Source: Cellvibrio zantedeschiae
Lineage (GTDB): Bacteria; Pseudomonadota; Gammaproteobacteria; Pseudomonadales; Cellvibrionaceae
Length of the DNA: 64,000 nt
NCBI RefSeq assembly: GCF_014652535.1
Contig: NZ_BMYZ01000001.1
Location: 868,001 to 932,000, forward strand
Direction: 5' to 3'
Both the position numbers and the translations under genes were made by a program. This document shows, piece by piece, positions 1-64,000 of this stretch (positions are counted from its first letter, which is position 1; each line of letters begins with the position of its first letter). The notes under the pieces were generated by a model, which was given only the letters and a program-made list of their open reading frames with translations, did not search any database and was not told where the DNA came from.

Positions 1-1691
1 CCGTGATTGCGGTTAGTACTTGTGTCATAAGCAAACTTGGCTAAAGGTGTTGTTAAATTAAGACAGGTTGAGCGACTGCTAAATCCACCGAAGGGCCCAC
101 CGGGAATCGCAGGAGAATTGCGATTACGTATTTTGAAACTATTTGCCCAGACCGGTTCACCGAAACCTGCGGTACCGCTCCATAAAAAACCATTCAAATA
201 ATCGCGATAGAAGGCCAACCAGGTTCCGAGGTTATCGGTATTGTCGCGGTAGTTTCCGACAATAGGTTCATCCGCGCCACAGTCGAGCATACCCGCACCT
301 GTAGGAGTACACAGCTGAGTGATTTTTCTCAGATAACCTAAGCCGGGTTGTTCGAAATAGTAATCGAGCTGGTGCATAAATTCATGAACAGATCCACCCA
401 GTTGCGCCATATCATTGCCAAAAAATAACGGACTTGAATCGTCAATAGGTACGTTACTAAAAGCACCATTAAAACCATTCATGGATACTGCAAAAGTCAC
501 GAGGCCGCCACCAATGGGCGCTGAGTGATTAATCAGTATTCCATCAAACCAACCTGCGTTAAGAATGATATCCATATCTTCTGGAATATCGGGCGGCGTT
601 ACAGCTCCACCATCTACAAAGCTGGTAAGAACGTAAGGAGATTCGTAGTAATAAACATTTAATTTTACGCGGCCATTGGTGTAGTCGTGAAAAAAGCGCG
701 GCAATGCTGTCTCTGACCAGAAGCGTTGTTTTTGACGCGCGCTTGTTGATGTTTTTCGCTCGGGCATGCCCGGAATTTTTGATTCTGGTTTGGCGATGAC
801 TAATAAATTGAGTTCAGTTTTGGCTGCTGTGTCTGGCAATTTTCCAACTAGCATCCAACGTTGACCTGAATCACGTACACATTCCGCTTGCTTTGTATTT
901 ATTTCAGCAACACTGGATTTTGTGCTGAGCGATAAACATTTAGATTTCTCTCCACTAGAGCGAATTTCATAAATACCATTTCTGGTTTCTGAAGACAGCA
1001 GATCCATTTTGCTGGCGAGATTGAATCGCCAAAGGTTGGCGCTAGCTTGCATGCAGTTCGTCATAGTCAAAGTGTCTGACCCAAGATTGGATCGGCCAAT
1101 ACACCAATTATTATCTTGCGACACAATTTGATAATCGCTACCGCTAAGGGGATTAACTTCCCAATTCGCTCTAAATTGCGAGCAATCTGTTTGCACGAGC
1201 GCCGCACCTTCATCTGCAGAGTTCATAGCAGGTGCCAGGCACAAGTTGCTAAGCTCTGATTTAAATTGAATTGTGTTTGTGAAACTTCTGCGTGAGCTTG
1301 ATGAGCTGGACGATGAATTCAATGAAGAAATTGAGCTTGATATTTTTGAGGAAGAACTGGAAGAAATTGCTGATGACGAACTCGATGAAGATTGTATTGA
1401 GCTGCTAGACGATGTTTGAGTAATAACGAGAGTTGATGAGCTTGTGCTACTGGACGAACTTGAAATAACCGTTTCAGAAAATTGTGAAGATTCGCTGAGG
1501 TTGGATAAAACGCTGGAGCTTGAATTGCTCGTGACAGCACTCGAGCTAGCGGAAGAGTTGATGTTACTGGAGCTGGTTGTTGCAGTGTTAACTGGAGCAG
1601 TTGTTGATGTTGAAGGGCTGGAGCCACCGCCACCGCATGCTTGTAATACCGTAATAAATGTTGCTAAAAAAAGCCAATGATAACGAGCCAT
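1..1691 (-). CDS. Poly-serine lipoprotein with ricin-like domain and HExxH motif (partial, 3' end outside window)
   Basis: The frame is open from an ATG at 1691 to the window edge (563 residues seen, C-terminus missing). AGAAGGA lies just upstream; an in-frame ATG at 1694 is an alternative start. It begins with a lipoprotein signal ending in LQAC followed by GGGG. About 110 residues of mostly serine follow (roughly 1290-1620), the linker style of Cellvibrio secreted carbohydrate-active enzymes. Residues about 138-280 look like a ricin-type beta-trefoil: three cysteine-containing repeats each end near a degenerate QxW (RANW, SANLW, GQRW). The last part (about 290-563) contains HEFMH at residues 436-440, the zinc-binding motif of metallopeptidases. 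I infer an outer-membrane-anchored, carbohydrate-binding putative metallopeptidase. The family was not recognised and the third zinc ligand is not identified. It lies downstream of the GH9 gene on the same strand. Confidence 0.8.
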   Translation of the reverse strand, partial: MARYHWLFLATFITVLQACGGGGSSPSTSTTAPVNTATTSSSNINSSASSSAVTSNSSSSVLSNLSESSQFSETVISSSSSSTSSSTLVITQTSSSSSIQSSSSSSSAISSSSSSKISSSISSLNSSSSSSSSRRSFTNTIQFKSELSNLCLAPAMNSADEGAALVQTDCSQFRANWEVNPLSGSDYQIVSQDNNWCIGRSNLGSDTLTMTNCMQASANLWRFNLASKMDLLSSETRNGIYEIRSSGEKSKCLSLSTKSSVAEINTKQAECVRDSGQRWMLVGKLPDTAAKTELNLLVIAKPESKIPGMPERKTSTSARQKQRFWSETALPRFFHDYTNGRVKLNVYYYESPYVLTSFVDGGAVTPPDIPEDMDIILNAGWFDGILINHSAPIGGGLVTFAVSMNGFNGAFSNVPIDDSSPLFFGNDMAQLGGSVHEFMHQLDYYFEQPGLGYLRKITQLCTPTGAGMLDCGADEPIVGNYRDNTDNLGTWLAFYRDYLNGFLWSGTAGFGEPVWANSFKIRNRNSPAIPGGPFGGFSSRSTCLNLTTPLAKFAYDTSTNRNH

Positions 1692-1812
1692 CATGCATCC
1701 TTCTAGAAAAAATATTTGCCCTTATAGTTTTTTTCGCCATAAGTAATGAATTACTTTGTGCGATTTTAAGTGGGCGCAATTTTATCGGTTGGGATAGATA
1801 TGGCTCAAGCTT

Positions 1813-1849
1813 GGTAAGCGGCTAATTTGTGAATTAACCGCCATTTACC
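1813..1849 (-). repeat. Inverted repeat downstream of the GH9 gene
   Basis: Interrupted inverted repeat: GGTAA, GCGG and TAATT on the left pair with AATTA, CCGC and TTACC on the right around a short loop. It could end or protect the GH9 transcript, but no T-run follows on the minus strand, so it is not a standard intrinsic terminator. Confidence 0.4.
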
Positions 1850-1869
1850 AATAATGTTCTAATCAATTG

Positions 1870-4353
1870 TTACTCTTTCAACAAATCAGCAACTGCGTTC
1901 GCCAGGAAAATATGAACGGCGGCTTCGTCAACCACGTATTCATTTTCACCCCAGAAGAATGGCCAGTCTTCGTGATTCTCCGGATAATCGGGTTTTAACA
2001 CTAGAACTCCCGGTACTACACCGCCTGGAATGAACGAGAAGTCTGCGCGGTTCATGCCGTATGCAACTTCTTTTGCATGAGTGCCTACGTTAGAAACAAA
2101 GGACAAATTATGCGCGGGGTGTGTGCCGTACAAATAAGTAATTCCTTTGAATACAGCTTCGCGATCAACCAAATCAGGGAATGCTTTGTGTAGGTAATAA
2201 TTGTTTATCGCACCGCGAATAACAAAACTATTTCCTGCCCAACCACCTTCGGTAATAGTTACTCCGTAAGGGTTTTTCGCTTCGTTAACAGCCATTGCTT
2301 TTTTGTAGCCTTCTGCAAATTTGCGCATTTTTGCTGTGTAATCGCTGGGCATGTGTGGCATTGCGCGCATTAGCCAAGGCAAACGAATCGCGAAATCCAT
2401 AGGTTTGGTTGGCAACAATTTTTCAATGGCTTTTGAATATTTTTGATCGCCGGTGGCAATTAGTAATTCAGTCGCTGCTTTTACCTTTTCATCTTCCAGG
2501 CGACCACCGGTGGTGTTGCCGTGATGGAATGAATCAGGTTTTGCTTTGGCATTTTCTTCGTCCCACACTTTTTTCGCGGTTGCTAAACATTCGGCAGCGA
2601 GTTCGTCGTTGTAACCTTTTAATGCACGGCTAGCCGCTGCAAGCGCTGCTATAGATCCGTAGTTCAATGGTGTGGATTTGCTGGTGAATGCCCAACGGTC
2701 GTCGAAGTTTCCGCTTTTAACGCCATCGGATTCGCCTTCTTTTTTGCTGGAATCATAAACCAGATTATCGGTTTTGGTGATGGCATCGCCAAGGTGCGTG
2801 TATTGATCAATATGTGCTTCCACTATGCCGTGGATCGCGTGGCCAACGGCGCGATGTTGAGCGATCAAGCCGAGAGTTCCATGTTCAATTTGTTGCAATA
2901 AATCGGGCTTGCCATCGGCAACATGCAAATCCACAAAGCGCTTTTTATAGTCGACAGAAGTTACATCGCGCTTGATACCAAAACGTTCCCAAGTATTTAC
3001 CAAATTCATTACAACATCGTAATTGGTTTGCGTGCGTATGTCGTAATCGCCCGCGTCAAACCAACCACCAATATCCAAACCGGGAATGTGCTCGCCGGGT
3101 TTGTATGGAGTATCTGTTGTTGGGCCCTGGCGATAGAGGTCAAAATGTTCGTGATTAACGGGCGCTTGCAAAGCGTCGTCCAGGTGAGAAACACCGTGCC
3201 ATACGCGATAAGCTTCGTTAACTGTCACGTGATCCATTTGGATTGGCAAATACATATCGAGGCTTGGGAACCATGCAGACGTATAAACATCTTTTGCGAT
3301 ACGGAAAGGGCCTGCTTGTTGATCTCCATAAACGATTTTGTAAAGGCCTTCTTCCTGAACTTTGCTGAAATCAAATTGGCGATATTCGTAACGCAAATAT
3401 CTGCCCCAATTACCTAAGGTTTTTTCCAACACTAAGGTTTCCGAGCCATCTGCAGCGATTTTAAATAATTTTGCCGGTGGGTTGGTTTTGTCATTTTTAT
3501 CCAGTTCAATCACAGCAACTTTTTGTTGTGCGGGGTGATAGCCCACTTGCGAATGGCCAATGACTGGCGTGCGTACCCAATCTTTAATCGTACCTGCATT
3601 CAATTGCCATTCGATAACTGCACCGCTTTTGCCAGCAGGAATTTTGCTGCGCACAACGAACCAACCGTTTTGTGCTTTACCGCGGCCATCATAAAGTTCG
3701 AGTGGAGTTGAATTGGATTCGATGCTAACTCTGCGCTCTGTATTATTTGGAGCCAGTACCAGATGCTTTCCGTTCGCTAACAAGGTTGGTTCAGCACTAC
3801 CGTTAACTTCTTTTGCACCGCCGGGATAAATGGGGAAGGTGCCTGTTGTGGTGTCCATCATAAAAGCTTGATGGAAATAAGCGGAAGGTAAAAACTCCAA
3901 ATTAAAACCGGCTTTGCCCTCCAGAGAAGCGGGTAAGGGTTTTGGAAGATTAACGGCAATGCGCACACCGGTTTCGTTTTTGGTGACCTTAATGGAGAAA
4001 TCAAATTTCTCGTTCGGGTAATACATGAATGCTTCGATAGATTGTTCAGCGCGGTTAATTTTGCGCTCTTTAAACAGTGGGGTCATATCCCATTGTTCTG
4101 GTGTTGCGTTTAAGCGCACGTCACCGTTGGTTGCGGTACGTAAACCATGATGAATTAATTCAACACCACTGGTTTTGGAGTCGCTAAATAAGCCGTCGTA
4201 CCAGTTGCTAAACACCATAACGTTTAGGCCCGGTTGTTCGAAATAATCTTTATCGTTCAACGTCAGTTTGGTTGAATCTGACCAAGTATATTGCGGCAGT
4301 AGAAATGCTAATGAGAATAAAGCGGCACTGAGATGCCGACGTGGAATAGACAT
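1870..4353 (-). CDS. Secreted GH9 glycoside hydrolase (endoglucanase/cellodextrinase type)
   Basis: Start chosen at the ATG at 4353 (827 residues): it follows GGAG at 8 bases and opens a signal peptide (MSIPRRHLSAALFSLAFLL...); the frame also extends upstream to 4482. Residues about 25-260 form an N-terminal region I cannot assign. An Ig-like CelD_N domain follows (about 267-355, beginning HSQVGYHP), then the GH9 catalytic domain. GGWFDAGDYD places the DAGD catalytic-base motif at residues 433-436. The C-terminal GENEYVVDEAA fits the glutamate acid region of GH9. The family hydrolyses beta-1,4-glucans by inversion; some members with this layout act on short oligosaccharides or chitobiose, so the substrate is not fixed by sequence. 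It lies between mltF and the poly-Ser lipoprotein, both on the same strand. The enzyme is probably periplasmic or exported, as no lipobox or binding module is seen. Confidence 0.9.
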   Translation of the reverse strand: MSIPRRHLSAALFSLAFLLPQYTWSDSTKLTLNDKDYFEQPGLNVMVFSNWYDGLFSDSKTSGVELIHHGLRTATNGDVRLNATPEQWDMTPLFKERKINRAEQSIEAFMYYPNEKFDFSIKVTKNETGVRIAVNLPKPLPASLEGKAGFNLEFLPSAYFHQAFMMDTTTGTFPIYPGGAKEVNGSAEPTLLANGKHLVLAPNNTERRVSIESNSTPLELYDGRGKAQNGWFVVRSKIPAGKSGAVIEWQLNAGTIKDWVRTPVIGHSQVGYHPAQQKVAVIELDKNDKTNPPAKLFKIAADGSETLVLEKTLGNWGRYLRYEYRQFDFSKVQEEGLYKIVYGDQQAGPFRIAKDVYTSAWFPSLDMYLPIQMDHVTVNEAYRVWHGVSHLDDALQAPVNHEHFDLYRQGPTTDTPYKPGEHIPGLDIGGWFDAGDYDIRTQTNYDVVMNLVNTWERFGIKRDVTSVDYKKRFVDLHVADGKPDLLQQIEHGTLGLIAQHRAVGHAIHGIVEAHIDQYTHLGDAITKTDNLVYDSSKKEGESDGVKSGNFDDRWAFTSKSTPLNYGSIAALAAASRALKGYNDELAAECLATAKKVWDEENAKAKPDSFHHGNTTGGRLEDEKVKAATELLIATGDQKYSKAIEKLLPTKPMDFAIRLPWLMRAMPHMPSDYTAKMRKFAEGYKKAMAVNEAKNPYGVTITEGGWAGNSFVIRGAINNYYLHKAFPDLVDREAVFKGITYLYGTHPAHNLSFVSNVGTHAKEVAYGMNRADFSFIPGGVVPGVLVLKPDYPENHEDWPFFWGENEYVVDEAAVHIFLANAVADLLKE

Positions 4354-4504
4354 GATGCGATCTCCAAGCGTTATTAGAAGTGGCTTATAGTCTATGTGAT
4401 CATAAGTCGGTGAGATAACTCCTTTTACAAAAAATAACTGCTTGCCCACTCGTTGGGGTGAATCGTTTATTTTTGTAATCAAGCTTTACACAAAACGCGC
4501 CAAT

Positions 4505-4533
4505 AAAAATGCCGCAACAAGTGCGGCATTTTT
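4505..4533 (-). terminator. Intrinsic terminator of mltF
   Basis: AAAAATGCCGCA / TGCGGCATTTTT hairpin with loop ACAAG, ending in T residues on the minus strand, just after the mltF stop codon. Confidence 0.8.
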
Positions 4534-4558
4534 TGAGAACTCAAAATATTGAGCAGCT

Positions 4559-6094
4559 TTAAAGAAAAGAGAGGGATGAAGCGCTGCTCACGCGAAGCTG
4601 ATTAAGCTTTTCCAGCGCACTTTTTGTTTGTGCTGTCTCGGTAAAATTTAATTCATCGCTACTGTTGCTGGTGGCGATACGCAATTGTTGTTGAGTTTCT
4701 TTGAATGCGAGGATTTTTTGATAATTAGTGATGTTTCTTACAAAAATAACCGGCTCCCACCCACGCGAATAACCATAAGTCGCCTTGGAAAAATATTCTT
4801 GCTTGGCTAGGAGGGGAAATACTTTGCTGACATCTTTCCAGCTGTTGGCGTCACCTTTTAAACGTCGGGTTAATGCACGCGCATCGTCCAAATGGCCGAT
4901 ACCTTGGTTGTAAGCGGCGAGCGCCATATATAGACGTTCCTCTTCGCCCTCAATACTTTTGGGGAGAGTATCCAACAAGTAGCGTAAGTATTTAGCGCCG
5001 CCGTAAATGCTTTGTTTGGGGTCATCCAAATTTTTAACACCCAACTCCCGTGCCGTATCTGGCGTCAACATCATAAATCCACGAACACCCGTGGGCGATT
5101 GTGCATTGGGAATCCATTGCGATTCCTGATAGCCCAGCGCGGCGAGTAACTGCCAGTCCAGATTGTATTGTGCGGCAGCTGCTTTAATGGTGTCTGCCCA
5201 GCGAGGGAAGCGCTTGTCGTAGCGCAGGCTAAACATCAACGCATCATCAGTATTAACTTCAATAAACTGTTCGAAGAAGTGCGATGAAATTTTAGCGAGC
5301 TCGCCATTAGCCTTAACCTTGGCGATATATTTTTCAGCCGCGTCGTAAAGACTCTTATCGCGCGATGGCTTGAAAGCCCAGGACAAAGGCTGAGCGGCAT
5401 TCAAATCGAAGGCGACCTGGGTATGGGGATATGAGTAGCGGTGAATATCAAAAATAGCAGAATCAACAACAGCGTAATCCGCATGGCCGCGTTCAACCAT
5501 ATCGAGCAGATCCGTCATTTCCACGTTTTCTACCAGTTCCCATTGGATATCTGGCAATGATTGCTGGAGTTCTTGTAGCGGAACAGGAATAGAAGCCTTG
5601 TTCACCACCAATACGCGTTTACCGGCCAAGTCTTTAACGCTTGCAGGGGCTGTCTGGTTGCTGTTGTACACCAACTCCAGATTAAGCTTCATGAAATCTG
5701 AGGTGTAAGTGTAGTGCTGCTTGGTGGTATGGGCGTTGATTACGCTTGGGCTAGCAAGATCAAATTGTGGATTGTCGCTGTTGTCCAGCAAATCACTAAT
5801 AGGTGCTTCATCTTTAATGACGAGCTTTACGCCCAATTCATCGGCAAAACCTTTGAGTAATGTATATTCAAAGCCTGTAATGCCTTCAGGGCCTTGGTAA
5901 TGGCTGATAGGACCATTGCGGGACAGCACGCGCAATTCGCCTGCAGTGCGAACTTGCTCGAGCTTACTAGCGGGTGCACTGCGAACTAAAAGAGCAGTAC
6001 AACAAATTAATAATATGGCAATTAATAAATTGGAAATGGAAAAACGTTTTACAACATTACGCTTTCGGCTTTCCATAATATTTAATCCGGCCAT
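4559..6094 (-). CDS. mltF: Membrane-bound lytic murein transglycosylase F
   Basis: 511 residues. A membrane anchor or signal sequence is at about residues 18-38. A family-3 solute-binding-like domain spans about 45-275. The C-terminal SLT lysozyme-like domain contains GYQESQW with catalytic Glu324, followed by the usual SPTGVRGFMMLTPDTA stretch. MltF cleaves the MurNAc-GlcNAc bond of peptidoglycan, releasing 1,6-anhydro products, at the periplasmic side of the envelope. The start at 6094 has GGAG 8 bases upstream; ATG at 6076 is possible. In E. coli and Pseudomonas mltF is divergent from purL. Here purL is also divergent, but about 5 kb away with five other genes between. Confidence 0.95.
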   Translation of the reverse strand: MAGLNIMESRKRNVVKRFSISNLLIAILLICCTALLVRSAPASKLEQVRTAGELRVLSRNGPISHYQGPEGITGFEYTLLKGFADELGVKLVIKDEAPISDLLDNSDNPQFDLASPSVINAHTTKQHYTYTSDFMKLNLELVYNSNQTAPASVKDLAGKRVLVVNKASIPVPLQELQQSLPDIQWELVENVEMTDLLDMVERGHADYAVVDSAIFDIHRYSYPHTQVAFDLNAAQPLSWAFKPSRDKSLYDAAEKYIAKVKANGELAKISSHFFEQFIEVNTDDALMFSLRYDKRFPRWADTIKAAAAQYNLDWQLLAALGYQESQWIPNAQSPTGVRGFMMLTPDTARELGVKNLDDPKQSIYGGAKYLRYLLDTLPKSIEGEEERLYMALAAYNQGIGHLDDARALTRRLKGDANSWKDVSKVFPLLAKQEYFSKATYGYSRGWEPVIFVRNITNYQKILAFKETQQQLRIATSNSSDELNFTETAQTKSALEKLNQLRVSSASSLSFL

Positions 6095-6600
6095 GGGGGA
6101 ATCTCCGGTTTTTGAATTGCATCGCCCGAAATGGGAAATAACTTCGTATATGCACTCATGCCGAATCTAATCCATTACTGACCCGTGCAACATGGGGACC
6201 ATGGTAAAGCCATAGGATACCCCTGCATAGCTTGTTTTCTGAGCAAAACTGGGGTAGTCACCTGGGTATAAAACAATCAAAAAAACGAAAAAATCTTTAT
6301 AAACAAATGCTTATGAAAAGCTCTTTGCCTTGCTTCTCAGCATAAAAAAAGGTGAAAAAAATTGGATTTTTGTAGTTTCCTGAGCTACCAGAGCGAGTAA
6401 AAGTGGTCAAAACCAAGGTTTTTCTTAGATCTTTTTGTAAAAAACGGTGAAAAAAGTGCACAAAAACAGATCATTTGTCTGATGTTTCAAGTAAATGCGG
6501 GGCATTTGTTAACAAAAACAACGTACCTGGGGTTCCAGAATGAAACTTGACCCTCAATTCAAAAGCTACCGATTGAGCTCGCTTAATTGTGATACAAGCT
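6095..6600. other. 506-bp AT-rich non-coding gap upstream of mltF
   Basis: I see no gene here. The middle is A-rich with several A-runs. It must hold the mltF promoter and the 3' end of the DUF2306 transcript. A 6-bp inverted repeat (CTCAAT / ATTGAG) lies near 6550-6580, without a clear T-run. I recognise no RNA family. Confidence 0.5.
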
Positions 6601-7269
6601 TCAAGAATCAGAATTTGGGCTACTTGTAGTTTTTACACGATTGCTTCTGACAAAAAGATAAACAAGCACAACAGACAACACTGTACCTATGATGCTAGGT
6701 AATATTTGGCTCCAAGGTTGAAAGTCGCGTATTAAATTTCCAGAGGCAGCAGAAGCCGCCGCGAAGTAGTTGCCAACAATCTTGAATCCGTGGTCAACCG
6801 GCCAAATTTTACGTGTCCATGTTCTTACCCAAAAGTTTCGAGACAAGTCATATAAAGCGATAGCCGAGGTTATTCCCACGAGAGAATATCCCATCGTTGG
6901 GGACCAAGAGGCTGAACTATTTTTGGACATAAAGGTAAGCAATAGTGCGCCTGCACCTATGGCACAAACCGACATAGCATTGTCCATCAGCTGTGGACCT
7001 GTCGTTTTAATTTTGAGTGCACGAACACTGCTAAAGAACCCGTACCAAGCGGATAGGGTGATGGCGATCAATGCCGGTGGCGATCGAAAGAAAATTATTC
7101 CAATCAAGGCGCTGATCAATACAACCAAATAAAGCTTGGCATAAATACGGCCAGCGCGCTTATGCCAAGTTCCGCCTTTTTGGCTAATCAGGGGAATCAA
7201 CCCCACAACGAGTAATAAGCCGCCGACAATAACATGAGTATATATATTAATTATTTGAAACAGACTCAT
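6601..7269 (-). CDS. DUF2306-like integral membrane protein
   Basis: The start at 7269 (222 residues) has AGGA seven bases upstream; the frame extends further upstream without support. The protein is mostly hydrophobic with about six to seven predicted membrane segments. Features of the DUF2306 family are the early histidine in IYTHVIVGG, the HKRAGRIYA motif at the start of the second segment, and DHGFK later. No biochemical function is established for the family. The gene is on the same strand as mltF but far from it, and follows the DUF2141 gene by about 200 bp. It is part of the accessory block between mltF and purL. Confidence 0.65.
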   Translation of the reverse strand: MSLFQIINIYTHVIVGGLLLVVGLIPLISQKGGTWHKRAGRIYAKLYLVVLISALIGIIFFRSPPALIAITLSAWYGFFSSVRALKIKTTGPQLMDNAMSVCAIGAGALLLTFMSKNSSASWSPTMGYSLVGITSAIALYDLSRNFWVRTWTRKIWPVDHGFKIVGNYFAAASAASGNLIRDFQPWSQILPSIIGTVLSVVLVYLFVRSNRVKTTSSPNSDS

Positions 7270-7467
7270 TGTAGTTTCCTTGAGATTTAAATGGTTGTGT
7301 AGAATTTTGCCTTTAGATAATAGCAACGCCAACGACTACAAAAGTGAAGTAACCCAATAGCTGGCCAAGCTGCGCGTGCGAGTACCTTTCACAAGACCCA
7401 GTATAAAAAGCCACAACTATGGTGATTACCCTGCAACAGCATGGATGGAGACGTCACCAACAAGGTA

Positions 7468-7896
7468 CTAGCGAAGGTGAATAGTGATATTAGTAGTGGA
7501 ATCAACCGCAAATTTCGCCTCGGAATAGCTGGGTTGCCCCATGGCGCCACCGTTGTTGGAAAAGCCGTAACCCTCCTTGGGAATACCAATCAGGTTTTTA
7601 TCAATAGAACCATTTTCGTTTTCGTCCTGAAACAATTTTATCGCGTAGTCCCCACTGGGCACATCAAAGTGGACGGTCATGGTCTTGTCTGTCACCGTCA
7701 CTTTTTTTCCGCCAAAAGTGTTCTGGTTAGATTTGTAGGTAGCTTCTGAATTGTATAAAGCAATCATCATCACGCCTTTGGTTTTCTCAATGTTATCTAT
7801 GGTGAGCACCAGGTCGTGAGCGAAACAATTAACAGAAAATAGACTGCTGGCAAATAAACTGCCGAAAAGAAGTGATTGTTTGGTGAGTTTCATCAT
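7468..7896 (-). CDS. Secreted DUF2141 protein
   Basis: 142 residues with a signal peptide ending near NCFA|HDL. The remainder matches the DUF2141 pattern: an early beta-strand with GVMMIALYNS, an FQDENENGSIDKNLIGIPKEGY segment (acidic and possibly calcium-binding) and a GYGFSNN motif. Members are periplasmic or exported beta-sandwich-like proteins of unknown role. ATG at 7896 and 7893 are tandem; either could be used. The divergent neighbour at 8082 is a sensor kinase, and the shared 185-bp spacer carries an inverted repeat at 7965-7985, so this gene may be a target of that kinase pair. That link is inference only. Confidence 0.8.
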   Translation of the reverse strand: MMKLTKQSLLFGSLFASSLFSVNCFAHDLVLTIDNIEKTKGVMMIALYNSEATYKSNQNTFGGKKVTVTDKTMTVHFDVPSGDYAIKLFQDENENGSIDKNLIGIPKEGYGFSNNGGAMGQPSYSEAKFAVDSTTNITIHLR

Positions 7897-7964
7897 TTAG
7901 CCCTGAGTTGTTTATTTAGGTTTGGAGAGATTAATGTTTAATTGGGTGTTGCGCGCGTGGAATC

Positions 7965-7985
7965 TGTCATGTTTGACGCGTGACA
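7965..7985. promoter_or_regulatory. Inverted repeat between DUF2141 and the sensor kinase gene
   Basis: TGTCATG and CGTGACA arms (one mismatch) are separated by 7 bases. The spacer contains TTGACG, which could serve as a -35 box for the kinase operon. It looks like a binding site for a dimeric regulator, possibly the neighbouring response regulator. Confidence 0.4.
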
Positions 7986-8081
7986 AATGGCATATGGCGA
8001 GCTAAGGGAGAGTTGGTTACTCTGGGAGGCTTCTAACTCGTGGCTCCGCCACCATAAGCAACCACCGATGCTGGCAATTGC

Positions 8082-9215
8082 ATGAAATATATAAAAACAG
8101 AACAGCTGTTATTGACCTTGGCTGGAGTTACCACCTGGGCATTGGTCGCTTTAGTGGAGGTTAATGCCGTCAGGGGAAAGCCCTACTGGCATTGGATGGC
8201 AATTGGTTATGTGCTGTTTTTGCTCTTCTTTTTGTCTGTTGCCAGCGGTTATCTTCAACAAACTAGGCAGCAGCTTGGCAAGATGTTGCTTGTGCTGCAG
8301 CTTTCAATTGTTGCTGCACTCCTATTTGCTCATTCGTGGGTTGTCACCCCTGTATTATTAGTCATTTGGACGGGCTGCCTGCCGGATTTCTTCTCCCGTA
8401 AGAATGCCATTCTTCTAGTGATCTTAAGTGCGGTCGTTTTTTGTTGTAGTTTGAAGTTAGCCTGGCAGGGTAGGGCTTCGCTAATTATGGCCCTAAGCTA
8501 TTTTGGGTTTCAGTTTTTTGCACTGAGTTCATCTTTTGCTCGCGTGAGTGAGCGTAGCGCGCGAGAAAATGTCGAACAGTTAAACCAAAAGTTGCAGGCC
8601 ACGCGAATCTTGTTGGCGCAATCCAGCAGACAGGAAGAGCGCGTGCGTATTGCGCGAGATTTGCATGACATCCTTGGCCATCAATTGACTGCTTTAAATT
8701 TGCAGTTAGAAATTTTGCAACACAAGGTGCCAGAGGAATTGCGTGAATCAGTGCAACAATCCAAAAGTCTCGCCAAAACTCTGCTGGAGAATATTCGCCA
8801 GGTAGTTCGCGACCAGCGCAACTTGTTGTCGTTAGATATTCGTCAGGCTATACAAGGATTAGCGGCGAATATTCCCCAGCTTGGGTTAGATATTCGCGGA
8901 GAATTGCACCTGGATTCTGTGCAGTTAGCCGAGCAACTGGTGCTTTGCATTCAGGAAGGGATTAGTAATGCATTGCGACATGGGCGAGCCACACGCATAA
9001 ACGTGCTTCTGCAGCAGCAATCAAATTCTATTCAAATTATGTTGGATGACAACGGCAATGGTTTGGCTGCTAGCACAGCTCATGGAACGGGTCTTCGCGG
9101 AATGCGTGAGCGTCTTGCAGTTTATGATGGCAGTGTTGAATTACTTGCGCTTGCAGAGGGTTGCCGTTTGATGATTTCCCTGAATACAGATACGAAGGAA
9201 GCTGCCCATGATTAA
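8082..9215 (+). CDS. Sensor histidine kinase, DesK/NarL type (HisKA_3)
   Basis: 377 residues. The first 150 residues form about five membrane segments with almost no extracytoplasmic domain, as in DesK-like sensors that read the membrane state. The HisKA_3 dimerisation helix has RIARDLHDILGHQ with phospho-acceptor His195. The ATPase domain follows, with QEGISNALRHG (Asn296) and DDNGNG and GTGLRGMRERL boxes. The reading frame overlaps the next gene by 8 bp, so the two are translationally coupled. No strong ribosome site is seen before 8082. The signal is not known; membrane or cell-envelope stress is the usual theme for this architecture. Confidence 0.9.
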   Translation: MKYIKTEQLLLTLAGVTTWALVALVEVNAVRGKPYWHWMAIGYVLFLLFFLSVASGYLQQTRQQLGKMLLVLQLSIVAALLFAHSWVVTPVLLVIWTGCLPDFFSRKNAILLVILSAVVFCCSLKLAWQGRASLIMALSYFGFQFFALSSSFARVSERSARENVEQLNQKLQATRILLAQSSRQEERVRIARDLHDILGHQLTALNLQLEILQHKVPEELRESVQQSKSLAKTLLENIRQVVRDQRNLLSLDIRQAIQGLAANIPQLGLDIRGELHLDSVQLAEQLVLCIQEGISNALRHGRATRINVLLQQQSNSIQIMLDDNGNGLAASTAHGTGLRGMRERLAVYDGSVELLALAEGCRLMISLNTDTKEAAHD

Positions 9216-9822
9216 GGTTGGTTTGGTAGACGATCAGCAGTTAGTACGCGAAGGAATCGCGGGCCTTTTATCTCTATCCGGCAAAACAGAAATTCTCTGG
9301 CAGGCTGCTAATGGCGTCGAAGCGCTTGAAAAAATTTGCGTTGCTCCTGTTGATATATTGCTCGCGGATATACGCATGCCCACCATGGACGGCATAGAGC
9401 TTGTGCAAAAATTGCGTGAGCAAAATATTGCAGTTCCAATTTTGATGCTAACTACCTTTGATGACAGCGAACTTTTTGCGCGCAGTTTGGCTGCCGGAGC
9501 AAACGGCTTCCTACTGAAAGATGTTTCTCTGGAAAAATTAATTCACAGCATTGAGGCATTGGTTGCGGGTGGATTTATTACAGACAATACAGTGCTGAAA
9601 AAATGGCAACAAGAAAAATCACAACCGACTGTTTATTTGACTGACCGGGAGTTGCAGATTTTGCGTCTTTTGGTGGGTGGAATGTCTAATAAAGAAATAA
9701 TGCACGCTGTGTTTTTAGCCGAGGGAACTGTGCGCAATCACGTCTCTAATATTTTAGCCAAGCTTGAATGTCGAGACCGCACCCAAGCTGTTTTGAAAGC
9801 ACTGGAATTAGGGTTGGTCTAA
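9208..9822 (+). CDS. NarL/FixJ-family response regulator
   Basis: 204 residues. The receiver domain (1-120) carries acidic pocket Asp8/Asp9, phospho-acceptor Asp54 (in LLADIRMP) and the conserved lysine of LLKD. The LuxR-type helix-turn-helix domain (about 140-204) begins LTDRELQILRLL and contains EGTVRNHVSNIL. It overlaps the kinase gene by 8 bp and is its cognate regulator. Targets may include the divergent DUF2141 gene through the repeat at 7965-7985. The gene ends 7 bp from the convergent diguanylate cyclase gene, with no terminator between. Confidence 0.93.
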   Translation: MIKVGLVDDQQLVREGIAGLLSLSGKTEILWQAANGVEALEKICVAPVDILLADIRMPTMDGIELVQKLREQNIAVPILMLTTFDDSELFARSLAAGANGFLLKDVSLEKLIHSIEALVAGGFITDNTVLKKWQQEKSQPTVYLTDRELQILRLLVGGMSNKEIMHAVFLAEGTVRNHVSNILAKLECRDRTQAVLKALELGLV

Positions 9823-9828
9823 CGCAGG

Positions 9829-10896
9829 CTAATCAAGCGCTACCTGGTTGCGGCCTTTTAATTTGGCGTCGTAGAGGGCTTTGTCTGCACGTGTAATTAA
9901 ACTCTCCAATGAATCATTTTCCCTGCGCGAGGTGACGCCACCTGACACTGTGAGTTTGCCTACCACGGGAAATTCTTCACTGCTAATAGAAGTGCGCAAT
10001 CGTTCCGCAACTTTCATCGCGTCTTGCTCGGTGATTCCGCAAATCAATACCAGAAATTCTTCGCCGCCCCAGCGAATTAAATGACCATCGCTGCGCAATG
10101 CGCGGCTTACTCGTTCAGAAAATTGCTGCAACACCTTATCGCCTATCACGTGACCGTGGGTATCGTTAATAGGTTTGAAGTGATCGATATCTAGCATGAT
10201 GATACTGCCGCTGGTACGGCTACGCATAAATTCATCCAGCAAGCGCTGGCCGCCCCAACGATTGTATTGCTGGGTCAAGGCATCGCGCTCTGCCAGGTTG
10301 TGCATGTGGAAATTAGCGTGTTGCAAACGCTCAAGCTGCAAGCGTGCCCTGCGTTGGAAAGGCAACAAAATGAATAAGAGGAAAATCGCCAGGCCATAGC
10401 TCATAAACATTTCGCGGCCGCGTGGCGTCCAGAGTTCTTCTTTATGCGTGAGCAAATATCCCAAAATCGGCAGGGCATTTAAGCTCCACACCAAAATCAT
10501 GAAGGTAAAGGCGCGTCGTGGCGGCAGGAGTACCATCAACAATACGATTAAGATAATAAAGAAGGATGAGATGGGCGGGAAAACTTGTGTCAGCAAGACG
10601 TTGGCAGCGTGGGTGGCGTGCCAGGTGAAATACCAGGCAGGCAGTGAGAGCGCAATAATACCTACGCCAAAAGCTGAATAAACAACGCGCAAAATATGCT
10701 GCGGGCAACGCACCAGCCAAATCGCCATTATCAGATTGGATACCGCCACCAAGGGTGGGATGATCAAATCCATCAGTTCAGGGTTGGGTTCTACATAATG
10801 CAACACAGTGGCTGCAACAGAGGTAAGGCCGGTGAGCGCAAGCAAGGCAAGCACACCGCGGTAAAAGGTGCGCTCATCAGTAGATTGGTTATACAT
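9829..10896 (-). CDS. Membrane-bound diguanylate cyclase (GGDEF)
   Basis: The start at 10896 (MYNQSTDERTFYRG, 355 residues) fits the membrane topology better than the upstream frame extension to 11001. About six hydrophobic segments fill residues 10-180, followed by a short coiled coil and a GGDEF domain (about 190-355). The active-site loop is RWGGEEF, a functional variant. Five residues before it stands RSDG, where a c-di-GMP inhibitory site would read RxxD, so product inhibition is probably absent. The enzyme makes c-di-GMP from two GTP at the inner membrane. It is convergent with the response regulator gene and divergent from purL. Confidence 0.9.
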   Translation of the reverse strand: MYNQSTDERTFYRGVLALLALTGLTSVAATVLHYVEPNPELMDLIIPPLVAVSNLIMAIWLVRCPQHILRVVYSAFGVGIIALSLPAWYFTWHATHAANVLLTQVFPPISSFFIILIVLLMVLLPPRRAFTFMILVWSLNALPILGYLLTHKEELWTPRGREMFMSYGLAIFLLFILLPFQRRARLQLERLQHANFHMHNLAERDALTQQYNRWGGQRLLDEFMRSRTSGSIIMLDIDHFKPINDTHGHVIGDKVLQQFSERVSRALRSDGHLIRWGGEEFLVLICGITEQDAMKVAERLRTSISSEEFPVVGKLTVSGGVTSRRENDSLESLITRADKALYDAKLKGRNQVALD

Positions 10897-11135
10897 CAAT
10901 GATCCATTAACCACGGATTGCAACGGGTTAGGGTAGCGAGTGCAATGCCGAAATACATAATTTGGTGCCAAGTATCTTATAGGCTCAGGGTAAAATAACA
11001 AGCAATCATTCCGGCCGGATTAGGCGAACCTTCAATAATGACGACAACTTGGCTTTTTATGGCCACTCTTGTGAGTTGCCTCATCTCTTTGTGGTGGGAC
11101 AAGTGCGATCTTTACTCTCTTGGGGGTGATATGAA

Positions 11136-11164
11136 TTCCTGCCAGCCCATAAATCCAGTACAAT
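11136..11164 (+). promoter_or_regulatory. Candidate purL promoter
   Basis: TACAAT (-10) at 11159-11164 with TTCCTG (-35) 17 bases upstream, about 60 bases before the purL start. The -35 match is weak. I found no convincing PurR box. The rest of the 326-bp spacer between the diguanylate cyclase and purL shows nothing further. Confidence 0.45.
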
Positions 11165-11222
11165 GCGCGCCTCGTTAATTCGCTCCTAAATTCACACCCC
11201 GACGCTTGAGGCTCAAATCACT

Positions 11223-14200
11223 ATGCTGATTCTGCGTGGCGCCCCCGCTCTTTCTAGTTTCCGTACCCAAAAACTGCTGAACACTGTGCAACAACAGGCT
11301 CCAGCTGTAACCGGGATTTCCTCTGAATTCGTGCATTTTGCCAATGTGTCTGCGCCTTTGACTGATGCGCAAACGCACGTTTTGCAGCAGCTATTGACTT
11401 ACGGCCCTAAGGTAGAGGGCGAAGTGAGTCATGAGGGAGAGCTTTTTCTGGTGGTTCCGCGTTTGGGCACCATTTCCCCTTGGGCATCTAAAGCCACTGA
11501 TATCGCTAAAAACACCGGTTTGGATTCAGTAAAACGCGTAGAGCGCGGCGTTGCTTACTATGTGCAAGGCGCGATTTCAGCCGCTGAGCGTGCGGCTATT
11601 ACCGCTATTTTGCATGACCGCATGGTGGAAACCGTGTTTGACCGCCTTGAAGCCGCGGAGCAAATCTTCTCCGCACAAGAACCTGCGCCACAAACGAGTG
11701 TAGATATCCTTGGTGGCGGTCGCGATGCCTTGGTTGCTGCGAATAAATCCCTCGGTTTGGCGCTAGCTGATGACGAAATTGATTATCTAGTTGATGCTTT
11801 TAAGGGCCTTAATCGTAATCCAGTTGATGTTGAATTGATGATGTTCGCCCAAGCGAACTCCGAGCACTGCCGCCACAAAATTTTCAACGCGTCCTGGACT
11901 ATCGACGGCGTTGAGCAAGAGCGCAGCCTGTTCAAGATGATCCGCAACACCAACGAAGTGGGCGGCGATAACGTACTTTCTGCCTACTCCGACAATGCTG
12001 CAGTTGTCGTTGGCCACGAAGCAGGGCGTTTTTATCCGAACCCTGAAACCAAAGCTTACGAATACAACCAACAGCCTATTCATCTATTAATGAAGGTTGA
12101 AACCCACAACCACCCAACTGCGATTTCACCTTTTTCGGGTGCCGGTACTGGTTCTGGTGGTGAGATTCGCGACGAAGGCGCAGTAGGTCGTGGCTCCAAG
12201 CCAAAAGTAGGTTTGAATGGCTTTACCGTTTCCAACTTGCAGATTCCTGACTTCATCCAGCCGTGGGAGCAGGACTATGGCAAGCCAGGTCGCATTGTGA
12301 CCGCGCTCGACATCATGATCGACGGCCCACTCGGCGGCGCTGCCTTTAACAACGAATTCGGTCGTCCCAATATTTGCGGCTATTTCCGCACCTTTGAAGA
12401 AGACTTCGACGGCGAGCGTCGCGGTTACCACAAGCCAATTATGTTGGCGGGCGGTTACGGCAATATCAAAGCTGAGCACATTGAGAAACCACCATTTAAA
12501 GCGGGCTCAAAATTAGTCGTGCTCGGTGGCCCGGCGATGTTGATCGGCTTGGGTGGTGGTGCTGCATCCTCTATGGCTTCGGGTTCTTCATCTGAAGATC
12601 TCGATTTTGCATCCGTACAGCGCCAAAACCCTGAAATCGAGCGCCGTTGCCAGGAGGTTATCGATGCCTGCTGGCAGCAAGGCGATAAAAACCCCATCGC
12701 GTTTATCCATGACGTGGGTGCGGGCGGTTTGTCTAATGCCTTCCCTGAGTTGGTAAAAGACGGTGGCACCGGCGGCAAGTTCGAGTTGCGCAATGTGCCT
12801 AACGATGAGCCGGGCATGAGCCCCTTGGCGATTTGGTGTAACGAATCGCAAGAGCGTTATGTGCTGGCGATTAAGCCGGAAGATTTGGCGCGTTTCGAAG
12901 CTATTTGTCAGCGTGAACGTGCGCCTTTTGCGGTAGTGGGCGAGGCAACTGACGAGAAGCATTTGATCGTAAACGACAAACACTTCGACGCTAAGCCGGT
13001 TGATTTGCCCATGTCAGTTCTTTTCGGCAAACCGCCAAAAATGCATCGCGTTGCTGAAAAACACAAAGCGGCCGTGAGCGCGTTTTCGACAGAAGATATC
13101 AATATCAATGACGCCGCTGAGCGTGTGCTCAAGCATCCAGCGGTGGCGAGCAAAAGCTTCCTCATTACCATCGGCGACCGTTCGGTAACCGGTATGGTTG
13201 CGCGCGACCAAATGGTTGGCCCATGGCAAGTTCCCGTTGCAGACGTGGCGGTAACTACTGTGAGCTACGACAGCATCAAAGGCGAAGCCATGAGTATGGG
13301 CGAGCGTACTCCTGTTGCTTTGCTGGATGGCCCTGCATCTGGCCGTATGGCAATCGCAGAAGCGATTACCAATATCGCGGCAACTCGCATTGAAAAGCTC
13401 TCTGACGTAAAACTCTCTGCTAACTGGATGTGCGCTGCTGGCCATAAAGGCGAAGACGAGAAAATGTACCGCACCGTGCAAGCGGTGGGGATGGAATTGT
13501 GCCCTGAACTTGGCATCACGATTCCGGTCGGTAAAGACTCTATGTCTATGCGTACCGCGTGGCAGGAAAATGGTAAGAGCAAGGCCGTAACTGCACCTTT
13601 ATCTTTGGTGATTTCTGCGTTCGCGCCAGTGGTGGATGTTCGTCAAACATTAACTCCGCAATTGCGTACCGACAAAGGCGCAACTGATTTAATTTTGATT
13701 GACCTCGGTAACGGCAAAAACCGCTTGGGCGGTTCTATCCTCGCGCAAGTTTACAACCAAATGGGCGATGTTCCTGCCGATTTGGATTCCGCTGCGCAAC
13801 TCAAAGGTTTCTTCAATGCAATGCAAGCAAGTCTTGCGGCCAATGAAATCCTCGCGTATCACGATCGCAGCGATGGCGGTTTGTTCGCAACGCTCGCCGA
13901 AATGGCATTTGCTGGCCATGTAGGCGTTGATGTAGATATTGAATGTTTGGGCGACGATGCTCTCGCAGTTTTATTTAGCGAAGAGGCTGGTGCCGTACTG
14001 CAAGTTGCGAAAGATAAAACCAATGCTGTGCTAGATCGTTTCTTCGCTGCTGGTGTAACCCACGCGAAAGTGATTGGCAGTTTGAACGATGAAGACACGC
14101 TGCGTATCGCGCAAAACGGAAATACTTTGTTCGATCAATCGCGCGCTGTGCTGCAAAGCTTGTGGTCAGAAACCAGCTATCGTATCCAAGCGATGCGCGA

Positions 14201-15095
14201 TAATCCCGCGTGTGCAAAATCTGAGTTCGAAGGCATTTTAAAAACTGATCCAGGTTTGAGCGTAAAACTATCTTATGATCAAAACGAAGATGTTGCGGCT
14301 CCTTTTATCAACACTGGTGTGCGTCCTTCTATCGCCGTATTGCGTGAGCAAGGTGTAAATGGCCAAGTGGAAATGGCCGCAGCATTTGATCGCGCTGGTT
14401 TTAAAGCTGTTGATGTTCATATGAGCGATTTGCTTTCAGGTCGCGTGTCTCTCAAAGACTTTAAAGGCCTGGTAGCCTGTGGTGGTTTCTCTTACGGTGA
14501 TGTGCTTGGCGCAGGCGAAGGCTGGTCGAAAACTATTTTGTTCAACAACAAAGTGCGCGATGAATTTGAGCAATTCTTCCACCGCAACGACACTTTCAGC
14601 TTGGGGATTTGTAACGGTTGCCAGATGATGTCCAACCTGAAAAATTTAATTCCAGGTGCAGATCACTGGCCGCGTTTTGTGCGTAACCTTTCTGAGCAAT
14701 TTGAAGCGCGTTTTAGTTTGGTACAAGTGCAAGAATCGTCATCCGTTTTATTTAAAGGTATGGCCGGTTCACACATGCCAGTTGCTGTTGCTCACGGTGA
14801 AGGTTACGCAGAATTTCCCAATGCTGATGCGTTAAAGGTTTGTAATGAGAGTGGGACTGTTGCTGCGCGCTTTATCGACAACCACCTGAATGCTACTGAA
14901 ACCTATCCGGCTAACCCTAACGGTTCTCCTTTGGGTATCACCGCAGTTTCAAGCAAAGATGGCCGCGTAACTATCATGATGCCGCACCCTGAGCGTGTAT
15001 TCCGCGCAGTGAGCAATTCATGGAAGCCGGATGATTGGAAAGATGATGGTGCCTGGTTGCGTTTGTTTAGAAATGCGCGAGTATTTGTGGGCTAA
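11223..15095 (+). CDS. purL: Phosphoribosylformylglycinamidine synthase
   Basis: 1290 residues, close to the E. coli enzyme (1295). This is the large single-chain form: an N-terminal PurS-like part (about 1-150), the linker and two AIRS-related ATP-binding halves with [10 protein letters not shown] and [13 protein letters not shown], and a C-terminal class I glutamine amidotransferase. The amidotransferase nucleophile is Cys1130 in LGICNGCQ, and PHPER near the end supplies His and Glu. It converts FGAR, glutamine and ATP to FGAM, the fourth step of purine synthesis. It is a single-gene unit ending in a strong terminator. purM and purN lie about 32 kb away in this window. Confidence 0.98.
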
Positions 15096-15113
15096 TCGCC
15101 TGGCGGTACAAGT

Positions 15114-15141
15114 AAAAAAGGAGGCGAAAGCCTCCTTTTTT
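15114..15141. terminator. Bidirectional terminator between purL and the TonB-like gene
   Basis: AAAAAAGGAGGC-GAAA-GCCTCCTTTTTT: a 12-bp stem with a stable GAAA tetraloop and T-runs on both strands, serving two convergent genes. Confidence 0.9.
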
Positions 15142-15159
15142 ATTGTCTCAATATTTCAA

Positions 15160-15765
15160 TTAACGTTTGGCATCCTCCAGGCGCCAAACCAATTTGGTTT
15201 GATGCCAACAGGGAACAGCTTTCTCATTTTCCATGCAGGGCGTGAATGCCCAATTACGTTTGGCGTGTTTGATGGCAGCTTCGTCTAGTCTGCTTGAGCC
15301 GCTCGAAGTAACCAATTCAACATTGCTCAAACTGCCGTCGGTATTGACCAGAAACCTTAAACCGGAAGCGCCTTGCTCACCTAAACGTGAAGCAGCGAGT
15401 GGGTAGTCTGGTTTGGTCGCTCTAATTAAGCGCGGTTTCGACATGGTCGCGGTCTGGATAATATCGCCACCGCCACGTTTGATAACTTGCGGCCCAGTAT
15501 CACTTGCAAAATCAACCACTGGCAGATTCGTATCAACGATAATTTGTGTTTTATTGTCGACATTAGGTTTGGGTACGTCAATCGGTGGAGGGGGTGTAAC
15601 TTTCTCCTCTATGGGAGCTACTTTTAATGGGACCAGCGGAAGTACATTAATTATTCGTTGCGCAAGCCCTGTGGTGAGAGCCCAAATGAGTAGTAGGTGG
15701 AAAGCAATAACAATAAAAATTCCGAGGGATCTTTGCTGGGTGTTTTGCTGAACATGATATGACAT
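15160..15765 (-). CDS. TonB-family energy transducer protein
   Basis: 201 residues. One N-terminal membrane anchor (about 14-34, after MSYHVQQNTQQRSLG), a short proline-rich stretch (VTPPPPIDVPKP) and a C-terminal TonB domain (about 110-198, with PDYPLAASRLGEQGASGLRFLV and RLDEAAIKHAKRNWAFTPC). TonB passes inner-membrane proton-motive force to outer-membrane receptors. The proline region is much shorter than in E. coli TonB and no exbB or exbD is adjacent, so it may serve a dedicated receptor or borrow ExbBD from elsewhere. The domain carries two cysteines near its end (TPCMENEKAVPCW). No Fur-like box was found upstream. Confidence 0.85.
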   Translation of the reverse strand: MSYHVQQNTQQRSLGIFIVIAFHLLLIWALTTGLAQRIINVLPLVPLKVAPIEEKVTPPPPIDVPKPNVDNKTQIIVDTNLPVVDFASDTGPQVIKRGGGDIIQTATMSKPRLIRATKPDYPLAASRLGEQGASGLRFLVNTDGSLSNVELVTSSGSSRLDEAAIKHAKRNWAFTPCMENEKAVPCWHQTKLVWRLEDAKR

Positions 15766-16174
15766 ATTTTTGCTACCATTTTTAGAAGTTTGACCTGCAA
15801 GAGAAATGGTATTTTTGAATTAAACTATCCAGTACTGCGGTAGTTGTTTCTACCATTTCACGGAGTTTGTACCCAGACTTAAAACCGTCTGAGTAAATGG
15901 AGTATAGTCACTATCGGTAACATGCAAACATTTCTTTACATTTCGTTTATACCCTTTTTTCCTAACCTTGGGTTGTTTATACACACTTTTGGTGTCCAGC
16001 TACCTAAACCTTTGTTTAAGGCAAATTCGGCATAGGGAACAATCTTTAACAAAAAACATCTAACTAAAAACACTTTTCTTATGGATGTTATGATCCAATA
16101 GGTAACGCAAAAGGTATAAAAATTGTCGTCCACCGATTGGTGCGTTAAAAGAAAAAACTATGCAGGAGAGAGCC
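15766..16174. other. 409-bp intergenic region between divergent TonB-like and lipoprotein genes
   Basis: No gene seen. It contains two CTACCATTT(T/C) copies near the TonB-like start (about 15772 and 15850) and an AT-rich block. It must contain promoters for both neighbours, but I cannot assign boxes with confidence. Confidence 0.4.
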
Positions 16175-16840
16175 ATGAAATCCCCCATTTTGTTAGCAAT
16201 TTTAGTCGTGAGTTTGAGTGCTTGCGGCTACCTGAAATCCCATGAGAAAGCTACCCAAAGCGAAGCTTTGCAAGCGGGGCTGGTAGCGGTTCCAAAGCCA
16301 CATTTTGATGCTTCTTATGCAGCGCCTAATACCAGCTTTGGGAAATACAAAAAAATTATCCTTAGCGATTTGGATCTTTCCAAAACTAAAATTTTTAAAC
16401 CTAGCTCAACGCGTTCGTTTGATGAACCTTGGGAGCTGAATGATGAAGATAAAAAGTATTATCAAAAAAAATACGAGTCATCAGCGCAACGTTATTTGTT
16501 TGACGATGGGGCCTATTCTGTTGCAACACAACCTGCAGCTGATACGCTCTTATTGAAAGCAAAAATTGTTGATATATCTCCATTAGCATCAAAAGACGAT
16601 TCCAAAGGTCGCCCGAATTTAATGGACGTTTATAGCGAGGGCTTTGGGCGCATGACCATTGCCTTTGAACTTTATGATTCTGTCTCGAATAAGCTAGTTG
16701 TAACAACTAGTGACGAACATGATCTTGGTACTATTTGGGAAAAAAATAATCGTGTGCAAAACAATTTTCAAATCAAGCTCGCGTTTGATTTTTGGATGAG
16801 AAGTTTGAAAGAAGAATTGGAATCACTTTCCAAAAAATAA
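16175..16840 (+). CDS. DUF3313-like outer-membrane lipoprotein
   Basis: The start at 16175 has GGAG six bases upstream; the frame continues to 16160 without support. 221 residues with a lipoprotein signal ending LSAC (Cys17). The body resembles DUF3313 proteins: an early FGKYKKIILSDLDL segment, a central LLLKAKIVDISPLAS strand pair, and a FELYDSVSNKLVVTTSDEH stretch, giving an alpha/beta fold near the outer membrane. No function is established for the family. It is transcribed alone and followed by a hairpin terminator. Confidence 0.7.
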   Translation: MKSPILLAILVVSLSACGYLKSHEKATQSEALQAGLVAVPKPHFDASYAAPNTSFGKYKKIILSDLDLSKTKIFKPSSTRSFDEPWELNDEDKKYYQKKYESSAQRYLFDDGAYSVATQPAADTLLLKAKIVDISPLASKDDSKGRPNLMDVYSEGFGRMTIAFELYDSVSNKLVVTTSDEHDLGTIWEKNNRVQNNFQIKLAFDFWMRSLKEELESLSKK

Positions 16841-16862
16841 TTCGATTATAAGATTGGTGAAG

Positions 16863-16887
16863 CAAAGCCGGGCATAGCTCGGCTTTG
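16863..16887 (+). terminator. Probable terminator of the DUF3313-like gene
   Basis: CAAAGCCG / CGGCTTTG 8-bp stem with a 9-base loop, followed by TCGTTTT. The T-run is short. Confidence 0.6.
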
Positions 16888-16933
16888 TCGTTTTGGGTAT
16901 ACTGTGGTTACATGAATTAATCAGGTTTACACC

Positions 16934-17407
16934 ATGTCGCAATTAGAAAACTTTCCTATCACAGAATTATCTGTAGGCCTAACCAAAACATACAGCAAAA
17001 CACTTACAGAGAAAGATGTGATTTTATTCGCAGTATGCTCGGGCGATTTTAATCCAGTTCATTTAGATAAAGCTTACGCTGCGACAACGCCTTTCGGTGA
17101 GCCTATAGCCCACGGTATGTGGACTGGCGCGTTGATTTCTGCGGCTATTGCAACTCAATTACCGGGGCCGGGCTCGGTTTATCGCGGGCAAACTCTTACA
17201 TTCAAGCACCCGGTAAAAATTGGCGATACTGTGACTGTCACTCTAAAAGTGAGTGAAATTAAAGAGCGGGTGAAAATCGTTACGCTGGAATGCGAAGCGC
17301 ACAATCAGGATGGGAAATTAATTGCGAAGGGTATTGCAGAAGTGATTGCGCCAACAGAAAAACAAGTTATTGCAACGCCTGTGTTACCTGAAATTAATAT
17401 CAAATAA
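16934..17407 (+). CDS. MaoC-like (R)-specific enoyl-CoA hydratase
   Basis: 157 residues, a single hot-dog domain. The hydratase-2 motif is GDFNPVHLDKAYAATTPFG, giving catalytic Asp38 and His43, followed by IAHGM. The family hydrates enoyl-CoA to (R)-3-hydroxyacyl-CoA, and members such as PhaJ supply polyhydroxyalkanoate precursors or act in modified fatty-acid routes. No pha genes are nearby, so the true substrate is open. The C-terminal 20 residues are an extension without a recognised motif. The gene stands alone and shares a terminator with the convergent rnt. Confidence 0.88.
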   Translation: MSQLENFPITELSVGLTKTYSKTLTEKDVILFAVCSGDFNPVHLDKAYAATTPFGEPIAHGMWTGALISAAIATQLPGPGSVYRGQTLTFKHPVKIGDTVTVTLKVSEIKERVKIVTLECEAHNQDGKLIAKGIAEVIAPTEKQVIATPVLPEINIK

Positions 17408-17426
17408 AAATTAATTGTGTAAAAAT

Positions 17427-17457
17427 AAAAAAGCGCATAGATCTATGCGCTTTTTTT
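17427..17457. terminator. Bidirectional terminator between the MaoC gene and rnt
   Basis: AAAAAAGCGCATAGA / TCTATGCGCTTTTTT: near-perfect long stem with A- and T-tracts on either side, between convergent genes. Confidence 0.9.
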
Positions 17458-17481
17458 GTAGGTTTGGGGCTTAGTGTTTTG

Positions 17482-18153
17482 TTATTCCGCTTCCTCATCC
17501 TCTTCACAAATCGCAATCGGCCAGCCGCCAAATTCTTTCCATTTGTTCACGATAAAACAAAATAAATCGGCAGTTTTTTCTGCGTCGTAAGCGGCGGAAT
17601 GCGCGGCGCTATTACTAAATTCCAGGCCCGCACAACGGCAAGCTTTTGCGAGTACGGTTTGGCCAAAAGCGAGACCAGAAAGTGTTGCGGTATCAAACAC
17701 GCTGAAGGGATGGAACGGGTTGCGTTTGAGATCACAGCGTTCAACGGCTGCGTTCAAAAAATTTAAATCGAAGTGCGCGTTGTGGCCAACAACCACTGCA
17801 CGGGTGCAGCCATTTTCTTTAACGGAGCGACGCACCGCTTGCATCATATCTGTTAGCGCCATCAACTCCGGCTCGGCCATGCGGTCGGGGCTATCTAAAT
17901 CTATGCCTGTAAAATCCAGCGCAGCTTTTTCAATGTTGGCGCCTTCAAAGGGTTCAATATGAAACGCAAAAGTTTCATGGCGATGCAAAAGCCCCTCTTC
18001 ATCAATCCGAACTGTGACTGCAGCTATTTCAAGCAAGGCATCGGTTTGTGAATTAAAGCCGCCGGTTTCGACATCAATAATCACAGGCAAAAAGCCGCGA
18101 AAACGCTGTGCAAGAGGCGACGATGGATCTTTTTGGTTTTCAGGTGGGTTCAC
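17482..18153 (-). CDS. rnt: Ribonuclease T
   Basis: 223 residues with the DEDDh exonuclease signature: Asp27 and Glu29 in IIDVETGG, Asp129 in GHNAHFDLNF, and His185 and Asp190 in AHSAAYDAEKTADLF. RNase T trims the 3' CCA end of tRNAs and matures 3' ends of small stable RNAs. It acts as a homodimer in the cytoplasm. It follows pyrC by 41 bp on the same strand, the same pyrC-rnt order as in Pseudomonas, so the two are probably co-transcribed. Confidence 0.95.
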   Translation of the reverse strand: MNPPENQKDPSSPLAQRFRGFLPVIIDVETGGFNSQTDALLEIAAVTVRIDEEGLLHRHETFAFHIEPFEGANIEKAALDFTGIDLDSPDRMAEPELMALTDMMQAVRRSVKENGCTRAVVVGHNAHFDLNFLNAAVERCDLKRNPFHPFSVFDTATLSGLAFGQTVLAKACRCAGLEFSNSAAHSAAYDAEKTADLFCFIVNKWKEFGGWPIAICEEDEEAE

Positions 18154-18194
18154 TAGAGAGCCTTAATCGAGAGCTTTCAATTCAAAAAAATGAC

Positions 18195-19247
18195 TTATGC
18201 CTTTTGCAGTTGCCAACGCAAGTTTTCACCCGCTCTTAGCGGTACCAAGGTTATATCTGCAAAAACCAGGGTTTCAGGGGCTTGCCATTGGGTCTTTACC
18301 AGGGTGATCTGATCAGCGTTGCGCGGCAGCTGGTAAAAGTCCGGCCCAAAGTGGCTGGCAAAACCTTCGAGCTTATCCAGTGCGCCTGCGTCTTCAAAGG
18401 CTTCCGCGTAGAGCTCAATGGCGGCATAGGCAGTGTAGCTGCCAGCACAACCGCAAGCGGCTTCTTTTTTGTCTTTCGCGTGTGGGGCCGAGTCAGTACC
18501 CAAAAAGAACTTGGGGCTACCGCTGGTAGCCGCTTTTATCAGTGCAGCCTGGTGGGTGTTGCGTTTGAGAATCGGCAGGCAGTAATAGTGCGGGCGAATC
18601 CCACCGGCGAGCATGTGGTTGCGATTGTAAAGCAAATGGTGTGCGGTAATAGTTGCTGCAACATTGGCAGGCGCAGCAGCAACAAACTCAGCGGAGTCGG
18701 CCGTTGTAATGTGTTCCAGTACCATTTTTAATTCGGGAAAGGTTTTAACCAAATTGCTGAATGTGCGATCAAGAAACACTTTTTCACGGTCAAAAATGTC
18801 AATTGAAGAATCCGTAACCTCGCCATGCAGCAAAAACGGCATTCCCGCTTTTTGCATAGCCTCCAGCACTGGGTAGACTTTAGTTAAATCTGTAACGCCT
18901 GATGCAGAATTGGTGGTCGCGCCCGCAGGGTAGAGTTTAACTGCGGTAACGCCAGCAGCCTTAGCTTTCGCGATTTCCGCCGGGTCCGTGCTGTCAGTCA
19001 GGTAAAGCACCATGAGGGGTTCAAACTTGTTACCGGCGGGGCGAGCCGCCTTTATGCGCGCTTGGTAGGCGAGCGCTTGCTCGGTATTCATTACCGGCGG
19101 CACCAGGTTAGGCATAACGATCGCGCGGGCGAATTGCTCGGCGGCATCGCTAACTGTGCGGCTCAGGGCAGCGCCATCGCGTAGGTGAATATGCCAGTCA
19201 TCTGGGCGGGTAATAGTGATTTGTTGCGGCGCGGGGGACTGCGACAT
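18195..19247 (-). CDS. pyrC: Dihydroorotase
   Basis: Start at 19247 (MSQSPAPQQ, 350 residues), which matches the family's usual length; the frame extends upstream to 19292. Class II dihydroorotase. Zinc ligands are His19 and His21 in [10 protein letters not shown], the carboxylated lysine is Lys104 in [10 protein letters not shown], and [14 protein letters not shown] near the end holds the catalytic aspartate. It closes carbamoyl-aspartate to dihydroorotate in pyrimidine synthesis. In Pseudomonas pyrC is divergent from motY. Here the divergent gene is a LiaF-like gene and motY comes three genes later. Confidence 0.97.
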
Positions 19248-19485
19248 GAGCGGCTTTCTCTTCAAATTCAAAAACTTGCCGCATCTTACCAAAATTAGCC
19301 TTGGGGCACAGCTAGAAGTTCTCTTGCTGTGGCTCCAAGCGCTGTTTACCGAGTTTATTCGTCAGTCGCCGAATAATGCGCGACAACTGGCGAGCCCTGT
19401 CTTAAGGTGGCTCCATTGCAACTTGACTTGCAATAGTAAGCAGGTTGCCAACACACACACACATTTACTTTCCCTGAGGCTAATC

Positions 19486-20187
19486 ATGAGTCATCAACAA
19501 TTAAATCAACGGATTATTTTGGGCGGATTTATTATCGCTCTGGGCATTTTAGCACTCGTCGATAGACTAGGTATTTTCAGTATCGGAAGCATATTTCAAT
19601 TTTGGCCAACCGTTTTTGTAGTCGTTGGGTTGTTAAAAATTGCGGCGTCCAAAAGCCGTTCGAGTATTGCCACCGGGAGCATTTTTATTGCCATAGGTGT
19701 GGTGATGCAGTTGAACAATCTCGGGATTATCCATTTCAGTTGGCACGACTGGTGGCCGGTGATTCTAATTGGTGTGGGGATTTCCATCATATTTAAGGAT
19801 CATTCGCGCTCTAAGGATTCGTCAAAAACAATTTTAAGTGATGAAGAGCTTAAAAATACCAATTCTGTGCTTGATATCACCGCCATCATGGGCGGCAACG
19901 AAACCGTTAATAATTCGCCAGATTTTAAAGGTGGTGAATTAACGGCGATTATGGGCGGTGTTGAATTAGATTTGCGTGGCGCTTCCATTCAATCTGAAGC
20001 AGTGCTCAACCTGTGGGCCACCTGGGGTGGAATTGCGTTAAAAATTCCCGCTGATTGGGTTGTGGTCAACCGCTGTACAGCAATTATGGGCGGCATTGAA
20101 GATAAAAGTTTTGCATCGCCCGCAACAGCCAAGCGCTTGATTATTACGGGTACCGTGATTATGGGCGGTGTCGAAATAAAAAATTAA
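19486..20187 (+). CDS. LiaF-like membrane protein with IMGG repeats
   Basis: Start at 19486 with GAGG six bases upstream (233 residues); the open frame back to 19216 overlaps pyrC and is not coding. Four membrane segments fill residues 8-100 (LiaI/LiaF-type). The C-terminal soluble half shows four spaced copies of an (A/V)IMGG motif: TAIMGGNE, TAIMGGVE, TAIMGGIE and TVIMGGVE, as in the cell-wall-active antibiotic response domain of LiaF. In Bacillus, LiaF holds a sensor kinase in check. Here the next two genes encode a kinase and a regulator of the LytS/LytR type, so a similar sensing set is inferred, though in a Gram-negative and with a different kinase class. Confidence 0.82.
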   Translation: MSHQQLNQRIILGGFIIALGILALVDRLGIFSIGSIFQFWPTVFVVVGLLKIAASKSRSSIATGSIFIAIGVVMQLNNLGIIHFSWHDWWPVILIGVGISIIFKDHSRSKDSSKTILSDEELKNTNSVLDITAIMGGNETVNNSPDFKGGELTAIMGGVELDLRGASIQSEAVLNLWATWGGIALKIPADWVVVNRCTAIMGGIEDKSFASPATAKRLIITGTVIMGGVEIKN

Positions 20188-20226
20188 CAGGGACGATTCA
20201 ATAAACAAAACCAAAGTTGAATTGCT

Positions 20227-21282
20227 ATGTACCCAATATTATTTCAATTACGTTATTTGCCCTGGTACCTGTGTGCTTGGGCAATTGCCGGAGTCGCGCT
20301 GGCCTGGATTTTAGTCATTACCCAAGGCACAAATTGGAACGCGGCATTATTATTTTCAGTACCGGCCTTGTTGGTATACGGGTTTATGGCGACCTCGGCT
20401 TATTATATTTGTCGTTCATTGCCCTTGGCGAATCGTACTGCGCAGCGCGTCATATTTTCATTTTCCAGCGCGTCGCTGTTGTCAGCTTTCGTATGGTTAT
20501 GCCTGTGCCTTCTGTTTAATAATCTGGTAATTGCAATAGGTCTACAGGGTTTAGGTATTGCGATGACACCGCAATTAATTGCGGTATTGTTTAGCGTTGC
20601 TTGTCTTGCGTATTTAGTTTCGTTGTTAACGCATGATGTACTCATCGCCTTTGAAAATATCCGCGACGCAGAGCTTAAACGATCAGCCGCACAAGTGTTG
20701 GCGCGCGATGCGGAGCTGCAAGTACTGCGTAGCCAGATTAACCCGCATTTTTTATTCAATAGCCTGAACTCTATCAGTGCGCTTACAGCAATCGATGCAA
20801 GCGCAGCGCGTGCAATGATTATTGAGTTGGGCAGTTTTTTTAGAAAGTCGTTGGCATTGTCTTCAAATACGTACATTGCTTTAAGCGAAGAGTTGGCTCT
20901 GTGTGAGCATTATCTTGCGATAGAAAAAATTCGTTTTGATAATCGCCTGACGACAGATATTGCTATTGAGCCTGAATCACTTTCAGCAAAAGTTCCACCG
21001 ATGTTTTTGCAGCCTTTGGTCGAGAACGCCATCAAGCACGGTATTTGTAATTTAAGCGAAGGCGGTGTGGTATCCATTATGAGCGCGGTGCATGAAACCT
21101 GGTTGTATATGACGATTAGCAACCCGATTGACAGTCAGCCCTCCTCAGCGGCAGGTACAGGTACCGGGCTTAAAAATCTTAAAGCACGTTTGGAAAATTT
21201 GTACGGCGACAGGGTGCGCATGACCTGGCAAAAAAACCAGACAAGCTTTCGTGTGGAAATTATTATTCCACTAGATTTTTAA
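20227..21282 (+). CDS. LytS-type sensor histidine kinase (His_kinase family)
   Basis: 351 residues. Four to five membrane segments (about 10-140) are followed by the His_kinase domain, with SQINPHFLFNSLN and phospho-acceptor His174. An ATPase domain follows with PLVENAIKHG and GTGLKNLKARLENLYG. It is 39 bp after the LiaF-like gene and 70 bp before a LytTR regulator, so the three form an operon. The histidine lies in the compact NPHFLFN box of this class and not in a HisKA helix. The signal is probably read within the membrane or from the LiaF-like partner, as there is no large periplasmic domain. Confidence 0.9.
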   Translation: MYPILFQLRYLPWYLCAWAIAGVALAWILVITQGTNWNAALLFSVPALLVYGFMATSAYYICRSLPLANRTAQRVIFSFSSASLLSAFVWLCLCLLFNNLVIAIGLQGLGIAMTPQLIAVLFSVACLAYLVSLLTHDVLIAFENIRDAELKRSAAQVLARDAELQVLRSQINPHFLFNSLNSISALTAIDASAARAMIIELGSFFRKSLALSSNTYIALSEELALCEHYLAIEKIRFDNRLTTDIAIEPESLSAKVPPMFLQPLVENAIKHGICNLSEGGVVSIMSAVHETWLYMTISNPIDSQPSSAAGTGTGLKNLKARLENLYGDRVRMTWQKNQTSFRVEIIIPLDF

Positions 21283-21352
21283 GCACTTTAGAAATGGTCA
21301 CTGAATAAATGAGTTTTGATAAGCAGAAAAATTCACAAGGAATTTTATCGTT

Positions 21353-22078
21353 ATGACCTTGCAATTGTTAATCGTAGATGACGAACCACTTGCGCGCCGA
21401 TTGACGCGTGAATATTTGGCAAAGCATAGCGATATAAATATTATTGGTGAATGTGCCAACGGCGAAGATGCGGTAGAGGCAATTCTTAAACTCGAACCGG
21501 ATTTGATTCTGTTAGATATTCACATGCCGCGCTTAAGCGGTTTGGAAGTTTTGGAAATTACCGGCCGTAGCAATGGTGTGATTTTTACCACCGCCTATGA
21601 CCAGTACGCACTCAAGGCATTTGATTTGCACGCGGTGGATTATTTGCTTAAACCTTTTTCGCAAGAGCGCTTTGATGAAGCGATTGCGCGCGCAAAAACA
21701 TTGCAGGGAGTGCAGCACACCAATATTCCAGTGTTAATTGCCGAGACCAGGTTGGAGCGCATAGTAGTGCGTGATCGCGGTCAGGTGCAGATTATTCCGC
21801 TGGCTGATATTGATTATATTGAGGCCCAGGACGATTACATTAACATTTGCTGGCAGGGAAAGTCCGTCCTCAAAACCCAGAGTTTGTCGTCATTGGAAGC
21901 ACAATTAAATAGTCAGGAATTTGTGCGCATCCACCGTTCGTTCATAGTCAGGTTGTCAGCCATTAAAGGATTGGAGCGAATCAGTAAAGATGCTCAAGTG
22001 GCGGTTTTGCATAATGGAACCAAATTGCCAGTGAGCCGTACCGGGTATGAGCGCATCAAGCTTCACTTCGTTAATTAA
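21353..22078 (+). CDS. LytTR-family response regulator
   Basis: 241 residues. The receiver has Asp9/Asp10, phospho-acceptor Asp55 in LLDIHMPRLSG and the lysine of LLKPFS. The C-terminal LytTR DNA-binding domain (about 135-240) shows IIPLADIDYIEAQDDYINI and EFVRIHRSFIV, the core of this beta-type DNA binder. It is paired with the kinase upstream. AAGGAA lies about 11 bases before the ATG, a little far. The targets are unknown; the LiaF-like gene itself is an obvious candidate. Confidence 0.93.
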   Translation: MTLQLLIVDDEPLARRLTREYLAKHSDINIIGECANGEDAVEAILKLEPDLILLDIHMPRLSGLEVLEITGRSNGVIFTTAYDQYALKAFDLHAVDYLLKPFSQERFDEAIARAKTLQGVQHTNIPVLIAETRLERIVVRDRGQVQIIPLADIDYIEAQDDYINICWQGKSVLKTQSLSSLEAQLNSQEFVRIHRSFIVRLSAIKGLERISKDAQVAVLHNGTKLPVSRTGYERIKLHFVN

Positions 22079-22164
22079 ATAGGCGAGTGGGCAGAAGCTT
22101 CAGGCAGGTTTGGCTATACTCAAGCCGGGTTCGTTTTTCAGTTAATACTTTTTGGGTTTATGAC

Positions 22165-23238
22165 ATGTGGGTTAGTGCGCGTTATGGGGTTATTGCCGGG
22201 CTTTTGGTTGCACATGGGGCGAGCGCGCAAATGTATACGGCCGATATGACGTCGTCAGAGTGGAAGCTCGCATCCAATCCTTTCTCTTGCAGTTTGACCC
22301 ATACAATTCCCGTTTTTGGTAAAGCCATTTTTTCGCGCAAAGCTGGCGGAGCAGAAGCGTTTTATCTGGAATCCCAAGGTAAGGTTGTGTTTCCGGGGAG
22401 CGTTGCCGGTGCTGAAACCCTGCCGCCGCAATGGCGAAATGATCTTGTTCCTGTGCCTTTGGGGGCTTTTAAGGTTGAGGCGGGTAATCAGCCCATCAAG
22501 TTAACAACAGCACAGATTGCACCTGTTGTTGCACAGTTAACTGCGGGGGTGAATGTTATGTATTCATCCCAGCCAGTAGTAAGCGCATCTTCCAGCTCGT
22601 CGATTATGCGGGTGGTCTTGAATGCAAAAAATTTTGCAGCGGGCTTCAAAAGTTATCAGCAATGCATAGCGGATCTTATTCCCTACAGCTTTGCGCAAGT
22701 GGCGAGAACTTCTATTAATTACGCGGAAAAACCAGAGGGCTTAACGGCAGCTCAAAAGGCAGAGTTGGGCAAGGTCGCGCGTTATATCAAAGCTGATCCG
22801 AATGTGGTTGGTGTGTTTGTGGATGGCCACAGTGATAACTCTGGAGCACCTGAAGCAAACGAAGCCTTATCCAAACAGGAAGCTGAATGGGTAGCGGCTT
22901 ATTTGACGGAACAAGGTGTTGCAGCAACGAAAATTACCACCCGTTGGCATGGCGACAAGTTTGTTATTGCCGATAATAAAACCGCAGCCGGGCGCGCGCA
23001 AAACCGGCGCGTGACTGTGCGCCTGGAAGATGAAGCTGCACACAAAGAATTCATGAAAAAGGAAGAAGAGAAGCGCAAGGCCGATGAGAAAGCCAGCGCC
23101 GAAAAAGCAGCCGCTGAAAGTAAAATGGCTGCAACAAGCGCGGCTGCCAGTAGCAGCGCTTCAAGTAAAGCGAGAATGACCCCCGAAGAAATTAGCCGCA
23201 TGGTGGAACGCTACGATTTAAAAAATCCCAAACGTTAA
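22165..23238 (+). CDS. motY: MotY-type flagellar motor protein
   Basis: Start at 22165 (MWVSARYGVIAGLL, signal peptide to GASA, 357 residues); the frame begins earlier at 22087. The N-terminal MotY domain (about 22-165) includes FSCSLTHTIPVFGKAIFSRKAGG. An OmpA-like peptidoglycan-binding domain follows (about 200-310) with VDGHSDNSG and NRRVTVRL. The tail is a charged Lys/Glu/Ala region and then serine-rich. MotY forms part of the T-ring that holds stators in sodium- or proton-driven polar flagella. In Pseudomonas motY is divergent from pyrC, and the present order keeps that with three signalling genes in between. Confidence 0.92.
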   Translation: MWVSARYGVIAGLLVAHGASAQMYTADMTSSEWKLASNPFSCSLTHTIPVFGKAIFSRKAGGAEAFYLESQGKVVFPGSVAGAETLPPQWRNDLVPVPLGAFKVEAGNQPIKLTTAQIAPVVAQLTAGVNVMYSSQPVVSASSSSSIMRVVLNAKNFAAGFKSYQQCIADLIPYSFAQVARTSINYAEKPEGLTAAQKAELGKVARYIKADPNVVGVFVDGHSDNSGAPEANEALSKQEAEWVAAYLTEQGVAATKITTRWHGDKFVIADNKTAAGRAQNRRVTVRLEDEAAHKEFMKKEEEKRKADEKASAEKAAAESKMAATSAAASSSASSKARMTPEEISRMVERYDLKNPKR

Positions 23239-23436
23239 GCTGAACTTTTCCTGAATATTTACTTCCATCTTTTCCCTATCTAGCGGCGACCAGAATCTTT
23301 TTTTATAATCGCCGCGCGGCGCTAAAATTTTCCTGTGTCGCGGAATTTTTTCAAATCGCTTAGGTCTTATTCCCCGAGTTACAGGTTCCGGCATTGTCCT
23401 GAGAACCCTGCGGATATTGTCTTAACAGAGGTTATT

Positions 23437-24825
23437 ATGAAGAAATTTTTGTTGCGTACAGCAAGTTTGTTTTTGTTGTCAGTCAGCTTGGTGGTTGCTT
23501 CAGTTGAAGCTGCGCCCCTGCCAGATTTTAGCGAGTTAATTGAAAAAGCATCGCCAGCTGTGGTGAAAATTACAGCAGTAACTAAGGCAAAACAAACTCG
23601 CCAACTCCGCCAAATGCCCAATAATCAAATGCAGGATATTCCAGAAATATTCCGTGAGTTGTTGGAGCAACGCCAAATTCCGCAAAGGGAACATGGCTCT
23701 TTAGGTTCAGGCTTTATTATTTCAACTGATGGTTATGTGCTCACCAATAATCACGTGGTGAGTGAAGCCGATGAAATTAAAGTTATCCTCAGTGATGAGC
23801 GCGAGTTTGATGCAAAACTTATAGGTACTGATGATCGCACCGATATAGCTTTGTTAAAAATTGATGCTAAAAATCTGCCGCAATTAAGTTTGGCCAAAAA
23901 TGAAAAACTAAAAGTAGGGCAATGGGTTGTCGCCATTGGTTCACCTTTTGGTTTGGATTATTCTGCGAGTGCGGGCATCGTAAGTGCTATCGGCCGCAAC
24001 ATTCCGTCTGATCGCGGTTATGTGCAATTTATTCAAACCGACGTAGCCATCAACCCCGGTAATTCTGGCGGCCCCTTGTTCAATATGGATGGTGAAGTTG
24101 TAGGCATTAACTCGCAAATTTATACACCGTCCGGCGGCTCTGTAGGATTGTCTTTTGCAATTCCGTCATCAGTTGCGATTGATGTGGTGAGCCAATTGAA
24201 AGATAAGGGCCGTGTAGAGCGCGGTTGGCTCGGTGTAGTAATTGGCAGCGTGGATAAAGATCTGGCGAGCGCATATGGTTTGGATAAAGCGCAAGGCGCA
24301 ATTGTTTCTGAGGTTGCGCCTAAAGGCCCCGCTGAAAAAGCAGGCGTTAAAGTGGGCGACCTGATCGTGAAATTTAACGGTCAGGATGTTCACAGCCAAG
24401 CCGATTTGCCGCGTATCGTGGGTCAACTTGCGCCAGGTACCAAAGTGACCTTTGATGTTATCCGCAAAGGCAAACGCGAAACCTTGACTGGTGTGTTGGA
24501 GAAGTTAAAAGACGGCTCCGGTGAAACGGAAAAACCAAGTCTTTCCAACGAGCCCAAAACCACCAAAACAGACGCCTTAGGTTTAACTGTTGCGCCAGCA
24601 GGAGGCGCTGAAAAAGGCGTTCAGGTGTTGAGCGTACAGGAAGATAGCGCTGCACAACGTGCAGGTTTACAGCGGGGCGATGTGATTACCCAACTGGATT
24701 TCGTCGAGCTGGATTCAGTTGCCACTTACACCAGAGTAGTTGGCACAATTCCAAAAAATACCGCTAAAGCAATTCGCTTTGTTCGCAGCGGCACACCGAC
24801 TTTCCGTTCCATTACGATTAAATAA
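23437..24825 (+). CDS. Periplasmic Do-type serine endoprotease (DegP/MucD family)
   Basis: Start at 23437 with GAGG five bases upstream (462 residues); the longer frame from 23335 lacks support. Signal peptide to VEAA. The trypsin-like domain has His106 (TNNHVVSEAD), Asp136 (RTDIALL) and Ser210 (NPGNSGGPLFN). Two PDZ domains follow (about 260-350 and 370-460). A glutamine-rich insert at residues 50-85 corresponds to the L-loop of DegP. The protein degrades or refolds damaged envelope proteins. It stands alone, not within an algU-muc operon, so I leave the symbol open between degP and mucD. Confidence 0.95.
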   Translation: MKKFLLRTASLFLLSVSLVVASVEAAPLPDFSELIEKASPAVVKITAVTKAKQTRQLRQMPNNQMQDIPEIFRELLEQRQIPQREHGSLGSGFIISTDGYVLTNNHVVSEADEIKVILSDEREFDAKLIGTDDRTDIALLKIDAKNLPQLSLAKNEKLKVGQWVVAIGSPFGLDYSASAGIVSAIGRNIPSDRGYVQFIQTDVAINPGNSGGPLFNMDGEVVGINSQIYTPSGGSVGLSFAIPSSVAIDVVSQLKDKGRVERGWLGVVIGSVDKDLASAYGLDKAQGAIVSEVAPKGPAEKAGVKVGDLIVKFNGQDVHSQADLPRIVGQLAPGTKVTFDVIRKGKRETLTGVLEKLKDGSGETEKPSLSNEPKTTKTDALGLTVAPAGGAEKGVQVLSVQEDSAAQRAGLQRGDVITQLDFVELDSVATYTRVVGTIPKNTAKAIRFVRSGTPTFRSITIK

Positions 24826-24845
24826 GTGGGACTAAAATCGCCATT

Positions 24846-24875
24846 AAAAGGCCAGAGCCAAAACTCTGGCCTTTT
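24846..24875 (+). terminator. Intrinsic terminator of the Do protease gene
   Basis: AAAAGGCCAGAG / CTCTGGCCTTTTT stem with a 6-base loop and T-run, 20 bases after the stop codon. Confidence 0.9.
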
Positions 24876-24913
24876 TCGTTTATAGCCCAACAACTATCTG
24901 CGAATTCTCAGGC

Positions 24914-24919
24914 TATAAT
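24914..24919 (+). promoter_or_regulatory. Likely lpxL -10 box
   Basis: Perfect TATAAT, 30 bases before the lpxL ATG and just after the preceding terminator. No good -35 is seen at the right distance. The mRNA leader would be very short. Confidence 0.5.
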
Positions 24920-24948
24920 GGCCACCGTCTTAGTTGAACTTGATTATT

Positions 24949-25866
24949 ATGCAGCCACCTGTTTTTACTCGCGCTTTACTTGCACCACGCTACTGGCCTG
25001 CCTGGTTTGGTGTGGCGGTTTGGTTTCTGTTGGCGCAGCTTCCCTATCGCATTCAGTTTTATTTGCCGCACTTGTTAATTCCCTATCTCAAACGCAACAA
25101 AAAACGTTTGAACCAAGCGCAAACTAATTTGCGTTTATGTTTTCCTGAATTGAGCGATAAAGAGCGTGAAGATCTGCTTTACGAAACGCTTTATTCAACG
25201 GCTATGGCGATTTTTGAAACAGGTATCGCCTGGTTCTGGCCTAAATGGCGCTTGCGTCGTTTATTTAGTATTAGCGGTGTTGAACATGTTGAAGCAGCAT
25301 TAAAAGATGGGCAGGGCGCTTTGTTGTTAAGTATGCATTTCACTACGCTTGATATAGGTAGCGCAATGCTAGGGCTGTACGTGAATTACGATGGTATGTA
25401 CCGCCCACACCGCAATAAAGTTTACGATTATATGCAGAAAGTTCGCCGCGAAGCTTATGCGCCGGGCGGCACCGCTTTTAGTCGCGATAATGTGCGCGGA
25501 ATGATTAGCCGTTTGCGTCAGGGCCGTATGATTTGGTATGCGCCAGATCGCGATTTGGGTGAAAAAATCAGCGTGTTTGTTCCTTTCTTTGGTGTACAAA
25601 CGGCAACTGTAACAGCGACTGCGCAATTTGCTCGTTTGGGGCGCGCGAAAATAATTCCGTTTACGCAAAAACGCTTACCTAACGGCAAAGGTTATGAATT
25701 AATTATTCATCCACCCTTTGAAAATTATCCGACCGGTGACGAATATGAGGATGCCTTACGCGTAAGTAAATTTATGGAAGATGAAATCCGTAAAATTCCT
25801 GGCCAGTATTTTTGGGCGCAGCCGCGTTTCAAAACTCGCCCTGAAGGTGAGCCTCGCTTGTATTAA
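24949..25866 (+). CDS. lpxL: Lipid A biosynthesis lauroyltransferase (LpxL/HtrB family)
   Basis: 305 residues from the ATG at 24949, which aligns with the E. coli start (FTRALLAPRYWPAWFG against the family N-terminus). One N-terminal membrane anchor (about 18-36). The acyltransferase HX4D motif is His130 and Asp135 in SMHFTTLDIGS, and MIWYAPDRDLG and VPFFG further along are typical. It transfers a secondary acyl chain from acyl-ACP to Kdo2-lipid IV-A at the inner membrane. The gene ends 7 bp from the convergent CvpA-like gene without a terminator between them. Confidence 0.93.
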   Translation: MQPPVFTRALLAPRYWPAWFGVAVWFLLAQLPYRIQFYLPHLLIPYLKRNKKRLNQAQTNLRLCFPELSDKEREDLLYETLYSTAMAIFETGIAWFWPKWRLRRLFSISGVEHVEAALKDGQGALLLSMHFTTLDIGSAMLGLYVNYDGMYRPHRNKVYDYMQKVRREAYAPGGTAFSRDNVRGMISRLRQGRMIWYAPDRDLGEKISVFVPFFGVQTATVTATAQFARLGRAKIIPFTQKRLPNGKGYELIIHPPFENYPTGDEYEDALRVSKFMEDEIRKIPGQYFWAQPRFKTRPEGEPRLY

Positions 25867-25873
25867 ATCTTTT

Positions 25874-27115
25874 TCAATTTTTGATGGGCTTGTCGGAAAA
25901 ATGGACTTTCCCATCTGCATCTGTCCAGCGATAAAGTTTTTGTTCCGGAGCTTTATCGGTGTTCCCTTCCGCTGGATCTTCACTATTCGTTGTGCTGGTT
26001 TGTTTAACGCCATCAGTAATGTCTTCCACAACATAATGCGTGTTTGCAACAGGTGTTGGTGGCGGTAAGTTTTTAGTGGGGCGTTCAAGTGGTGCGGGAT
26101 TTGAATCACTGCTAAAAATAATTTCCGAAAGTTCGCGCATTTTCGGGTTCATCAAGAGCGGCAATTTGTTCGGTGAATTTAGTTGCGCTTGAAAAGCTTC
26201 GTCGCTCACTATGTTCAACACGCGGGGATCATTCTTCAAGGTTTCAACTTTTTGCCATGCCTGAATCATTTTTTCCGCAGCGGCTTGTTGGGAATCTGCA
26301 TCATTGCCGTCTTCCGATGCAATAATGGCCTGCATGTCGGGGTTTTGCATTAACGCTCGAAAATCGTTATTTTTCATCAGCGAGGCGGTATCGCCTTTGT
26401 TTAGTTCTGCCTGAAATTCGGGGTTGTTCATTAGCTCCCTGAAGTCGCCATTGTTTGTCATGTTTTGTACATGATTAAGCATGGCTTGTGGATCTTGCGT
26501 TAACGTTTTTGTGAGTTGGGTGGTGGCTTTGTCTGAGGTTATTACACTAACTGCGGTAGAGGCTGCGGTGCTCACTAATTTTTTCGCGGTGATGTCGATA
26601 AGAGTATCTTTGATGCTTTTTGTTGGTGCATCTTCCGCAACAACATATTTTTTAATGCTCTCGGCTTCTGCATCGGAAACTGATTTTTCCGAAGGCGCTT
26701 CTGCATTGGCGTTTGCGAATGTTTGGGTGTGTGGTTTGGAAATATCTATGAGGTAGACCGCCACTAAACCTATAACACTGCCAAAAATAATACCGAAAGC
26801 AGTACCGCCAATTTTTGAGCCGGTTTCCGTAAATTTATTATCAGGTACTAAACGGGCAAGGCTGTTTAATAACAACGTTACCAGCAAACTTGCCACTAAA
26901 AAAATGGTACAACCTGCAACTAAAAAAAGGATTAAACCATCCAGCCCGGTAAAAGCACGCAAAATATTGGCGAAAGGTTTGGTAAAGAAAATAGCGGCGG
27001 GGTAGGCAATTATGAAGCTCATTACTTTCGTAATGGCACCTACAAATCCCTTTTGGTAACCGCGCCAGGTAAAAAAAGCCAAAATGACTAAAAATACAAT
27101 GGTGGTTATGCTCAT
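25874..27115 (-). CDS. CvpA-family membrane protein fused to a C-terminal DUF4124 domain
   Basis: 413 residues. The N-terminal 135 residues are a CvpA domain with four membrane helices (TRGYQKGFVGA-like start; GGTAFGIIFGSVIGLVAVY). A low-complexity linker follows, then a helical part with repeated NPE/NPD-type turns (LMNNPEFQAEL, LMQNPDMQAI, LKNDPRVLNI, LLMNPKMREL), similar in rhythm to STI1-like repeats. The last 25 residues, LYRWTDADGKVHFSDKP, are the core of DUF4124, a periplasmic module. CvpA in E. coli affects colicin V production and envelope integrity and sits before purF; here it does not. The gene precedes nothing on its strand and follows the pterin-synthase-like gene by 29 bp, so the two may be one unit. 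Confidence 0.85.
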   Translation of the reverse strand: MSITTIVFLVILAFFTWRGYQKGFVGAITKVMSFIIAYPAAIFFTKPFANILRAFTGLDGLILFLVAGCTIFLVASLLVTLLLNSLARLVPDNKFTETGSKIGGTAFGIIFGSVIGLVAVYLIDISKPHTQTFANANAEAPSEKSVSDAEAESIKKYVVAEDAPTKSIKDTLIDITAKKLVSTAASTAVSVITSDKATTQLTKTLTQDPQAMLNHVQNMTNNGDFRELMNNPEFQAELNKGDTASLMKNNDFRALMQNPDMQAIIASEDGNDADSQQAAAEKMIQAWQKVETLKNDPRVLNIVSDEAFQAQLNSPNKLPLLMNPKMRELSEIIFSSDSNPAPLERPTKNLPPPTPVANTHYVVEDITDGVKQTSTTNSEDPAEGNTDKAPEQKLYRWTDADGKVHFSDKPIKN

Positions 27116-27144
27116 AAATGCATCCGTTTTATTTATTGGTTTTG

Positions 27145-27996
27145 TTAAAACTCAGCAATCGCGCCTTTATTAATACCTTCAAAAGCTTTTACGCGAATAA
27201 CAGAGTTGGGTCGCTCGGTTTTTGTTGCAAGGGCAAAGTGTTGGGCTATCAATTCCACAGTGCTGTCGGTATCAATTAAATAGCAGCAGCTTTGCGGAAT
27301 AGTAAGTTCAAATGGCCCTTGTTGGGAAACGTAAGCAAAATGATAGTAGGGTCTACCGCCATGTACAGGCGCTGATTGAATATCGGCGCGGGTGCCTATA
27401 TAAATGTCGCGCCAGCGCTCCGCCCAGGAGTGTTCAAGCTCTGCAGACTTAACACCATTTTCCCAAATATCTATACGTGATCTGTGCCCGTGCGCAATGC
27501 GCTGGCAATTGCCTAAATGCTTTTTCAAGCCGTGACTGTAATGGTAGCTGGCACCGCTAATATCTTCTTGCGTAAAGTTCAATTCCAGCTTGGCAACTGA
27601 TTCTGGAAAAAGGCTTTTTAATTGGGTTATACACCAGTCAGCTATGGATTCCGGGGTGAGTATCTCCGCATCAACCAGGGCAATCGCATCGCGTGGTGAG
27701 CGGGTTTTCAGAAACTGATCTGCAGCGCCGAATTGCCAGCGAATATCCAGGAAATCACCCTCATCGACAATGGTGATATTGGGCGAGCGAACGGGTACTG
27801 CCAGGCGATGGTCCAGCTCGGTATCCAACCAATGGCGCACTATTTTCTTTACTGTACCAAAGTCGCAAACCATTCCCTGCTCATCCAGCTCACCTTGTAG
27901 CCCGATATTGGCCAGATAGGTCTCGCCGAGCAGGCCACGTTCCGGGTCCAGAAAACTGAAATCTACATTCGTGAGGTTGTCGACAAAAAGCAGCAT
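27145..27996 (-). CDS. Tandem 6-pyruvoyl-tetrahydropterin synthase/QueD-like protein
   Basis: 283 residues with two T-fold-like halves. The first has GMVCDFGTVKKIVRHWLDTELDH, the typical DFxxVK and LDH zinc/substrate pattern. The second half begins around HYSHGLKKHLGNCQRIAHGH, with HGHRSRIDIW as its second histidine pair. The family includes QueD (queuosine precursor synthesis) and PTPS enzymes. This double-length form is probably an atypical member of unknown substrate. The start at 27996 lacks a strong ribosome site. It is divergent from the YfiR operon across a 278-bp spacer. Confidence 0.75.
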   Translation of the reverse strand: MLLFVDNLTNVDFSFLDPERGLLGETYLANIGLQGELDEQGMVCDFGTVKKIVRHWLDTELDHRLAVPVRSPNITIVDEGDFLDIRWQFGAADQFLKTRSPRDAIALVDAEILTPESIADWCITQLKSLFPESVAKLELNFTQEDISGASYHYSHGLKKHLGNCQRIAHGHRSRIDIWENGVKSAELEHSWAERWRDIYIGTRADIQSAPVHGGRPYYHFAYVSQQGPFELTIPQSCCYLIDTDSTVELIAQHFALATKTERPNSVIRVKAFEGINKGAIAEF

Positions 27997-28274
27997 GGCA
28001 ATATTCGCGGGGCAATGAAACGGGCGGCCATAATACCATTGATGGGGCAGTTTTGCGTTCCCGGGCAGCTATTGCCTGCTAGCCCGTGTAATAACAAATA
28101 TGGGAAATCTGGTCTATTCTCTTGTTTATAGAGCCGTTTATGAATCGTTTATAGAGTTGGCAGGATTTTCTTGCCAGTTGGGCTCAATATTTAAACGCAA
28201 TTCCTGAAAATGAGTTGTAAACAATAACAAGGAGGCGTGTTAAGACACGCTGAATAGTACCTGGCTAGGAGTAG
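27997..28274. promoter_or_regulatory. Divergent control region before the YfiR operon
   Basis: Three direct copies of GTTTAT start at 28124, 28136 and 28147; the first and third extend to GTTTATAGAG. The 11-12 base spacing places them on one face of the helix. Further on, GCGTGT-TAAG-ACACGC (28235-28250) forms a small hairpin close to the start of the operon. No clear sigma-70 boxes were assigned. Confidence 0.45.
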
Positions 28275-28841
28275 TTGGTTCTGAAACGGGTCATTCTGGG
28301 CTGCATATTAGGACTTTGGTCTTGGTCAGTTGCTGGAGGAGCTTCCAATGAGGCATCCCTTCGGGTGGCTTTCGTCTATAAATTCATGAAGTTTATTGAG
28401 TGGCCGGATCAAACCTCCAATCCCTCCTTACGTCTTTGCGCCCTGGGTGCTACGGGCGATGCCAGAGAAGCTCTCAAACCTCTCAACGGTCAACAACTAT
28501 CAACCCAGGTGGTTGATGGCAAACCTGTGGTCAAGCAAGTCATTGAACTTGTTTACTTCGACGATCCCACTACCGCATTACAGCAGCTTAAAAGCTGCCA
28601 GATGATTTATCGCCCTGCCTTCGGAACCCCTATAGCAGTGCCTTCACCTTTGCCCGCAGGCGTGCTTCTGGTGGCAGATGATCCACACCCTTCGGAAGCG
28701 AACGTAGCTATAGCTCTTATCCGCAACCACGAAGGTCGCATCGAGTTTTCCATTTCCCTGACCGCAGCAAACCAGGCGGGAGTCAGTATTAGCAGCCAGC
28801 TATTGAAATTGGCCAAAAATAGTCGCGGAGGCCGAGAATAA
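28275..28841 (+). CDS. YfiR-family (DUF4154) periplasmic protein
   Basis: 188 residues. The frame starts at a TTG at 28275, with AGGAG only three bases upstream; the CTG at 28281 would be better spaced, so the exact start is uncertain. Signal peptide through SVAGGAS. The body matches YfiR/DUF4154: VAFVYKFMKFIEWP, LRLCALG, KSCQMIY, and the end pattern RIEFSISLTAANQAGVSISSQLLKLA. In Pseudomonas aeruginosa YfiR is a periplasmic inhibitor of the cyclase YfiN. The next gene overlaps by one base and encodes a hybrid kinase, so YfiR here probably regulates that kinase. Confidence 0.88.
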   Translation: MVLKRVILGCILGLWSWSVAGGASNEASLRVAFVYKFMKFIEWPDQTSNPSLRLCALGATGDAREALKPLNGQQLSTQVVDGKPVVKQVIELVYFDDPTTALQQLKSCQMIYRPAFGTPIAVPSPLPAGVLLVADDPHPSEANVAIALIRNHEGRIEFSISLTAANQAGVSISSQLLKLAKNSRGGRE

Positions 28842-31531
28842 TGGTCAGGCATGCAACCCTTACACGCAAAATTAGTCAGCTCACTATGTTTGTATCAGCC
28901 ATGGCGGTGCTGATTGCTGGCATGGTGGGTGTTTGGCAGCAATATGCATCTGTTAATAAACAAATAGATACACAGCTGACGATTTTGGCCCAGGCGACGG
29001 CGTTTAACCTGGCTTCACCCAGTATGTTTAATAATGATAAAGAAGCGACTGACGCGCTCAACGTGTTGCAAGTTGACCCGGAAGTTGTCTCCGCCCGTTT
29101 GATTTTGCCGAACCAGCAAGTTCTGGCTGAGTACTATCGCAAGGGAGCCATCGTACAAAATATTGATAAGCAAATTTCTGTTGATGTGCGTTGGAAAGAT
29201 GAAGTGGTTGGAAAACTTTTTTTGGATGTGGATTTGTCGGCGCCGCGCGTACAGTTTTATCGCCAAATAGGGTTGGCATTGCTAACGGCTTTAATTGCAT
29301 TGGCCATTGCCGGTTTATTTGCAAATCGGTTTACGCGAATTCTTATGCGGCCCTTACGCCAGCTGAGTGAATTGGCGCAATCCGTTGGCGAAAAAGGCGA
29401 TTACAGCATGCGTGCAGAAAACACCGAAACACGCGATGAAGTTGGCCTGCTTACACGCCGCTTTAATGGCATGTTGGACCGCATAGAAACCCAAGATAGC
29501 GAGCTGCGCAAGCAGCAAGAAATGTTAGAACACAGAGTGGAAGAGCGCACGCTGCAATTGCGTCAGGAAACTCAACGCGCAGAAGCAGCGAGTCGTGCAA
29601 AAAGTGAATTTTTAGCGGTGATGAGCCACGAGATTCGCACACCACTCAATGGCATTTTGGGCATGACCAATATGCTAATCGATAGCCCGCTCGACGCAAA
29701 ACAAAAACGTTTTGCACGCGTAGCGCGAAGTTCGGGCGAGGATTTGCTAGCAATTATTAATGACATTCTGGATTTTTCCAAAATTGAAGCAGGACGTTTG
29801 GATTTAGAGCCGCGCCCATTCCACTTAAATAGTTTGTTGGAAGATCTTGCTGAACGTTACGCACCTATCGCGCAAGGTAAAGGCTTGGAGTTGTTGTGTA
29901 ACACGCCCATTCCACCACTTTCAGTTGAAGGCGATTCAGCGCGTCTTGCGCAAGTGCTCACCAATTTACTCAGCAACGCCATTAAATTTACCGCACACGG
30001 TGAAGTTATGCTCGCTGTTGATCGACTGGAAGAAACGCACGATCAAGTGACTTTGCATTTCTCTGTAAGAGATACAGGCATAGGTATCACAGAAGAGCAG
30101 CAAGCAAAATTATTTACGGCCTTTACCCAAGCCGACACCTCTATGACTCGCAAATACGGCGGCACAGGTTTAGGGCTCGCCATTTCACAGCGTCTCATTA
30201 AATTAATGGACAGCGAAATTTTAATTGAAAGTGAATTTGGAAAAGGCTCTCACTTTCATTTCTCACTTGTGTTGCCGAAAGTGAGCGATTTGCGCAGTTA
30301 TAAATTAGTCCAGGGTTTTGAAAAGTTGCGCATCTTGGTAGTTGACGACAATCAAACCAATCGTGAAATTTTAGAATATTGGCTCAACTCATGGGGCGCA
30401 AAACCGGTGATGGCTGAATCAGGGCCACAAGCGCTTGCGCTCTTACAAGAGGCAGCAGATGCGAATCGGCCATTTGAGTTGTTATTAACAGATTGGATGA
30501 TGCCAGATATGGATGGTGGCGAATTAATTGCTGCTATCTCTGAAGATAAACGCTTGAGCGGTTTATCAACGGTGGTATTAAGTTCAGCGGGCATGGCTGC
30601 CAGCCCGGAGCTCGCGCGAAAAGTCGTTTACTTGTTAAAACCTGTGCGGCAATCAGAATTGCACAATCTTATCGCCAGCGTGCTCATTGGTGATCACCTA
30701 AAAAATAATCTCAGTGATGCGCCTGCACTTACAGCTGAAGCGGCGATAGGTGAAAACTGGCTGCCCAAACTCAACGGCAGAATTTTGCTTACAGAAGATA
30801 ATCTTGTTAACCAGGAAGTTGCTATGGCCATGCTGCAACGCTTGGGGTTGAGCGCAAAAATCGCCAGCAACGGTTTGGATGCGGTTAAATCTCTTGAACA
30901 AGAATCTTTTGATTTAGTCTTGATGGATTGTCACATGCCGATTATGGATGGCTTTGAGTCCACGCAAAAAATTCGCGAGCGCGAAATGAGTTTGTCTTTA
31001 CCAAAAATGCCGATCATTGCATTAACCGCCAATGCAATATTAGGTGATAGAGAAAATTGTATCGCTAAGGGCATGGATGATTATTTAAGTAAACCCTTCA
31101 CAATCGAGCAGCTGCATAAAATATTGGCGCAGTGGTTACCCAAGCGGGAACAGGACGAGGAATCTGCCCATGCAAAACCGCTGGCCGCTGAAATTGATAG
31201 AAAAGTGCTTGCGCAATTGAAAAGCTTGAAGCCCGGGCTTTTGACGCGCGTCATTGATCTTTATTTAGAATCCAGCCCCAAATTATTATTGGATATGGAT
31301 CAAGCGCTGACGCAACAAGATACGACCAACCTTTATAAAATTGCGCACAGCTTAAAAAATAGTTCGGCAAATTTGGGTATTACTAATTTGACCAATTTAT
31401 GTCGCGAACTGGAGGTTAATGGCCGTGAAGGAAATTTGAGTGTTGCTACGTCTTTGGTCGCAGACATCAAACGTCTTTATGCTGCCGCTGAAACAGCGCT
31501 TCTTACTATTAAAACCGAGGAGGCGGTGTGA
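28841..31531 (+). CDS. Hybrid sensor histidine kinase (periplasmic sensor-HAMP-HisKA-ATPase-REC-REC-HPt)
   Basis: 896 residues. Membrane segment 14-33, a periplasmic region of about 105 residues like the CHASE8 domain of YfiN, and a second membrane segment about 143-162. HAMP follows (165-218), a coiled coil, then HisKA with His263 in MSHEIRTPLNG and an ATPase domain with GGTGLGLAIS. Two receivers come next (LLLTDWMMPDMDG and DLVLMDCHMPIMDG hold the phospho-aspartates) and a C-terminal HPt domain with AHSLKNSSANLG. All catalytic residues appear present, so a complete phosphorelay lies in one chain. It overlaps YfiR by 1 bp and the next gene by 4 bp. Its output partner is probably that next gene. 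Confidence 0.95.
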   Translation: MVRHATLTRKISQLTMFVSAMAVLIAGMVGVWQQYASVNKQIDTQLTILAQATAFNLASPSMFNNDKEATDALNVLQVDPEVVSARLILPNQQVLAEYYRKGAIVQNIDKQISVDVRWKDEVVGKLFLDVDLSAPRVQFYRQIGLALLTALIALAIAGLFANRFTRILMRPLRQLSELAQSVGEKGDYSMRAENTETRDEVGLLTRRFNGMLDRIETQDSELRKQQEMLEHRVEERTLQLRQETQRAEAASRAKSEFLAVMSHEIRTPLNGILGMTNMLIDSPLDAKQKRFARVARSSGEDLLAIINDILDFSKIEAGRLDLEPRPFHLNSLLEDLAERYAPIAQGKGLELLCNTPIPPLSVEGDSARLAQVLTNLLSNAIKFTAHGEVMLAVDRLEETHDQVTLHFSVRDTGIGITEEQQAKLFTAFTQADTSMTRKYGGTGLGLAISQRLIKLMDSEILIESEFGKGSHFHFSLVLPKVSDLRSYKLVQGFEKLRILVVDDNQTNREILEYWLNSWGAKPVMAESGPQALALLQEAADANRPFELLLTDWMMPDMDGGELIAAISEDKRLSGLSTVVLSSAGMAASPELARKVVYLLKPVRQSELHNLIASVLIGDHLKNNLSDAPALTAEAAIGENWLPKLNGRILLTEDNLVNQEVAMAMLQRLGLSAKIASNGLDAVKSLEQESFDLVLMDCHMPIMDGFESTQKIREREMSLSLPKMPIIALTANAILGDRENCIAKGMDDYLSKPFTIEQLHKILAQWLPKREQDEESAHAKPLAAEIDRKVLAQLKSLKPGLLTRVIDLYLESSPKLLLDMDQALTQQDTTNLYKIAHSLKNSSANLGITNLTNLCRELEVNGREGNLSVATSLVADIKRLYAAAETALLTIKTEEAV

Positions 31532-33978
31532 ATAGATTGAACGCTAAGCCCACAGTTTTAGTTGTGGACGATGACGAAGCTGCACGTCTGATGATGGCCG
31601 CTACGCTGGAACAAGCAGATTTCAGTGTGGTGACAGCAGCGGATTGTGCAGAGGCGAGACAGGTTTTTGAACAAAACCACGTAGATATTATTTTATTAGA
31701 TGTGCTTTTGCCTGATGGCGATGGTTTTACGTTGTGCGCAGAGTTTTTAAAACATCCGCGTGGGCGCGATTTGCCTATCGCCATGGTAACGGGGCTGGAC
31801 GATGTTGAATCTATTGCCCTGGGTTACCAGAGTGGCGCTACAGATTTCATTACCAAGCCGGTGAGTTGGGGCACACTGCCTTATCGCATCCAATATATTT
31901 TGCGTGCAAGCAATGCTTTTTTAGACTTGAGCTTAAGTGAAAGTAAAACTCGCGCTTTGTTATCTGCCATTCCCGATATCATTATGCGTGTTCAGCGCGA
32001 TGGAAAAGTTCTGGACATGCAAGTCGGTTCCTATGTGTACGACATGGGCGAGTGGCTTACTCATGAAACTGGTGACTTGTTTGGATATTTACCCAAAGGA
32101 ATTTTCAATTCAGTAGAAGCTGTTATCGACAGCGCATTTGCAAATAATGAAATGCAGTTGATTGAATTCCAATGGTCGCAAGATCCCTCGCGTATACGCT
32201 ACTGGGAAGCCCGGGTGTTACCGCGCGGAAGCAATGAAGTGCTCATGGTCGTGCGCGAAATCACCAATCGCAAAAAGCAGGACAATCAATTGCGGCTCTG
32301 GGCAAAAGTATTTGAAGGCTCCAATGAAGCCATCATGATTACTGATGCGGACTTGCATATTATTTCTGTGAATCGCGCTTACGAAAATATTATGGGCTTT
32401 ACCGAAGCAGAAGTTCTTGGGGTGGATACCATAGCAGAGGGCGCGCGTTTACATACGCATAGTTTCTTTAGAAATTTGGTCAGCATTTTACGTGAACAGG
32501 GTTACTGGCAGGGCGAGTTATTTAATCAGCGTAAAAATGGCGAAACCTTTCCGTCCTGGTATTCCATTAGTCTTGTTTCAAATGCGCAGGGAAAACCTGA
32601 AAATTACATTGCTATTTTTAACGATATTACGGAATTTAAAAATTCCCGCGCACAAATTGAGTTTCTGGCTCATCACGACAATCTAACCGGCCTTCCCAAT
32701 CGTGTGTTATTGAATGACCGTTTGGATATGGCGATTAATACTGCAAAACGTCTGGATGAAAAAGTGGGCGTGCTGTTTATTGATCTCGATCGTTTTAAAA
32801 ATGTCAACGATTCACTCGGGCACACGGTTGGCGATCAATTATTAAAAGAAGCAGCCAAGCGTTTAAGCTCAACTATTCGCACCGGCGACACAGTATCGCG
32901 TTTGGGTGGTGATGAATTCGTCGTACTTTTTCCCAAGATAAAAGATGAAACAAGTCTTGCTGATCTCACGATTAAACTGCGGGATGTTTTGCAGCATCCT
33001 TACAATCTTGGCGATATTAGTTTGCACATAACACCCAGTATCGGCATTGCTGTTTATCCCGATGACGGTGAAAACGTTAATAGCCTTATAAAAAATGCGG
33101 ATGCGGCAATGTATCTTGCAAAAGAAAAAGGCCGTAATAATTATCAGTTTTATACACCGCTTTTAAATGCGCGGACGCTTGATAGATTAAAACTTGAAAG
33201 CGATTTGCGCCTGGCCTTGGAACATGGCGGCTTTGAAGTTCATTACCAGCCACAACTTATTTCCAAAACAGGGAGTTTGTGGGGGGCGGAAGCTTTAGTA
33301 CGTTGGCGCCATCCAGAACGCGGATTAATTTCTCCGGTTGATTTTATTCCGCTAGCAGAAGAAACAGGCTTAATTATTCCCCTTGGCGATTGGGTTTTTG
33401 CGCAAGCGGCGCGGCAAGTCACTGCGTGGCGCAAGCAGGGAATGCCCAACCTGGTTGTAGCGGTCAATATTTCAGTGGTGCAATTTCGCAAAGACGATTT
33501 TATACAGCGTATTGAGGCAATTTTAAAGGAAGAGGGCGCTGTATCGTCTTCGATTGAATTGGAATTGACAGAAAGTATTTTGATGCACGATATGGAATCG
33601 TCAATTCAGACGTTGAATTATTTGCGCGGTCAAGGTTTCCGCATTGCTATCGACGATTTTGGTACGGGCTATTCAAGTTTGAATTATCTGCGTCGGTTAC
33701 CTGTAAACGTTTTAAAAATTGACCAATCATTTGTGCGTGAAATGTTAGTTGAACAGGCATCGCTCGCAATTGTGGAGTCCATTATTTCGCTGGCGCATTC
33801 GCTAGGCAAAGAAACTATTGCTGAAGGTGTGGAGACAAAAGCTGAGCTTGATGTTTTAACTGATCGCGGTTGCCGCTTGATGCAAGGTTATTACTTTTCA
33901 AAACCTTTACCCGCGCCCCAGTTTGAAGCCTGGGTTAAGGCGCGTGAGAATCATAGCCTGGCTATGCAGCGCTATTGA
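31528..33978 (+). CDS. REC-PAS-PAS-GGDEF-EAL c-di-GMP regulatory protein
   Basis: 816 residues, starting at a GTG that overlaps the kinase stop codon (GTGTGA). Receiver domain 8-125 with phospho-acceptor Asp58. PAS-like regions lie at about 140-250 and 258-375. The GGDEF domain has an intact GGDEF at 460-464, with RTGD (451-454) as a canonical RxxD inhibitory site. The EAL domain has EAL at 588-590, then VAVNIS, ELTES, IDDFGTGYSSL, KIDQSF, IAEGVE and QGYYFSKP. Both halves therefore look catalytically competent, so the protein may switch between making and destroying c-di-GMP on phosphorylation by the preceding kinase. Confidence 0.95.
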   Translation: MNRLNAKPTVLVVDDDEAARLMMAATLEQADFSVVTAADCAEARQVFEQNHVDIILLDVLLPDGDGFTLCAEFLKHPRGRDLPIAMVTGLDDVESIALGYQSGATDFITKPVSWGTLPYRIQYILRASNAFLDLSLSESKTRALLSAIPDIIMRVQRDGKVLDMQVGSYVYDMGEWLTHETGDLFGYLPKGIFNSVEAVIDSAFANNEMQLIEFQWSQDPSRIRYWEARVLPRGSNEVLMVVREITNRKKQDNQLRLWAKVFEGSNEAIMITDADLHIISVNRAYENIMGFTEAEVLGVDTIAEGARLHTHSFFRNLVSILREQGYWQGELFNQRKNGETFPSWYSISLVSNAQGKPENYIAIFNDITEFKNSRAQIEFLAHHDNLTGLPNRVLLNDRLDMAINTAKRLDEKVGVLFIDLDRFKNVNDSLGHTVGDQLLKEAAKRLSSTIRTGDTVSRLGGDEFVVLFPKIKDETSLADLTIKLRDVLQHPYNLGDISLHITPSIGIAVYPDDGENVNSLIKNADAAMYLAKEKGRNNYQFYTPLLNARTLDRLKLESDLRLALEHGGFEVHYQPQLISKTGSLWGAEALVRWRHPERGLISPVDFIPLAEETGLIIPLGDWVFAQAARQVTAWRKQGMPNLVVAVNISVVQFRKDDFIQRIEAILKEEGAVSSSIELELTESILMHDMESSIQTLNYLRGQGFRIAIDDFGTGYSSLNYLRRLPVNVLKIDQSFVREMLVEQASLAIVESIISLAHSLGKETIAEGVETKAELDVLTDRGCRLMQGYYFSKPLPAPQFEAWVKARENHSLAMQRY

Positions 33979-34028
33979 ATTAACATCTTTCATCGCTATC
34001 AGGTAACTGGTACATAAACAGGAAAAAT

Positions 34029-36059
34029 ATGCTGAAACTTCGTACGCAAATTCACAAGCTCATACTCGCAGTTTCTGCGAGTTGCGCTTGCGTTTGTGCG
34101 CGGGGAGATGAGGGCAATTATTTAACCATGGAGTTAGACCAGCTTTTGCAAGTTCCTGTTACGGGTTCTACCTTGCGCGATGAATCCTTAAAAACGGTGC
34201 CCGCAGCAGTCACAATTTTTACTCATGATCAATTGGAAAAGCTTGGGCAGGACTATCTTTATGAGTTACTAAACCTGGTGCCGGGTTATCAATCTACCCG
34301 CGCAGCTGACCATGGGGCTAATTACACATTCAGCTCTCGCGGACGCCGTAATAGCGCACAAGCCCGTGAAATTTTGGTGGTCATGGATGGTCGCATTTTG
34401 GCAAATCCACGCACAGGATCGGTAGATGTATCCTTACCGCTAATTCCGCTTGAGCAAATTGAACGAATTGAAATTATTCGCGGCCCTGGTTCTGCTATTT
34501 ACGGTTCAAGTGCATTTACCGGTGTAATCAATATAGTGACTCGAAAAGGGCAAAATGCTGTCAAAGTTGAAGTCGGTAACGATCAGCGCAAAGGTGTAAG
34601 CCTTATGCTATCCAAGCCAGTAAATGACTGGACGACTAATCTCTTTGCGCGTGCTTATGAAGACTCTGGTCAAATTTATAATGTGCCGGATTCGTTCACT
34701 AGGCAGCCAACCACAATTGAAGACCCACGCAAAACTTTTGATTTGGATCTTGCGTTAGGCAAAGATGAAACTCAGTTACGTGTGGCATACCACCGTTTCA
34801 CTGCAGACGATTTTTATTCACTTGAAAATAATCAAAGTAATTTTAACGGCATAACCGTATGGTTAAAACAAATTAGTCTTGAACAAGGCATTCATTTTGT
34901 TGATGGCGTTACCACACAGATTTATGCAGGTTATTTGGCCAACTCCCAATCATTTAACGTGGCCACAATGGGTGCTGGTAGTTTGGCCGCAATCAGTAAC
35001 CCTTCCAGCGACGCTCCGCTTTTGACACAAGCAACGCTCGCGGGTGAGAGCTATAACTTGCGGCTTACCAATACTTGGGACATAGGAAAAAATGCTGATG
35101 CTTTGCTGGGCGTTGAATGGAAGCATGAAGCAGAAATTGATGCTTACGTGCATGACAATTTTGATTCGGGCCAGTTAGCGCAGAAGCAATTCCCCATAAA
35201 TTATTACGGCAACTTTGATCATGTTACCCAGATTGGTACGGAAGAATCATACAATGTTGTTGGTATTTATGGTCAATATCATCGCACCTTTGGAGAGAAC
35301 ACAAATTTAACCTTGGGTGCGCGTTACGATGATTATGATAATTTAGGTGGCCATGTTAGCCCAAGGTTTGGATTGGTTCATCAGCTCTCTAAATCACAAA
35401 CGATCAAGTTGCTTTACGGTGAAGCTTATCGTGCGCCGTCTTTGGGTGAAACTGGCATTCTTAATAATTCAGTTGTGGTTGGAAATCCCGATCTTGATTT
35501 TGAAATGGTAAAGGCCTGGGATTTAGTTTGGATGGGAACCTGGGGTAATGCCATCATGAGTGTGGCTGGGTTCCGCAATAATTACAAAGATGCAATTGTT
35601 GCCGGGCTCAAAGGTGCCGTGCGTACTTTTGTAAATGCGGGCAACGAATCCAGCAGCGGAATTACTCTTGGCGCAAAATATTTTATAACGCTCGATTGGT
35701 CTGTGCGTGCAACTTATACGGATTTTTTAACCTTGCCTCCAACTGCTTTCCGTGAGGCAAGCCAGTTGGCGTCGGTAGAATCTAATTACGCTTACGGCGC
35801 CTGGAATTGGAATTTACTGACATATCACCGAAGTGCTCGTTATACTCTGGGTCCAAACAATAGTAGAAATCAGTTAGATGATTATTGGGTATTCAATTCG
35901 AAATTACGCTACAAATTTAAAGCCGGCTATAGCTTGAGCTTACAAGCTAAAAATCTCACAGATTTGGATTACTTTTCTCCTGCACAAAGTATTCGTTTGC
36001 CACAAGGTGTTCCTAATCGTGGACGTGAGTTGAGCCTTATTTTGGAATCTGCGTTTTAA
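34029..36059 (+). CDS. TonB-dependent outer-membrane receptor
   Basis: 676 residues. Signal peptide to about CARG, then a short TonB-proximal stretch (MELDQLLQVPVTGSTLRDESL). The plug domain spans about 45-165 (VPAAVTIFT, LLNLVPGYQ, RGRRNSAQAREILVVMDG, IERIEIIRGPGSAIYGSSAFTGVINIVT). The 22-strand barrel ends in a terminal phenylalanine (LILESAF), the outer-membrane insertion signal. It is 50 bp after the GGDEF-EAL gene on the same strand and is probably the last gene of that operon. It transports an unknown ligand, and could instead, or also, serve as a sensor for the YfiR-kinase pathway. Confidence 0.93.
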   Translation: MLKLRTQIHKLILAVSASCACVCARGDEGNYLTMELDQLLQVPVTGSTLRDESLKTVPAAVTIFTHDQLEKLGQDYLYELLNLVPGYQSTRAADHGANYTFSSRGRRNSAQAREILVVMDGRILANPRTGSVDVSLPLIPLEQIERIEIIRGPGSAIYGSSAFTGVINIVTRKGQNAVKVEVGNDQRKGVSLMLSKPVNDWTTNLFARAYEDSGQIYNVPDSFTRQPTTIEDPRKTFDLDLALGKDETQLRVAYHRFTADDFYSLENNQSNFNGITVWLKQISLEQGIHFVDGVTTQIYAGYLANSQSFNVATMGAGSLAAISNPSSDAPLLTQATLAGESYNLRLTNTWDIGKNADALLGVEWKHEAEIDAYVHDNFDSGQLAQKQFPINYYGNFDHVTQIGTEESYNVVGIYGQYHRTFGENTNLTLGARYDDYDNLGGHVSPRFGLVHQLSKSQTIKLLYGEAYRAPSLGETGILNNSVVVGNPDLDFEMVKAWDLVWMGTWGNAIMSVAGFRNNYKDAIVAGLKGAVRTFVNAGNESSSGITLGAKYFITLDWSVRATYTDFLTLPPTAFREASQLASVESNYAYGAWNWNLLTYHRSARYTLGPNNSRNQLDDYWVFNSKLRYKFKAGYSLSLQAKNLTDLDYFSPAQSIRLPQGVPNRGRELSLILESAF

Positions 36060-36063
36060 TATA

Positions 36064-36097
36064 AATCAGTAAATCTCCATTCGAAGATTTACTGATT
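36064..36097 (+). terminator. Terminator of the YfiR-TonB receptor operon
   Basis: AATCAGTAAATCT / AGATTTACTGATT 13-bp stem followed by CTTTTTAAT, directly after the receptor gene. Confidence 0.85.
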
Positions 36098-36148
36098 CTT
36101 TTTAATCCATTATCTGATTCGTTCTAATTCCCTATTCATTTCATTAGT

Positions 36149-38572
36149 CTAAGCATCTGCCAACTCTTTCACAGATGCATCTGTTTGGTTCTTATCCACT
36201 TGATCGCGTAATATTTTGGCGGCTTCAACCATACGTACCAAAGCGGCTTCTGTTTCGGGCCAGCGACGGGTTTTCAAGCCGCAATCCGGGTTAACCCACA
36301 AGCGCTCAACAGGAATTTTACGTGTAGCACGTTTCAACAAATTCACCATGTTTTGCACATCTGGAATATTAGGTGAATGAATATCATAAACGCCGGGGCC
36401 TATATCATTCGGGTAATTAAAGCTTTCAAATGCTTGTAGTAATTCCCCATCAGAACGAGAGGTTTCAATTGTTATGACATCTGCATCCAAATCGGCAATT
36501 GCTTTGATAATGTCGTTGAACTCTGAATAGCACATGTGTGTATGAATTTGTGTTTCATTTTTTACACCGCTTGCGCTTATACGAAACGCAAATACCGCCC
36601 AATCCAAATATTCTGCGCGATCTTTATTTCGTAAAGGTAAGCCTTCGCGAATTGCAGGCTCGTCAATTTGAATAACCTTGATGCCGGCTTTTTCTAAATC
36701 TATTACTTCATCGCGCAGGGCTAGCGCAATTTGCAATGCAGTAGTTGCACGCGGTTGATCATCGCGTACAAAGGACCAGAACAACATGGTGATTGGGCCC
36801 GTTAACATTCCTTTAACCGGTTTGTTACTGAGCGACTGGGCATAGCGAGCCCATTCAACAGTAATGGGACCCTGACGCGAGACATCACCATAAATAATGG
36901 GTGGTTTAACACAGCGTGACCCGTAGCTTTGCACCCAACCGTATTGTGTAAACGCGTAGCCGTTCAATTGCTCGCTAAAATACTCCACCATGTCGTTGCG
37001 TTCGGCTTCCCCGTGAACTAACACATCCAAGCCAATTTTTTCCTGCCTCACAATACATGCTGCAATTTCTGAGCGAATTTTTTGTTCATACTCCTGCGCA
37101 TTTATGTCACCTTGTTTAAATTCCTTACGCGTTTGGCGAATAAAATCTGTTTGTGGGAAAGAACCAATTGTTGTCGTAGGAAATAAAGGCAACTTCAAAA
37201 TAGCTTGCTGCTGTTGAATGCGCTGGGCAAAAATGGATTGACGTTGTGCATCTTCGGGCTGAACAGCTTCTAATCGCGCTTGCACTGTTTGGTTGTGGAT
37301 TTTGGGCGACAAAGACCTTGCCAGTACTGCGTTATTGCTCAAGGTTAATTCTTGTTGTGCAGTGATATCAGACGGGTTTATTAATAATTTTTTTAATGTG
37401 GTAACTTCGTGCACTTTTTGTTTTGCAAATGCGAGCCAGCTTTTAATGTCAGCATCCAGTTTGAGTTCACGATTCAAATCTACAGGTGAATGCAATAGCG
37501 AGCAGGACGGTGCAATCCACAAGCGATCACCTAAACGCGTGTGAGCCGTATGCAACAAGTTTAATGATTTCTGTAAATCGTTGCGCCATATATTGCGGCC
37601 ATCAACAATGCCCACTGATAAGATTTTGTGAGCAGCCAATCGATCAACCAATGTTAATACTTGCTCTGGTGCGCGCACTGCATCTATATGCAAGCCTGCA
37701 ACGGGCAGATTTATTGCGGTGGAAAGGTTTTCTCCCAAAGCACCAAAATAGCTGGCGACAAGAATTTTTATTTGTGGGTGTTTAATGGTGTGGTAGACAC
37801 GCTCAAATGCTTGCTGCCATTTTGCGGGCAAATCCAGCACGAGTATGGGTTCATCTATTTGCACCCATTCCGCACCTGTATCTGCTAATGCTTGCAACAG
37901 TTGTTTGTAAGCAGGCAGTAAATTTTCGAGCAAATCGAAGCGATCAAAATTTTCTGATTTTTCTTTACCAAGCCATAGATAACTTAGTGGCCCTAAAATT
38001 ACCGGCTTGACTGAGTAACCCTTGGCAATGGCTTCGGCAGTTTCGTCAATAATTTGCGTCCAGCTGAGTTTGAATTCCTGATTGGGATGAAACTCGGGCA
38101 CCAGATAGTGGTAGTTGGTATCAAACCATTTAGTCATATCTGACGCGCTGCTTGCGGCACCACTCGGCGCACGACCACGGGCGACACGGAAGAGCGTATC
38201 TAAATCTATATCCGCACAAGCCTCAATAGTGGCTTGTGCGTGAGATGTGCTGTGCGCAGCGCAACAACCTTCATGAATGGGGTGGTCACTATTAACCAGA
38301 ATATGGCTCTTGCGATGGCGCAAGGGAATGTTGCCCAAGGTTGCAGACAAGGTAAGCACTTGGTCGTACCAGGCAAAATCTCCGGTGGGGATTAGGTCCA
38401 GGCCGGCGTCAGCCTGTAGTTGCCAATGGCGCAGGCGCAATTCGCGGCCGGTAGCTTCCAGGTCATTTTGGGTGATATCCCCGCGCCAGTAGGCCTCCAA
38501 GGCTTTTTTTAGTTCGCGGTCTGCGCCTATGCGGGGAAACCCGAGGTTGTGGGTAGTGAGAGTTTGGGTCAT
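36149..38572 (-). CDS. metE: Cobalamin-independent methionine synthase
   Basis: The start at 38572 ([16 protein letters not shown], 807 residues) fits the conserved N-terminus; the frame extends upstream to 38638. Two homologous barrel halves. Zinc ligands in the C-terminal half are visible in HTHMCYSEF and NPDCGLKTR, with an acidic ligand between. It methylates homocysteine from 5-methyltetrahydrofolate-triglutamate. The divergent neighbour 151 bp away is MetR, its known activator in enterobacteria. Confidence 0.97.
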
Positions 38573-38615
38573 TTGAAAAATACCTTTGTATTCCATCGTT
38601 GAGTGAATTCTTAAG

Positions 38616-38687
38616 TGAATCCATTCTTCCTCAAGCATTAATATGAATCAAACTGGTAATTTTCAGTTTAAACATGAATTTTTTTAA
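38616..38687. promoter_or_regulatory. Possible MetR sites between metE and metR
   Basis: The MetR consensus is TGAA-N5-TTCA. Two near matches are present: TGAATCCATTCTT at 38616-38628 and TGAATTTTTTTAA at 38675-38687. Neither is perfect. No SAM riboswitch pattern is recognised in the metE leader. Confidence 0.3.
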
Positions 38688-38723
38688 TGATATGATTTGC
38701 CTAGTTCTTTAAGGAGATCGATC

Positions 38724-39638
38724 ATGCTTGAAATTCGCCATCTCAAAACCCTTATAGCCCTGCGCGAAACCGGTAGTTTGGTGGAAGCCGCCGAGCGGGT
38801 TTTTCTCACGCAATCAGCTTTGTCACACCAGCTCAAGGAGTTGGAGTCCAAGTTGGAGTGCGAGCTGTTTATTCGCAAAAGCCGGCCCCTGCGTTTTAGT
38901 GAGGCAGGTAAGCGCCTTCTGTTATTGGCAGACGACGTACTTGCGCGAGTAGACGAGGCTGAACGAGATATTAAAAAACTGATTCACGGCGAAGCAGGGC
39001 GCTTGTTTATGGCGATTGAGTGCCACAGCTGTTTCAATTGGTTGATGCCTACGATTGATATCTTTCGCAATCAGTGGCCTGCAATTGAATTGGATTTTTC
39101 TGGCGGTTTTACCTTTGAGCCTCTACCAGCTTTAGCCCAAGGCGAAATTGATTTGGTGATCACGTCTGATCCGCAAGCTATTAAAGGTGTTGAATATGTG
39201 CCGCTGTTTTCTTACGAAATGCATATAGGCATTGCCAACCAACATCCGCTGGCGGTAAAAACATTTTTGCAGCCGCAGGATTTGGCGGACCAAACTTTAA
39301 TTACTTATCCGGTGGAGCGCAGCCGTTTAGATGTGTTTAAACAATTTTTAACTCCGGCAGGCGTTGAGCCGCTCGCAGTTCGTACATCCGAATTAACTTT
39401 AATGATGGTGCAGCTCGTCGCCAGTGGCCGCGGTTTGTGCGCACTGCCTAACTGGGTGTTAGCGGAGTATGCAGATAAACAATTAATCAGCGTGCGCTCA
39501 GCGGGTGAAAAAGGTATTTGGCCAACGCTTTATGCCGCCGTACGCGAGGAACATGTAAGCACGGGATATGTGCAGGATTTCTTAAACTTAGCCAAAGCGC
39601 ACTGTTTGAAAAATCTGCAAGGTGTTAAGCAGGTTTGA
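38724..39638 (+). CDS. metR: LysR-type regulator MetR
   Basis: Start at 38724 with AAGGAG seven bases upstream (304 residues). The N-terminal helix-turn-helix, MLEIRHLKTLIALRETGSL then LTQSALSHQLKELE, resembles E. coli MetR, with the effector-binding domain (about 90-300) containing AIECHSCFNWLMP. MetR uses homocysteine as co-activator for metE in enterobacteria. It is divergently transcribed from metE, as in E. coli and Pseudomonas relatives. Confidence 0.9.
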   Translation: MLEIRHLKTLIALRETGSLVEAAERVFLTQSALSHQLKELESKLECELFIRKSRPLRFSEAGKRLLLLADDVLARVDEAERDIKKLIHGEAGRLFMAIECHSCFNWLMPTIDIFRNQWPAIELDFSGGFTFEPLPALAQGEIDLVITSDPQAIKGVEYVPLFSYEMHIGIANQHPLAVKTFLQPQDLADQTLITYPVERSRLDVFKQFLTPAGVEPLAVRTSELTLMMVQLVASGRGLCALPNWVLAEYADKQLISVRSAGEKGIWPTLYAAVREEHVSTGYVQDFLNLAKAHCLKNLQGVKQV

Positions 39639-39655
39639 TAAAACTATAAAAACAA

Positions 39656-39688
39656 AAAAGCCCAGCTTGCTAATCAAGCTGGGCTTTT
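39656..39688. terminator. Bidirectional terminator between metR and tpx
   Basis: AAAAGCCCAGCTTG / CAAGCTGGGCTTTT 14-bp stem with a 5-base loop between convergent genes. Confidence 0.9.
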
Positions 39689-39707
39689 AAATCGTGCAAC
39701 CTAATTA

Positions 39708-40205
39708 TTAAGACAATGCTTTTAACGCAGCGTCATAATTTGGCTCGTTAGCAATTTCGCTCACCAACTCAGTGTGCAGAACTTTGCCGTCTGTACCCAA
39801 TACAACTACAGCGCGTGCAGTCAGGCCAGCCAAAGGACCATCAGTTAATTTCACGCCGTAAGCAGATGCGAAATCAGAGCGGAAAGCAGAAGCAGGAATT
39901 ACGTTGCTCAAGCCTTCAGCGCCGCAGAAACGTGCCAATGCGAAAGGCAAGTCTTGCGATGCACACACCACTACAGTGTTCTCCAAGCTGCTTGCCTGGG
40001 CATTAAAAGTGCGAACAGATTGTGCGCAAGTTGGAGTATCAACACTTGGGAAAATGTTCAATACAACGCGCTTGCCTGCCAGGCTTTCACCGGTTACTTC
40101 AGAGAGGTCGGTTTTAACCAAATTGAATGCAGGAGCTTTGCTGCCCACGGCAGGAAGATCGCTATTGGTATGGAATGGGTTGCCTTTAAGTGTAACTGTT
40201 GCCAT
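39708..40205 (-). CDS. tpx: Thiol peroxidase
   Basis: 165 residues, the usual Tpx length. The peroxidatic cysteine is Cys60 in [12 protein letters not shown] and the resolving cysteine is Cys94 in ARFCGAEGL, matching the 34-residue spacing of E. coli Tpx (61/95). It reduces hydrogen and alkyl hydroperoxides with thioredoxin as donor. A purine-rich ribosome site is just before the ATG at 40205. It is a single gene with a terminator shared with metR. Confidence 0.96.
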
Positions 40206-40338
40206 GAGATGAACTCCTTTGGGGTTGTTTTTACAAAATGCATGAGCTTTTACAAATGAACATGATTGATGGAGGCGCTGGCGTCAATTACAAGGGCGTG
40301 AACAGACAAATGATAAACATGGTTCGGTTTATGGCGGA

Positions 40339-40869
40339 TTAACCCTGCTTTGCCTGACGTTTTTGCTTGCGCTTTTGCCATGCGCGCGCCACGTGCCAAC
40401 GCCAGTAGGCTTGCATAATGAAATAGCCCAGGGCGCCTGCAATTAGCCCCGTTATTACGCAGCCCAACAATACCGGCTTCCAGATAATCCCCACACTGCT
40501 CATAAACCATTCAAAGGTAATAGCGTGAGGGTCAAACGATAAATGTTCAGACTGCAGAATAAATGCGCCAATAGCGTAACTGATGACGAGTAAAAAAGGT
40601 GTGGTAAAAGGATTGCTAACCCAAGCTAAAGCCACGGCGATAGGCATGTTGCAACGGAAAACTACAGCAGCGAGCGCAGATAGAGGCATTTGGCCGGGAA
40701 TAGGCAGGATTGCGATAAACAATCCCCAAAAAAAGGCAACGGATACTGAGTGGCGATTGAGGTGGAACAGGTTAGGGTCGTGCAGAAACTTTTCAAACAT
40801 GCGCAGGGCGGGGTTATTTTTAATCATTTCCGGCGTAGGAAAATAGCGTTTCAGTAGATTGCGCGCCAT
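40339..40869 (-). CDS. DUF2062 inner-membrane protein
   Basis: 176 residues. A soluble N-terminal 35 residues, then two hydrophobic blocks (about 42-110 and 125-152) with SVAFFWGLFIAILPIPGQMPL and VALAWVSNPFTTPFLLVISY, both typical of DUF2062. The basic C-terminus (KRKQKRQAKQG) is cytoplasmic. The family has no established activity, although it is sometimes found fused to glycosyltransferases. It is transcribed alone, divergent from rsmJ. Confidence 0.85.
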   Translation of the reverse strand: MARNLLKRYFPTPEMIKNNPALRMFEKFLHDPNLFHLNRHSVSVAFFWGLFIAILPIPGQMPLSALAAVVFRCNMPIAVALAWVSNPFTTPFLLVISYAIGAFILQSEHLSFDPHAITFEWFMSSVGIIWKPVLLGCVITGLIAGALGYFIMQAYWRWHVARAWQKRKQKRQAKQG

Positions 40870-41018
40870 AACAAATCACAACTCTTCAAAATGTGGCTGC
40901 ATTATGCATAAGTTTGATGACAGGTTCTATCATCATGTCAGGATTGCCCAATCTGATTAGCCGATGAACCGCTTTTTGTATATAGTCGCGCCCTCTCGCA
41001 CTTTACTCGTAGCTAAGT

Positions 41019-41843
41019 ATGAATACCGACGAACTTTGGGTTATTTGCCAATCGCCTCTGTGTTTGCCTCAAGCACAGACCTTGGCGGAACAGTTGGGGC
41101 AGTCCTTAAAGCTGGATATTGATGCCGCATCAATCACCCAACCCGAGTTTGTTGTGGTTTATAACGAGCAGGGCGTATCCCTACAGCAAACCGGCCGTAA
41201 AGCGCCGGGGCCTATTCGCGCCGAGTTTGCCGAAGGCTCGGTTGATCACCGCAGGAAATTTGGCGGCGGCAAAGGTCAGATGATTGCAAAAGCGGTAGGG
41301 GTCAAAGCTGGTGTTTATCCCATGGTGTTAGACGCGACTGCAGGCTTAGGTAAAGATGCCTTCGTTTTAGCGACTTTGGGCTGCCAAGTGCAAATGCTTG
41401 AGCGCTCACCTGTAGTTCATAGTCTGCTAGCCGATGGTTTGGAACGAGCGCGCAATCACGCCGTTTATAATGACCCGGAGCTAGCGCACATTGTGGCGCG
41501 TATGGAATTACTGGCAGCCGATAGCCAGGATTACCTTGCATCCATCACCGATGAAAATCGCCCGGATGTTATTTATCTCGACCCCATGTTTCCTGATCGC
41601 CAAAAATCGGCGGACGTAAAAAAAGAAATGGCCGCCTTCCATCATGTTGTTGGTAAAGATGAAGATGCCGATTCGCTCCTGGAAAAAGCGCTGGAAAAAG
41701 CGAATTATCGCGTAGTGGTAAAGCGCCCGCGTAAAGCCCCTTTTATTGCCAACAAAACTCCCTCATATCAATTAGAAGGTAAGTCTAGCCGTTACGATAT
41801 TTACACCATTAAGAAAATGCCAGAGCGCTTGGGTAATTTATAA
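41019..41843 (+). CDS. rsmJ: 16S rRNA (guanine1516-N2)-methyltransferase
   Basis: 274 residues. A SAM-dependent Rossmann-like fold with motif [15 protein letters not shown], and the RsmJ-specific stretches [17 protein letters not shown] and [18 protein letters not shown] (motif IV DPMFP). It methylates G1516 of 16S rRNA in the decoding region. Its stop codon overlaps the ATG of the following oxygenase gene (TAATG), so the two are translationally coupled. Confidence 0.95.
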
Positions 41844-42472
41844 TGGAAGCACAGGAAGCCTTGTTTGATGCTATTGCAGATGCTCTGGTTGAGCGAGGTT
41901 ATTGGATTGCCGATGAGGTGCTGCCTGCGAGTTTGTCCAAAGCGCTTTTAAATGATTTTGATCAATTGCAGGCGAGTGAATTTAAATCCGCAGGAATTGG
42001 CCGCCAAACCGATTTTCAATTAGAAGAAAAAATTCGTGCCGATAAAATTCATTGGCTCGCTGGCGACACTGAAGCCACTGCTGATTTTTTGCAATGGATG
42101 GACTTATTAAAGTCAGGGCTCAATCGCCGGTTGTTTATGGGCTTGTTTGATTACGAAAGCCATTTTGCGCATTATCCGGTTGGTGCGTTTTATAAAAAAC
42201 ATGTGGATGCATTTCGCGCTAAAGATGGACGCGCCCAATCGAATCGGGTGCTCTCTACAGTGTTTTATCTCAATGAAAATTGGTTGCCGGAAAATGGTGG
42301 CGAATTGCTAATCTACGACCAAAGCGATTCAGGTATTTTGCACAGGTTATCGCCGGTATTTGGTCGGCTGGTTATTTTCCTCAGTGAAAAGTTTCCCCAC
42401 GAAGTTTTACCTGCAAACCGTGAACGAAAAAGTATTGCAGGTTGGTTTCGTGTTAATGAAAGTATTATTTAA
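41843..42472 (+). CDS. 2-oxoglutarate/Fe(II)-dependent oxygenase (prolyl-hydroxylase-like)
   Basis: 209 residues. A P4Hc-like double-stranded beta-helix: HFAHYPVGAFYKKHVDAF gives the HxD iron ligands (His and Asp in KKHVDAF), NRVLSTVFYLNENW is the usual following strand, FPHEVLPA supplies the distal histidine and KSIAGWFRVNE the arginine/lysine that binds 2-oxoglutarate. It may hydroxylate a protein, possibly ribosomal, given its coupling to rsmJ, but the substrate is not known. It overlaps rsmJ by 1 bp. Confidence 0.88.
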   Translation: MEAQEALFDAIADALVERGYWIADEVLPASLSKALLNDFDQLQASEFKSAGIGRQTDFQLEEKIRADKIHWLAGDTEATADFLQWMDLLKSGLNRRLFMGLFDYESHFAHYPVGAFYKKHVDAFRAKDGRAQSNRVLSTVFYLNENWLPENGGELLIYDQSDSGILHRLSPVFGRLVIFLSEKFPHEVLPANRERKSIAGWFRVNESII

Positions 42473-42487
42473 TAAGGTTGCATGCTA

Positions 42488-42673
42488 ATGGGTGATATTC
42501 TTCCGTTTAAACGTCCGTCGCCTTTTGAAAAGCATAAAGGGAAAACGCTATGCAAAAGCGGTTTTCACAAATGGAAAATTAAAACCGATAAAAAGTTCGA
42601 TGTGAAAGAAGGTAAATTAGTGACTGTGTTTGAATGTGAACGATGCGGTGCTACCAAAGTAGAAGCACGTTAA
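42488..42673 (+). CDS. Small zinc-ribbon protein
   Basis: 61 residues from ATG 42488 (MGDILPFKRPS); an ATG at 42482 is an alternative, with AAGG four bases before it and ten bases before 42488. Two CxxC-like pairs, LCKSGFH and CERCGATK, suggest a single zinc-binding site using Cys and perhaps His. The basic N-terminus ends in a KHKGKTLCKSGFHKW pattern shared by small proteins in pseudomonads. Function is unknown. It follows the oxygenase by 15 bp, so it may be the third gene of the rsmJ operon. Its stop codon overlaps the convergent kinase stop. Confidence 0.8.
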   Translation: MGDILPFKRPSPFEKHKGKTLCKSGFHKWKIKTDKKFDVKEGKLVTVFECERCGATKVEAR

Positions 42674-44184
42674 TCCTTTGCGTTATTTACAGCAGGTAAT
42701 GTAAACCAAAACATACCACCTCCGCCTTCGGCCTCCTGGTAACCCACCTCGCCATTCAAGCGATGAATAATGCGTTTTACAATGGATAATCCCAGTCCGT
42801 GTCCATCTGATGAGCGCGTATCAAGCCGTGAAAATTGAACAAAGAGTTCTGATTGCCGTTCTGCAGAAATACCATCGCCGTGATCGCGTACCCAACATTT
42901 AATTGTCTTGTCATCTACTGTTGTGCAGCCGATGTGTATATTTGGCGGTGTGCCGCCGTATTTAATCGCGTTGGAAATATAATTTACCCACACTTCTTCA
43001 ATCCATTGCGAATAGCCCAAGGCGCTTTGCCATTCACCCACAAATGTAATTTGCGCGGAGTGCTGTAAAGCCACTTGTTCCAGCCGTTGGCACGCTTCTT
43101 CAGCTAAATCGCGGAGGTTGATTTCACTAGTATTTACTTCTTCCGCACGCCTCACGCTTGCCAGTAGTAATAAGGCATCAATAATGGCATTCATTTTTTT
43201 TGCCGTGCGATTAATGATGCCGGAAGATTCTTTTGCCTGCTCCACGGTCAAATTAACTTTGCCAGATTGCATTAGCCCGGAAACACCAACAATCGTGGTA
43301 AGCGGGGTTTTTAAGTCATGGGCCACGCTGTGGGCGTAAGCATCCAGCTCGCGATTTTGCGCTTCAAGTTCATGCGATTGCAGTTCAAGTTGACGGGTTT
43401 TTTCTACCAACTCTACCGTGCGCTCTTTAACAAGCTCTTCCAAATGCTCCTGGTGTTTAACCAATTCCAATTCAATAAGCCGGCGTTTCTCCAAGCCTTC
43501 TTTCAATGTGGCTTGCATTTGGTTAATTGAATTAACAACCATATCCAATTCATCAACCCGGCCATTTTGGTTGCGCGTTAATTCCAAAGGCATATCAAGA
43601 TTGTTTAGGTCAAGCTTCTCTGCAAATTGCGACATGGTTTCCAAATGTCTGGAAATCCATTGTTTGAAAATAAACAATACACAAACGGCGCCGAGCAAAA
43701 TGGTGATCAAGGTTGTGATGGCAATGCTGATGGATTTATCGAGCAGCTCCAGCATGATTTGCTGGTTGGTTAATTCTACGCTTAGTGTGCCCAGGTTGTG
43801 GGTGAAATCGCCGTCGCGATAGATCAACGGATATTCTTGCTTTGCAATAGCATTTTTAGTCATGAAATTGCTGCGCGTGATCACATGATTGGTTTCATCT
43901 TTTAATTCAACAGAACCCACATGCGGTAAATTTGCAATTCCATTCAAGAGTGCATCCACACGCGCATTGTCAACTACCCATAAACCTGAAACCAAATTTG
44001 CCAAATAGCCGGATTCAATTTGGTGAAACTGTTGTTTAGCATCGTTTACCGTTTGGTGGTACATAACATAAATTTGTACGGCGCTTACCAGCAGCGCAAT
44101 TACAATGCTGTACACCGAGGTAACCAGCATAATGCGCATACTCAAATTTTCAGTGAGTTTAATTTTATTATTGGATATGGGCAT
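42670..44184 (-). CDS. Membrane sensor histidine kinase (HAMP, coiled coil, HisKA)
   Basis: 504 residues from the ATG at 44184, whose first base is the last base of the upstream stop codon. Two membrane segments (about 20-42 and 150-172) flank a periplasmic sensor domain of about 105 residues. A long coiled coil (about 225-285) precedes HisKA with His289 in AHSVAHDLKTPL. The ATPase domain has NYISNAIKYGG, DHGDGI and GHGLGLSIVKRI. No receiver or response regulator gene is adjacent. The preceding gene encodes a periplasmic solute-binding protein that may present ligand to this kinase. The stop codon shares TTAA with the convergent zinc-ribbon gene. Confidence 0.93.
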   Translation of the reverse strand: MPISNNKIKLTENLSMRIMLVTSVYSIVIALLVSAVQIYVMYHQTVNDAKQQFHQIESGYLANLVSGLWVVDNARVDALLNGIANLPHVGSVELKDETNHVITRSNFMTKNAIAKQEYPLIYRDGDFTHNLGTLSVELTNQQIMLELLDKSISIAITTLITILLGAVCVLFIFKQWISRHLETMSQFAEKLDLNNLDMPLELTRNQNGRVDELDMVVNSINQMQATLKEGLEKRRLIELELVKHQEHLEELVKERTVELVEKTRQLELQSHELEAQNRELDAYAHSVAHDLKTPLTTIVGVSGLMQSGKVNLTVEQAKESSGIINRTAKKMNAIIDALLLLASVRRAEEVNTSEINLRDLAEEACQRLEQVALQHSAQITFVGEWQSALGYSQWIEEVWVNYISNAIKYGGTPPNIHIGCTTVDDKTIKCWVRDHGDGISAERQSELFVQFSRLDTRSSDGHGLGLSIVKRIIHRLNGEVGYQEAEGGGGMFWFTLPAVNNAKD

Positions 44185-45119
44185 TAATAATTTTCCTGTG
44201 GTGAAAACCAATATCGGGTTTCACCGAGTGGGGTTTGTGCAGGCAAGAGTGGATTATTGATACTAATTATTTTGCGTTTGCGTAAATCGGCTTTGCGAAT
44301 AGTATCGCTAAAATGATAATCAAATAATTTTTTGAATGAACCGTCTTCCATGGCAGCGAGTAAGCCTTTTTCAAGATCAGCGGCTAGCTCAGTATTGTGT
44401 TTGTTCACAAAAAAATACAATGCTGTTGGGTAATGCAATACCAGGTGCGATTCCATCGCTAGATTGTGGTGCGGATGTGACTTAAGTTCTAACTCTACTT
44501 CAAGCAATGAGCGTGGAAAATATTGAATATGGTTGCGCGCCAACATATCAAAAAGCCCTTCGTAAGTTGTGCTTCCTGAAATAAGAAAATGGTTGGCTTG
44601 CAAAATTTCTGTGTCCGGCCAATCGTGCCCCTGGCCTGCGCGCAAGGCAGCTAATTGTTCAGCGGTTGTGATTTTGTCAAACAACGCCTGATCCGATTTT
44701 TTAATTAAGAATAACCGCCATCCAAATAGGCCCCGGTCAATGGGGATGCGAATGGGCATTAGGCGCTCTTCCCTTGCAGTGGTGGTGAACGTCCAAGTCA
44801 CCTCAAGACCGCGATTGGCTTCAACTAGTTGTAGGCCGCGCGCTTGCTCGGCATGAAAGGAGGTTGGTTCCAGTTGATAATCTTTACCCGTTTTGGACAG
44901 GCACAGTGCAAGAAGTTGGGAGTAGTAGTTGACGCGTTCATCTGCGGCGGAATCTGCCCGGGGATAGTGAATCACGATGCTGGCATGGGCGCAGGAGTAA
45001 GTGAGGAGTGATAGCCACAGGCCGATTGCCAGCTGGGCACAACTAACGAACTTAAAGAGGGTCTTAGGCGTGTTCAAAAGATTACCAGGCACTTTAATTA
45101 TTTGATTAAAGCCTAGCAC
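44184..45119 (-). CDS. Periplasmic solute-binding-like protein coupled to a sensor kinase
   Basis: Up to 311 residues. The frame opens at a GTG at 45119 with no good ribosome site, so the true start may be further in, at or after the GTG at 45092. A hydrophobic signal region (about 25-47) ends near SCAHA. The rest looks like a family-3 solute-binding fold (FGWRLFLIKKSDQALFDKI, GSTTYEGLFDMLA, LVLHYPTALYFFVNK, LEKGLLAAMEDGSFKKLFD), common in amino-acid binding and in sensor partners. No ABC transporter genes lie nearby, so its job is probably to sense and not to import. Confidence 0.8.
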   Translation of the reverse strand: MLGFNQIIKVPGNLLNTPKTLFKFVSCAQLAIGLWLSLLTYSCAHASIVIHYPRADSAADERVNYYSQLLALCLSKTGKDYQLEPTSFHAEQARGLQLVEANRGLEVTWTFTTTAREERLMPIRIPIDRGLFGWRLFLIKKSDQALFDKITTAEQLAALRAGQGHDWPDTEILQANHFLISGSTTYEGLFDMLARNHIQYFPRSLLEVELELKSHPHHNLAMESHLVLHYPTALYFFVNKHNTELAADLEKGLLAAMEDGSFKKLFDYHFSDTIRKADLRKRKIISINNPLLPAQTPLGETRYWFSPQENY

Positions 45120-45161
45120 TGCATGAGAGAAAGTCGAGGGGCGCTTTTAGGACTGGGAAGG

Positions 45162-45189
45162 GCGTCACCGATTTTGAAGCCGGTGACGC
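45162..45189 (-). repeat. Hairpin downstream of slyD
   Basis: GCGTCACCG / CGGTGACGC perfect 9-bp arms with a 10-base loop, between the solute-binding gene start and the slyD stop. No T-run follows on the minus strand, so it is at best a weak terminator for slyD. Confidence 0.5.
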
Positions 45190-45197
45190 AAAACCTC

Positions 45198-45683
45198 TTA
45201 GTGGTGGTGATGACCGCCAGCGCCGTGTGCGTGGCCGTGTTCCAACTCTTCAGCTGAGGCTGCACGTACATCGGCAACTTCTACATCAAAAGTCAGGTCA
45301 ACACCTGCCAGAGGGTGGTTGCCATCAATAGTCACGTTGTCGCCTTCAACTTTGGTTACGGTCACAACTTGCAAACCGTGTTCAGTTTCAGCGTGGAACT
45401 CCATGCCTACTTCAATTTTGTCGATGCCGCTAAACATGTTGGATGGCAATTCTTGCACCATGCTGTCATCGCGAACGCCGTAAGCTTCAGCTGCTGGAAT
45501 ACTTACTTTGAATTTGTCGCCAACGGTTTTACCAACCAACGCTTTTTCCAAGCCGGGAATAATGTTGCCTGCGCCGTGCAAATACGCCAAAGGCTCTTGG
45601 CCTTCTGAAGTGTCGATCACTTTGCCTTCACCGTCAGTCAAGGTGTAGTGAATGCTGGCAACTGAGTTTTCTGCAATGTTCAT
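45198..45683 (-). CDS. slyD: FKBP-type peptidyl-prolyl isomerase SlyD
   Basis: 161 residues. FKBP domain with inserted IF chaperone domain: EGQEPLAYLHGAGNIIPGLEKALVGK and VSIPAAEAYG, then the insert (about 70-130), and the returning FKBP strands (FDVEVADVRAASAEEL). The C-terminal tail is histidine-rich (HGHAHGAGGHHHH), as in SlyD proteins that bind nickel. It acts as a chaperone and proline isomerase in the cytoplasm. It is followed upstream by a palindromic repeat element (45725-45845) that lies between it and DUF3108. Confidence 0.95.
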   Translation of the reverse strand: MNIAENSVASIHYTLTDGEGKVIDTSEGQEPLAYLHGAGNIIPGLEKALVGKTVGDKFKVSIPAAEAYGVRDDSMVQELPSNMFSGIDKIEVGMEFHAETEHGLQVVTVTKVEGDNVTIDGNHPLAGVDLTFDVEVADVRAASAEELEHGHAHGAGGHHHH

Positions 45684-45724
45684 ATGTGTTTTCCAATCGT
45701 TAAATAAATAGGTAAAAAAATCAT

Positions 45725-45845
45725 CCCAGCGTCATGAGCGACGGTAGTACAAGGCAAAAATGATTTCAAAAGACGGAGTCTACTAAAGTAGATGAGTATT
45801 TTTTAAATCATTTTTAACGCCGTAATACCGAGCGTAATAGCTGGG
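45725..45845. repeat. 121-bp imperfect palindromic repeat element (MITE/REP-like)
   Basis: Outer arms of about 42 bases (45725-45766 and 45805-45845) are imperfect inverted repeats: both begin CCCAGC when read inward and end with AAAAATGATTT next to a central block. The centre holds a smaller hairpin, TCTACTAAAGTAGA at 45779-45792. No coding capacity is seen. The outer end lies against the DUF3108 stop codon. The structure resembles a miniature inverted-repeat element or a dispersed intergenic repeat. No second copy was noticed in this window. Confidence 0.7.
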
Positions 45846-46556
45846 TTAAAAGTGTTCTATTGCTTTGCCGTTCAGCGAGGCTTTACTGATATAGATGGTG
45901 TAAGCAGAACCATTTTCTTCTTGCTGTAAACGGACTAACAAGTACTGAAAATCTTTGGCAAACCAGGCGTAAGTTTCGCGTTCATCGCTGGTTTGTACAC
46001 GTTTGATTTTTACGGTGTTCACTTTTCCAAGCGGTGTATCCAAAACTTCGTCACCAACAATTTCAAATTTGTATTCTTTGTTCTTCTTGGCGTTGGTAAT
46101 TAAATAGCTGAGATTTTTTTTCTTCGCCATTAAATCCTGGCGCAGTTGTAACTGGTAACTCAAGCTGTCCTGAATTTTTTTACTGGCATCAAGTGCCATG
46201 CGGGCGTCATTCTTGGTGTTGATAACTTCGTTTTTCGCCCAATCAAAATTTAAAATTTGTTCTTTGTTTTTGCCAACACCCGTACGCTTGTAATGATATT
46301 GCAAGGGTGTTGCAAAATCTTCAGCAGAATTCCATTTAAATTGGCTGGTTTCAGTTACGCGGCCCAGCGTTGAATTCGCATCAAACGAAAACTCGAAAAT
46401 ACCATCAGCTTGTGCATTGAGTTTGCTGGTGACATCAATGGTAAAACCATACAGCTTGGCAGAATATTTATTCTCAAAAGGTGTTAGTTCGCCTGCGTGT
46501 GCAAGGTTTGTAATCTGTAGTAAAACAATTCCAACCAACCAGCCTAATCGAGCCAT
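45846..46556 (-). CDS. DUF3108 periplasmic protein
   Basis: Start at 46556 (MARLGWLVGIVLLQITNLAHA, signal peptide, 236 residues); the frame reaches 46580 inside purN. The body has the DUF3108 pattern, a chain of beta-strands with FENKYSAKLYGFTIDVTSKL early and a GDEVLDTPLGKVNTVKIKR core near the middle. Role unknown. It is 13 bp after purN and in the same operon, as in Pseudomonas. The stop codon abuts the palindromic repeat element. Confidence 0.85.
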   Translation of the reverse strand: MARLGWLVGIVLLQITNLAHAGELTPFENKYSAKLYGFTIDVTSKLNAQADGIFEFSFDANSTLGRVTETSQFKWNSAEDFATPLQYHYKRTGVGKNKEQILNFDWAKNEVINTKNDARMALDASKKIQDSLSYQLQLRQDLMAKKKNLSYLITNAKKNKEYKFEIVGDEVLDTPLGKVNTVKIKRVQTSDERETYAWFAKDFQYLLVRLQQEENGSAYTIYISKASLNGKAIEHF

Positions 46557-46569
46557 AATCAAAAGTCCG

Positions 46570-47232
46570 TCAAGGTTCATCCGAACTTATTAGAAAGCCG
46601 GAAGGGGGTAAAGGTTCACCTTTTAACACACTTTTTCCGTCAATCATGCGTAAATCATCTTCCGCAAACCATTTTACGGCTAAAGGGTAAATCACATGTT
46701 CCTGACGTTGGACTCGTTTAGCAAGTGAGCTGGCATCATCTCCTGCAAAAATTGGCACGCAAGCTTGCACAACTGCCGGGCCTCCATCCAATTCTGCTGT
46801 TACGAAATGGACAGTCACTCCATGGTGGCTTTCGCAGGCATCAATAGCGCGTTGATGAGTATGCAGCCCCTGGAATTTCGGCAGAAGGGAAGGGTGAATA
46901 TTTAACATCCTTCCCAAATAATGCTGGGTAAATTCCGATGTGAGTATGCGCATAAAACCGGCGAGCACGACTAAATCCGGCTGATAGCTATCAATTTTTT
47001 CCATGAGCGCGCGATCAAAAGTTTCGCGGTCTGCAAACGCTTTGTGATCGAGAACGTCTGCCGGAATATTCGCTTTAGAGGCGCGCTCCAAACCTAAAAC
47101 GCCGGGGCGGTTACTAATGACCGCCGCTAATTCAACCGGTAGTTCGCCAGTTTGCACACCATCAATTAATGCTTGCAGATTACTGCCGCTGCCGGAGATA
47201 AGTACAACAACGCGTTTCTTTTGGGATTGCAT
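46570..47232 (-). CDS. purN: Phosphoribosylglycinamide formyltransferase
   Basis: 220 residues. N-terminal VVVLISGSGSNLQALID, then NIHPSLLPKFQGLHTHQRAI containing the catalytic Asn-His pair, and HHGVTVHFVTAELDGGPAV with the catalytic aspartate. It transfers formyl from 10-formyltetrahydrofolate to GAR in the third step of purine synthesis. It begins five bases after purM and the two are one operon. Confidence 0.97.
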   Translation of the reverse strand: MQSQKKRVVVLISGSGSNLQALIDGVQTGELPVELAAVISNRPGVLGLERASKANIPADVLDHKAFADRETFDRALMEKIDSYQPDLVVLAGFMRILTSEFTQHYLGRMLNIHPSLLPKFQGLHTHQRAIDACESHHGVTVHFVTAELDGGPAVVQACVPIFAGDDASSLAKRVQRQEHVIYPLAVKWFAEDDLRMIDGKSVLKGEPLPPSGFLISSDEP

Positions 47233-47237
47233 CTAGA

Positions 47238-48293
47238 TTAAAGGCCCTGCAAATCCACTTGCGGTTCATCGCCAACGGTTTTAGCGATATGACCAACCAC
47301 AAATGCGGTTTCGCCAGCGGCTTTCAAAATCGCCAGGGCCTTGTCTTTTTCGCTCGCAGGAACGGCAATCACCATACCCACGCCACAGTTAAAGGTGCGG
47401 TACATTTCGCGAATATTGACGTTGCCGCCTTTTTGTAAAAATTGGAATACGGGTGGGAAAGTCCAGCTCTTGGTGTCGATAACCGCTTTGCAGTCATCAG
47501 GCAATACGCGCGGAATATTCTCGGTCAAACCGCCGCCAGTGATGTGCGCCATGGCGTTCACTTGGCTTTCTTTGATGAGCTTAAGTACAGATTTAACGTA
47601 GATGCGAGTTGGTTCCATCAATGCATCGCCCAATGGACGGCCACCGCAGTCTTGCGTCAAATCAGCTTTGGAAACTTCGATAATCTTGCGGATCAATGAA
47701 TAACCGTTCGAGTGCGGGCCGCTTGAAGTCAAGGCAATCAAGGTATCACCAGCTTGCACTTTACTGCCGTCGATGATTTCAGATTTCTCAACTACGCCAG
47801 TACAAAAACCAGCCAAATCGTAGTCTTCACCCTCATACATACCGGGCATTTCAGCGGTTTCACCACCTACCAAGGCACAGCCAGCCAACTCACAGCCGTC
47901 GCCAATGCCAGAAACTACAGCAGCAGCTACATCTACATTAAGTTTGCCGGTAGCGTAGTAATCAAGGAAAAACAAAGGCTCAGCGCCAGTTACTACCAGG
48001 TCATTTACACACATTGCCACCAGGTCTATACCAATGGTGTCGTGCTTTTGCAGTTGCATAGCCAAGCGCAGTTTGGTGCCCACGCCGTCAGTGCCAGAAA
48101 CCAGAATAGGCTGCTTGTAACCTGCGGGAATCTCCACCAAAGACGCAAAACCACCCAATCCACCCATTACCTCAGGGCGCTTGGTACGCTTGGCCACGCT
48201 TTTAATACGTTCAACCAGCGCATCGCCAGCCTCGATATCAACGCCAGCGTCTTTGTAGCTTAAGGATGGGGTAGGGTTTTGATGTTCGCTCAT
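47238..48293 (-). CDS. purM: Phosphoribosylformylglycinamidine cyclo-ligase
   Basis: 351 residues, the usual length. AIRS-family ATP-binding features: [42 protein letters not shown], and [16 protein letters not shown]. It closes the imidazole ring of AIR using ATP in the fifth step of purine synthesis. It is the first gene of purM-purN-DUF3108. In Pseudomonas this operon is divergent from DUF2066 and hda; here an MFS transporter gene intervenes. Confidence 0.97.
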
Positions 48294-48427
48294 ATAGGGG
48301 CTCTCAGGCTGATGCAGTCGGAGTAAAACTAAAGGGGTGGCTAAAAAAGGCCGCCATTCTAACAGCTTGTGCGGGTTTTGGCTGCCTAAAAAGCAGGCCT
48401 CAGGTATGCAGGGGTGTGCGAGGTAGG

Positions 48428-48455
48428 GCGGGTTAGTCGAAGCGATCTAACCCGC
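48428..48455 (-). repeat. Hairpin after the MFS transporter gene
   Basis: GCGGGTTAG / CTAACCCGC perfect 9-bp arms with a 10-base loop, just beyond the MFS stop codon. No T-run follows on the minus strand, so termination is uncertain. Confidence 0.45.
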
Positions 48456-48462
48456 TCGCAAA

Positions 48463-49725
48463 TTATTTCTCGTAAAAATCCAAATCCCGACCAAAAGTTT
48501 CTTTCGCAAAATAGAGCGCTATCAATGTAATCAACATCACACCGCCGCCCACGTAGTAAAAGCTTTTGATCACATCGCCATTGTTCGCGCCCAAAACTAA
48601 TGAATAGCACCAGGCGATAGGGACGAGGGAGCCGCGAACGAAGTTGGGTACGCTGGTCGCGGCGGTTGCGCGCAGGTTGGTTCCAAACTGTTCGGAGGCG
48701 TTGGTGACAAATACAGCCCAGAAACCGACAGATACGCCTAATAAAAAGATGGCTACATAAAAGATTGTGTTGGTGACGGCTTCCAGATTCAGGTAGGTAA
48801 GCATCATAAAAATGCAAATACCGTAAAAAATCAGCAATGCCTTTTTACGGCTGCGCAGGATTTGGCTTAAACCACCGCAAGCGAAATCGCCCAATACCAG
48901 CCCACCGTAGGCGGCCATGATGCAATAGGCTTGCTGGATTGTTCCCTGCACATGCAGGATTTTGGCAATCTCTGGTGCTCTGGCTACGAGCAGTCCCACC
49001 ACAAACCACAGCGGCAGGCCGATCAATACGCAAATCAGCAAACGCGCGAAACGTTCGCCTTTGGTAAACATCATAAAAAAGTTGCCTTGGGGGATGTTCG
49101 CGTCGTGGGCTTTGTTGAACATGCTACTTTCAAACAAGCCTATGCGCAGGAACAACAGGGCGATGCCCAAAAGCCCGCCAATGATGTAACAGGTCTGCCA
49201 GCTCACAAATTGCGAAATTGTGCCCGCCACTACCGCACCGAAAACGCCAACCGAGGCAACAATCATGGTGCCAATGCCGCGTTTGTTCTTGTCCATCAGC
49301 TCGCTCACGAGCGTAATTCCAGCGCCCAGTTCGCCCGCCAAACCAACGCCTGCAATAAAACGCAAAATTTCGTAGCTGGTCATGGAGGTAACAAAAGCAT
49401 TCAGGAGGTTGGCGACCGAGTAGAGAATGATGCTGCCAAAGAGCACCGCCAGCCTGCCTTTTTTATCGCCAATCACACCCCACAGCACGCCGCCAATCAA
49501 CATTCCCAGCATTTGCAAATCGAGCAGACGCTGGAATTTTTCGAGGAGGATTGGTTGATCTGCCCAATGGGGATAAAGCTCAACCAGGCTTTTTTTGCCG
49601 ACGATTAAAAACAGCAGCAGATCATAGATGTCCACAAAGTAGCCAAGCGCGGCCACGAGGATGGTAGTAGTAATGACTTTTTGCTGAGCATTTGGTGTAG
49701 CTTGTAGGGTTTCTGTGGTGGTCAT
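48463..49725 (-). CDS. Major facilitator superfamily transporter
   Basis: Start at 49725 (MTTTETLQATPNAQQ, 420 residues); the frame extends upstream to 49878 without support. Twelve predicted helices. The MFS loop 2-3 motif is present as GDKKGRLAVLFGS, and the protein has the acid-pair start ALGYFVDIYDLLLF of the metabolite:H+ symporter branch. The substrate cannot be inferred; sugars, organic acids and aromatic acids are all moved by this branch. It is the foreign member between purM and DUF2066. A hairpin follows the stop codon. Confidence 0.85.
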   Translation of the reverse strand: MTTTETLQATPNAQQKVITTTILVAALGYFVDIYDLLLFLIVGKKSLVELYPHWADQPILLEKFQRLLDLQMLGMLIGGVLWGVIGDKKGRLAVLFGSIILYSVANLLNAFVTSMTSYEILRFIAGVGLAGELGAGITLVSELMDKNKRGIGTMIVASVGVFGAVVAGTISQFVSWQTCYIIGGLLGIALLFLRIGLFESSMFNKAHDANIPQGNFFMMFTKGERFARLLICVLIGLPLWFVVGLLVARAPEIAKILHVQGTIQQAYCIMAAYGGLVLGDFACGGLSQILRSRKKALLIFYGICIFMMLTYLNLEAVTNTIFYVAIFLLGVSVGFWAVFVTNASEQFGTNLRATAATSVPNFVRGSLVPIAWCYSLVLGANNGDVIKSFYYVGGGVMLITLIALYFAKETFGRDLDFYEK

Positions 49726-49865
49726 GGTTTTATCTTTATTAGGTGACAATTTATATGTGCGGGCATTGTACAAAAATCTCGCGGGTTTACATCTAGTTTC
49801 CGCATTACAGGGTGGGATAAGGGATTTCACAGGATCTTTTACCCAAAAAATCACCCCAAGCCTGA

Positions 49866-49871
49866 TACAAT
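49866..49871 (+). promoter_or_regulatory. Extended -10 promoter of the DUF2066-hda operon
   Basis: TGATACAAT: TACAAT with an upstream TGN, an extended -10, about 40 bases before the GTG start. The -35 region is not recognisable, as is common with extended -10 promoters. Confidence 0.5.
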
Positions 49872-49911
49872 GCGGCAAATAACCGGTGCACCAAGATGGC
49901 AGGAGTTTGCA

Positions 49912-50508
49912 GTGGCCCGAATTTTGTTACTAGTCATGAGTATGTTTGCCCTGAGCCTTGGTGCCGGAGGCGCTTGGGCGCAGTTGACGGTTGATGCCTA
50001 CCGCGTGGAAGCAACCGTAGCCAATCAATCTGAGGCAGAGCGCGTTGCCGCCACTAAAGCTAATTTGGGTGAAGTGATTACTCGCGTGCTGGGCGATTCC
50101 GCGGCTTTGCAACATCCTCTGGTGCGTCAAGCAATTAACGATGCCCCCAACTACCTCGCCAAATTTAGTTATTCCTCCGACAAAACTATTGTCCTTAATT
50201 ATTCCCCACAAGCGATTCAAACACTGTTACAGCAAGCACAATTGATTGCCGCTAGTGCGAGTACTGCGCAAGGTTTGACGCTCTATATTGTCGATGTAAA
50301 AGATTTCTCTGCCTTTAAACAAGTGCAAGCTTATTTAAAAACCGTGGGTGTTATTCGTAACGCCAATTTGGTTAGTGTTGAAAAAGATGTTATGCAGTTT
50401 TCCATATTGTTAGATGGCGACGAACAACTTTTAAAAACTACATTAGCCGCTGGTAATAAACTGCAAGTAGTGAGCGATAAGCCCTTGAGCTTTCGCTGGC
50501 AGAATTAA
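49912..50508 (+). CDS. DUF2066 exported protein
   Basis: Start chosen at GTG 49912 because AGGAG lies six bases upstream and it opens a signal peptide (ARILLLVMSMFALSLGAGGAWA); an in-frame ATG at 49870 is too near the promoter. 198 residues. The DUF2066 domain starts at VDAYRVEATVANQSEAERVAA and ends in a short C-terminal region. Function is unknown, but the family is consistently found beside hda in gammaproteobacteria. It precedes hda by 13 bp. Confidence 0.82.
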   Translation: MARILLLVMSMFALSLGAGGAWAQLTVDAYRVEATVANQSEAERVAATKANLGEVITRVLGDSAALQHPLVRQAINDAPNYLAKFSYSSDKTIVLNYSPQAIQTLLQQAQLIAASASTAQGLTLYIVDVKDFSAFKQVQAYLKTVGVIRNANLVSVEKDVMQFSILLDGDEQLLKTTLAAGNKLQVVSDKPLSFRWQN

Positions 50509-50521
50509 CAGGTTTTAACGC

Positions 50522-51229
50522 ATGAATCCGCAACAACTTTCTCTTGGCGTTAGTCTTAATGACGATGCCACTTTTGAAAACTTTTACGCCCCGCCGGCTA
50601 CGCCTAATGCACAAATTTTATCTGCGCTGCGCCAGCAAATTGAAACCGCCAATGAGCCCTTTATTTTTTTGTGGGGTGCCGCCGGTTGTGGATTAACGCA
50701 TTTACTGCAAGGTGCTTGTCACCACGCGCAAAATTTTTCCAAGACTTTCCAGTATTTCCCGCTGCGTGATTTAGCAGGCTACGCGCCGGATGAATTATTT
50801 GTTGGCTTGGAAGAATTGGATTTGGTTGTGTTGGATGCGCTGGACGAAGTCATCAATCGCCCAGAATGGGAGCTCGCTTTATTCAATCTGTTTAACCGCC
50901 TGCGCGATGCGGGAAAATTATTGGTTGTGGCTGCTGTTCAAGGGCCGCAAGAATTGCCCATAAGTTTGCCGGATTTAAAATCGCGCTTGCAGTGGGGCGC
51001 AACTTTTCATGTACAAACTCTCGACGACGATCAAAAACAAGCAGCTTTGCAATTTCGAGCTAAAGCACGCGGCTTGGAATTAAGTGATGAAGTGGCGGCA
51101 TATATTATTCAGCGGTTGCCGCGCGATATGAATGAACTGTTTTGGCAGTTGAATCGTTTGGATCATGCATCGCTTGCAGAACAGCGTAAGTTGACGATTC
51201 CGTTTGTGAAGAAAATTTTAGGTTTGTAA
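50522..51229 (+). CDS. hda: DnaA inactivator Hda
   Basis: 235 residues, an AAA+ protein with DnaA-like ATPase features but no DNA-binding domain IV. The N-terminus (MNPQQLSLGVSLNDDATFENFY) includes the clamp-binding QLSLG motif. A Walker A-like loop is GAAGCGLTHLL and Walker B is LDLVVLDALDE. The C-terminal sensor region has LPRDMNELFWQLNRLD. With the sliding clamp, Hda stimulates ATP hydrolysis on DnaA and so limits re-initiation of replication. Confidence 0.95.
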   Translation: MNPQQLSLGVSLNDDATFENFYAPPATPNAQILSALRQQIETANEPFIFLWGAAGCGLTHLLQGACHHAQNFSKTFQYFPLRDLAGYAPDELFVGLEELDLVVLDALDEVINRPEWELALFNLFNRLRDAGKLLVVAAVQGPQELPISLPDLKSRLQWGATFHVQTLDDDQKQAALQFRAKARGLELSDEVAAYIIQRLPRDMNELFWQLNRLDHASLAEQRKLTIPFVKKILGL

Positions 51230-51240
51230 AAACCAGAAAT

Positions 51241-51278
51241 AAAAAGCCCGATCTCTGTTATGGAGATCGGGCTTTTTT
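51241..51278. terminator. Bidirectional terminator between hda and the sugar MFS gene
   Basis: AAAAAGCCCGATCTC / GAGATCGGGCTTTTTT 15-bp stem with a short loop, between convergent genes. Confidence 0.92.
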
Positions 51279-51295
51279 ATGAGCGGCTTATTTAA

Positions 51296-52639
51296 TTAAG
51301 CCGCTGGAACTGCTTCGCGAACTTCTTCTTCACTTTTGGTGAGGTTTGCGTACTTGGCACCAAAGTAGAAGATGAACAAATAGCAAGCTGCAGGCAACAA
51401 GAAAGAAACTTGCAAGCCAATGGTGTCTGCCAATCCGCCTTGTGCGTAGGGAACAATCGCACCGCCTACAATACCCATACACAATAGGCCAGAGCCTTGG
51501 CTGGTGTATTTACCAATGTCATGCAATGCCATGGTGAAAATAGTGGGGAACATGATTGAGTTAAACAAACCAACCGCAATCAACGACCACATAGCCGCAG
51601 GGCCAGATGCAAAGGTAGCAATCATGATCAAGGTAATTGTTGAGCCTGCACAAACACTCAATACGATGCCTGGGCGAATGTAGCGCATTACAAAGAATCC
51701 AATAAAGCGACCAACCATTGCGCCACCCCAGTACAAATACAAATAATCTTCCGCCGCTTTTGCTGCGGGTAAACCTGCAACGCGCTCAAGGCCAAGGAAG
51801 TTAACCAAATAAGTACCAATAGAAACTTCTGCACCCACGTACAAGAAAATACCTAACACGCCTAATGCTAAACGTGGATAAGCTTTTACTGCTTCCAGGT
51901 TGGAAAGAATGGCTTGTTTGATACCTTTGTCGTTTTCGTCGTGAGCATCAACAATAGTTGGCAGTTTTGCGAAAGCAAAAATCACAGCGAGGAGTAACAA
52001 CACACCGGCCAACATCAAATAAGGCATTTGTACAGAAGATGCTTCAGTCAAGTGGTAAGCATGTAACTCTTCCGGAGAAAGTTTTGCTAATTCCTCTGCG
52101 CCTAAAAAGGTTGCGCCGCCCAGAATGACACCCGCTAATAACTTGGGTGCTACAGTGGTGCCCAATGAATTGAATGCTTGGGTCAAGGTCAAACGGCTTG
52201 ATGCAGTTTTGGGTGAGCCGAGAACAGCAACGTAAGGGTTAGCTGCAACTTGTAAAACGGTTATGCCCGCAGCCAAAATAAAGAATGCAAACAAGAAGAA
52301 GTTATAGCTTGAAGTTGCCGCGGGGTAAAACAGCAAGCAACCTATAGCGGCAATCACCAAACCTGTTACGGCGCCTTTCTTGTAACCAAAGCTACGTACA
52401 TACATACCAGCAGGTAAAGACACTAAAAAGTAAGCACCAAAGAACCACAACTGCACAAGTGCGGCTTGCATGTAGGTAAGGGTGAAAACAGATTTTAAGT
52501 GTGGGATAAGAACATCGTTGAGTGAGGTAATTGCGCCCCACATAAAAAACAGAATAGTTACAATGATGAGTGGAATTGTATTATTTCCTTCATTGTTTGA
52601 ACTATGGCTTTGAGCCGAACCTTGCGGAATGCTTGCCAT
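51296..52639 (-). CDS. Sugar MFS transporter (glucose/galactose, FucP/GluP family)
   Basis: 447 residues, 12 helices. IIVTILFFMWGAITSLNDVLIPHLKSVF and AALVQLWFFGAYFLVSLPAG are the N-terminal hallmarks of the FucP/GluP family, and LQVAANPYVAVLGSPKTASSRLTLTQAFNSLGT follows. These are proton-coupled sugar symporters of the inner membrane. The neighbouring LacI regulator, glucokinase and GH3 beta-glucosidase suggest glucose or a beta-glucoside as substrate. The promoter region (52650-52760) contains palindromes and a half-site like the glk/GH3 operator. Confidence 0.92.
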   Translation of the reverse strand: MASIPQGSAQSHSSNNEGNNTIPLIIVTILFFMWGAITSLNDVLIPHLKSVFTLTYMQAALVQLWFFGAYFLVSLPAGMYVRSFGYKKGAVTGLVIAAIGCLLFYPAATSSYNFFLFAFFILAAGITVLQVAANPYVAVLGSPKTASSRLTLTQAFNSLGTTVAPKLLAGVILGGATFLGAEELAKLSPEELHAYHLTEASSVQMPYLMLAGVLLLLAVIFAFAKLPTIVDAHDENDKGIKQAILSNLEAVKAYPRLALGVLGIFLYVGAEVSIGTYLVNFLGLERVAGLPAAKAAEDYLYLYWGGAMVGRFIGFFVMRYIRPGIVLSVCAGSTITLIMIATFASGPAAMWSLIAVGLFNSIMFPTIFTMALHDIGKYTSQGSGLLCMGIVGGAIVPYAQGGLADTIGLQVSFLLPAACYLFIFYFGAKYANLTKSEEEVREAVPAA

Positions 52640-52688
52640 TTTTATTACCTCATTGTTATGTCATGGAGTTTGTCGTCGCCTCTAGTAC

Positions 52689-52757
52689 TTGCTGCAGCAA
52701 TCTATGAGCCGTCTTGCAAGAGCGCGGTACTATAATTCAAGGGCTCTAGGCTGTCAC
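52689..52757 (-). promoter_or_regulatory. Candidate promoter and operator region of the sugar MFS gene
   Basis: On the minus strand, GTGACA (-35, 52752-52757) and TATAGT (-10, 52729-52734) are 17 bases apart. Around the predicted start are the palindromes TCTTGCAAGA (52712-52721) and TTGCTGCAGCAA (52689-52700). TGACAGC at the -35 equals one half of the glk/GH3 palindrome. This suggests sugar-dependent repression by the divergent LacI protein. Confidence 0.5.
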
Positions 52758-52903
52758 ATGGTTTATAGTGGTTGGAAAGGTAAAAAAAATTAAAGCAAAA
52801 GGGCAAAATATTTTATAAGCTAGTGGTCATTTTTACCTTTAGTCTTTCGCGGTTGTAAGCAAGGTATTCGTTTCCCCAATTTAATAATAACAGGTGGTGT
52901 GTT

Positions 52904-53929
52904 GTGGCCAAGGCGACAATCGATGACGTAGCAGCGCTGGCAGGCGTGTCTATGAAAACAGTCTCACGGGTAATGAATAACGAACCCAATGTGCGGCCAG
53001 CAACGCGTGAAAAAGTTGAAGCTGCAGTAGCTCAATTGGATTATCGCCCCAATATGTCGGCGCGCAGTTTGGCTGGCAACCGCTCTTATCTTTTGGGATT
53101 GTTATACGGAATTCCGTCTGCGCATTACGTGTTGGATATTCAGGAGGGTGTGCTCGACATCTGCCGTCCCCAAGGTTACGAATTACTTGTTCACCCCTGT
53201 AATCATCAAGACCCTAATATCACCCAGGAAATCGTCGACCTGATGCGCGACAAGCGCATCGACGGTGTCATGCTGACTCCACCGATTTCCGACAACATGA
53301 CATTAATGCATGCGCTCAAACGCATGTCTGTACCTTTTGTGCGTGTTGCTCCCACAGAGAGCAAAGGCTTATCACCCTACGTTGAAACCAACGATCAGGA
53401 AGCCTCTTACGATATGACCTGCAAACTGATTGCTTTGGGGCACACACGCATTGGATTTATTTGCGGACACCCGGATCACCGTGCCGTGACTTTGCGTTTT
53501 GATGGCTACAAAGCTGCACTGATTGAAAATGATATTCCGCTCTCCAATGATTTGGTTGCGAACGGTTTGAACTCTTTTGAATCGGGTGAGGCCTGTGCAC
53601 GCAAATTGTTGGAAAAAAAATCTCGTCCCACGGCTATTTTTGCGGCCAACGATGACATGGCGGCGGGTGTGATGATGGTTGCGCATCAATTAGGCATTAA
53701 AATTCCGGAAGAATTATCGGTAGCCGGTTTTGACGATACCCCGGTTGCTCATCAAATTTGGCCAGCCTTAACAACGGTTCGCCAACCAATTCAGGCGATG
53801 GCGAAAAAAGCTACGGAATTATTGATAAAACAATTGCGCGGCAAAGACGTGCAGTTACCTGCGAGTATGCTGACATCAACAATTATTGTGCGGGAATCAA
53901 CGGGTGTTGCACCGAAGAAGCATTCTTGA
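52904..53929 (+). CDS. LacI-family transcriptional regulator
   Basis: 341 residues starting at a GTG at 52904. The N-terminal helix-turn-helix reads ATIDDVAALAGVSMKTVSRVMN, with hinge-helix RPNMSARSLAGNRS. The periplasmic-binding-protein-like effector domain follows (about 62-335, with VAGFDDTPVAHQIWPALTTVRQP). The likely role is to repress the divergent sugar MFS gene and the glk/GH3 pair through the palindromes described here, with release by a sugar or sugar derivative. It is convergent with glk across a strong terminator. Confidence 0.93.
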   Translation: MAKATIDDVAALAGVSMKTVSRVMNNEPNVRPATREKVEAAVAQLDYRPNMSARSLAGNRSYLLGLLYGIPSAHYVLDIQEGVLDICRPQGYELLVHPCNHQDPNITQEIVDLMRDKRIDGVMLTPPISDNMTLMHALKRMSVPFVRVAPTESKGLSPYVETNDQEASYDMTCKLIALGHTRIGFICGHPDHRAVTLRFDGYKAALIENDIPLSNDLVANGLNSFESGEACARKLLEKKSRPTAIFAANDDMAAGVMMVAHQLGIKIPEELSVAGFDDTPVAHQIWPALTTVRQPIQAMAKKATELLIKQLRGKDVQLPASMLTSTIIVRESTGVAPKKHS

Positions 53930-53944
53930 TTAATTATTCTGCAT

Positions 53945-53978
53945 AAAAAAGCCGCGGTAGTAATGCCGCGGCTTTTTT
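53945..53978. terminator. Bidirectional terminator between the LacI gene and glk
   Basis: AAAAAAGCCGCGG / CCGCGGCTTTTTT stem with an 8-base loop between convergent genes. Confidence 0.92.
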
Positions 53979-53994
53979 ATTTTCTAACAAATGT

Positions 53995-54990
53995 TTAAAC
54001 CAACACTGGTTTCAATGCTGGAGTATTGTGAATCAACCAGGCAGCAGAACCAACTAAAGCCGCTTTATCGTTCACGATTACTTTGATTGAAATATCACTT
54101 ACGTAACCGCGCATCGGACCTTTGTTTTTGTAGCGCTCTTCAAAGTTTGTTTCAGGCAAAATGCTCATCAGCTTTGGCGTAATACCGCCACCAATTACCA
54201 CGCCGCCGCGTGCACCGGTAGAAACAGCTTTATCACCAGCAACTGCACCCAATGTATTGCAGAAGGTAATTACTGCTTCACGGCAAATTGCATCTTCATT
54301 AGCCAAACCTTTGGTGCTTACATCAGCAGGAGAATAGTTTTGTGCTTCTACGCCAGCGATGCTCGCCAAAGCGCGGTACAAATGTACCAAACCAATACCA
54401 GACAAAATATTTTCTACCGATACGTGTGATTGCTCTTTCAGTAGATAAGATTTGATCGCTAATTCTTTTTCTGTGGTGGGCGCAAAGCTCGCATGGCCAC
54501 CTTCGGTAGGAATAATTTTCCAGCTGCCGTTTTCAGGCACCAATAACGCCATACCAAAACCTGTACCTGGGCCCATTACACAAATCGGGGCTTCCGGGTC
54601 TGAATCGGCAGAGTAGAGGGTTTTGGTTTCTTCTGCAGATAAGAAAGGTACAGCGTAAGCCAGTGCGGCAAAGTCGTTAATGACGTGCAGGGTTTTCATG
54701 CCCAACTGATCGCGCAGTTCATTGATATTGAACTTCCAATCAAGGTTGGTCATTTGCGCGAAACCATGCTCAATCGGGCCAGCAATCGCTAAGCACGCAA
54801 ATTCGGGCATATCAATTTTGAACTCGGCGCAGCAGGCTTTAATCATGCTGCCCATGTCAGGGTAGTTGGCGCATCGCAGCGTAATTTGCTGTGCGCTCGT
54901 ATAGTTAGGTTTGCTGGTGTTAGGAGCCTGTTCGACCAAGCCAAAGCGAGCGTTGGTGCCGCCGATATCTGCAACCAATAAAAAGCCCAT
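53995..54990 (-). CDS. glk: Glucokinase
   Basis: 331 residues. The Glk family fold: LLVADIGGTNARFGLVE (phosphate 1 loop), VINDFAALAYAVPF with the catalytic aspartate, MGPGTGFG, EGGHASFAP, and the late GGVVIGGGITPKL loop. It phosphorylates glucose with ATP. It is divergent from the GH3 gene with an operator between them, and next to a LacI gene and a sugar MFS transporter, so it probably serves glucose freed from cellobiose. Confidence 0.96.
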   Translation of the reverse strand: MGFLLVADIGGTNARFGLVEQAPNTSKPNYTSAQQITLRCANYPDMGSMIKACCAEFKIDMPEFACLAIAGPIEHGFAQMTNLDWKFNINELRDQLGMKTLHVINDFAALAYAVPFLSAEETKTLYSADSDPEAPICVMGPGTGFGMALLVPENGSWKIIPTEGGHASFAPTTEKELAIKSYLLKEQSHVSVENILSGIGLVHLYRALASIAGVEAQNYSPADVSTKGLANEDAICREAVITFCNTLGAVAGDKAVSTGARGGVVIGGGITPKLMSILPETNFEERYKNKGPMRGYVSDISIKVIVNDKAALVGSAAWLIHNTPALKPVLV

Positions 54991-55430
54991 GCGTTAGTCC
55001 TCTAAGTGTATGGAGTTGGAGTTTTTCTAATGTGGTGAAAGTAAAAGGTTGGAGTATTGAAGTGGAGACTCTAAGCCAGCTTTCGGGTGTTGATTATGAC
55101 TTATTTCTGAGTACATGGAAGTCTATGTGTCATTGACAGCGCTGTCAATAAACAGTAGCCTACACATATTCGGTTAAGATGCGGTTTTTACTCAACTTTT
55201 TGTTGATAATTTCCATCAGAAAGCCATTTTTTAAGAGTAAAATTGCGTCAGTGCTGGAGGCGGTTGCAGCGTCCTAGCGTGTGTTGTTGGAAATCTAATA
55301 AAAGATGTAATAAGCATCTCGATAAGCATGTCTTAATCCTGATTATTTTGTAAAACCTGCACCTTCATAGTTCCATGAAGCGGTGCTTTATTTGTATTTT
55401 AAATTTATCAGTAACTTGGAGGTTTAGAAG
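54991..55430. other. 440-bp spacer between glk and the GH3 gene
   Basis: It contains the bidirectional promoter/operator described above and the leader of the GH3 mRNA. The leader holds an imperfect hairpin at 55359-55386 (GCACC-TTCAT with ATGAA-GC-GGTGC) followed by a T-rich stretch, which might attenuate transcription. No gene, and in particular no signal-peptide coding sequence in any frame, was found upstream of the GH3 start. Confidence 0.6.
55120..55161. promoter_or_regulatory. Divergent glk/GH3 promoter with palindromic operator
   Basis: ATTGACAGCGCTGTCAAT (55132-55149) is a perfect 18-bp palindrome with a central GC/CG, the form of a LacI-family operator. Because it contains TTGACA on both strands it also supplies both -35 boxes. 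On the plus strand TTGACA (55133-55138) is 17 bases from TAGCCT (55156-55161); on the minus strand TTGACA is 17 bases from TAGACT (55120-55125). One bound repressor would therefore block both directions. Confidence 0.7.
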
Positions 55431-57890
55431 GTGATGTGGCCTACGCTCACGCACGCGGTAAAAAAAGATCCTGCCATCGAACAAAGAATCGATGAGCTTT
55501 TGGCTCGCATGAGCGTGGAAGAAAAGGTAGGGCAGTTGATTCAACCTGAAATTCGTCACCTGACAGCCCAGGATGTTAAGGATTACCACATTGGGTCAGT
55601 GCTCAATGGTGGTGGTTCTGTTCCTAATGGCAACCGCTACTCAAAAGCAGCTGATTGGCTGGCTATTGCAGATGCTTATTACCAAGCATCTATGGATGAA
55701 AGCGATGGCAAAGTAGCCATTCCTATTATGTGGGGTACTGATGCCGTTCACGGTGTGGGCAATATTGTGGGCGCGACTTTGTTCCCTCACAACATCGCTC
55801 TGGGCGCAGCTAACAATCCCGAATTAATTCGCCGCATTGGCCAGATCACTGCGACTGAAATCGCGGTGACGGGGTTGGATTGGGATTTCTCTCCAACTGT
55901 CGCAGTGGCACGTGACGACCGTTGGGGGCGCACTTATGAATCTTATTCCGAGCATCCTGAACTCGTGCGTTCCTATGCGGGCAAGATGGTTGAGGGCTTG
56001 CAAGGCGTTGCTAATACTGATGATTTCCTCGCTAAAACGCGTGTAATTTCTACCGCAAAACATTTCCTTGCCGATGGCGGCACCCTAAACGGGATTGATC
56101 GCGGCAACACCATGGTTGATGAAGAAGCCCTGCGCGATATTCACGCTGCGGGTTATTTCAGTGCGATTGAGGCGGGCGTGCAAACTGTTATGGCCTCGTT
56201 CAATAGTTGGCAGGGCGAACACATGCACGGCCACAAATATTTATTGACCGATGTGCTCAAAGATAAATTGGGCTTTGATGGTTTGGTTGTTGGCGATTGG
56301 AATGGACACGGTTTTATTGCTGGCTGTACAGCGCTTGATTGCCCCAAAGCGATCAATGCCGGCCTTGATGTTTTTATGATTGCTGATCCTGAGTGGAAAA
56401 CGCTTTATAAAAACACGCTTGATCAAGTAAAGAGTGGCGTTATTTCAATGGAGCGTACGGACGACGCCGTTCGCCGTGTGCTCCGTGTAAAATTGCGCGC
56501 TGATTTGTGGAACAAAGGTTTGCCTTCCACTCGTCCATTGTCGGGCAAAGATGAATTGCTCGGCGCCGCCGCTCACCGTGAAGTCGCTCGCCAAGCAGTA
56601 CGGGAATCCATTGTGTTATTGAAAAACAAAAATAATATTTTACCTCTATCGCCAAGCGCCAATATTTTAGTTGCCGGCGACGGTGCAGATAATATCAGCA
56701 AGCAAACCGGTGGTTGGTCAGTCAACTGGCAGGGCACTGGTAACACCATGGCAGATTTCCCCGGTGCGACCACTATCTGGATGGGTATTGAAGCTGCAGT
56801 TAAGGCCGCTGGCGGTAAAGCGACCCTCAGCCCTGAGGGTACTTATAGTGAAAAACCTGATGTTGCTATTGTGGTGTTTGGTGAAGATCCCTATGCAGAA
56901 ATGCAGGGTGATGTGCAAAACGTATTGTTGAAATCGGGTGATACTAAAGATCTCGAATTGCTGCGCAAACTTAAAGCCGATGGCATTCCCGTTGTTTCTT
57001 TGTTTGTGACGGGTCGTCCACTGTGGGTTAACCGCGAGTTGAATGCATCTGATGCATTCGCTGTTATTTGGCAGCCTGGTACTGAAGGCGCAGGTATTGC
57101 CGATGTGATTTTCAAATCAACCGATGGCAAGCTGCGTTACGACACCAATGGACGTTTGACCTTCTCCTGGCCCAAGCGTCCGGATCAAGCGCCTTTGAAT
57201 ATTGGCGATGAAAATTACGATCCGCTTTTCCCGTACGGTTTTGGTTTGAGCTACAACGACAAAGATACTTTGAGTAGCGAGTTGTCTGAAGAAGGCATCC
57301 AGCATCAGGCAACTACTGATGTGTTGGAATTGTTCAAGCGTCGTCCAATGAGCCCCTTCTCGATTATTCTGGAAGGAAAAAATAACGACCGCGCTGATTT
57401 GAATGGCAACATTGCAGCCGTTTCTTCGCTCACGGTAACAGCGGTTGACCGTGATGTTCAGGAAGATGCCCGTCGCGCGCAATGGAATGGTAATGGCGAA
57501 GGCTTGGTTGCAATCTCAACATTGAATCGCCAGGTATTGAGCGATTATCTGCATGCTAATTCTGCATTGATCTTTGATGTAAAAGTTGATGATGCACCTA
57601 AAGGCAATGCACGTGTGCGCATAGGTTGTGGCCCTTCATGCTATACCGAGGTTGATCTCACTGCGCAATTCAAGGCTATTAGCGGTCAGGGGTGGAAGAC
57701 GATTAAGGTCGATTTAGTATTATTCCCGGATGCAGGAACTGACTTCGGCTTGAAGCGCACCCAGGAAGAGCTGTTTGAGCTAGTGCTCGAGCCTTTCTCA
57801 TTAGTTGCCAATGATAAGCTCGATTTGGTTTTCTCGAATGTTCGTATTGAAAAGAATGCTGGACAGAACGGGCAAGTTCGTTACGAATAA
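55431..57890 (+). CDS. GH3 beta-glucosidase / exo-1,4-beta-glucosidase, ExoP type, without signal peptide
   Basis: 819 residues; GTG at 55431 follows GGAGG by 8 bases, and a stop codon (TAG) closes the frame just upstream. An ATG at 55434 is the alternative. Retaining GH3 enzyme: RDDRWGRTYESYSEHP and the KH pair (210-211) lie in the first barrel, the nucleophile is Asp289 in GLVVGDWNGHG, the alpha/beta sandwich follows (about 390-620), and a C-terminal ExoP domain (about 670-810) ends the chain. Relatives have a lipoprotein signal and spacer before the conserved WPxLxxxVKKDPAIE; here the protein begins almost at that WP, so it is predicted cytoplasmic. It probably hydrolyses imported cellobiose or cellodextrins. 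Confidence 0.93.
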   Translation: MMWPTLTHAVKKDPAIEQRIDELLARMSVEEKVGQLIQPEIRHLTAQDVKDYHIGSVLNGGGSVPNGNRYSKAADWLAIADAYYQASMDESDGKVAIPIMWGTDAVHGVGNIVGATLFPHNIALGAANNPELIRRIGQITATEIAVTGLDWDFSPTVAVARDDRWGRTYESYSEHPELVRSYAGKMVEGLQGVANTDDFLAKTRVISTAKHFLADGGTLNGIDRGNTMVDEEALRDIHAAGYFSAIEAGVQTVMASFNSWQGEHMHGHKYLLTDVLKDKLGFDGLVVGDWNGHGFIAGCTALDCPKAINAGLDVFMIADPEWKTLYKNTLDQVKSGVISMERTDDAVRRVLRVKLRADLWNKGLPSTRPLSGKDELLGAAAHREVARQAVRESIVLLKNKNNILPLSPSANILVAGDGADNISKQTGGWSVNWQGTGNTMADFPGATTIWMGIEAAVKAAGGKATLSPEGTYSEKPDVAIVVFGEDPYAEMQGDVQNVLLKSGDTKDLELLRKLKADGIPVVSLFVTGRPLWVNRELNASDAFAVIWQPGTEGAGIADVIFKSTDGKLRYDTNGRLTFSWPKRPDQAPLNIGDENYDPLFPYGFGLSYNDKDTLSSELSEEGIQHQATTDVLELFKRRPMSPFSIILEGKNNDRADLNGNIAAVSSLTVTAVDRDVQEDARRAQWNGNGEGLVAISTLNRQVLSDYLHANSALIFDVKVDDAPKGNARVRIGCGPSCYTEVDLTAQFKAISGQGWKTIKVDLVLFPDAGTDFGLKRTQEELFELVLEPFSLVANDKLDLVFSNVRIEKNAGQNGQVRYE

Positions 57891-57902
57891 TGCTCTAATA
57901 TC

Positions 57903-57945
57903 CAGCCATAAAAAAAGCCGCCTAGTGCGGCTTTTTTTATGGCTG
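57903..57945 (+). terminator. Very long perfect terminator after the GH3 gene
   Basis: A 19-bp perfect stem (CAGCCAT, seven A, GCCGC) around a CTAGT loop, continuing through seven T into the far arm. An unusually strong intrinsic terminator. Confidence 0.92.
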
Positions 57946-58463
57946 CGATTTGGCTTTGGTCGGCAGGTAAAAAAGAGTGCAAGGCGATAACACCGGTTTG
58001 TAGAGAAACATGTTGCAAACAAACGTGCATTCTTTTGAGGCTTGCACGTTTCAAAAAGTACACCTATGAAAACCTCGAGTGGGGGTGTCTGCCTTTAAAT
58101 GGAGCAAATGCTTAAGTCGCGGTGCATTTTTTTGTAATTAAATGGCGCACAGATTTTTAACGAAATGTTTATTTTTAGCGCGATATTTTTTAATCGGTCA
58201 CCAACAGAGTGCGTTACCAAATTGTGACAAAAAATACACGTTAAAAAAATCGCTTTTGTAACTGGTTGATTTGAATGGACAAAATATATTTATTTGGCGC
58301 ATTTTTTTTGTTTGGCATAGGCCTTGCTCTAGTGAAAATTACTCATGCCAATAAAATCTAACTTCAAAACTTAGATAAAAATGCGATGAAAATATTTTAA
58401 TTGCGTCGCAAAAAAATTAGGCAAGTGTGATTGTTACTAACGCTAACTTTTGGAGAAAGTCCT
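57946..58463. other. 518-bp non-coding region upstream of the porin gene
   Basis: The region holds a hairpin at 58021-58051 (AAACGTGCA / TGCACGTTT, 13-base loop), a long AT-rich stretch from about 58110 suited to DNA bending, and the sigma-54 promoter at 58312-58328. No gene found. An activator site is expected upstream but not identified; GGTGCA at 58121-58126 is only a half-site of the NtrC type. Confidence 0.5.
58312..58328 (+). promoter_or_regulatory. Sigma-54 (RpoN) promoter of the porin gene
   Basis: TTGGCATAGGCCTTGCT matches the RpoN consensus (TTGGCAC-R-N4-TTGCW) at all positions but one. The GG (58314-58315) and GC (58326-58327) elements are separated by exactly ten bases. The start site would be about 58339, some 125 bases before the porin ATG. 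An enhancer-binding activator is required. Confidence 0.75.
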
Positions 58464-59774
58464 ATGAAAAAACACACTGCTCATCTTCTTTGCGCTGCAG
58501 CCGGTTCATTATTTTTTTCTGCACAGAGTGCGCACGCCGCGCAAACCTTAACCGAAGGTTTGGTGTCAGGCAGTACAATTAAAGTAAATGTTCGCACTCG
58601 CTATGAAGATGTGAGTTGGGATGGTTATGAAGATGCAAACGCTCTTACCATAAGATCACGTTTGTCTTATCAATCTGGTGCCTGGAATGGTTTCGCCATC
58701 ACTGCTGAAATGGATAACGTTACTGAAGTTGATCACGACGTTGATTACGCAACTTGGGCTGCAGATCCAATTAATGCGGGTACAAAAAAATACGCACAAA
58801 TTTTTGATCCACAGGGCACTGATTTTAATCAGGCGCTGGTGTCTTACACTACGTTTAATAATTCCATTAAGTATGGTCGCCAACGTATTATTTTAGATAA
58901 CGCGCGTTTTATCGGTAACGTGGGCTGGCGCCAGAACGAGCAAACTTATGATGGTATTTCATTTACCAACAAATCAATTCGCTACACCAATATTTTTGCT
59001 GCGCACATCACTAACGTAAACCGTATTTTTGGTAACGCTGTTCCTGTGCAAGGTGATTACAAACAAGATACCAATTTGTTTAACGTGAGTTACACCGGAT
59101 TTGAAGCAGGAAAATTAACGGGCTACGCATATCTTATCGATAATGTTGATGACGCAACTTTGGTGGGAACTGGCGCAGCGGCAAATAAATCTGCCGCTAT
59201 ATCCAGCAATACTTATGGTGTGCGTTGGTCGAGCACTGCAAATCCATCGTTTATGTACACATTGGAATACGCCAAGCAAAAAGGTGCTGGTTCAAATCCA
59301 TTGGATTACAGCGCAACCTACAGCTTGATTGAGGCGAGTACTACTATAGGTCGTTTTGTACCCTTAATCGGTTATGAAGTCTTGGGTTCAGACAATGGCA
59401 ACAAAGGCTTCGCAACACCCTTTGCAACACTGCATATTTTTAATGGCTGGGCAGATCGTTTCCTTGCAACACCAAAAGAAGGTATCAAGGATATATACGC
59501 AAGTTTGACCACCACTGTAAAAGGTGTGCAATTGGTTGCGGCTTATCATAGTTATGAAGCGGATGAAAAAAGTCTTGCAGCGGGCGCAACCCTGGGCAAA
59601 ATTATTGACTACGGTAATGAATGGAATTTGAGCGCCAGCAAAAAAATCGGTGCAGTTGTTTATACCGCTAAATATGCCACCTTTGATAACGGTAACTGGG
59701 TACAAAAAATCGGTACTAAATCTTTAGTTTCCGATACCTCAAAAGTATGGCTTCAGGCTGATTGGAATTTCTAA
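58464..59774 (+). CDS. Outer-membrane beta-barrel porin (alginate_exp-like family)
   Basis: Start at 58464 with GGAG eight bases upstream (436 residues); the frame begins earlier without support. Signal peptide to SAHA|AQT. The mature chain is amphipathic beta-strand throughout, starting VNVRTRYEDVSW and ending in a terminal phenylalanine (VWLQADWNF), as in outer-membrane barrels. The stretch YGRQRIILDNARFIGNVGWRQ resembles the alginate-export-like porins of pseudomonads. The substrate is unknown; an oligosaccharide or carboxylate is plausible. Its promoter is RpoN-dependent, suggesting control by nitrogen or a specific activator. Confidence 0.85.
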   Translation: MKKHTAHLLCAAAGSLFFSAQSAHAAQTLTEGLVSGSTIKVNVRTRYEDVSWDGYEDANALTIRSRLSYQSGAWNGFAITAEMDNVTEVDHDVDYATWAADPINAGTKKYAQIFDPQGTDFNQALVSYTTFNNSIKYGRQRIILDNARFIGNVGWRQNEQTYDGISFTNKSIRYTNIFAAHITNVNRIFGNAVPVQGDYKQDTNLFNVSYTGFEAGKLTGYAYLIDNVDDATLVGTGAAANKSAAISSNTYGVRWSSTANPSFMYTLEYAKQKGAGSNPLDYSATYSLIEASTTIGRFVPLIGYEVLGSDNGNKGFATPFATLHIFNGWADRFLATPKEGIKDIYASLTTTVKGVQLVAAYHSYEADEKSLAAGATLGKIIDYGNEWNLSASKKIGAVVYTAKYATFDNGNWVQKIGTKSLVSDTSKVWLQADWNF

Positions 59775-59785
59775 TTGCAGCCAAT

Positions 59786-59820
59786 AAAAAAATCCCCGGT
59801 AGATGCCGGGGATTTTTTTT
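59786..59820. terminator. Bidirectional terminator between the porin gene and the large membrane protein gene
   Basis: AAAAAAATCCCCGG / CCGGGGATTTTTTT stem with a 6-base loop between convergent genes. Confidence 0.92.
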
Positions 59821-59833
59821 ACGTCATTCGTAT

Positions 59834-62800
59834 TTAAACTTCCTTAGTGCTTTCGTCACTCGCTTTAGTTTCTAGCTTGGGCGCAGGAATAATATCTGCG
59901 TCCGCATCCCACAATCCGCGATAACTTAATTGTTGCCACGCCCAGCGCAACCATTTCAATAATGATGCTGCGAACCACAGCGACCAAATTAAAATAATGA
60001 CTTTGTAGCACCATAGCGGCAAGGAAATTACCCAAGCGGTGGGGAATGCCAAATCGCTGTGGTCTTGGTACCAGTAGAAATTATTGCCATAAGTATTGTG
60101 ACCTACGATATGCATATCGGGTGAACTCAATAATCCGTCTGGCAAGGTGGTAACTAATGCAAAGAACACGAACAATGAAAGTGCGAATAATCCAAGTTGC
60201 AAAAATCTGAATTTCCATTTGCTACCAATGGCGCTGAGTTTTCCGCGCTGGCTTAATGCCAACAACCAAACGGCGAACCAAATAAAGGTTCCCATGTTCA
60301 GTGTGCAAATTCCCAAACTGAGCAATATCCATTCATATGGTTTAAGTGGTGTTAATTGCGCGCGGCCTAAACCATAAGCCACGATTGCCATAACAACCAG
60401 CATTCCCCAAAGCAAAATGCTTGGGCCAATTTGTGGCCCGCCTACCCATAGCACCCAGCGGTTATAAGGAATTCCCATAGAGATATTTTGGTTGCTGCTA
60501 CCATTCTCCAAATTAAATAAAGGTGTTTTGGTGAGCAATCCAATAGCATCGTCTTGCTTCCAATTGATACTGACTTTTTGTGAGCCTGGGTGTAATGGAA
60601 CTTTTAAAACACCTTTAGTGGAGCTGATTAGTTGTTCGGTGTTGTCAATTTCCAGTTTGGAAAGCTGTGCACCCTCCGGCAAGGTAAACGTGTATTGCCC
60701 GCCTTGATTGGAGCGAATATTTAAATTCAAAATGCTCAAGCTGTTGTGATTACCGGGGTTATGAGAGAGCGAGGCTTCATCAACCGTAATGTGTTGTCCT
60801 TGCGTTGCCTGAGGGCGATGCACATCAATTGTTAAGCTTTCACCGGGCCAAGGTTGCCATACAGGAATATTTTCGTGCTTCGCCATTTGTATGGGTGCTA
60901 TACCGGTAGTTTGAGAATGCCAACGAGGCGAAATATCCAGCGTCCAAATTTCAACCCAGGGAACATTTTGTGCTGCTTGTAATTTAATGGGCGAAATTTC
61001 TTTAAGATTAGATGACCACTCAAATTCATCGTCATCGCTCTCTAAATGCACGGCCACTTTTCCGTTGGGATTTGCTTTGGTTGTTAAAGGTGATTCACCA
61101 TTTAATATGGGTACTTCAATATTAATAGTGCCAACAGCAGGTGCAACTCGTGTAACTGTGGTAACCAGCGTCCAATCCAAATCGAGTTTTAATGTGCGTT
61201 TAACAAGCACAAATGCTGCGATGGGATCCGGGCGTAAATGTTCTGTTTGTGATGCGCTTTGATCGCGCTCAACGCGTTGTAATTGCAATGATTGGCTGCT
61301 TTGTTCTGCGTTTGGTAATCCACTTAGTTCCCAGCCACTGGTTGTCGGTGTGACATTGTGCAATGGAAGAGGGAATTGTAAATTCAGCGCATCGTGACCT
61401 TGAACATTAGCGCTAATTCTCAAGTTGTGTTGCCCTTTAGGTAAGCTCACTAACAAGCTTTGATCGGCGGCTTGAACTAAAGCGGCGGGTTTCCCATCCA
61501 CAGTAACTTGGTTTGGCCACCATTGTTGATGATCTGCGGGTAAGGGGAATGCAATTAAATCATTTGCGTTTACCACGAGGTCGAGCGTCAATTGATCTTG
61601 CTTGATATCAATGTTTACACGTTCAATGGCTGCGCAATGTGGTAAACATTTTGGCTGTTCTGTAAGTCGTGCTTCCAACTCTTTAAGAATAGATGGATCA
61701 ATGGTGACATCGGCTTGTGCGGAGTCAGGCGTAAACAAAATAGAGCTTCCCACCATCAAACAAGATGCGAGACCCAATACGCGGCTACCTGGAAATTTCA
61801 AACTCGGTAATTTTGCATCGTTTGATGATAAGAATTTTTTCAGCAAAACAACGGCCATCAATAAAGGCAATAAAATCGCGAGTAAATTGCCGAGCTTGTT
61901 AAACCACGGTGAAATTAAAAATAGCTTGGTGGTTTCGTCCTGTTTGATTGGGCCATCCCAATATAAGTTCACAGATTTCTGATCGTGAGTGGGCACCGCA
62001 ATTCCAGTTTGTGTTTGCTGCGATGGATCGTATTTTTTATCGAAGCGTCTATCGGTTTTCACACCGGGAATTCGCTGTAATGACTCGGCAACGTTTGAAT
62101 CCGGGAATTTTCCAAAATCTTCGGCTTCTATGCTGTCAACGTCAGCTCTTTTAGGGGCGGGTGCAGCGGCCATTGATTCAGTAACCCTTGCAACCACAAC
62201 TTCTTCCGCAACTTCCGGTGAAGGAGCTTCTACTGTTTTCATTGAGAGCGGTGCGTATTCTTCTCGTGAGCTAAAAATAGATGAGGTGCTAACGACCCAG
62301 AAGTTTTTGTTTTCTAAAGACGGATTTATCATGATGCGCGCTTCGCGCACTGCAAAAGGCAAAGTGATAATTGCCAGGCTTAAAAAACTTAAATAACCAT
62401 AACGCACTAACCAAGTTTTGAATTTTCCGGTCACCAGGGTTGTGAGTGCTATAACAGCAATTAAATTTAACCAAATAAATACCGGCGCGCCTAAACGTTG
62501 ATAAACAACAATTAAACCAAGACCAGCTAGTACGCCCAGCTGGATTGATGTAATGCGTGCGAAGGCAACGGCAATAATTAATACGGCGAACATATCCCAC
62601 AAGGTCCATTTAGAAAGCCAGGTGCCTATTTCATTGCTGGTACCTGTCGCAGTAAAAAGTGACCAGCCCGGTGGAAGGAATAGAGTGGTGTGCAGATTAT
62701 TTAATTCCTGATTCCAACCGCTTACGGGAAGTGTGAGGCTGCGTTCAAGTTTACTCACAGCTTGTAGCGATAAATTGCGGGAGCGAATTTCCAAGCCAGA

Positions 62801-64000
62801 ATTCTGGTTTTTATCCAGCTGTGTAACCAGCTGCGGTTCGCCATCAATTTTTGCACTGGTCAACTCAACAGGTTTAATCATTTCTATGCGTGAGCTGTAG
62901 ATTTCGCCATTGAGCGTATCGTTAAAAATAAAACCTTTTCCATCAAATCCTAACCAGGCATTGCGTTCCAACTGCAAATTGCTGGCAACATCTTTATTTT
63001 CACCGCGATACAGCTCTTCCAAAGTGAAATGCGTTTGGGGTGTTACTAAATAAGCGGGTAAATTTTTCCAATCATCGGGTAATTGTGTTTGTTGGGGATC
63101 AACTGATTGCGCGCCGGAGATTTGCACGCTACGCAGTTGGCGCTGCGCTTCGAACACCCAAATTTCTTCTTGCGGCCAAAATTCGTTGGTGACTTTATAA
63201 GAAATGTCTTTGTGGCTAGTGGTGGAAGTGCTGACGAGAGTAATTTCCCAAGTGCCGGGTTTTAATTGCACGCGCAGGCTGCCATCTTTTTCGATGTGGG
63301 CAGGCAATTCGCTTTCAAATTCCACTACAGTAAAACCATCTAACAAAAGTTGCCCGAGTTTAATTTCACGTTCTTTGCCGCTCACGCCTAACTGCAATTG
63401 CGTGGTGATTTGCAAAGGAATCCCATCGTCAATTTTTCTAAATACGCGAACACTTAATGCATCTTGATGTGCGGCAACACTCTTGGGTTGGTTGTTGGCG
63501 AGCCAGAGTTGATTGTTACCTTCCAGTGCCGGGTTGTTCACGCTTTTTCCATTGAGCGTCAATTGAATCAAACCGGTTTGCGCTGGAATGCTAATGGTGC
63601 GCGGCATTTCTGCCCAGCTGAGGTTACCGGTAATTTGGTGTGAGCCGGGCGTTAAATAGGCTTCGGGTGTGCCATTGCGGTCGCGCGTGGTGATATTGCC
63701 GAGGCTGCTGCTGATGTTATGCGGCCACAAACTGGCGCTGCCGGGCAATGCGACCCAATCGCTTTTATAAACATCAATTCTCTGCGTGAATTTAGCGCCC
63801 TTGTCGTTAGCTTCAATCGTTAAGCCGGAATACCAGTGGCAGGTGCGATTGCCGGTGTTGAACTGGAATGGGCAATTTAATTCGGGATGTTTTTCGAGCA
63901 CCCAGGGTTTCCATTCTTCGAGGGATTTGGGGATTTCAGCGGCGAGTGAATAGCTACTGATGACTGCGACAAGAACTCCAAATAAACGAGCTAATAGCTT
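59834..64000 (-). CDS. Large inner-membrane protein with an embedded TonB-receptor-like plug segment (partial, 5' end outside window)
   Basis: The frame is open to the window edge. 1388 residues are seen and the first ones, KLLARLFGVLVAVISSYSLAA, are a signal peptide lacking only its start. A GTG at 63901 is internal and not the start. Beta-rich periplasmic regions follow (to about residue 490), then three or four membrane helices (about 500-590). Next is a loop that reads like the N-terminus of a TonB-dependent receptor: EEVVV (TonB-box-like) and GKFPDSNVAESLQRIPG (plug start), at about 62041-62215. Further parts are two hydrophobic stretches, a second beta-rich domain (about 770-1165) and a C-terminal block of five or six helices. 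Not a beta-barrel. The family was not recognised. It is the most unusual protein in the window. Confidence 0.85.
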   Translation of the reverse strand, partial: KLLARLFGVLVAVISSYSLAAEIPKSLEEWKPWVLEKHPELNCPFQFNTGNRTCHWYSGLTIEANDKGAKFTQRIDVYKSDWVALPGSASLWPHNISSSLGNITTRDRNGTPEAYLTPGSHQITGNLSWAEMPRTISIPAQTGLIQLTLNGKSVNNPALEGNNQLWLANNQPKSVAAHQDALSVRVFRKIDDGIPLQITTQLQLGVSGKEREIKLGQLLLDGFTVVEFESELPAHIEKDGSLRVQLKPGTWEITLVSTSTTSHKDISYKVTNEFWPQEEIWVFEAQRQLRSVQISGAQSVDPQQTQLPDDWKNLPAYLVTPQTHFTLEELYRGENKDVASNLQLERNAWLGFDGKGFIFNDTLNGEIYSSRIEMIKPVELTSAKIDGEPQLVTQLDKNQNSGLEIRSRNLSLQAVSKLERSLTLPVSGWNQELNNLHTTLFLPPGWSLFTATGTSNEIGTWLSKWTLWDMFAVLIIAVAFARITSIQLGVLAGLGLIVVYQRLGAPVFIWLNLIAVIALTTLVTGKFKTWLVRYGYLSFLSLAIITLPFAVREARIMINPSLENKNFWVVSTSSIFSSREEYAPLSMKTVEAPSPEVAEEVVVARVTESMAAAPAPKRADVDSIEAEDFGKFPDSNVAESLQRIPGVKTDRRFDKKYDPSQQTQTGIAVPTHDQKSVNLYWDGPIKQDETTKLFLISPWFNKLGNLLAILLPLLMAVVLLKKFLSSNDAKLPSLKFPGSRVLGLASCLMVGSSILFTPDSAQADVTIDPSILKELEARLTEQPKCLPHCAAIERVNIDIKQDQLTLDLVVNANDLIAFPLPADHQQWWPNQVTVDGKPAALVQAADQSLLVSLPKGQHNLRISANVQGHDALNLQFPLPLHNVTPTTSGWELSGLPNAEQSSQSLQLQRVERDQSASQTEHLRPDPIAAFVLVKRTLKLDLDWTLVTTVTRVAPAVGTINIEVPILNGESPLTTKANPNGKVAVHLESDDDEFEWSSNLKEISPIKLQAAQNVPWVEIWTLDISPRWHSQTTGIAPIQMAKHENIPVWQPWPGESLTIDVHRPQATQGQHITVDEASLSHNPGNHNSLSILNLNIRSNQGGQYTFTLPEGAQLSKLEIDNTEQLISSTKGVLKVPLHPGSQKVSINWKQDDAIGLLTKTPLFNLENGSSNQNISMGIPYNRWVLWVGGPQIGPSILLWGMLVVMAIVAYGLGRAQLTPLKPYEWILLSLGICTLNMGTFIWFAVWLLALSQRGKLSAIGSKWKFRFLQLGLFALSLFVFFALVTTLPDGLLSSPDMHIVGHNTYGNNFYWYQDHSDLAFPTAWVISLPLWCYKVIILIWSLWFAASLLKWLRWAWQQLSYRGLWDADADIIPAPKLETKASDESTKEV

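Follow-up and report, generated by a model that had tools for sequence, protein, structure and literature searches.

A TonB-box-like segment of receptor type in a variable loop of a predicted two-halved inner-membrane protein, possibly a docking site for TonB

The known targets of TonB are receptors of the outer membrane and the bacteriocins mimicking them. In Bacteroidota, receptor-plug domains also occur on non-receptor proteins (M56/BlaR1-like), which places a plug piece outside a barrel protein. Neither such plug-bearing proteins nor an inner-membrane client of TonB-type motors appeared among the literature matches listed, and none of the matches listed in full-text literature, mostly without subscription journals, dealt with a TonB box in the inner membrane or with the scaffold family considered here. 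Carbohydrate-type TonB-dependent receptors (TIGR01782, TonB-Xanth-Caul) carry an EEVVV box followed by the start of the plug; the protein analysed here displays both elements in the same order, but has neither a barrel nor a whole plug, possesses membrane helices and holds the segment mid-protein, between helices. TonB boxes are flexible in genuine receptors, and TonB-dependent colicins, which are not receptors, have their TonB box in an unstructured part of the protein (PMC11658791). The present protein is similar to the colicins in the latter respect, whereas colicins are toxins entering from outside and this is a resident multi-helix membrane protein. If an inner-membrane protein does carry its own TonB box, the motor would also have clients in its own membrane, which could bear on the sharing of TonB proteins among dozens of receptors, and the segment would be the first handle on a widespread family for which no Pfam or NCBIfam entry exists.

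The gene occupies positions 59834..64000 of the reverse (-) strand, which carries all features given below, of the window (the whole 64,000-nucleotide stretch of DNA that was analysed). According to the list of open reading frames and the genome sequence, its reading frame extends past the window edge: 1388 residues are encoded inside the window and the ATG lies two codons outside its end, preceded by AAGGA, a plausible ribosome site, giving a full protein of 1390 residues, predicted to reside in the inner membrane. No Pfam or NCBIfam family covers this protein, and a defence system was discarded as a candidate, with no PADLOC match. Structure models of its two halves were built from window and named-locus sequences; their mean pLDDT values are 82.7 and 82.6 and their pTM values 0.53 and 0.62. 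Within each half, β-domains are followed by four helices, a β-hairpin and one further helix. The halves are mutually related in sequence (hhalign 98.3%, E = 2.2e-14 over 420 columns). In the first-half model (A4), residues 25-458 (62627..63928) form N-terminal β-domains, also detected with Foldseek and likely to be periplasmic, and are followed by helices 1-4 (residues 467-558; 62327..62602), which are predicted to lie in the membrane. The variable loop (residues 568-654; 62039..62299), delimited by pLDDT values below 50 and by the alignment, connects helices 4 and 5 and is closed by a conserved QTG..P motif, which the alignment and the model place together with a β-hairpin and helix 5 at residues 655-724 (61829..62038). 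Four helices are thus located ahead of the receptor-like segment and one behind it, and the second-half model (helix 6, β-domains and terminal membrane helices; 59834..61780) contributes the second helix group.

The loop, and with it the receptor-like segment, should face the periplasm, since an export signal and four helices precede it, and it is probably disordered, as judged from a model whose underlying alignment consists mostly of relatives devoid of the box. An outer-membrane location does not fit the two predicted helix bundles. Four Lys/Arg residues in the short loop after helix 5 agree with the periplasmic placing, for which the 13 Lys/Arg in 94 residues of the variable loop are of no help. 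Both halves resemble the β-domains of Ost1 (ribophorin I) and of M1 aminopeptidases in Foldseek searches (best Ost1-type E-values 8.7e-8 and 3.8e-7); the Ost1 alignments have query TM-scores of 0.13-0.15 and rmsd values of 16-27 Å and therefore denote local likeness only. No Pfam match to either family was found for the window protein or for 50 and 51 halves of its relatives, and a sequence search for solved relatives returned one chance-level match (E = 0.72).

Residues 599-652 match TIGR01782 in NCBIfam (E = 1.5e-13), and a profile of 14 TonB-receptor N-termini from the same genome, searched against 172 family members, detects the window protein with E = 1.6e-17, so that the resemblance of this segment to receptors is above chance at the sequence level. 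The match comprises the TonB-box-like EEVVV (residues 599-603; 62192..62206), recognized by TIGR01782 and the receptor profile, and a plug-start segment, DSIEAEDFGKFPDSNVAESLQRIPGV (residues 622-647; 62060..62137), recognized by these two and by Pfam Plug and made up of DSIEAEDFGKFPD (residues 622-634) and SNVAESLQRIPGV (residues 635-647). The original prediction, that a hallmark of receptor N-termini lies between two groups of inner-membrane helices in a protein that is otherwise without a barrel, is borne out by the TIGR01782 match, by the helices in both half models and by the absence of any barrel family from the Pfam and NCBIfam matches of the 1390-residue protein, for which the models give β-domains and helices. 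The order of box and plug stretch was also correctly described, but 18 residues, and not about 27, separate EEVVV from DSIE (23 from start to start). The box reads EEVVVARV and lacks the usual TG. Pfam Plug aligns with residues 620-655 below its cut-off (E = 0.0027; 18.6 bits against 23.9) and over 31 of 107 profile positions, and a complete plug domain is accordingly not present; the remnant amounts to about 36 residues. Without a barrel or a whole plug, membership of the TonB-receptor family was rejected, and the plug-like fold that had been envisaged for the segment is not supported, the loop being of low confidence and holding the plug start only. As DNA, the segment matches nothing in the rest of its own genome better than E = 1.36; recent copying within this genome was thus discarded, the segment is not a fresh scar or copy and its receptor likeness has been kept at the protein level.

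Across the family, this loop varies from 38 to 136 residues (171 members). In an alignment of 22 homologues, the region from helix 4 to the conserved QTGPG is poorly alignable, yet EEVVVTGxR or a plug start recurs in it, and all 14 matches to the receptor profile that scored about zero or better among 172 members fall within the loop. When strict and looser pattern matches, profile matches and matches found by eye are combined, a signature of the TonB-box or plug-like kind is present in 21 of the 204 members whose loop could be delimited. The idea that the segment could be a scar peculiar to one strain is contradicted by these 21 members and by the recurrence of the box at the same place in several lineages; conversely, homologues do not always keep the segment, as had also been considered, and, since 183 of 204 lack the signature, docking is not the core function of the family.

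The piece that recurs most, the box, is short. A strict box pattern, composed after boxes had been noticed, matches 12 of the 204 loops, compared with a mean of 0.01 and a maximum of 1 over 300 shuffles, and is not matched anywhere in the 254,279 residues outside loops; the window protein, which lacks the TG, is not among the 12. A loose pattern gives 18 matches against a shuffled mean of 2.2, two of which (L235 and L248) seem to be fortuitous, and another, earlier pattern also matched one conserved spot in the second half, with 17 matches outside the loop, which makes the strict pattern the one to trust. One relative (G235, a one-contig genome; loci L090/L318) has EEVVVTGAR and, behind it, plug positions 41-107 of 107 in the same loop (Plug E = 6.5e-14), with likeness to solved receptors down to 1.3e-11. 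A receptor near this gene was tried as the donor of its plug, and the match was weak (E = 0.001 over 40 residues). This loop does not have the plug start kept by the window protein, and the piece common to both is therefore the box. Box-bearing members are commoner than members with a plug start only.

The receptor-like segment is thus genuine, recurrent and not recent, and the simplest reason for this pattern would be docking of TonB. Our best reading, to which we assign a probability of roughly 0.45, is that the loop is an interchangeable docking site that in the window protein would serve TonB. The protein would be an inner-membrane scaffold of two related halves, each with periplasmic β-domains on a bundle of membrane helices, and the first half's loop, which connects helices 4 and 5, would hang into the periplasm and tolerate nearly any sequence. 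TonB would pair with the box through β-strand addition, as it does with receptors, thereby tying the scaffold to the TonB-ExbB-ExbD motor inside the inner membrane, and the effect of this tether would be to exert force on the scaffold or else to keep a pool of TonB nearby. This coupling, and any function of the scaffold in the cell, are put forward by inference. That a disordered segment would speak against TonB contact, as had been proposed, holds as far as the predicted disorder is concerned but is not decisive, since the boxes of receptors are flexible too (PMC11658791). The proposal that polysaccharide sensing is coupled to TonB energy found no support in these analyses.

The main alternative, quite possible but rated below TonB docking and in the sense of the fusion relic suggested originally, is that an unconstrained loop repeatedly gains pieces of the very numerous TonB-receptor genes, which then decay without function. 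The hypervariability and low confidence of the loop are in line with such insertions, as is the fact that relatives keep different pieces: either the box or the plug start by itself, or else the final two thirds of the plug. Against it, the most recurrent piece is the short box and not a random stretch, and the likeness to receptors of the same genome has disappeared from the DNA while persisting in the protein. With 80 rows and the loop left out of the tree calculation, the signature takes 12 changes on the best tree, where shuffled labels need 18, and at least nine on supported branches, the latter also arguing against inert insertions; a 172-row tree with 19 labelled members needs 11. These changes count gains and losses alike, and it seems that the family has gained or lost the signature on several occasions. 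A supported clade around the window protein retains some piece in seven of seven members, which is likewise not expected of decaying insertions: both box and plug start in G000 and G017, the box with a worn plug start in G003, the box in G001 and G005, a plug start without box in G006, and a plug start with only EEQVV in G020. G015, of the same genus as the window protein but outside this clade, has no signature.

Selection on the segment was assessed from codon differences between the nearest relatives, G000 and G017. Over 32 codons, dN is 0.30 and dS 1.85 in the plug start, a low ratio that argues for constraint and against functionless decay, even if separate captures from constrained receptors would give a low ratio as well; a separate 30-codon count gave dN/dS 0.10, with dS saturated in most other pairs. 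The proportion of nonsynonymous differences (pN) is 0.24 in the plug start against 0.38 and 0.44 elsewhere in the loop, the corresponding identities being 59% against 41% and 24%, whereas the folded parts of the protein are 72-77% identical and evolve more slowly than the plug start (dN 0.15-0.18 against 0.30). The stretch that holds the box (residues 597-618; dN 0.67, dS 0.75, 17 codons) changes in a manner close to neutral, as tolerated insertions would.

Donors for such insertions are abundant, as the 20 signature-bearing genomes tested are rich in receptors. The genome of the window protein has 38 Plug matches over the cut-off and 11 TonB_C matches and, among 80 gene-bearing genomes, a count of 21 or more Plug matches is reached by 20 of 20 with the signature and by 16 of 60 without it. 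The counts per genome are capped at about 51, and the segment of the protein itself may be among them, as it is in G000. This association is significant when kinship is ignored (Mann-Whitney p = 5.8e-7); phylogenetically independent pairs lean in the same direction at every threshold and are not significant (median p 0.5, 0.25, 0.125 and 0.45 at thresholds of 15, 21, 25 and 30). The link between signature and receptor number may reflect the supply of donors, and selection would give the same pattern. The confinement of the signature to receptor-rich genomes, together with the 38 Plug matches in the protein's own genome, would also be compatible with a decoy that absorbs TonB and throttles competition among dozens of receptors; we consider this very improbable, since the signature is missing from 16 of the 36 genomes that have 21 or more Plug matches and no specific point speaks in its favour.

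Gene neighbourhoods do not tie the protein to TonB receptors as a rule, contrary to what had been contemplated. Gene clustering over 22 homologue neighbourhoods and the named loci, in which the family cluster spans 77, revealed lineage-wide synteny only, with no neighbour family common to more than 11 named loci. Home-made TonB_C and Plug profiles detected no ton gene or receptor as a regular neighbour in 104 neighbourhoods: TonB_C lies near the gene in one of them (L050, two frames), and receptor plugs lie near L042, L048, L052, L153, L163 and L318 with no pattern.

The family is uncharacterised and apparently single-copy. The number of genomes in which a profile of the second half detected the gene is 8 of 21 for the genus, 24 of 144 for the family, 35 of 390 for the order, 52 of 369 for the class, 24 of 299 for a phylum sample and 21 of 112 for the family to which G235 belongs. 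Each of these genomes gave a single match unless the gene was fragmented; the larger searches scored two or three candidates per genome, and the single copy number rests mainly on the genus and family searches. At least 558 relatives were found, of which 80 were retained, and they include Saccharophagus, Teredinibacter, Marinagarivorans, Methylobacter, Nannocystis and Aquabacterium; judged by its kin, the window protein probably comes from Cellvibrionaceae. Apart from the plug, Pfam gave scattered weak matches on the 50 and 51 halves of relatives, among them YfhO (2 of 50, best 1.1e-4) and Hepar_II_III_C (3 of 51, best 0.0066). Of six relatives searched against NCBIfam, L090 matched receptor families, L206 gave one match at 0.32 and the other four gave none.

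The segment might also work without TonB, the plug start or the EEVVV strand being used intramolecularly or recognized by a different partner in the periplasm, for instance a protease or an assembly factor. Retention of the plug start without a good box in G006 and G020 is consistent with this, as are the myxococcotan loops, which bear a different motif; the predominance of box-bearing members over those with a plug start only and a loop model free of ordered structure, albeit built from mostly box-less relatives, make it improbable. Taken by themselves, G006 and G020 count against a strict need for the box.

The myxococcotan motif, GEEGxMGxP, occupies the same loop in four of six members titled Nannocystis, Polyangia or Myxococcota (L166, L184, L187 and L195), is worn in L173 and missing from L213. 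In the genome of L166, a similar motif is present in one vWA protein and in two GltG-like gliding proteins, found at weak search E-values (0.2-0.4), so that the case rests on the motif itself. The latter two match NCBIfam GltG with E-values of 7.1e-108 and 2.6e-108, under the cut-off of that model, and the AgmX/PglI C-terminal domain over its cut-off. In terms of sequence, this hints that the loop adopts motifs of the local TonB-type machinery. A broader form of the docking reading, which we regard as rather unlikely, would make the family a scaffold with a dedicated periplasmic socket loop that shows the motif of each lineage's own TonB-type motor: a TonB box in receptor-rich Gammaproteobacteria and the motif shared with GltG in Myxococcota.

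Seven of the eight family members from the genus of the window are directly preceded, on the same strand, by a gene of 426 residues (7205-8485, minus strand, in locus L034), which was judged by eye to be a citrate synthase; judged in the same way, the genes from there onward form a succinate dehydrogenase cluster.

Within the window, a search of the organism's own genome gave a TonB_C match at 15178-15414 on the minus strand, and a receptor plug match is located at 34188-34526 on the plus strand. A family gene from a one-contig genome (L318:7135-11460, the same gene as L090) encodes a loop, the variable stretch between helices 4 and 5, in which a TonB box is accompanied by positions 41-107 of the plug, whose start is lacking.

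In the loops of the myxococcotan members L166 (5647-6009), L184, L187 and L195, the position of the TonB box of other family members is occupied by the motif GEEGxMGxP, and a motif resembling it is borne by GltG-like proteins, GltG being a TonB-like gliding protein of Myxococcota, and by a vWA protein, all encoded in the L166 genome.

Cysteine is nearly missing across the set of 171 family loops; the loop of the Crenothrix polyspora member (L168) contains four. The member at L304 has an open frame of 2060 residues, measured from stop to stop, with an N-terminally located excess of approximately 600 residues over the usual family length.
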